Positions 1-20,419 of a stretch of 20,419 nucleotides of DNA are shown piece by piece. Both the position numbers and the translations under genes were made by a program. Location: IMG/VR virus record IMGVR_UViG_3300018080_000688, positions 1 to 20,419 of that record; one strand, given 5' to 3'. The notes under the pieces were generated by a model. That model was not told the origin of the DNA. It saw only the letters and a program-made list of their open reading frames with translations, and did no database searches. The DNA is from a virus. The first letter of the stretch is position 1, and every line of letters begins with the position of its first letter.

Positions 1-1
1 C

Positions 2-104
2 GGTTACGGTGACGGTTACGGTTACGGTGACGGTTCCGGTGACGGTTCCGGTTACGGTTTCGGTGACGGTTCCGGTGACGGTTCCGGTGACGGTTCCGGT
101 TTCG
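2..104 (+). repeat. In-frame GGTNNC hexamer / 12-mer tandem repeat
   Basis: The sequence is built almost wholly of GGT-TAC, GGT-GAC, GGT-TCC and GGT-TTC units, with the 12-mer GGTGACGGTTCC repeated several times. It is far more GC-rich than the surrounding AT-rich sequence. Gain or loss of units would change the protein by multiples of two residues without shifting the frame. It continues beyond the left edge. Confidence 0.85.
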
Positions 105-562
105 GTATTATCTCTTATAAAGGACACAAGATTCACAAAATAGATAGCGTTCAGACAGCTATCACAAATGTCAGAGGAAACATTGCGAAGGGATTCATGC
201 TCAACAAAGACCTGACAACAACACCGTGCTATATTGCTAAGTCAGGCGACTTCTTTGCACACGGCAAAACTGCGAAAGAAGCGTTTAGGGATACAGATAA
301 AAAAAGAATAAACAATATGCCTGTAGAAGAAAAGATTGCAGGGTTCGTTGATAAGTTCAAGGCAGGCATTAAATATTCTGCAAACGATTACTTTGAATGG
401 CACTTTATCCTTACTGGCAGTTGCGACATGGGTAGAAGGAGCTTCATGCGGAACAGGGGGTTGAATTTCGAGGATGAGTTTACCCCTGAAGAGTTTATTG
501 AATTAACAATAAATGAGTACGGTTCTGGAGTAATTGAAAAATTGAGTGAATGTTATAACTAG
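2..562 (+). CDS. Glycine-alternating repeat protein of unknown function (5' end cut by window edge)
   Basis: The frame is open from base 2, so the gene enters from the left and its true start is not visible; the ATG at 197 is internal. The first ~35 visible residues alternate Gly with Tyr, Asp, Ser or Phe (GYGDG, GDGSG, GFG), encoded by a hexamer-type repeat of the form GGT-NNC at 2-104. About 150 residues of ordinary sequence follow, including TPCYIAKSGDFFAHGKTAKEA and FEWHFILTGSCDMGRRSF. From memory, this 'FAHG..T..EA / DWHH.LTGSCEMGR' domain recurs in phage and gut-bacterial hypothetical proteins, often after a GDGSG stretch; I know of no assigned function. The repeat may be a flexible or adhesive linker (inference). 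It lies 34 bases upstream of the lipoprotein gene on the same strand, so the two may be co-transcribed. Confidence 0.8.
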   Translation, partial: GYGDGYGYGDGSGDGSGYGFGDGSGDGSGDGSGFGIISYKGHKIHKIDSVQTAITNVRGNIAKGFMLNKDLTTTPCYIAKSGDFFAHGKTAKEAFRDTDKKRINNMPVEEKIAGFVDKFKAGIKYSANDYFEWHFILTGSCDMGRRSFMRNRGLNFEDEFTPEEFIELTINEYGSGVIEKLSECYN

Positions 563-596
563 GAATGTTTTATTTACGTTTTAAAGGGAGAAAATT

Positions 597-977
597 ATGA
601 AGCCTATTACTTACATCAAAAAAATGTTTTCGTCGATTCTACACGGTGCTGTGTTCGTTATTTTAACTGTTCTGATGACAATTGTTGTCGTTGGATGTGG
701 AGGTGAACTTCCAAGCAGTGCTGAGATCGTTTGCGAATCTTTTGTTGAGTGTACTGAAACAAACATGACGATTGAAGAATGTATGGATCAGAGATTAGTG
801 GATATTAATGCCAATTTTCAAAAAAGCGATTCGTTGAAAAAAATGAAACTTTCAGACATAGACAGAGGTGAGAATTGGAATCGTTGTATGATAGAACAAA
901 AAGAATGTGACTACAATTCAGAATCTAATTGTGATCAATTTGATGAATTCGATTGGGAATATTATTGGAATAACTGA
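597..977 (+). CDS. Small cysteine-rich lipoprotein, function unknown
   Basis: This 126-residue protein starts at an ATG with a good ribosome site (AAAGGGAG) just upstream. The N-terminus has basic residues (KKMF), then a long hydrophobic stretch (AVFVILTVLMTIVVV) and a lipobox VVGC with Cys at about residue 34, so it should be lipidated and held in a membrane. The mature part has regularly spaced cysteines (VCESFVEC, EECMDQR, RCMIEQKEC, SNCDQF) and a strongly acidic, aromatic tail. Lipoproteins carried as extra genes by phages often act in superinfection exclusion or lysogenic conversion, but nothing here proves that. Its 3' end overlaps the end of the opposite-strand fibre gene by 16 bp (962-977), with no terminator visible between them. 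Confidence 0.75.
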   Translation: MKPITYIKKMFSSILHGAVFVILTVLMTIVVVGCGGELPSSAEIVCESFVECTETNMTIEECMDQRLVDINANFQKSDSLKKMKLSDIDRGENWNRCMIEQKECDYNSESNCDQFDEFDWEYYWNN

Positions 978-2572
978 AGAGTAGTAGAACTCAGAGCCTT
1001 TCCTATAGGATGTGCTGATTTTGTTGTAGTTATTGAAAGATCAGACTGAAGATAATATGTAGATCCTGTTGTTAAACTTGAAAAACTACTGGCCTTATAA
1101 CCTATTGGGCAAAGAGTGACGTTTTGTCCCAAACTTTTTGTTTCAGTCACAACTCCAATAAAATTTGGTCTTTCATCAAGAATATGAACATAAGCTTTGT
1201 TCGAAGCGTAAGAACCAAAAACTAACACACTATCTGTTTTTGTAATATCATAACCAGCATACTTTGTATCGTTATAGTTAGTGATATTCATAAGTCTATC
1301 ATTACCATACTCTACATTGATCTGAACAAGATATGATTTTGAAATATTATAATGAGAATATAAAACATAAGCTTCGCCTCTGCTTAGATCAAAATATGGT
1401 ATAAATCTATAAACGTCCGGAAAAGCAGGATTTGGAAGATACGCCGAAATATATGTCAAATCCAATGGAATGGCATTATTAGAAGTAATCACACATCTCT
1501 GTAAATAAATTGAGAATGTTCCAGACGAACTATTTGGAACAGCTAAAAATGTTAAAAGTTGACTATTTCCAGTATCCCATTTCATTCCATTTGGAAACCA
1601 CCATCCAATTGAAGAAGATATTGTATAAATTTGATTTGGTGTTGAAAGAGTTCCATCAGAAGCGGCAATTTGACAGTGCATCAAGAAAGAATCAGTTTCT
1701 GAATCATCAATATAAGAATAAAGACAATGAAATACGCCGTCGTCTGAATTATAACAAATATCAAAAGCTGAATCATTAAAAATGAAATCATTGCCATAAT
1801 CTGCACTTGTATATATGTTGTTATCAGAACCAGCCACACCAGCAATTGCAGATGTTCCAGTTGTAAACTGAAAAATTTCGGAATCGAGCGTATAATTCGC
1901 CGATCCATCATCGCTGATAGTGACAAGAGAAATTAGCGAACTTTCATCAGTAGCAACCCTGTGGGCTTTAACATTGGCTGTTCCTGTAGAGCATTCAACA
2001 CCAAGAGACAAAGTAGAAGCGTCGGAAAACTTCCCGCCTCTTAAAATAGTTTCTTCGTCATCTATTACCGCGACGACAAATTCATCACCAGATATTTTCA
2101 TAATTTTAATATCAGAAATAGAAGTTCCCGTTGCTCTTATTTCAGTTTCTGCACCAAATGTAATAGTTCCGTTTGCATTAACTGTCCCAATTCTTCCCTG
2201 AATATCTTCAGATCCACCATCATAAATTGCTAATATTCTGTCATAAGTTGAAGAATAATACACAGCTATAATATCACCACTCGACATTGAAGACTCAACA
2301 AATCCTTCCTCATCCAGAGCATATGCCTTTGTTGTTCCACTATCATCGACGAGCTTCACTGGAGTGTTAGCGCTGAGATTTTCGCCAGCCACAACCGTTG
2401 TCGTTCCCGCTTGGATCTGCGGAAGGCTATCTACAGTAAAATTTCCTGTTGTTAGATTGAAAGTAACAGCAGTATTACCTGTAATCCACTCGGTGAGTTT
2501 ATTCGCCAGGATTTCGAGGGTGTCTGCATGAGCATCCTCTATGACTTGTACTGCTTCATTCCAGTTTGTCAT
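962..2572 (-). CDS. Putative tail fibre / receptor-binding protein, beta-rich
   Basis: This 536-residue protein is probably part of the tail tip or fibres, inferred from position and composition. It starts at ATG 2572 behind AGGAG and a late-promoter-like motif. The N-terminus is a short helical segment (WNEAVQVIEDAHADTLEILANKL). The centre is rich in Ser, Thr, Gly and Tyr, with repeated short beta patterns (ILAIYDGG, AYVLYSHYN, YVHILDE) like those of beta-propeller or other all-beta phage adhesins. The last ~70 residues (FIGVVTETKSLGQNVTL to IGKALSSTTLQLF) resemble a C-terminal domain with 'Gs.YYL..' and 'iGkAlSsT.L.L' strands that I recall from phage fibres. It is the last gene of the minus-strand series. 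No enzymatic motif is visible, and the exact family is not recognised. Confidence 0.7.
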   Translation of the reverse strand: MTNWNEAVQVIEDAHADTLEILANKLTEWITGNTAVTFNLTTGNFTVDSLPQIQAGTTTVVAGENLSANTPVKLVDDSGTTKAYALDEEGFVESSMSSGDIIAVYYSSTYDRILAIYDGGSEDIQGRIGTVNANGTITFGAETEIRATGTSISDIKIMKISGDEFVVAVIDDEETILRGGKFSDASTLSLGVECSTGTANVKAHRVATDESSLISLVTISDDGSANYTLDSEIFQFTTGTSAIAGVAGSDNNIYTSADYGNDFIFNDSAFDICYNSDDGVFHCLYSYIDDSETDSFLMHCQIAASDGTLSTPNQIYTISSSIGWWFPNGMKWDTGNSQLLTFLAVPNSSSGTFSIYLQRCVITSNNAIPLDLTYISAYLPNPAFPDVYRFIPYFDLSRGEAYVLYSHYNISKSYLVQINVEYGNDRLMNITNYNDTKYAGYDITKTDSVLVFGSYASNKAYVHILDERPNFIGVVTETKSLGQNVTLCPIGYKASSFSSLTTGSTYYLQSDLSITTTKSAHPIGKALSSTTLQLFQ

Positions 2573-2608
2573 TATATTCTCCTATTTTAAATTTAAAATC
2601 TACTTAAT

Positions 2609-2616
2609 TATTTATT
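2609..2616 (-). promoter_or_regulatory. Late-promoter-like motif AATAAATA before the 536-residue fibre gene
   Basis: The minus strand reads AATAAATA directly after the stop codon of the upstream gene and 37 nt before the fibre ATG at 2572. It matches the (A/T)ATAAATA motif found before seven other minus-strand genes in this window. Confidence 0.5.
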
Positions 2617-3744
2617 TTAAACTTCATCCAACAATGAGTTCCTATACACTATAGCATCTATTCGCTGTTTATTTTTTCTGATATCACTTCTCTCGATACT
2701 CATATTAACGAGCATCTGCAATCTCATATCAACATGAGATTCGTCCGTGTCGTTGTTATGCTCCTCGATCTCTGTAATTGCAGAATTCGGGAAGCAAATA
2801 TCATCTGGAAACCCTGAAGAATATCTGAGAGTTATACGCATTAGGATATCACTCCCATCACTCACATACGGTAATGGAAGAATACTCGAAGCAGTTAAAT
2901 TCAATTTAGGATCAGCGACTATTTCTGTTTCAGTTGCTACATAAGTTGCAGTATTATCAACTCCATCACCACGCGAAAATTTCAAAACGTTTTTTCTTTC
3001 GACAGTCAACTTGTTCCCGACAATCGAATCAATCAGAGCCGATGCTCCAGCACTGTTTGAAATGTATCCTGTCACGGCAGTGAAGCTACTTGGATCTGCC
3101 ACCCAGATGTCCTGACGCTCATCAACGGCAGGGCAACCAGTGTACACAACATAGTGACAATCTGCAACAACTGACATCGTTTGTGAAGCCAATGTTGTGT
3201 TATCCCTGATCGTGTTTCCGACAACAAACGTTGCTCCTGAAGTGCTGAGTTCAATATCCCTGACATAGAGAATATCGTTTGTCGTGTCGATGTGTTGGAT
3301 CGTTCCAGTTGCAAATGTTGTTAGATCTTCCACGACATTTCCTTCTGCGTAAGAACTAGCTGTTCCTGACGGCACACTGATCTTCAGAGAAGTTGGATCT
3401 TTTGCCGTGAGAAAAATAGTATAGATGTTTAGATCCTCTGTGTAATCATTGCTGACAAGTGACATGAGCAGAGGAAGAGTTGTCTGATCTGATGAACTGT
3501 ATGATTCAGATGCTGAAATATTTCCGATAGCATAGGTCTCAGATGCTCCGTCTAGGATGTCCTCTAATTCTTTGTCAACAATATTTGAGTATGTTGCATT
3601 GTTGCTGTCTGCTAGCGTAGATAGAGCGACATTTGATGATGTTGCATAATATTCGTTGAACTCAAGGGCAACCGCATTGAGTTTACAATATTTGAATATT
3701 TCCAGTCCTTTTTTGGTGACTGTTCCAAATCCTGATATTTTCAT
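2617..3744 (-). CDS. Putative tail/baseplate protein with tail-collar-like N-terminus
   Basis: This 375-residue protein is a probable tail or fibre-attachment component. The N-terminus (GFGTVTKKGLEIFKYCKLNAVALEFNEYY) resembles the 'T..Gl..l.......' opening of phage tail-collar/fibre N-terminal domains (recalled similarity to the DUF3751 type, not verified). Residues ~130-193 and ~222-268 are two copies of a short beta module of pattern 'ATG.I..ID...N.LyV....F..GN.I'; related modules occur in the capsid protein and the 394-residue tail protein. The C-terminus is charged and helical (HVDMRLQMLVNMSIERSDIRKNKQRID). It starts at ATG 3744 after AAGAGGG and sits between two long beta-rich fibre-like genes. 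Confidence 0.65.
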   Translation of the reverse strand: MKISGFGTVTKKGLEIFKYCKLNAVALEFNEYYATSSNVALSTLADSNNATYSNIVDKELEDILDGASETYAIGNISASESYSSSDQTTLPLLMSLVSNDYTEDLNIYTIFLTAKDPTSLKISVPSGTASSYAEGNVVEDLTTFATGTIQHIDTTNDILYVRDIELSTSGATFVVGNTIRDNTTLASQTMSVVADCHYVVYTGCPAVDERQDIWVADPSSFTAVTGYISNSAGASALIDSIVGNKLTVERKNVLKFSRGDGVDNTATYVATETEIVADPKLNLTASSILPLPYVSDGSDILMRITLRYSSGFPDDICFPNSAITEIEEHNNDTDESHVDMRLQMLVNMSIERSDIRKNKQRIDAIVYRNSLLDEV

Positions 3745-3757
3745 GTCTTATACCCTC

Positions 3758-3805
3758 TTAAATTCCGTTTACATCTATTACTTGTGAATGATTTTTAATG
3801 CTCAT
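3758..3805 (-). CDS. 15-codon mini-ORF between fibre genes (possible leader or gene remnant)
   Basis: Between the 497- and 375-residue genes, an ATG at 3805 lies behind AGAGGAATATA and opens a 15-residue frame (MSIKNHSQVIDVNGI) that ends at TAA 3758-3760. The ribosome site is as good as those of the real genes. It may be a tiny peptide, a translational coupling leader, or the surviving start of a deleted gene. Length alone cannot decide. Confidence 0.3.
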   Translation of the reverse strand: MSIKNHSQVIDVNGI

Positions 3806-3816
3806 TATATTCCTCT

Positions 3817-5310
3817 TTATTTCTCAACTATTTTGATAAATCCATCATACTTTGTATTGTCCCCAGAAGTAAATCCGCTTTCCATATTTCCCTTTAAAGC
3901 ACCACATATATAATAATTATCGTCGTCTTCTGTTACTCCTGATTTTGCAGTTTCCAACGCTGTAACCGAATCTGGAGTTATTGTTGCAATATCTGTTTTT
4001 GAATAAGTGTCGGAATCAGATATTTTTTCCAGTATAAATTTCGATCCATCATTATAAAAAATCTTAAAATCTACTCCATCATAATAACAAAACCCTAAAT
4101 TGTTTTTAGACTGTGCATAATGCTCAGTTGCGAAATCGTCACTCCGCATCACCAAAGATGTGGTACTACTTAGCGTCTTGAATTGCAAAAAACGAGAAGA
4201 GCTAAACGCTGGAAAATTAGTGTAATTCGGCTGTCCATCCGATGTTATGTTTTTAACCGCTAAAGTGTCTGAGTCTACATCTATAGTTAAAAGGTTGCCA
4301 GAATCAGAATTTAAACCGTATGTAGCTTTAAAATAAATTATATTTTCGTGCATCCAGGCTGTTAAAAATGGATATGCAGTTTGTATAGTTGTTGTTAGAT
4401 TTTTGGTCTGGCTTGATAAATCTGTTGCTAATTCCCAATATCTTATGCGGAATTTACTCGATGAATATATTAAGCCGGCAACATACAACTTGTTATTATA
4501 CAAGCCGATACCAAAACCGCACGCAGAACTAGATTCTTGCGTAAGTGCTACGCTTGACACATCTGTTCCGTCACTTATTTTTATATTTTTTACAGTTGTG
4601 CTTGTGTAAAAAGGAACATCTAGTACAGCAATATTATCTCCATTCTGCACCCAGAAGTTTTGACATTCCTGTCGAATTGATGCCTGATAATAAGAATCGA
4701 AAAAACGTATCCAATTAATTGTGTGTGTTTTTGTTATTGAAATTATGAAGCTTCGTCTTGACCCTGCTGTCGATCCAGTCGAATAAGATGTACTTCCGAT
4801 CTTGATTTTTGAGCTGGTTGTGTCTCCAGAAAATATTATATTTTCTCCAATTATTTTTGGCGCGAAACAATACGTATCACCTTTAGTTGTCGCATCAGAC
4901 GCATTGGTTATTTGCAACGCTGTTGTGACTGTTCCGCTCTCAACAGTCATGCTTTCCTCAGAACTATAAGTAGTCCCATATTCAGCACGAACATCTAATT
5001 CATCATCGGCTGAAAAACTTGCACTAGGTATCTGTGCTTCGGTCGTTTCCCAGCTTCCATCAGCCTGTACTGTTGCGGAGCCTAAAGATACTTTAGCAGA
5101 CCATGCTTCAGAAGTTTTCTTTGCATAGATATTAATATTTTTGCCACTAGACACAAACAAGGATGTCCCACTTATCGTGAAATTAGTATCAACTACCTCG
5201 CTAGAAGGTATGACGCCAATAACAATATTTTTTGTTCCATCAGAATAATGATGATAATTTTTTAAATTAGTTCCAGAAACTAGATTTGGATACATATTAA
5301 TGACTGCCAT
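3817..5310 (-). CDS. Putative tail fibre / adhesin with Ig-like N-terminus and beta-rich body
   Basis: This 497-residue protein is probably an exposed tail fibre, inferred from composition and location. Residues ~30-125 look like a bacterial Ig-like fold: FTISGTSLFVSSGKNINIYAKK, then SWETTEAQIPSASFSADDELDVRAEY. The remaining ~370 residues carry repeated strand patterns with aromatic residues (GIGLYNNKLYVAGLIYSS, AWMHENIIYFKATYG, GFCYYDGVDFKIFYNDGSKF), suggesting a propeller-like repeat of 'observe and compare' strands. No catalytic motif is visible. It starts at ATG 5310 with AAGGAG upstream, 8 bases after the preceding ORF ends. It has no detectable sequence identity to the other large fibre gene beyond its similar composition. 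Confidence 0.65.
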   Translation of the reverse strand: MAVINMYPNLVSGTNLKNYHHYSDGTKNIVIGVIPSSEVVDTNFTISGTSLFVSSGKNINIYAKKTSEAWSAKVSLGSATVQADGSWETTEAQIPSASFSADDELDVRAEYGTTYSSEESMTVESGTVTTALQITNASDATTKGDTYCFAPKIIGENIIFSGDTTSSKIKIGSTSYSTGSTAGSRRSFIISITKTHTINWIRFFDSYYQASIRQECQNFWVQNGDNIAVLDVPFYTSTTVKNIKISDGTDVSSVALTQESSSACGFGIGLYNNKLYVAGLIYSSSKFRIRYWELATDLSSQTKNLTTTIQTAYPFLTAWMHENIIYFKATYGLNSDSGNLLTIDVDSDTLAVKNITSDGQPNYTNFPAFSSSRFLQFKTLSSTTSLVMRSDDFATEHYAQSKNNLGFCYYDGVDFKIFYNDGSKFILEKISDSDTYSKTDIATITPDSVTALETAKSGVTEDDDNYYICGALKGNMESGFTSGDNTKYDGFIKIVEK

Positions 5311-5318
5311 AATTCTCC

Positions 5319-5696
5319 TTAGTCTTCTGCCATTTCAGCATAACCAATTGAAACCCAGATATTATCCCCTGCATTAATTGCAGAAGCAGTCACTTTAATC
5401 TTATATCCAGCAGGAATGAACAATTGTTTGTTGGATGCGCCATCAACATCGAGACAAGAGATGCTTCCTTTGATGTCATCTGGAGCAACACTAGCGTCTG
5501 ATTTTGTTCCTGCTTCTGCTGTCATAGCAAAATTTCCGAGCTTAGAAACAACATTATCACTATTATCGGTCACTTCAACTGCAAGAACCTGAGAAGCTGT
5601 TGTGCTATCATCATTTGTTGCATTCATATAAGTGATATATGATCCATCAAGAAGCGCTATCTGAGACCCATGTTCCAGAAAGTGTTCCGTTTTCAA
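5319..5696 (-). CDS. Small virion protein, 3' part of an apparently frameshifted gene
   Basis: The open frame runs from a TTG at 5696 with no convincing ribosome site; its first ten residues (MKTEHFLEHG) are probably not real. From SQIALLDGSYITY onward it looks like a genuine small all-beta structural protein, with KLGNFAMTAEAGT, an aliphatic core and a closing FIPAGYKIKVTASAINAGDNIWVSIGYAE. The upstream ORF at 5754-5647 has a perfect start and ends out of frame. A single-base skip at the GGG run (5667-5669) would join them into one protein of about 144 residues. Possible roles are head decoration or fibre-associated protein, from its place beside fibre genes. Function is not recognised. Confidence 0.65.
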   Translation of the reverse strand: MKTEHFLEHGSQIALLDGSYITYMNATNDDSTTASQVLAVEVTDNSDNVVSKLGNFAMTAEAGTKSDASVAPDDIKGSISCLDVDGASNKQLFIPAGYKIKVTASAINAGDNIWVSIGYAEMAED

Positions 5697-5754
5697 GCTC
5701 TATTAATCCATGACCATGCAAATTAGGATATCTCGGATCTTTATTTTTAGCCAT
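5647..5754 (-). CDS. 35-codon ORF, likely true N-terminus of the frameshifted small virion protein
   Basis: The ATG at 5754 has an excellent ribosome site (AAAAGGAG, 6 nt spacing). The ORF begins MAKNKDPRYPNLHGHGLIEL and ends at TGA 5647-5649. Up to the sequence GTLSGTW it reads like the start of a phage structural protein. The following sense continues in the +1 frame as SQIALLDGSYITY. I read it as the 5' part of the 5319-5696 gene, separated either by a real or sequencing indel in the CCC/GGG run at 5667-5669, or by programmed +1 frameshifting. Confidence 0.55.
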   Translation of the reverse strand: MAKNKDPRYPNLHGHGLIELENGTLSGTWVSDSAS

Positions 5755-5769
5755 ATTTATCTCCTTTTA

Positions 5770-6045
5770 TTAATCAGTTTCTTTTTCTGCTTTCCAATTT
5801 TTATCAACATAATCAAAAAGCTCCTTTTTCTGTTCCTTTGAAAATGCCTGAATGTCTGCTTTTATTCCAAATTTCTTTGCAAATTTCTTCAAAGCTCCCT
5901 CAAAGAAAGTGTCATAATCCTGCTCTTCAGAACATCTTCCTCTTTTCTTTCCTGTTCTCGGGCCTTTTCCTTCAGGGCCAGTGCCGTCAAAATCTCTTTC
6001 AAAAATTCTCACGACTTCTTTGTTCTCATTCAAAACATATTTCAT
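5770..6045 (-). CDS. Small protein with capsid-targeting-like tag and a GTGPxGxGPxTG motif
   Basis: This 91-residue protein has three visible parts. Residues 1-17 (MKYVLNENKEVVRIFER) match the N-terminal tag of three other small proteins in this window; its IFE|R would be a prohead-protease-type site after Glu16. Residues ~19-38 (DFDGTGPEGKGPRTGKKRGRC) match the GTGP.G.GP.TG...G.C signature I recall from DUF5320 proteins. The C-terminus (AFSKEQKKELFDYVDKNWKAEKE) resembles an 'eekk.ffnyvd..w' helical motif common in phage proteins. It starts at ATG 6045 after TAGGAG and lies between the baseplate and fibre genes, away from the head genes. I infer an internal or virion-packaged protein; function is unknown. 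Confidence 0.75.
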   Translation of the reverse strand: MKYVLNENKEVVRIFERDFDGTGPEGKGPRTGKKRGRCSEEQDYDTFFEGALKKFAKKFGIKADIQAFSKEQKKELFDYVDKNWKAEKETD

Positions 6046-6073
6046 GTCTTTCTCCTACGGTTATTCTATTACT

Positions 6074-6081
6074 TATTTATT
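6074..6081 (-). promoter_or_regulatory. Late-promoter-like motif AATAAATA before the tagged 91-residue gene
   Basis: The minus strand reads AATAAATA just after the stop codon at 6084-6086 and 29 nt before the ATG at 6045. Confidence 0.5.
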
Positions 6082-6083
6082 TC

Positions 6084-7268
6084 TTAAAGGTTTCCACTGT
6101 TCACAAGCTTTCTCACTCTCAGAGATCTCTCTGTGTTTTCATTCTTCAGAATAGTCTGAGTTTCAAGACTGTTGATATCAATATTATTTCCAGATTCTGT
6201 CAAACGAGCAATAGGGTCAAATGTGTCTGTTTCCAGAGCATCTGATTCCGAAATGATCTTCGGGAAGACTTTTGTTTCAAGAAAAACATCAGCTTCCATG
6301 TCATCAGGAACATAGATGATCTCTCCTCTGAATCCTGCTGGATGAACTGCTTCTTTCAGATTCTTCACAAAATTTCCAGATGTCATTATCGGAGACTTGG
6401 AAATGATCTGATATTCAAATGGTCGTGTTCCTTTTTCAGGAGCCTCATCAACTTCAACTAAATTTCCTTCAATATCAAATGTCAGAGTGTAGACAGGATA
6501 TTCAACAAGAATCACCTCAGTCTGTCCTATAGAACTCACACTGATATTTGTGATTGTTGTCGTTGATGTCAGAAGAACTCCATCCTCATCATAGAGATTT
6601 TCACCTGTCGCGAATTCTGTGGAAGTGTAGGTGTCAACATGAACCCTGTTGTTTGTCGTGTCAACATATTTCACATAACCATAAGCTGTTGCTGAACCAC
6701 TTGCATTCTTAACAAACTGAGAATAGAAGAAATTAGAAATGTCTGTTGAAGAGACTTCAAGAACAGAATAAAAACTTGGAGGCGTTTCGGTGTCAAAATT
6801 CTCATCTGTGTTGAAGTATGCTTCAAAGCTCGTGGAATTCTCTCCCGAATTGATGAAATAATTTGATAAAATGGCAAAGATGAAGTTGTACGCCTTCCAC
6901 GAATCTTTGAGATTGTATATAGTTTCCGAATATTGTAGAAAACGCCTTGTGACAATGTCTGAGAAGCTCAGAACTGTGTTTTGGAAGTCAAGGGTTCTTG
7001 CATAATCCTTGTAGAGCTTGTCAACAACATCTTTATTCTCAACTGGGAATTCTGAGAATATCAAGTGTTTCTGAAAATCACAGATATTATGATAGATTGA
7101 ATTGGCTTTCTGATTTGTGACTGAATCAGTGTACCAGCTCATGTAATTTGTGTTTTCTAAGAATAGAGCAAACTCACAGAGCAGGGAGACATACTTCGGA
7201 TACTTCTTCTGAATGTATTGTGGAATCAATCTGTAGATATGTGGGACAAGTGATTTAGTGTAAGTCAT
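6084..7268 (-). CDS. Putative baseplate / tail structural protein (position of T4 gp7)
   Basis: This 394-residue protein begins LVPHIYRLIPQYIQKKYPKYVSLLCEFALFLE. That fits the pattern 'lP.yi...yP.fv.flk.y..fLE' which I recall at the start of baseplate or fibre-anchoring proteins in T4-like viruses. Residues ~190-246 (YGYVKYVDTTNNRVHVDTY, then FATGENLYDEDG) are a copy of the beta module also seen in the capsid protein and the 375-residue tail protein. The C-terminal ~100 residues are charged and helical. It starts at ATG 7268, 3 bases before the gp6 stop region, so the two are tightly linked and probably translationally coupled. T4 has gp7 and gp8 after gp6, but no T4 counterpart is certain by sequence. 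Confidence 0.6.
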   Translation of the reverse strand: MTYTKSLVPHIYRLIPQYIQKKYPKYVSLLCEFALFLENTNYMSWYTDSVTNQKANSIYHNICDFQKHLIFSEFPVENKDVVDKLYKDYARTLDFQNTVLSFSDIVTRRFLQYSETIYNLKDSWKAYNFIFAILSNYFINSGENSTSFEAYFNTDENFDTETPPSFYSVLEVSSTDISNFFYSQFVKNASGSATAYGYVKYVDTTNNRVHVDTYTSTEFATGENLYDEDGVLLTSTTTITNISVSSIGQTEVILVEYPVYTLTFDIEGNLVEVDEAPEKGTRPFEYQIISKSPIMTSGNFVKNLKEAVHPAGFRGEIIYVPDDMEADVFLETKVFPKIISESDALETDTFDPIARLTESGNNIDINSLETQTILKNENTERSLRVRKLVNSGNL

Positions 7269-7271
7269 GTC

Positions 7272-9416
7272 TTACTCCACAATTAACTCAATGTCTTCTA
7301 TACTCTCTATTCCGATCACATTCTCTCGAATTCCATTGAACTTCAGTCCTGAGAATTTCACATCATCAATGTAGAGAACATCATAACCAGACGTGGCCGT
7401 TGTGTTCAGAAATCTTAAATTCCCAAGTGTCTGATTGCTGGAGTTGTCCCCGCCTCCGTCATCACCATTCACAAAACAGCCTCCAGAATTGTCTGTTGTT
7501 ATTGTAGCAACAGTGATGAGATTGTTTGAACTGTCATAAGCCTTGATTGAATTGTTCAGAGTCGTAGCAAACTTCGTGAATGTTCTGACGTAAATCAGAT
7601 CGTTTGCTGTATCACTGACATTCTTAAACTTCAGCTTGGCTGTTGCTGAAATGCTGTCAACTGCCTGAACACTGTCGAAGTTCAGAAGATATCCGTTCAG
7701 ATCCTTGAGATCAACAACTCTGTCATAGCTGACATCATCATTAATTTTCTCAAAGATGTTTTTCTTCATGTCATAAACACTGAATGAAGAAGCATAGGCG
7801 GGATTCACTGTCAACTTGATCTTCGGTTTCAACAACATGAAAACAGGATTCATATATTTGAAGTACATTGTGAGGATCTTATATTTGTCAAGATATTTGA
7901 TAATTTCAGTTGTGTTCTCTGAAGTGTTGACAAACTGAAAACTATCATCAAAAAATGAGTAATAGACGAACCCCAGATCTCTTCTGTATTTTCCAGAATT
8001 AAGATCACTATGAAGAACTGAGTCAATTGCCAGAATGCCATCATCATAGAGATTCCTGATCACTTCTGTCATCATGTTGAAAATCTCTGTTTCGCTTCCA
8101 CTGTAGACCGTTCCTGATTTTGTCAGATAGGTATCTCTCTGTGTGTTGATCATTTCTGTCATGTCAAGATATTCTCTGGCTCCGCTCCATGCCTTGATTC
8201 CCTTGTATTCAGAAAACTTTCCACCGAGAAGATAATTGTAATCAGTTTCGGTCACTGCTCTACCCTGCGTGACGCGGAAAAGAGGAGCACTGATCTTCAT
8301 GCTGTCTAATGTCTGTTTTCCAATGCCGTTGTCAAAGAATGCCAGATTGTTTTCGCCATCAACAAGTGTTGCTGAAAAATATGCTTCTGCTCCTGTTGGA
8401 GAGATCGTTCGCGGATCACTTCCTGAAGTTGAGTTCACAGAAACGATCTGAGTCTCGTTTGAATTAGCATCAACTTCGAGGATCTGAAAATCATAGACAT
8501 CTTCATAATCAAAAGTATTATTGCCCTGTTCGTCATTGATATCTTCACCTTCTGTTGTAGCAAAGAAGATTCTCACGTCTTCAGTGTCAAGAAGTGTTCT
8601 GCTGAGATGATCAATATCAAAGACAATGGAAAGCCCAGTTGTTTTGTCATAGGTGAGATTGTAGGCTCTGAGATTGTCCTGATCGAAAAGACCGAGTCTG
8701 AGATTGTCATATTCATACCATGTTCCAGATGTCTCCTTAACAAAGACTCTGATGCTGTCCTGAATGACCTTGTCGCCGTAATAATTACCGCTTCCGTCTT
8801 CAAGTTCAACTGTCATAGTTCCGGGATCAGCTGTGTTGACTGTATGAGTTACAACGTTCCATTTGGCCTGATAGACTGGCATAGTAGCTTCGAGCTGATA
8901 CCCACCTGTTGATTTGAGAGTCTTATTCATGTAGTAATAAAACATGTTCTGATCAACATAAGCTGTTGAGCTAATATCTGTGTAATAGTCCTGTTGCCAC
9001 TTATCCCTGAGTGTGGGAACGAAAACATAGGAGTCGTTGTACTTTATAGTGTTCAGGAAGATTTTGAACGTAGACGAAGCTGAAGGCGTGTATGATGCTG
9101 ATTCTAAGTCATAGATGACCTTGAGATAGCGTTTTGCTGGTTTGTTGAGCTGTGGAATGTAGTTAAAGTTCTGAATCAGTGAATAGATAGTGTCTTCGAG
9201 TGTTGCCGTATCTAGGAAAATGCTTTCAATTGATCTGTTGAGCTGGAAGGCAAGATTCCTGATGACAAACTTGGCGACTCTGATGAAAGCGGGAAGAGCA
9301 CCAGCCTTGAAATTGTATGATTTGAATTCATCACTGTTGGCGAAATATTCTAAAAGATTTTGTTCCACGAGATCCAAATCAGCTTCGTTTATCTTAACTT
9401 TATTGATATCGACCAA
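7272..9416 (-). CDS. 6: Baseplate wedge protein gp6-like
   Basis: This 714-residue protein (T4 gp6 has about 660) is probably the baseplate wedge subunit that forms the inner ring joining the wedges. The N-terminal region (AFIRVAKFVIRNLAFQLNRSIESIFLDTATLEDTIYSLIQNFNYIPQLNKPAKRYLKV) follows the gp6/J-family pattern of a helical segment, 'N.s..E.fLdTA...s.i..la...gY.P' and then a strand. The rest is beta-rich with a long C-terminal part. The start is an unusual TTG at 9416, chosen because AGAGGAG lies 6 nt upstream and no in-frame ATG occurs near the N-terminus. It follows gp25 after a 554-bp gap, and the gp25-gp6 order is that of T4-like baseplate clusters. Confidence 0.75.
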   Translation of the reverse strand: MVDINKVKINEADLDLVEQNLLEYFANSDEFKSYNFKAGALPAFIRVAKFVIRNLAFQLNRSIESIFLDTATLEDTIYSLIQNFNYIPQLNKPAKRYLKVIYDLESASYTPSASSTFKIFLNTIKYNDSYVFVPTLRDKWQQDYYTDISSTAYVDQNMFYYYMNKTLKSTGGYQLEATMPVYQAKWNVVTHTVNTADPGTMTVELEDGSGNYYGDKVIQDSIRVFVKETSGTWYEYDNLRLGLFDQDNLRAYNLTYDKTTGLSIVFDIDHLSRTLLDTEDVRIFFATTEGEDINDEQGNNTFDYEDVYDFQILEVDANSNETQIVSVNSTSGSDPRTISPTGAEAYFSATLVDGENNLAFFDNGIGKQTLDSMKISAPLFRVTQGRAVTETDYNYLLGGKFSEYKGIKAWSGAREYLDMTEMINTQRDTYLTKSGTVYSGSETEIFNMMTEVIRNLYDDGILAIDSVLHSDLNSGKYRRDLGFVYYSFFDDSFQFVNTSENTTEIIKYLDKYKILTMYFKYMNPVFMLLKPKIKLTVNPAYASSFSVYDMKKNIFEKINDDVSYDRVVDLKDLNGYLLNFDSVQAVDSISATAKLKFKNVSDTANDLIYVRTFTKFATTLNNSIKAYDSSNNLITVATITTDNSGGCFVNGDDGGGDNSSNQTLGNLRFLNTTATSGYDVLYIDDVKFSGLKFNGIRENVIGIESIEDIELIVE

Positions 9417-9448
9417 GACTTTCTCCTCTTATTAAATTTACTCATTTT

Positions 9449-9456
9449 TATTTATT
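9449..9456 (-). promoter_or_regulatory. Late-promoter-like motif AATAAATA before gp6
   Basis: The minus strand reads AATAAATA 33 nt before the TTG start at 9416. It lies back-to-back with a plus-strand sigma70-like promoter that begins at 9460. Confidence 0.5.
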
Positions 9457-9459
9457 TTC

Positions 9460-9487
9460 TTGACTTATTAAATGAATAATGTAAAAT
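9460..9487 (+). promoter_or_regulatory. Sigma70-like promoter driving the plus-strand mini-genes
   Basis: TTGACT (9460-9465) and TAAAAT (9482-9487) are separated by 16 bases in an AT-rich intergenic stretch. Transcription would run rightward into the two small ORFs at 9527 and 9621, opposite to the surrounding structural genes. Confidence 0.5.
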
Positions 9488-9526
9488 TAAAGTGTTTTCG
9501 TTCTTTTTATTTAACTGAAGGTCATT

Positions 9527-9607
9527 ATGAAAACAGATGACAGAAAGAGTCATCGGAATAGCAGATTCATCGAGTCTGCATTCCCGAGAACTTTTTTGCT
9601 AATTTAA
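9527..9607 (+). CDS. 26-codon ORF, possible leader peptide
   Basis: An ATG at 9527 behind GAAGG opens a frame reading MKTDDRKSHRNSRFIESAFPRTFLLI, ending at TAA 9605-9607. A long hairpin followed by six T residues lies inside it (9555-9597), and the ribosome site of the next ORF begins just past its stop. The arrangement resembles a leader peptide with attenuator, but the ORF is too short to be sure it is translated. Confidence 0.3.
   Translation: MKTDDRKSHRNSRFIESAFPRTFLLI
9555..9597 (+). terminator. Hairpin plus T6 tract inside the leader (possible attenuator)
   Basis: GGAAT-a-GCAGA (9555-9565) pairs with TCTGC-ATTCC (9575-9584) around a 9-nt loop, giving 10 bp with one bulged A. A run of six T's follows at 9592-9597. 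The 7-nt gap between stem and T tract is longer than in a classical intrinsic terminator, so it may be a weak terminator, an attenuator or a chance structure. Confidence 0.35.
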
Positions 9608-9620
9608 CGGAGGTAACAAA

Positions 9621-9791
9621 ATGAAAGAGTATTTGGTTGTTGATTATTCAAACGTAACTGATCCAAAATCAGAAAAGCCATCATATATTAGATTTATCGG
9701 CTTTTCTGATTTGCTTAACTATTTAGACACAAACAGAGACAAGCAAATAGCAGTATTTGAAATTGGGAACTGTTTATTAGATTGGTCATAA
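9621..9791 (+). CDS. 56-residue protein of unknown function on the opposite strand
   Basis: The ATG at 9621 follows a strong ribosome site (CGGAGGT, 9608-9614) and opens a 56-residue frame that begins MKEYLVVDYSNVTDPKSEKP and ends CLLDWS. It is acidic, with short beta-like stretches (YLVVDYS, IAVFEIGNCLL), and no family is recognised. It is the only plus-strand gene with good translation signals inside the structural region and has its own upstream promoter. The coding sequence contains a perfect 14-bp inverted repeat (arms 9666-9679 and 9699-9712). From size, strand and promoter type I infer an early or regulatory phage gene. Confidence 0.6.
   Translation: MKEYLVVDYSNVTDPKSEKPSYIRFIGFSDLLNYLDTNRDKQIAVFEIGNCLLDWS
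9666..9712 (+). repeat. Perfect 14-bp inverted repeat within the 56-residue ORF
   Basis: AAATCAGAAAAGCC at 9666-9679 is exactly mirrored by GGCTTTTCTGATTT at 9699-9712, with a 19-nt loop. A perfect repeat of this length inside coding sequence is unlikely by chance. It could be a binding site for a dimeric regulator or an mRNA hairpin that controls the gene. Confidence 0.7.
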
Positions 9792-9799
9792 AATAAATA
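9792..9799 (+). promoter_or_regulatory. Plus-strand late-promoter-like motif AATAAATA
   Basis: AATAAATA follows the stop codon of the 56-residue ORF directly, the same placement as the minus-strand copies. No ORF follows it; only the hairpin-rich stretch 9805-9970 does. Confidence 0.4.
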
Positions 9800-9804
9800 A
9801 ACTC

Positions 9805-9970
9805 AACAGTACTTCGGTCACATACCATCAGAACTGTTCCGAGGTCGATCTTTCATAAGAGACAGAGCCCGCATAGCCTCTCAACGATGCTTAATATTGT
9901 GATCTGGATTTACAGATATCGCTGAGGTGACGATCTCAGAATGGGTCATTATGGGGTGATAAGCCCCGAT
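9805..9970 (+). ncRNA. Candidate structured small RNA, ~165 nt
   Basis: This stretch between the 56-residue ORF and the end of gp25 has no ORF of useful length on either strand. On the plus strand it can form several local hairpins in series: AACAGT/ACTGTT (9805-9810 with 9833-9838, with GGT/ACC nested inside), TCTT/AAGA (9849-9860), ATCTG/CAGAT (9902-9917), CTGAG/CTCAG (9922-9939) and GGGG/CCCC (9953-9967). The last stands 3 nt from the gp25 stop and could end a transcript, although only a short T-rich stretch follows. A promoter-like motif precedes it at 9792. No known RNA family or tRNA was recognised, and the strand is inferred from that motif. Confidence 0.35.
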
Positions 9971-10354
9971 TTATCTCTTAATTTCAAGAACTATCTCAAG
10001 ATCCCTGTTATCTTCACTGATATCTGATTCTCTCACAGGAATCACAACAACATATTCATTGTTGCTGTAATCTATTCTGACTTCAATACTGGCAACGTCC
10101 ACGTCATAATCATCAAGATAATTTTCAACAACAGATTTCACCTGATCTTCAATTATGAGTGAATTGAACATGTTCACGCTGTCCTTGAGATATTCCTGAA
10201 TGTATGTTCCGCGTTCTGGGTCATCTGGATTCTCAAGCGGTCGGGTTTCTATCAGGTCTTCAAGTGCCAGAACAAAGGCATCATAACCAGTTCTGACAGC
10301 AACACCATTTTTCAGACTTGCTTTTCTTCGGAGATTCGGGTCAATATCTTTCAT
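9971..10354 (-). CDS. 25: Baseplate wedge protein gp25-like
   Basis: This 127-residue protein (T4 gp25 has 132) is the small wedge protein at the sheath-baseplate junction, of the gp25/GPW family. It opens with DIDPNLRRKASLKNGVAVRTGYDAFVLALEDLIETRPLENPDDPERGTYIQEYL, aligning with the family's 'DID......d..v..g..AV..sl.nil.t..g.RPf.P.fG..l...lF'. It ends in alternating strands (VDVASIEVRIDYSNNEYVVVIPVRE ... DLEIVLEIKR) as expected. The family's RPf.P.fG segment is loosened here to RPLENPDDPERG. It starts at ATG 10354 after AGAGGA, 36 bases after the helicase gene. Confidence 0.85.
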   Translation of the reverse strand: MKDIDPNLRRKASLKNGVAVRTGYDAFVLALEDLIETRPLENPDDPERGTYIQEYLKDSVNMFNSLIIEDQVKSVVENYLDDYDVDVASIEVRIDYSNNEYVVVIPVRESDISEDNRDLEIVLEIKR

Positions 10355-10378
10355 GACAATCCTCTAACAGTTCTTTTT

Positions 10379-10386
10379 TATTTATT
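10379..10386 (-). promoter_or_regulatory. Late-promoter-like motif AATAAATA before gp25
   Basis: The minus strand reads AATAAATA just after the helicase stop codon and 25 nt before the gp25 ATG at 10354. Confidence 0.5.
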
Positions 10387-10389
10387 TTG

Positions 10390-11772
10390 TCAGAGTCCCA
10401 TCACTGGCATCGGAGGAACTGGAACAGCGTCTTCCTCTTCACCTTCCTGTTGTAAAATTTCCTTTCCTATGATATCAACCTTGTAAAGATCTTTCGTGAC
10501 TTCCATCAACATCCTTTCATTCACACGCCCAGAATGCCTGTTTTTTAAGACATTCATGAGCTGAACACCCTGATGATACATCGTTTCTGTCTGAATAATG
10601 TTCCCATAGAAGTCAGAGCTGTCTGGAATTCCTTTTGATTCAGCACTGTCCATCATGTCAGCACCACTTCCAGTTTTCTGATTCTTCCTGTTGCCCTCTC
10701 TGTTAGGCTGAACAGCAGTGAAAAAAGGAATCTCAAATTCCTGTGAAATGCTTCTCAGACCGATCACATTCTGAATGCCCTTCTCGTACATGTTTGAAGA
10801 AAAAAGATCAGAACTCATGATTCCAATGTAGTCAACCATCACGGCGACAATATTATGACCATGACTGAGATGAGTTTCTAAACAGTTCTTCACCGTCGAA
10901 GGTGTACATTTGTTTGCACAGAACTCCTGCACCAGCAACTTGCCATAAATTTCTTTAGTCTTTGCCTTCTGATTCCTGTACCATTGATAACCACCTTCTT
11001 TCAACACAGCAGATCTGATATCTTCCTGATTCATCTCCAAGGTGTGCATGTCAGAATATATTCCGAAATCCTCATCCTGAATTTCCAATGTGATATAGAG
11101 AACATCGTTCTTGGGATCTGCTCTTCTGATAGATGTACTGAGACTCAGCAGAAATCTTGACTTTCCAGAATGAGTTCCTCCCTGAAAAACATTGATGCTC
11201 TTCTTCTTGAACCCGCCTTTGAGAAATTCATTGAATTCGGGCCAGCTTGTCGCGAGCTTCGGAACATCCTTTGAATGAATTTCAAGCATCTGTTCGATGT
11301 CATCAACATCAACCCACTTCTTTTCAGCAAAACTGAAATTCTCGACTCTTTCAAATCTGTTCTTCCAGTCGATCCATCCCTCATTCTTTTCTGCCTGATG
11401 GTTTGTCACGGCTTCAACAAGAAGATTCCTTCTCTTTGCCTCGACAAACCACTTCTCAGCTCTCTTCAGCAGAATTGCCAGATCGGTTCCCTTGTAGTCC
11501 TCACTGTTCTTCGGTTCGGCGATCTCAAGTTTTTCAGAAATTGTTTCACTGCTCTGTTTCCAAGGATTGTCTGTGATCAGAACATGAAGATTGTCAATCG
11601 GCCATTTCTGGAATTCACCATAATAGTTCACCATTGCCTTGTGAATGTCCCGACAGTGTTCATCTGCAAACAGATCGGAAGAAAGTTCTTCCATGACCTT
11701 CCTTCTGAAATCATCATGGAAGAGAAAATATCGTAAAACGTTTTTATCGTCGATTTTAAGCTCGAAACTCAT
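10390..11772 (-). CDS. 41: Replicative DNA helicase, T4 gp41 / DnaB-like
   Basis: This 460-residue protein (T4 gp41 has 475) is a hexameric RecA-fold helicase that would unwind DNA at the phage replication fork. An N-terminal helical region (residues 1-~130) resembles the DnaB/gp41 N domain. The ATPase core follows: Walker A GGTHSGKS (198-205), catalytic Glu in LYITLE (~230), Walker B VAVMVDY with Asp314, and the sensor-type TAVQPNR with Gln355. The C-terminal part has RHSGRVNERMLMEVTKDLYKV, where an arginine finger is expected. The tail is acidic and proline-rich (EGEEEDAVPVPPMPV). It begins at ATG 11772 after AGGGGTGAC, 59 bases after uvsX, the same pairing as uvsX-40-41 in T4 but without gene 40. 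Confidence 0.9.
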   Translation of the reverse strand: MSFELKIDDKNVLRYFLFHDDFRRKVMEELSSDLFADEHCRDIHKAMVNYYGEFQKWPIDNLHVLITDNPWKQSSETISEKLEIAEPKNSEDYKGTDLAILLKRAEKWFVEAKRRNLLVEAVTNHQAEKNEGWIDWKNRFERVENFSFAEKKWVDVDDIEQMLEIHSKDVPKLATSWPEFNEFLKGGFKKKSINVFQGGTHSGKSRFLLSLSTSIRRADPKNDVLYITLEIQDEDFGIYSDMHTLEMNQEDIRSAVLKEGGYQWYRNQKAKTKEIYGKLLVQEFCANKCTPSTVKNCLETHLSHGHNIVAVMVDYIGIMSSDLFSSNMYEKGIQNVIGLRSISQEFEIPFFTAVQPNREGNRKNQKTGSGADMMDSAESKGIPDSSDFYGNIIQTETMYHQGVQLMNVLKNRHSGRVNERMLMEVTKDLYKVDIIGKEILQQEGEEEDAVPVPPMPVMGL

Positions 11773-11817
11773 GTCACCCCTGTCCTAACATTAGAAAATT
11801 GTTTTCGTCGATTGTAC

Positions 11818-11833
11818 GAACGCTGAGGCGTTC
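11818..11833 (-). other. Intercistronic hairpin over the uvsX stop codon
   Basis: GAACGC and GCGTTC form a perfect 6-bp stem with a 4-nt loop, overlapping the UvsX stop (11832-11834). No T tract follows on the minus strand, so it is not a standard terminator. It could be an RNA-processing or stability element between uvsX and the helicase gene. Confidence 0.4.
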
Positions 11834-12929
11834 ATTTCGCTGTTTCTTCGAGTGTTTCTTCTATTGTTTTCTCAGGAGCTCGTTCGAGCAGGTAAAATTC
11901 CTTGAATTTCTCATTCACATAATCCAAACGTTTCTTTGTCCAGAATTCCTCTGGTTTCATCTTATCGAGATCTTTCGACTGGAATTCCTCGGCAGTTTCT
12001 GTGAAAGTGATAGTTGAACCGCCTCTTGAACCATTTCCAACAGACTTAATAAGTTTATGATTGGCAAGGAATTCCATGAGACCAGAATATTTGTTCATGC
12101 CGATCTTGAACTGAGAATGAATTTCACACTTGCTGATGTTCTCAGCAACGATTCTTGATTTCTTAGGTGTGACAACAAATGACGTGCCGACCTGAATCTT
12201 GTTTTTATCTTTGAGTTTCTTTTTGGTGAGGACAAGAGTGATAGAATTTGAATAGGCGACACCAGATCCGCCAGATTCTTCTTTTGGACTCCACTGATCC
12301 ATTGTGGTATATTGATGATTCACAATGATAGCTGGAACCTGAAGAATGCCAAGTTTCATACAGATAGTTCTGAAAAGAGATTTAATTGACTGAGCCCTTG
12401 TCATGTCTCTAGGGCTCTTATCGTTTGTAGCATCTTCCATTTCTTTTTCAGAAGCAGGCATTCCTATACTATCTATATTGACAAGGAATTTTGTGTCTGA
12501 AAATTCCTCTTTCTTTTCTCTGATATAGTTAAGAATTCTGTTCATTTCTCTTTTTATCTGTTCGATAGTTTCACAGGGATAGACAATCAGACGACTCTGT
12601 TCTTCTTCAGTGAGATTTGATTTTATCTGATCTGCGATGAGACCATGTTCTGTTTCTATCATCAGACCGACATTGTTCTTATCTGATTTAATATGAGAAA
12701 TCAGAATATTTTGGCTAATATAGCTCTTCCCCGTCGATTTTTCCCCGGCGAGCTGAATTATCAGACCCGACGGAATTCCCTTATACATATCGCCTGCTAT
12801 GAGAGCATTGAGCATGTAGTTTCCTGTATCAACATGGAATTTAGGGTCATAGATATCACAGACATCAATGCTTCCTGCGTGTTCATTCTTGCTTGCCTTG
12901 ACAAGCCCATTCAACAAATTCTTTTTCAT
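11832..12929 (-). CDS. uvsX: UvsX-like RecA-family recombinase
   Basis: This 365-residue protein (T4 UvsX has 391) should form filaments on single-stranded DNA and drive strand exchange for recombination-dependent replication and repair. The RecA core is clear: Walker A GEKSTGKS (62-69), the catalytic acidic segment GLMIETEHG (88-96), Walker B FLVNIDSI (148-155), and IIVNHQY (201-207) in the place of the L2-adjacent Gln/His motif. The DNA-binding loop region is GGSGVAYSNSITLVLTKKK, close to UvsX and RecA ('GG.al.y.as..l.l.k'). The C-terminus is acidic, ending in EKTIEETLEETAK. ATG 12929 follows TTGGAGGAA, with a TATAAATA motif further upstream. It is placed between the capsid and baseplate genes, unlike in T4. 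Confidence 0.9.
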   Translation of the reverse strand: MKKNLLNGLVKASKNEHAGSIDVCDIYDPKFHVDTGNYMLNALIAGDMYKGIPSGLIIQLAGEKSTGKSYISQNILISHIKSDKNNVGLMIETEHGLIADQIKSNLTEEEQSRLIVYPCETIEQIKREMNRILNYIREKKEEFSDTKFLVNIDSIGMPASEKEMEDATNDKSPRDMTRAQSIKSLFRTICMKLGILQVPAIIVNHQYTTMDQWSPKEESGGSGVAYSNSITLVLTKKKLKDKNKIQVGTSFVVTPKKSRIVAENISKCEIHSQFKIGMNKYSGLMEFLANHKLIKSVGNGSRGGSTITFTETAEEFQSKDLDKMKPEEFWTKKRLDYVNEKFKEFYLLERAPEKTIEETLEETAK

Positions 12930-12966
12930 ATTTCCTCCAATAGTTATGTGATGACCGATTCAACGA

Positions 12967-12974
12967 TATTTATA
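12967..12974 (-). promoter_or_regulatory. T4-type late promoter TATAAATA before uvsX
   Basis: The minus strand reads CTATAAATATCG, containing the exact T4 late-promoter octamer 38 nt before the uvsX ATG. A TTGATA lies about 20 bases further upstream, so a sigma70-type reading is also possible. It lies just downstream of the capsid-gene terminator, where a new promoter is needed. Confidence 0.6.
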
Positions 12975-13002
12975 GTAGAAAGATTTTTGAAAATATCAAG
13001 AT

Positions 13003-13029
13003 AAAAAAGAAGGGAGCCCGAAGGCTCCC
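13003..13029 (-). terminator. Strong intrinsic terminator after the major capsid gene
   Basis: On the minus strand GGGAGCC-TTCG-GGCTCCC forms a perfect 7-bp GC-rich stem closed by a TTCG tetraloop, followed at once by TTCTTTTTT. It lies 31 bases past the capsid stop codon. On the plus strand no T tract follows, so it works only for leftward transcription and insulates uvsX from high capsid-gene transcription. Confidence 0.93.
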
Positions 13030-13059
13030 CGTATATCGGCACATCATGGAGGTCAGGAA

Positions 13060-14469
13060 TTAGAGATTAGGAAGGCTGGTAACATTGATCTCTCTGTTGA
13101 AATCGTTGGTTCCACTGGTAGTTGAGAACGGATGAGAGCTGAATGTGTACATTGAGTGGAAGAATTTCACAGGCTGTCCGCTTGCATCCTGAATAGTCTT
13201 AGTAGTACTGAGACCAAGGTAAGGATTGAAGAAGAGACCTGCTCTTGATTCTGAACCGTAGTTTCCGCTGAAATCCTTAGCACCCATGTCAATCTTTCTT
13301 GTGAATTTCCAAGGATTGACATAAGTTCTGAAAACTGAGTTAAGGTTTCCAACATAGGCATTGGTCATGTGATCAGCAATTCCGTTAGGAAGTCTTGTTG
13401 AATCAATGTAGCCGTATGAGCTGAAGAAAGCATACATGATCGGGTCGATAACTATGAAGTTGCCGGGAATCATGAAGTTAGCAGAATAAATCTGTGCTGA
13501 TTTGAAGTTGAGGTTTGTCATGAGAGTCTTGATCTTCTCTTCTTCCCATCTGCCGTCTGTGTCAGTGTCATAGTCCCAAGAACTGATTCCACCGAGAACT
13601 GCGAGATCCTGCTGTTCCTCGAAAACTCTTCTGTTGAGTTCCTGTTTGAAGCTCATTGAACCAACTGAATTGGTGAGAGCGTCAACGTCGATGCCATAGT
13701 TATCTCTAACTTTAGCTGTGAACTCATCAGTGTATCTCATTCTGAGCTTGTGGTTCTCAGCATTCACACTCTGGAGACCGATGTTGATCTCAACTTCCTT
13801 GATTGTGGTTGTTGCATTTTCACCAGCTACTATTGAAGCGAACTTCGTGTATTCTGGAAAGATGTTCATTGCTACTTCTGAGGTGAAAACCTGAGAAACA
13901 GTTGTTGCTTCACCAACATAAGGATTTGCATTGTCAACGCTGTCGCCGATTGCAAATGTTCCAGCAGTTACTTCTACAAATACTGTATTATCGCTAACGA
14001 TTCTTACAGTACCAGTTGCTGTTCCGCTGTTTGTGATGTCGCCACCAGCTGTGAAACCTGTGCTTGATGCAAGAACAAGAACCTGTGAATCAGCAGGTTT
14101 TACAGGATTAGCCTGATCATTGGTGTAGTTGTTATACATATAAGCATACTTACCCTGATCTGTTTTCATCGGCCATGTACCAGCGATTTCAATTGCGGCT
14201 GACTGTCCAAAGCCTCTTGTGATCATAGGTTGCATGAGTTTGGCGATAACTTCAACATCTGAAGTCAGATTACCATTTGCCTCAGCAATGGCTTCTCTGT
14301 CAACGCCGGGATTCTGTGAATCAAAATAAGATTCCTGAACTCCCATAAGGAAGCCCACTATTCTCTGTTTTGATTCGTCGAGGATTCCTTCCTTCTCAAG
14401 TATCGGTTTTGCGACCTTGAGCATTTCCTCAGTCTGCATTTCGTGAAGTGGGGTTACGTCATTAGGCAT
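13060..14469 (-). CDS. 23: Major capsid protein, T4 gp23-like, with protease site at residue 63
   Basis: This 469-residue protein (T4 gp23 has 521) forms the head shell. The N-terminal prodomain (MLKVAKPILEKEGILDESKQRIVGFLMGVQES) parallels T4 gp23 'LLNKWKPLLEGEGLPEI..SKQAIIAKIFENQE'. It ends in REAIAE|ANG, an (I/L)xE site after Glu63 (T4: after Glu65), so the mature chain should start at Ala64. The HK97-fold core follows (PMITRGFGQSAAIEIAGTWPMKTDQGKYAYMYNNY, then MRYTDEFTAKVRDNYGIDVDAL). Residues ~128-195 are an inserted beta module (TATGTVRIVSDNTVFVEV, TFAIGDSVDN) where T4 gp23/gp24 carry an insertion domain; similar modules occur in tail proteins here. ATG 14469 follows TAAAGGAGAATGTA, and a strong terminator follows the gene. 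Confidence 0.93.
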   Translation of the reverse strand: MPNDVTPLHEMQTEEMLKVAKPILEKEGILDESKQRIVGFLMGVQESYFDSQNPGVDREAIAEANGNLTSDVEVIAKLMQPMITRGFGQSAAIEIAGTWPMKTDQGKYAYMYNNYTNDQANPVKPADSQVLVLASSTGFTAGGDITNSGTATGTVRIVSDNTVFVEVTAGTFAIGDSVDNANPYVGEATTVSQVFTSEVAMNIFPEYTKFASIVAGENATTTIKEVEINIGLQSVNAENHKLRMRYTDEFTAKVRDNYGIDVDALTNSVGSMSFKQELNRRVFEEQQDLAVLGGISSWDYDTDTDGRWEEEKIKTLMTNLNFKSAQIYSANFMIPGNFIVIDPIMYAFFSSYGYIDSTRLPNGIADHMTNAYVGNLNSVFRTYVNPWKFTRKIDMGAKDFSGNYGSESRAGLFFNPYLGLSTTKTIQDASGQPVKFFHSMYTFSSHPFSTTSGTNDFNREINVTSLPNL

Positions 14470-14493
14470 TACATTCTCCTTTAAATTATTGAC

Positions 14494-15486
14494 TTATTTG
14501 TGTCCAAGACTTTTTGCATATCTGCTTCTAAGGTCTTTATACTTATCATCTTCATCGTCTTCACCATCAAGGCTTCCGACCCATTCGTTAATCTGTTTTC
14601 TGAAGTCTTCATCATCTTCAAATTCGATTCCCTCAATAACATTATCAAGATCAATCTTCTGAGTCTCAGTAAGATCTTTCTTTATATTATTTATAAATTC
14701 TGTTGCCTCTTCGTCGATGTTCTCTTCAGAATCGTCATCTTCATCATCAAGAATCTCTATTCCTTCCTCAATGTAGAGACTGGAATATTTAGCAACTGAT
14801 TTCACAAAGTCGTCAAAATCTTTGATGTCTTCTTTCTTTTCGTTGAGCTTGGAAACGAGCTCATCAAAACTCTCTGCTTTTCCTTCTTCAATTCCTCTGA
14901 GATGGAATTCAAGTGTTTTTTCAACACCATTAAGTTCTGCTTCTGAAAGGATAGCATCTTTCTGATTACAAACACTCTTCTTTGCTGTCTCAAAAGTCTC
15001 TTCAAAAAGATCTTTGTGTTCTTCAGGAATGTCATTTGCTTCATTGATCTGACCCATTGCAAGCTGAAGGGCTGTCTGTTTCACATCTTCTTCAGTCATA
15101 ACAGCGTCATCATCTTCGTCTTTGTTCTCTTTGACGGTCTTGAGAGCAGATTCAACAAGTGATTTAATCTCGTCAAACTTTGAAGCGATCTCTTCACTGA
15201 TTTCCTTCTTGACAGTTTTAATCTCGTCTCTGAGTTTGTTCTCAGGAAGATCCTGTTCTTTCTTTGCTGATGCAACACCATTTCTGTAGTCTTCTGACTC
15301 AAGCATGAGATTGACATCAATTTCGTTGTTTGTGAAGTCTGCAACGCCTTTGTCGAAATCAGTTTTGTTTTCCTTGATCTCTTTGAGCTTGCTGTCCTTC
15401 ATTTCGTATGTTTTGTTGCATTTTTCACAAACATACCTTCCTTTCTTTTCAGAAAGTTCTTTGCCACAATCTGGACATTTGTTCAT
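14494..15486 (-). CDS. Possible short scaffold isoform from an internal in-frame start
   Basis: Inside the scaffold frame, GAGGAG lies exactly 6 nt before the ATG at 15486 (residue 99, MNKCPDCGKEL), as good as any true start in this window. Initiation there would give 330 residues beginning at the zinc ribbon and lacking the N-terminal segment. Nested scaffold starts are known in other phages (lambda C/Nu3). The GAGGAG also encodes Glu-Glu, so chance is possible. Confidence 0.4.
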   Translation of the reverse strand: MNKCPDCGKELSEKKGRYVCEKCNKTYEMKDSKLKEIKENKTDFDKGVADFTNNEIDVNLMLESEDYRNGVASAKKEQDLPENKLRDEIKTVKKEISEEIASKFDEIKSLVESALKTVKENKDEDDDAVMTEEDVKQTALQLAMGQINEANDIPEEHKDLFEETFETAKKSVCNQKDAILSEAELNGVEKTLEFHLRGIEEGKAESFDELVSKLNEKKEDIKDFDDFVKSVAKYSSLYIEEGIEILDDEDDDSEENIDEEATEFINNIKKDLTETQKIDLDNVIEGIEFEDDEDFRKQINEWVGSLDGEDDEDDKYKDLRSRYAKSLGHK

Positions 15487-15780
15487 TTCTTTCTCCTCTA
15501 ATTTGTTCTTAGTATTTTGAAGCTCTTCTTTCAAAGCCCTGATCTCTTTGTCGCGTTCGTCCTCTTCAACAACTTCATTGATGATCTCTTTTGTTTCGAC
15601 TCCCTTGATGACCTGTTCCGAGAGAAGCTCATATTCTTCGATTTCAGAAAAGTTCTCTTTGAGGAATGCTTTGAGATCATCTGTGTTTTCGGTTTCGATT
15701 GCATTTGTCACAGCAGACGCGAAGTCTCTCTGAACGCCTTCTTCGATTCCGTTCTTTTCAAAAATTTCAGATATTAGCAT
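14494..15780 (-). CDS. 22: Prohead core scaffold, T4 gp22-like, with an inserted zinc ribbon
   Basis: This 428-residue protein (T4 gp22 has about 270) is an acidic, helical and coiled-coil-rich chain that would form the transient core on which the capsid assembles. The C-terminus (DLTETQKIDLDNVIEGIEFEDDEDFRKQINEWVGSL) matches T4 gp22 'DLTESQKEKVSALVEGIDYSDAFSSKLSAIVEMV' and ends in YAKSLGHK as the family does. Many (I/L)xE sites suit degradation by the protease. Residues ~101-121 form a CPDCGKELSE...YVCEKC zinc ribbon (Cys102, 105, 118, 121) not known to me in gp22. Met99 has its own ribosome site and may start a shorter product. ATG 15780 follows AAAGGAGACAAGAG. The gene directly precedes the capsid gene, as in T4. 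Confidence 0.88.
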   Translation of the reverse strand: MLISEIFEKNGIEEGVQRDFASAVTNAIETENTDDLKAFLKENFSEIEEYELLSEQVIKGVETKEIINEVVEEDERDKEIRALKEELQNTKNKLEEKEMNKCPDCGKELSEKKGRYVCEKCNKTYEMKDSKLKEIKENKTDFDKGVADFTNNEIDVNLMLESEDYRNGVASAKKEQDLPENKLRDEIKTVKKEISEEIASKFDEIKSLVESALKTVKENKDEDDDAVMTEEDVKQTALQLAMGQINEANDIPEEHKDLFEETFETAKKSVCNQKDAILSEAELNGVEKTLEFHLRGIEEGKAESFDELVSKLNEKKEDIKDFDDFVKSVAKYSSLYIEEGIEILDDEDDDSEENIDEEATEFINNIKKDLTETQKIDLDNVIEGIEFEDDEDFRKQINEWVGSLDGEDDEDDKYKDLRSRYAKSLGHK

Positions 15781-15792
15781 CTCTTGTCTCCT

Positions 15793-16092
15793 TTATATTG
15801 TAATAATAGCTCTTGCTGGGCCGAAATCATAAATCGTGTAATCTTTATATTCTTTACTTCCAACCTTAGCGTTTTTGTATGAAACATATTTTGTATTTTT
15901 GTTAGTGATTTTAGAAGGAGTATGAACACCACTGCTTGATTTGCCTTTCTTATCAGTATGACTCATAGTTTCATACTTTTTGATTTTATTCAGTATCTGT
16001 TCAACTGATTGTTTTGTGAATTCCATATCAGAAACATCTAACATTCCAAGTCCTTCTTTCTCAATTGCCTTTTCTATTTCTTCATCACTCAT
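15793..16092 (-). CDS. Small protein of unknown function between protease and scaffold genes
   Basis: This 99-residue protein starts at ATG 16092 after GAGGTAATT. Its first ~45 residues are acidic then amphipathic (MSDEEIEKAIEKEG, MEFTKQSVEQILNKIKKYETM). A basic Ser/Thr/Lys-rich middle follows (TDKKGKSSSGVHTPSKITNKNTK), and it ends in strands (YTIYDFGPARAIITI). It lacks the N-terminal tag of its neighbours. T4 has small prohead core genes 67 and 68 in this neighbourhood, so a core or internal protein is plausible from position, but no similarity is visible. Confidence 0.7.
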   Translation of the reverse strand: MSDEEIEKAIEKEGLGMLDVSDMEFTKQSVEQILNKIKKYETMSHTDKKGKSSSGVHTPSKITNKNTKYVSYKNAKVGSKEYKDYTIYDFGPARAIITI

Positions 16093-16118
16093 TTTAATTA
16101 CCTCACTTAGTTAAAGAA

Positions 16119-16143
16119 CTGAGCAGTTTTACCACTTGCTCAG
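16119..16143 (-). other. Intergenic hairpin in the head cassette
   Basis: CTGAGCA and TGCTCAG form a perfect 7-bp stem with an 11-nt loop in the 63-bp gap between two small genes. On the minus strand the next bases are TTCTTTAAC, only weakly T-rich. It may be a partial terminator that tunes expression of the scaffold and capsid genes, or a processing site. Confidence 0.4.
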
Positions 16144-16155
16144 GTGGGATGGAGG

Positions 16156-16431
16156 TTAAACTACTTTTTCTAAATTATACATCTCAATTCTCAAAAGAAT
16201 GTATTCTTTTACCTTTGTCCAGTTCTTATCCTGTTTGCTTATTCCATCCATTGACAGGATGTTTTTAAGTGATACATAGTATTTTTTATCAGATCCTTTC
16301 CACACTTCAAGCTCTTTCTCTCCATTTTTAAAAAATACGCTGTTTTCTTCAACTTCTTTTTTTGTAATTAAATCCCTAACAGCTTCCTCTATCTTAACAA
16401 GCTCTTTATTCTCATTCAGTTCATATCTCAT
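16156..16431 (-). CDS. Small tagged protein, probable internal head protein
   Basis: This 91-residue protein begins MRYELNENKELVKIEEA, the N-terminal tag shared by four small proteins here, with IEE|A as a prohead-protease-type cleavage site after Glu16. The remainder (about 75 residues) has a strand-rich centre, SVFFKNGEKELEVWKGSDKKYYVSL, whose pattern 'F..G...LE.W.....YY' resembles the N-terminal hairpin of the adjacent protease (TYFLEGCYGQLEKW...WY). It ends in a helix (WTKVKEYILLRIEMYNLEKVV). ATG 16431 follows TAGGAGACAAGAG, a leader almost identical to that of the scaffold gene. By position and tag I infer a protein packaged into the prohead; its job there is unknown. Confidence 0.75.
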   Translation of the reverse strand: MRYELNENKELVKIEEAVRDLITKKEVEENSVFFKNGEKELEVWKGSDKKYYVSLKNILSMDGISKQDKNWTKVKEYILLRIEMYNLEKVV

Positions 16432-16457
16432 CTCTTGTCTCCTATAAAAGTTCTATA

Positions 16458-17162
16458 TTATTTATTTTTGATGTTAAAATTTAACAATTTAGAAAAATTC
16501 TCATCAATTTTCTCTTCTATTTCATAGCTCATGACTGATCTCATGTTCTTCCTGACTTCCTCAATGAGTTCATAATTGAAGATGTCATAGATTCGTCTGT
16601 CATTTTCCATGAGCATTTCAATAATGACTTTCGGCAATGCTCCTTGAGCTGACTGATCTACAACTATATCAGCGACATTTTTAAGAACCCAATTAGAGAC
16701 TAAATTTCCTCTTTTACCTTTCTTAGTTACTTTTGAAAGACTACCTAGACCTTTTGTTGAAGCTCCAAATTTAAGTTTTTCGTCAAGGACAACTTTGAGT
16801 GTTCTACCATAAGTTGTTGATTCTAAAACTCTCGCCTTTGTCACAATATCATTATTGACAATCTGAAGTGGATTTTCAAAAATCAGAGCCATTCTATGAA
16901 ACTGAGGTGAGCTTTCCTTTGAATGATCGAGTTCTCCGAAAATTTTATCTCTTTTAGGAATTCTGTTTTTGTTATAATCCTCAACAATCATCTCGCCTTC
17001 TTTCTTCTGATACCAACGATTGTTAAGATTCCATTTTTCGAGCTGACCATAACAGCCTTCAAGAAAATAAGTTTCTTTACCATCAACAGATTCTTTAACA
17101 AGTTCAGAATAATCTCTAAAATCTTCTGTGTATTCGACTAATTCTATGACTTTCTTGCTCAT
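16458..17162 (-). CDS. 21: Prohead core protease, T4 gp21-like
   Basis: This 234-residue serine protease (T4 gp21 has 212) would cut scaffold, capsid and internal proteins after (I/L)xE during head maturation. The best start is the ATG at 17162 (MSKKVIELVEY), behind TAAAGGAGAAGAAC; the longer frame to 17201 overlaps the upstream gene and has no ribosome site. Family motifs are visible: FLEGCYGQLEKWNLNNRWY (T4: YIEGIFMQAEVVNRNKRLY), GELDHSKESSPQ with the catalytic His80 (T4: GELNHPPRANVDP), and FGASTKGLGSL with the catalytic Ser135 (T4: PGVSSRGLGSL). The C-terminal ~80 residues are helical, as in T4, where this part is removed on activation. It lies between portal and scaffold, the T4 order. 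Confidence 0.92.
   Translation of the reverse strand: MSKKVIELVEYTEDFRDYSELVKESVDGKETYFLEGCYGQLEKWNLNNRWYQKKEGEMIVEDYNKNRIPKRDKIFGELDHSKESSPQFHRMALIFENPLQIVNNDIVTKARVLESTTYGRTLKVVLDEKLKFGASTKGLGSLSKVTKKGKRGNLVSNWVLKNVADIVVDQSAQGALPKVIIEMLMENDRRIYDIFNYELIEEVRKNMRSVMSYEIEEKIDENFSKLLNFNIKNK
16459..16466 (-). promoter_or_regulatory. Late-promoter-like motif AATAAATA before the tagged 91-residue gene
   Basis: The minus strand reads AATAAATA across the protease stop codon, 28 nt before the ATG at 16431. This promoter would serve the small protein, scaffold and capsid genes. Confidence 0.5.
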
Positions 17163-17173
17163 GTTCTTCTCCT

Positions 17174-17506
17174 TTATGCCTTTACCCAACAAGGGCTCCA
17201 CTTCTCCAGTTGCCCTACCTTGTCTGGCCCTTTCGTTATTGTCACATAAGGAACATCGCCTTTGAAAACCAGCTTCCCTTCATAACTTTTCTCACGTCTG
17301 AAACTGTCAATTGTTTTCTTGACGAGCTTGTCATTGATCTTGAGATTTGAATTCTTGAAAGCATCGTCACCTTTCTTCATGAGCTTAGCAATTCCCATTG
17401 TGGCGACTAGACCGCCGACCATCTTTGCCAGACCTTCTCTGAGATCATCAATGTATTGCTCATCGACTTTCTGGAAAGATCCGCTTTCATCTTTGTAATA
17501 CTTCAT
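17174..17506 (-). CDS. Small tagged protein with a hydrophobic glycine-rich helix, probable internal head protein
   Basis: This 110-residue protein begins MKYYKDESGSFQKVDEQ, the shared N-terminal tag, with VDE|Q as the putative protease site. Residues ~22-42 (LREGLAKMVGGLVATMGIAKL) form a hydrophobic, Gly-containing helix flanked by basic residues that could insert into or lie on a membrane. A basic middle follows (MKKGDDAFKNSNLKINDKLVKK), then KLVFKGDVPYVTI and a C-terminal GQLEKW that also occurs in the protease. It lies directly between portal and protease, where T4 has gp67/gp68. ATG 17506 follows TTAAGGAG. I infer an internal protein that may leave with the DNA; the hydrophobic helix makes an ejection role conceivable. 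Confidence 0.75.
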   Translation of the reverse strand: MKYYKDESGSFQKVDEQYIDDLREGLAKMVGGLVATMGIAKLMKKGDDAFKNSNLKINDKLVKKTIDSFRREKSYEGKLVFKGDVPYVTITKGPDKVGQLEKWSPCWVKA

Positions 17507-17516
17507 TCATTTCTCC

Positions 17517-18950
17517 TTAATATCCATCTTGATTATTTTTCTCAAATTCTTCCCTGTGTTTCATGTACTTTGTCTTCTCTTCCTTCGTACACGGGATGAT
17601 ATTATCATAAGCCCATTCTGGCCCGAACCACTTTTCAATCACTTCACCATAAGTGCTGAGCTTTTCCAGAACCATTTCTATCTTTGAAAACTTCTTTGCC
17701 TCTTCATAAATGCTATCATTTTCATAGACATAATAGATATCGTCATCAATTTCATCGAATTCATCCTTGGTCATTGTCTTGTTCTCAACAAGTTCAATTC
17801 CGATGAGTTTCGTGAAAAGCATGTTGAAATATGATCTCAGGAATTTAATGAAGCGGAACCACCTGTGTTCTGCTCTGCTGATCTCTTCAAGCCTCGAACC
17901 GAAGTTGAACATCGCCTCAGTGTCTTTTGACTGTGGAAGATTCAGAGAAGCACTGACCTCATCCTTCCAATAGAGAATGTCATCAATGTCGCCGAAACTG
18001 GCATTTCCACCGATGCTATCGATCTCATGTCCACCATTCTGTGAATTTGTCTTTGGCAGGAAGATGTTTTCCTGCATGGCCAGAAGTGTGTTCTGTGCAT
18101 TGACATTTCCACTGACTGGGTCGATCTGATATTTACTTCTGTATTTTGAGACCATGTTGTTGATGAAGGTCTTCGCTCTTTTCTTGTTCATGTTGCTGAC
18201 ATCAACTCTGAAGACCCATCTTTCAGGAGCCCTGACAAATCTGTGAATCACAAGTGAATTCTCAAGCATCTGAAGAAGTGAAAGCGGTCTGACTGCTTTG
18301 TTAAGATAAGAAAGCCAGATGCCGTCTGCTGATTTCAGTCCCGAAGGAATGAAAATGACCTGCTTTGCTGGAATCTTCGCCTTCTCGACTCTCTGACCGT
18401 TGATTGTGATAGCATCATCAGGAATGTATTCATAATATGAGTTTTTATCTTCCTGAATCAGCTTGATCTTCATGGGATCGAGAAATCTGATCTCTGTGAT
18501 GTGTCCGTTTTTGGTTTCGTAATAGACATAGAGTCTGCCGTCAACATACCAATCCTTGAAGATCTTTGTTCCAGCAGATCTGAAACGCATTTCTTTGAGG
18601 ATGAGAGAAAATGCGTTCTCAACTGCTTCCTTGACTGCTTCGTTTTTCTTTTCGTTTGACAATTCAATTTCTGAAGTGTCAACACTGACAGGATGTCTGG
18701 AATCTGCGACAACAGCTTCGTTCCAGATGTCCATCAGAGCATTTTCGACCTTCGGAAGCTGGGAGAGGTCACGCCATGTGCGAATGAGTTTTTTCTCCTG
18801 TTCGATCTTGTCTGACTTGCTTCCCTTTCCATAGGCTCCGAGATTGAAGCCAGTGTAGCCGTTATTGCTTCTGTCAATTGCTATCTGATCGGCATTGTCA
18901 GCATCAAGTGTTTTGATGATTTCAGATGCTTCGTGTAGAACAAAACTCAT
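17517..18950 (-). CDS. 20: Portal vertex protein, T4 gp20-like
   Basis: This 477-residue protein (T4 gp20 has 524) would form the dodecameric ring at the head vertex through which DNA enters and leaves, and would start head assembly. Recognisable gp20 features are LIRTWRDLSQLPKVENALMDIWNEAVV near residue 55, DWYVDGRLYVYYE and EIRFLDPMKIKLI (~145-180), NSLVIHRFVRAPERWVFRVDVSNMNKKRAKTFINNM (~240), NTLLAMQENIFLP and the GGHEIDSIGGNASFGDIDDILYWKDEVSASLNLPQSK segment (~320-360). T4 has 'yRi.RAPERRvFYiDVGNlP..KAe.yl' and 'EI.tLpGG.nLgeieDi.YF..kL..sLNVP' at the same places. ATG 18950 follows AAGAGGAAACATAA, 13 bases after the tagged 84-residue gene. Confidence 0.93.
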   Translation of the reverse strand: MSFVLHEASEIIKTLDADNADQIAIDRSNNGYTGFNLGAYGKGSKSDKIEQEKKLIRTWRDLSQLPKVENALMDIWNEAVVADSRHPVSVDTSEIELSNEKKNEAVKEAVENAFSLILKEMRFRSAGTKIFKDWYVDGRLYVYYETKNGHITEIRFLDPMKIKLIQEDKNSYYEYIPDDAITINGQRVEKAKIPAKQVIFIPSGLKSADGIWLSYLNKAVRPLSLLQMLENSLVIHRFVRAPERWVFRVDVSNMNKKRAKTFINNMVSKYRSKYQIDPVSGNVNAQNTLLAMQENIFLPKTNSQNGGHEIDSIGGNASFGDIDDILYWKDEVSASLNLPQSKDTEAMFNFGSRLEEISRAEHRWFRFIKFLRSYFNMLFTKLIGIELVENKTMTKDEFDEIDDDIYYVYENDSIYEEAKKFSKIEMVLEKLSTYGEVIEKWFGPEWAYDNIIPCTKEEKTKYMKHREEFEKNNQDGY

Positions 18951-18963
18951 TTATGTTTCCTCT

Positions 18964-19218
18964 TTATTTAAGTTCCAAAGAGACAATATAATTCTTAGGA
19001 TCTGCATCTAAAAAATCGCTATTAATTATGCCTCTTGCAGAAAGCCTTTTTGAATGATTGGCAGATATAGCATCATTATATAATTTTTTGCTAATTTGAA
19101 TTATTTTTGTTTTCTTTTGTCCGCTGTTCGTACCTGTCGTAGTATATTTAACCTCAACATCTTGTTTCGCCTCATCAATCTTAATGAATTTCCCTTCTGC
19201 GTTTTTCTGATACTTCAT
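18964..19218 (-). CDS. Small tagged protein upstream of portal, probable internal head protein
   Basis: This 84-residue protein begins MKYQKNAEGKFIKIDEA, the shared N-terminal tag ending in IDE|A, the best match to an (I/L)xE|A protease site. The remaining 68 residues are basic and hydrophilic (TTTGTNSGQKKTKIIQISKKLYNDA, ANHSKRLSARGI), suiting contact with packaged DNA, and end DADPKNYIVSLELK. ATG 19218 follows AAAGGAG, with a perfect TATAAATA 32 nt upstream. No family is recognised. Tag, size, charge and linkage to portal together suggest an internal protein. Confidence 0.75.
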   Translation of the reverse strand: MKYQKNAEGKFIKIDEAKQDVEVKYTTTGTNSGQKKTKIIQISKKLYNDAISANHSKRLSARGIINSDFLDADPKNYIVSLELK

Positions 19219-19249
19219 TTTGTTCTCCTTTATTAAAGTTATTCCTTAT

Positions 19250-19257
19250 TATTTATA
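19250..19257 (-). promoter_or_regulatory. T4-type late promoter TATAAATA before the portal cluster
   Basis: The minus strand reads GATATAAATAATAAGG immediately after the stop codon at 19259-19261. It contains the exact T4 late octamer 32 nt before the ATG at 19218 and could drive the tagged gene, portal, and the downstream tagged gene and protease. Confidence 0.6.
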
Positions 19258-19258
19258 T

Positions 19259-19930
19259 CTACCATATCGGCTTTCTTGGATTACTCTTATACTTTTTATA
19301 CTGCTCCCTTATATCTTTATAAATCTCGGAACTGCTCTGTTTCCTGAACACAGGAAGAATCACACGCCCCGCCTTTTCCCATTCTGTCACAGGAATATAT
19401 TTGAGCTTTCCAGACATTCTGCTGAAAAAATATGAGCGATATGCCTGACGGATCATAGCACCGCTGGAGCCACCGCCTCTGAGATAGACCTGATTCATAT
19501 AGCGACCAATGACCTTAGCGACATTGCCTCTGGGATAGTATTTGAGATCGTCGGGGGAAAAGCCCTTGCTCTTGGCATCGCGTGTGACGATGATTTCAAG
19601 TTCTTTGAGGAACTTCATGCGGAGAGCAGGAGGCAAATAATGTAAATTGAAACTCATTATTTTTGGGCCTTCAGAACCGTAATTGACTGAAATCGGAAAA
19701 AAGAGCGGAAACGCGTCAAAATATGGCAATGATTTCGCATACTTAGGTTTTGAATAAATTGTCGTGTAAAGATTCATAAATTGTAATTTGGTTTTTGCAT
19801 CTTTCAAATTCTCAATATCTTTTGGATGCTTGTCTTCAGGCTTATTACTGACAACGCCTTTCAATTTTTTGGAGAACCACTTGATGCCATCACGAAGCAA
19901 TGATTCATCCATTTTCTCGAATTCATTCAT
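19259..19930 (-). CDS. Conserved T4-like-virus protein with FPL / NLHYLPP motif, function uncertain
   Basis: This 223-residue protein contains YFDAFPLFFPISVNYG and PKIMSFNLHYLPPALRMKFLKEL. I recall a similar 'YD.FPL.i......GFLGlNfHYLPP..R..ll..L' block from conserved proteins of cyanophage and other T4-like viruses, but cannot assign a function. The C-terminal part is basic (YKDIREQYKKYKSNPRKPIW), fitting nucleic-acid contact, and RGGGSSGAMIRQAYRSYFF may be a loop plus helix. The N-terminus (MNEFEKMDESLL) contains MDE|S, only loosely like the tag sites of the small proteins. ATG 19930 follows AGAGGATATTAC. It sits just upstream of the portal cluster, so a head, neck or DNA-end role is plausible. 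Confidence 0.6.
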   Translation of the reverse strand: MNEFEKMDESLLRDGIKWFSKKLKGVVSNKPEDKHPKDIENLKDAKTKLQFMNLYTTIYSKPKYAKSLPYFDAFPLFFPISVNYGSEGPKIMSFNLHYLPPALRMKFLKELEIIVTRDAKSKGFSPDDLKYYPRGNVAKVIGRYMNQVYLRGGGSSGAMIRQAYRSYFFSRMSGKLKYIPVTEWEKAGRVILPVFRKQSSSEIYKDIREQYKKYKSNPRKPIW

Positions 19931-19958
19931 GTAATATCCTCTAAATTTTACACATCTT

Positions 19959-19966
19959 TATTTATT
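19959..19966 (-). promoter_or_regulatory. Late-promoter-like motif AATAAATA before the 223-residue gene
   Basis: The minus strand reads AATAAATA across the stop codon of the helix-turn-helix gene, 29 nt before the ATG at 19930. Confidence 0.5.
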
Positions 19967-20414
19967 TTCTCGAATCTGCAATTTTTTGCATTGCTTTACA
20001 TGATATCTTATATTTTATTTCCTCAAACGATGTATCTTTTAAGAATTCTTCATTCATATAATCGAATCTATTATATTTTTTCAATCCAAAAATAACTGAG
20101 CGAATAGTTGAAGTAGAAACACCATAAATTTTTGATATCTCTACAGTCGATTTCAATTCGACACAATAAAGTCTTTTTATTTCTCTTATATCTTCATCTT
20201 TAATTTTTCTTGAATTTTTAAAAAGAACATCACTATAAAATTCTTTCATACTTCTTCCGTTCTTTTTCAATATCTCTTCAATTTCATCATCTATATACTT
20301 AAATTTTGAATAAAACTTTCCTTTATTATATACCACGGACTGCAAAATGCTGTTTGTTATTTCATATTTTTTAAAAAGATCTTTATTCGACATAAGATTT
20401 ACAAATCTATCCAT
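19962..20414 (-). CDS. Double helix-turn-helix protein, possibly 5'-truncated
   Basis: The visible 150 residues contain two copies of a short DNA-binding pattern. One is MSNKDLFKKYEITNSILQSVVYNKGKF near the N-terminus; the other is IREIKRLYCVELKSTVEISKIYGVSTSTIRSVIFGLKKY (~88-126), a clear 'S..eIak.yGVS.sTIr.I..g' helix-turn-helix. Such repeats often accompany phage HNH or GIY-YIG homing endonucleases, yet no HNH or GIY-YIG catalytic residues are present here. It is lysine-rich. The ATG at 20414 is 5 bases from the window edge and the frame stays open, so no ribosome site can be seen and the gene may begin further right. It could be a small regulator or the remains of a homing endonuclease. 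Confidence 0.6.
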   Translation of the reverse strand: MDRFVNLMSNKDLFKKYEITNSILQSVVYNKGKFYSKFKYIDDEIEEILKKNGRSMKEFYSDVLFKNSRKIKDEDIREIKRLYCVELKSTVEISKIYGVSTSTIRSVIFGLKKYNRFDYMNEEFLKDTSFEEIKYKISCKAMQKIADSRK

Positions 20415-20419
20415 TTTAA

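Follow-up and report, generated by a model that had tools for sequence, protein, structure and literature searches.

A variant of abiF RNA without an AbiF gene in a T4-like phage contig, and its possible role as an RNA antitoxin mimic

The stretch of DNA analysed here (the window) is a viral contig of 20,419 bases, IMGVR_UViG_3300018080_000688. It carries T4-type genes for a portal, a Gp23 capsid, a UvsX-like recombinase, a DnaB-like helicase and baseplate wedge proteins, and the source phage belongs to a deep T4-like lineage, with a capsid protein only about 25% identical to those of named T4-like phages. Nearly all of the window's genes lie on the minus strand. Between two of them, gp6 and gp25, there is an interval of 554 bp whose features are oriented opposite to the flanking genes: on the plus strand it holds a sigma70-like promoter, an ORF of 26 amino acids, an ORF of 56 amino acids, and then 179 bp (9792-9970, the gap) in which no credible ORF was found. 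The genes and transcription signals are as follows.

7272-9416, minus strand: gp6, a baseplate gene
9460-9487, plus strand: sigma70-like promoter TTGACT-16-TAAAAT, ahead of the 26-aa ORF
9527-9607, plus strand: mini-ORF of 26 aa
9621-9791, plus strand: mini-ORF of 56 aa, directly upstream of the gap
9792-9799, plus strand: late-type promoter octamer AATAAATA, the sole plus-strand copy in the window
9802-9846, plus strand: 5' leader with a weak hairpin (fold z=-1.13, not significant alone)
9952-9968, plus strand: intrinsic-terminator-like hairpin GGGG/CCCC, followed by ATTTATCTCTT
9971-10354, minus strand: gp25, a baseplate gene, whose 3' end adjoins the gap

The window contains 10 copies of the motif [A/T]ATAAATA, where 2.1 would be expected. 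Nine are on the minus strand, and eight of these precede a gene start by 25-38 nt. The plus-strand copy, AATAAATA, has no same-strand gene downstream. A preliminary description of the window had claimed about 165 nt free of ORFs behind a late-type octamer with no gene to serve, and the motif count and the lack of a credible ORF bear this out. Its further claim that the other non-coding gaps are under about 150 bp failed, as 9417-9620, just upstream, measures 204 bp. The promoter- and terminator-like signals are shown to be present, and the minus-strand version of the 9952-9968 hairpin was not flagged as terminator-like. That the leader marks the start of a transcript is likely, but this is inferred, without transcript data.

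The gap gave no match in a similarity search against named phages. No Pfam, PHROGs or PADLOC entry matched the 56-aa product above cut-off, and it had no close relatives among the viral contigs searched. Close relatives of gp25, the mini-gene and the capsid protein were likewise not found in viral contigs; because close kin are lacking and the capsid is so diverged, synteny could not be used. ARAGORN found no tRNA or tmRNA.

Both mini-ORFs contain structure of their own. Within the 26-aa ORF, downstream of the sigma70-like promoter, is a strong plus-strand hairpin with six Ts at its end (9552-9598; z=-4.45 for 9546-9600), and it resembles an attenuator or a second small RNA preceding the mini-gene. 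The 56-aa ORF contains, at 9666-9712, an almost perfect inverted repeat of some 14 bp (z=-5.52 for 9655-9722). Such a repeat is unusual in coding DNA; the 56-aa ORF may not be a real gene.

The folding energy of the gap did not exceed chance, either for 194 nt (z=-0.90) or for a core of 91 nt (z=-0.75), so its hairpins alone are no evidence and the case for an RNA rests on comparison. At the gathering threshold Rfam had nothing for the window. Relaxed and limited to the gap, the search gave one meaningful match, to abiF RNA (RF03085), at 9875-9894 on the plus strand. The match is local, covering positions 8-27 of the 37-nt model, and it scores 23.8 bits, below the gathering cut-off of 37 bits; with that family alone searched over the window, E=6.1e-4. 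Nineteen of its 20 nucleotides are identical to the Rfam consensus, and it fits the YAA form of the conserved core, AGCCUCUCAACGAUGCUYAA, exactly. The core match is thus shown, and the cut-off was missed because the fold differs from that of a classical abiF RNA.

The exact 20-mer pattern AGCCTCTCAACGATGCTYAA was found in 115 IMG/VR stretches, where our estimate of chance occurrences is below 1. Named phages of Mycobacterium, Arthrobacter and Synechococcus carry it as well, and Aeromonas phages carry it with mismatches. This pattern was chosen over a 15-mer scan, which included chance matches.

In the window an outer stem, P1, closes a junction of three hairpins, which are the abiF core, P2 and P3. 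The parts of the RNA, in order, are these.

9858-9949, plus strand: the whole variant abiF-like RNA domain, as matched by model R2
9867-9871, plus strand: P1 5' strand, GCCCG (pairing probability 0.8-0.9; most relatives retain CCC/GGG)
9875-9891, plus strand: abiF core hairpin AGC-CUCUCAACGAU-GCU, within the RF03085 match
9892-9898, plus strand: unpaired 3' stretch UAAUAUU, aligned to L279 2067-2103, the equivalent of the CAAAUGU bulge of PbAbiF RNA
9902-9917, plus strand: P2 hairpin AUCUG-gauuua-CAGAU (compensatory changes at 3 of 5 pairs)
9922-9939, plus strand: P3 hairpin CUGAGGU-GACG-AUCUCAG (compensatory changes at 7 of 7 pairs)
9942-9946, plus strand: P1 3' strand, UGGGU, pairing with 9867-9871

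The fold is supported by covariation. In a seed alignment of 10 sequences the covariation score was 0.667, against 0.188 when shuffled (0 of 500 shuffles reached it), with changes on both sides at all seven P3 pairs and the GACG loop invariant throughout. The structure of this seed had been drawn from the window, so the test was repeated without it: RNAalifold, run on the other nine seeds, gave the same architecture. The covariance model R2, whose structure was derived in this way, matches the window once, at 9858-9949, with 55.1 bits and E=7.5e-15. A wider search brought the variant copies to 22, 17 of them distinct and all from viral contigs. Their alignment gave a covariation of 0.603, against 0.168 shuffled (0/500) and at most 0.134 when slid, although it leans towards the model to which it was fitted. 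The scores separate the variant from the classical form: bacterial and named-phage abiF loci reach at most 38.6 on R1 while accepted variants score 40-101, and classical-form loci reach at most about 37 on R2. The lowest-scoring variants (L248, L263, L261 and L096) are borderline and were retained because P1, P2 or P3 could be read by eye. The conserved fold is therefore shown, and in the window's RNA all of the paired regions are intact.

Altogether the RNA in the gap is very likely a structured RNA and a structural variant of abiF RNA. It shares with the classical RNAs, including RCd22 and the PbAbiF RNA of PDB 8vz6, the AGC-CUCUCAACGAU-GCU core, the YAA that follows and an outer stem, and the core is identical except for a C to U change in the YAA. 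The classical RNA consists of one 37-nt hairpin, with the outer stem directly next to the core, and an Abi_2 gene usually follows it. The window lacks that arrangement: P2 and P3 are inserted before the outer stem closes, there is no Abi_2 gene, and the Rfam score falls short of the cut-off. Most abiF RNAs of phages and bacteria are simple hairpins, e.g. CCCCCTA-core-ACCTGGGGG.

The CTGAG/CTCAG and GGGG/CCCC stems of the preliminary description hold, as parts of P3 and of the terminator-like hairpin respectively. Comparison, and not folding energy, supports its small folded RNA downstream of a late-type promoter, with transcription still inferred. The covariation check gave a strong result, and the Rfam check, empty at the gathering threshold, exposed the abiF core once it was made permissive. 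The hint of a wholly unassigned class needs correction, since the core is that of abiF RNA and only the architecture is a variant under the Rfam cut-off; what is added is a fold that current Rfam annotation misses.

With the pattern used, the three-hairpin form was not found in bacteria. When 84,980 species genomes were scanned for the exact core with GACG at the P3 distance, no three-hairpin bacterial copy emerged, and the candidates raised were rejected as four classical loci with a chance GACG and one chance match. Divergent bacterial copies could have been missed, as the scan demanded an exact core. Among the viral loci, the L130 group and the pair L153/L176 carry near-identical variant RNAs next to different genes, which fits a stand-alone cargo and speaks against a fixed two-gene module. 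A toxin common to the variant loci was looked for and rejected: unrelated contigs share no gene family next to the variant.

The RNA is also an orphan. Abi_2 (PF07751) has no match in the 20-kb window even at E<=10. An AbiF gene elsewhere in the phage is not excluded, as the window is a fragment of a presumably larger genome. The orphan state nevertheless holds, and is shown, for nearly all of the viral relatives: an Abi_2 or AbiF-family gene is present in just 2 of 111 viral records with an abiF-type RNA and missing from 109, and it is absent from all eight named complete phage genomes searched (S-SZBM1, Mimi, Thibault, T7-Ah, S-SRM01, Lolly9, Estes and S-CREM1). Of the viral records 55 are at least 30 kb long. 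Not all are independent, as several are close relatives and one IMG record equals GenBank JN201525 (Thibault) in length. In 61 Bacteroidaceae genomes, by contrast, Abi_2 lies directly downstream of 15 of 20 abiF RNAs (Fisher p=1e-13). Kinship within both groups means that this p overstates the evidence, but the contrast remains large. The three-hairpin form was not seen beside an AbiF gene, the AbiF loci examined showing classical forms only, so the partner of the variant could be a different protein, e.g. another HEPN protein.

In bacteria, too, abiF RNAs can occur with no Abi_2 gene next to them, as do five of the 20 in Bacteroidaceae (L281, L282, L289, L294 and one L285 copy). A Dietzia genome has an abiF RNA and no Abi_2 gene. 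It is possible that these RNAs are prophage-borne or have diverged partners.

AbiF is a widespread HEPN defence ribonuclease and a proposed ancestor of Cas13 (PMC12165695, PMC12737573). It serves in bacterial abortive infection, with abiF RNA as its antitoxin. RCd22, the abiF-motif RNA of C. difficile, attaches directly to AbiF and neutralises it both in cis and in trans, and this was abolished by disrupting the stem and not by compensatory changes (PMC12373285). The protein beside the L279 RNA matches the AbiF structure PDB 8vz6 with E=8e-149. For the RNA of that structure, a review states that the bulge nucleotides C32 and U38 are reported to inhibit AbiF (PMC12737573). In our inferred numbering, counted on L279, they correspond most simply to the two end bases of the CAAAUGU after the core. 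At the presumed C32 the window has a U, as do L185 and L142, and U38 is kept if the register is right.

Our leading interpretation, to which we would give a probability of roughly 0.6, is that this is an orphan mimic of an RNA antitoxin that neutralises the AbiF of the host. With no AbiF gene alongside, the RNA most likely works in trans, against a host AbiF. A late RNA of about 165 nt would be made from the gap, starting probably just after AATAAATA and ending at the 9952-9968 hairpin, and its folded domain would bind AbiF made by the host. Supplied by the phage during infection, this antitoxin RNA would hold AbiF bound and inactive, and the phage would complete its cycle. Transcription, AbiF binding and protection of the phage are all inferred, and the host has not been identified. 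Several points count against the mimic: binding to AbiF has not been demonstrated experimentally for any orphan abiF RNA of a phage, C32 is changed to U, the three-hairpin form is not seen at AbiF loci, and the window is only a fragment of the genome.

Three phage systems bear on the mimic reading. The T4-like cyanophage S-CREM1 (PMC9964418) resembles our case in being a T4-like lytic phage with an abiF-type RNA and no Abi_2. Its abiF sRNA differs in having the simple classical fold (51.6 bits) and in lying within a cluster of tRNAs, and its authors proposed no anti-AbiF role. The pseudo-ToxI RNA of PhiTE has been shown experimentally to defeat ToxIN through mimicry (PMC3475682). It imitates a type III antitoxin RNA in a phage that lacks the toxin, as the window's RNA would, and by analogy the same action is proposed. 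PhiTE differs in using ToxI pseudoknot repeats against ToxN, an unrelated fold and toxin. A region of phage sk1 is reported to protect against AbiF (cited in PMC12737573). A search of sk1 for abiF RNA found none, so sk1 is no precedent by way of the abiF motif.

Of the other explanations, one is that the RNA is the antitoxin half of a toxin-antitoxin pair of the phage itself, with a toxin that is not Abi_2, lies outside the fragment, or is the 56-aa or 26-aa ORF. In its favour, the plus-strand mini-ORFs are directly upstream behind a sigma70-like promoter and the phage genome is incomplete. We consider it unlikely: the 56-aa product has neither a database match nor a close viral relative, no neighbouring family recurs in unrelated contigs, and bacterial toxins are normally within about 160 nt of their abiF RNA.

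Another is that the abiF-type fold is a general module for some other host factor, in RNA processing or translation, which AbiF systems borrowed and which phages use for regulation unrelated to defence. The frequent location of phage abiF RNAs in same-strand tRNA arrays (49/125) and the conservation of the core despite missing partners are in its favour. The tRNA co-location may merely reflect a shared cargo region, and to our knowledge the abiF core has no partner other than AbiF (PMC12373285; PDB 8vz6), so this explanation too seems unlikely.

The last explanation denies an expressed small RNA and takes the gap for a mere element of transcription termination, or of the mRNA end, serving gp25 and gp6 on the minus strand, or else for a decayed relic. 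The position at the 3' end of gp25 and the GC-rich 9952-9968 hairpin suggest it, but it is very unlikely: retained G-U pairs, the orientation of the Rfam match and the linkage of relatives to tRNAs on their own strand all indicate the plus strand, the hairpin's minus-strand copy was not flagged as terminator-like, and every paired region is intact.

Returning to the AbiF mimic, a bolder version of it is that phages evolved an architectural class of their own among AbiF-inhibiting RNAs, a three-hairpin junction whose core is invariant and one of whose stems bears a GACG loop, toxin-free and shared by unrelated phages. We regard the odds for this version as evenly balanced; if true, it would mean an RNA inhibitor of a proposed Cas13 ancestor in unrelated phages. 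In the open-access literature searched (subscription papers and preprints excluded), no phage counter-measure built on AbiF's RNA was described, and a phage abiF sRNA outside AbiF loci appeared just in the S-CREM1 paper and a review citing it, without an anti-AbiF proposal. Together with orphan classical abiF RNAs in mycobacteriophages, cyanophages and T7-like Aeromonas phages, the variant makes an AbiF counter-measure testable in laboratory phages.

Orphan abiF RNAs are often found in phage tRNA arrays. Within 500 bp of a tRNA were 49 of 125, and all 49 were on the same strand as it; examples are the viral loci L138, L187 and L202 and the named-phage loci L242, L274 and L275. Beside arrays of 23 tRNAs, L175 (556-720) and L184 (4403-4567) each have a pair of abiF-type motifs with a spacing of about 110 nt, reminiscent of RCd22 with its double motif. 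Among mycobacteriophages (Baka, Optimus, Wanda etc.), several have the abiF core under a hypothetical-protein annotation while close relatives are unannotated there, and such small ORFs may possibly be misannotated RNA.
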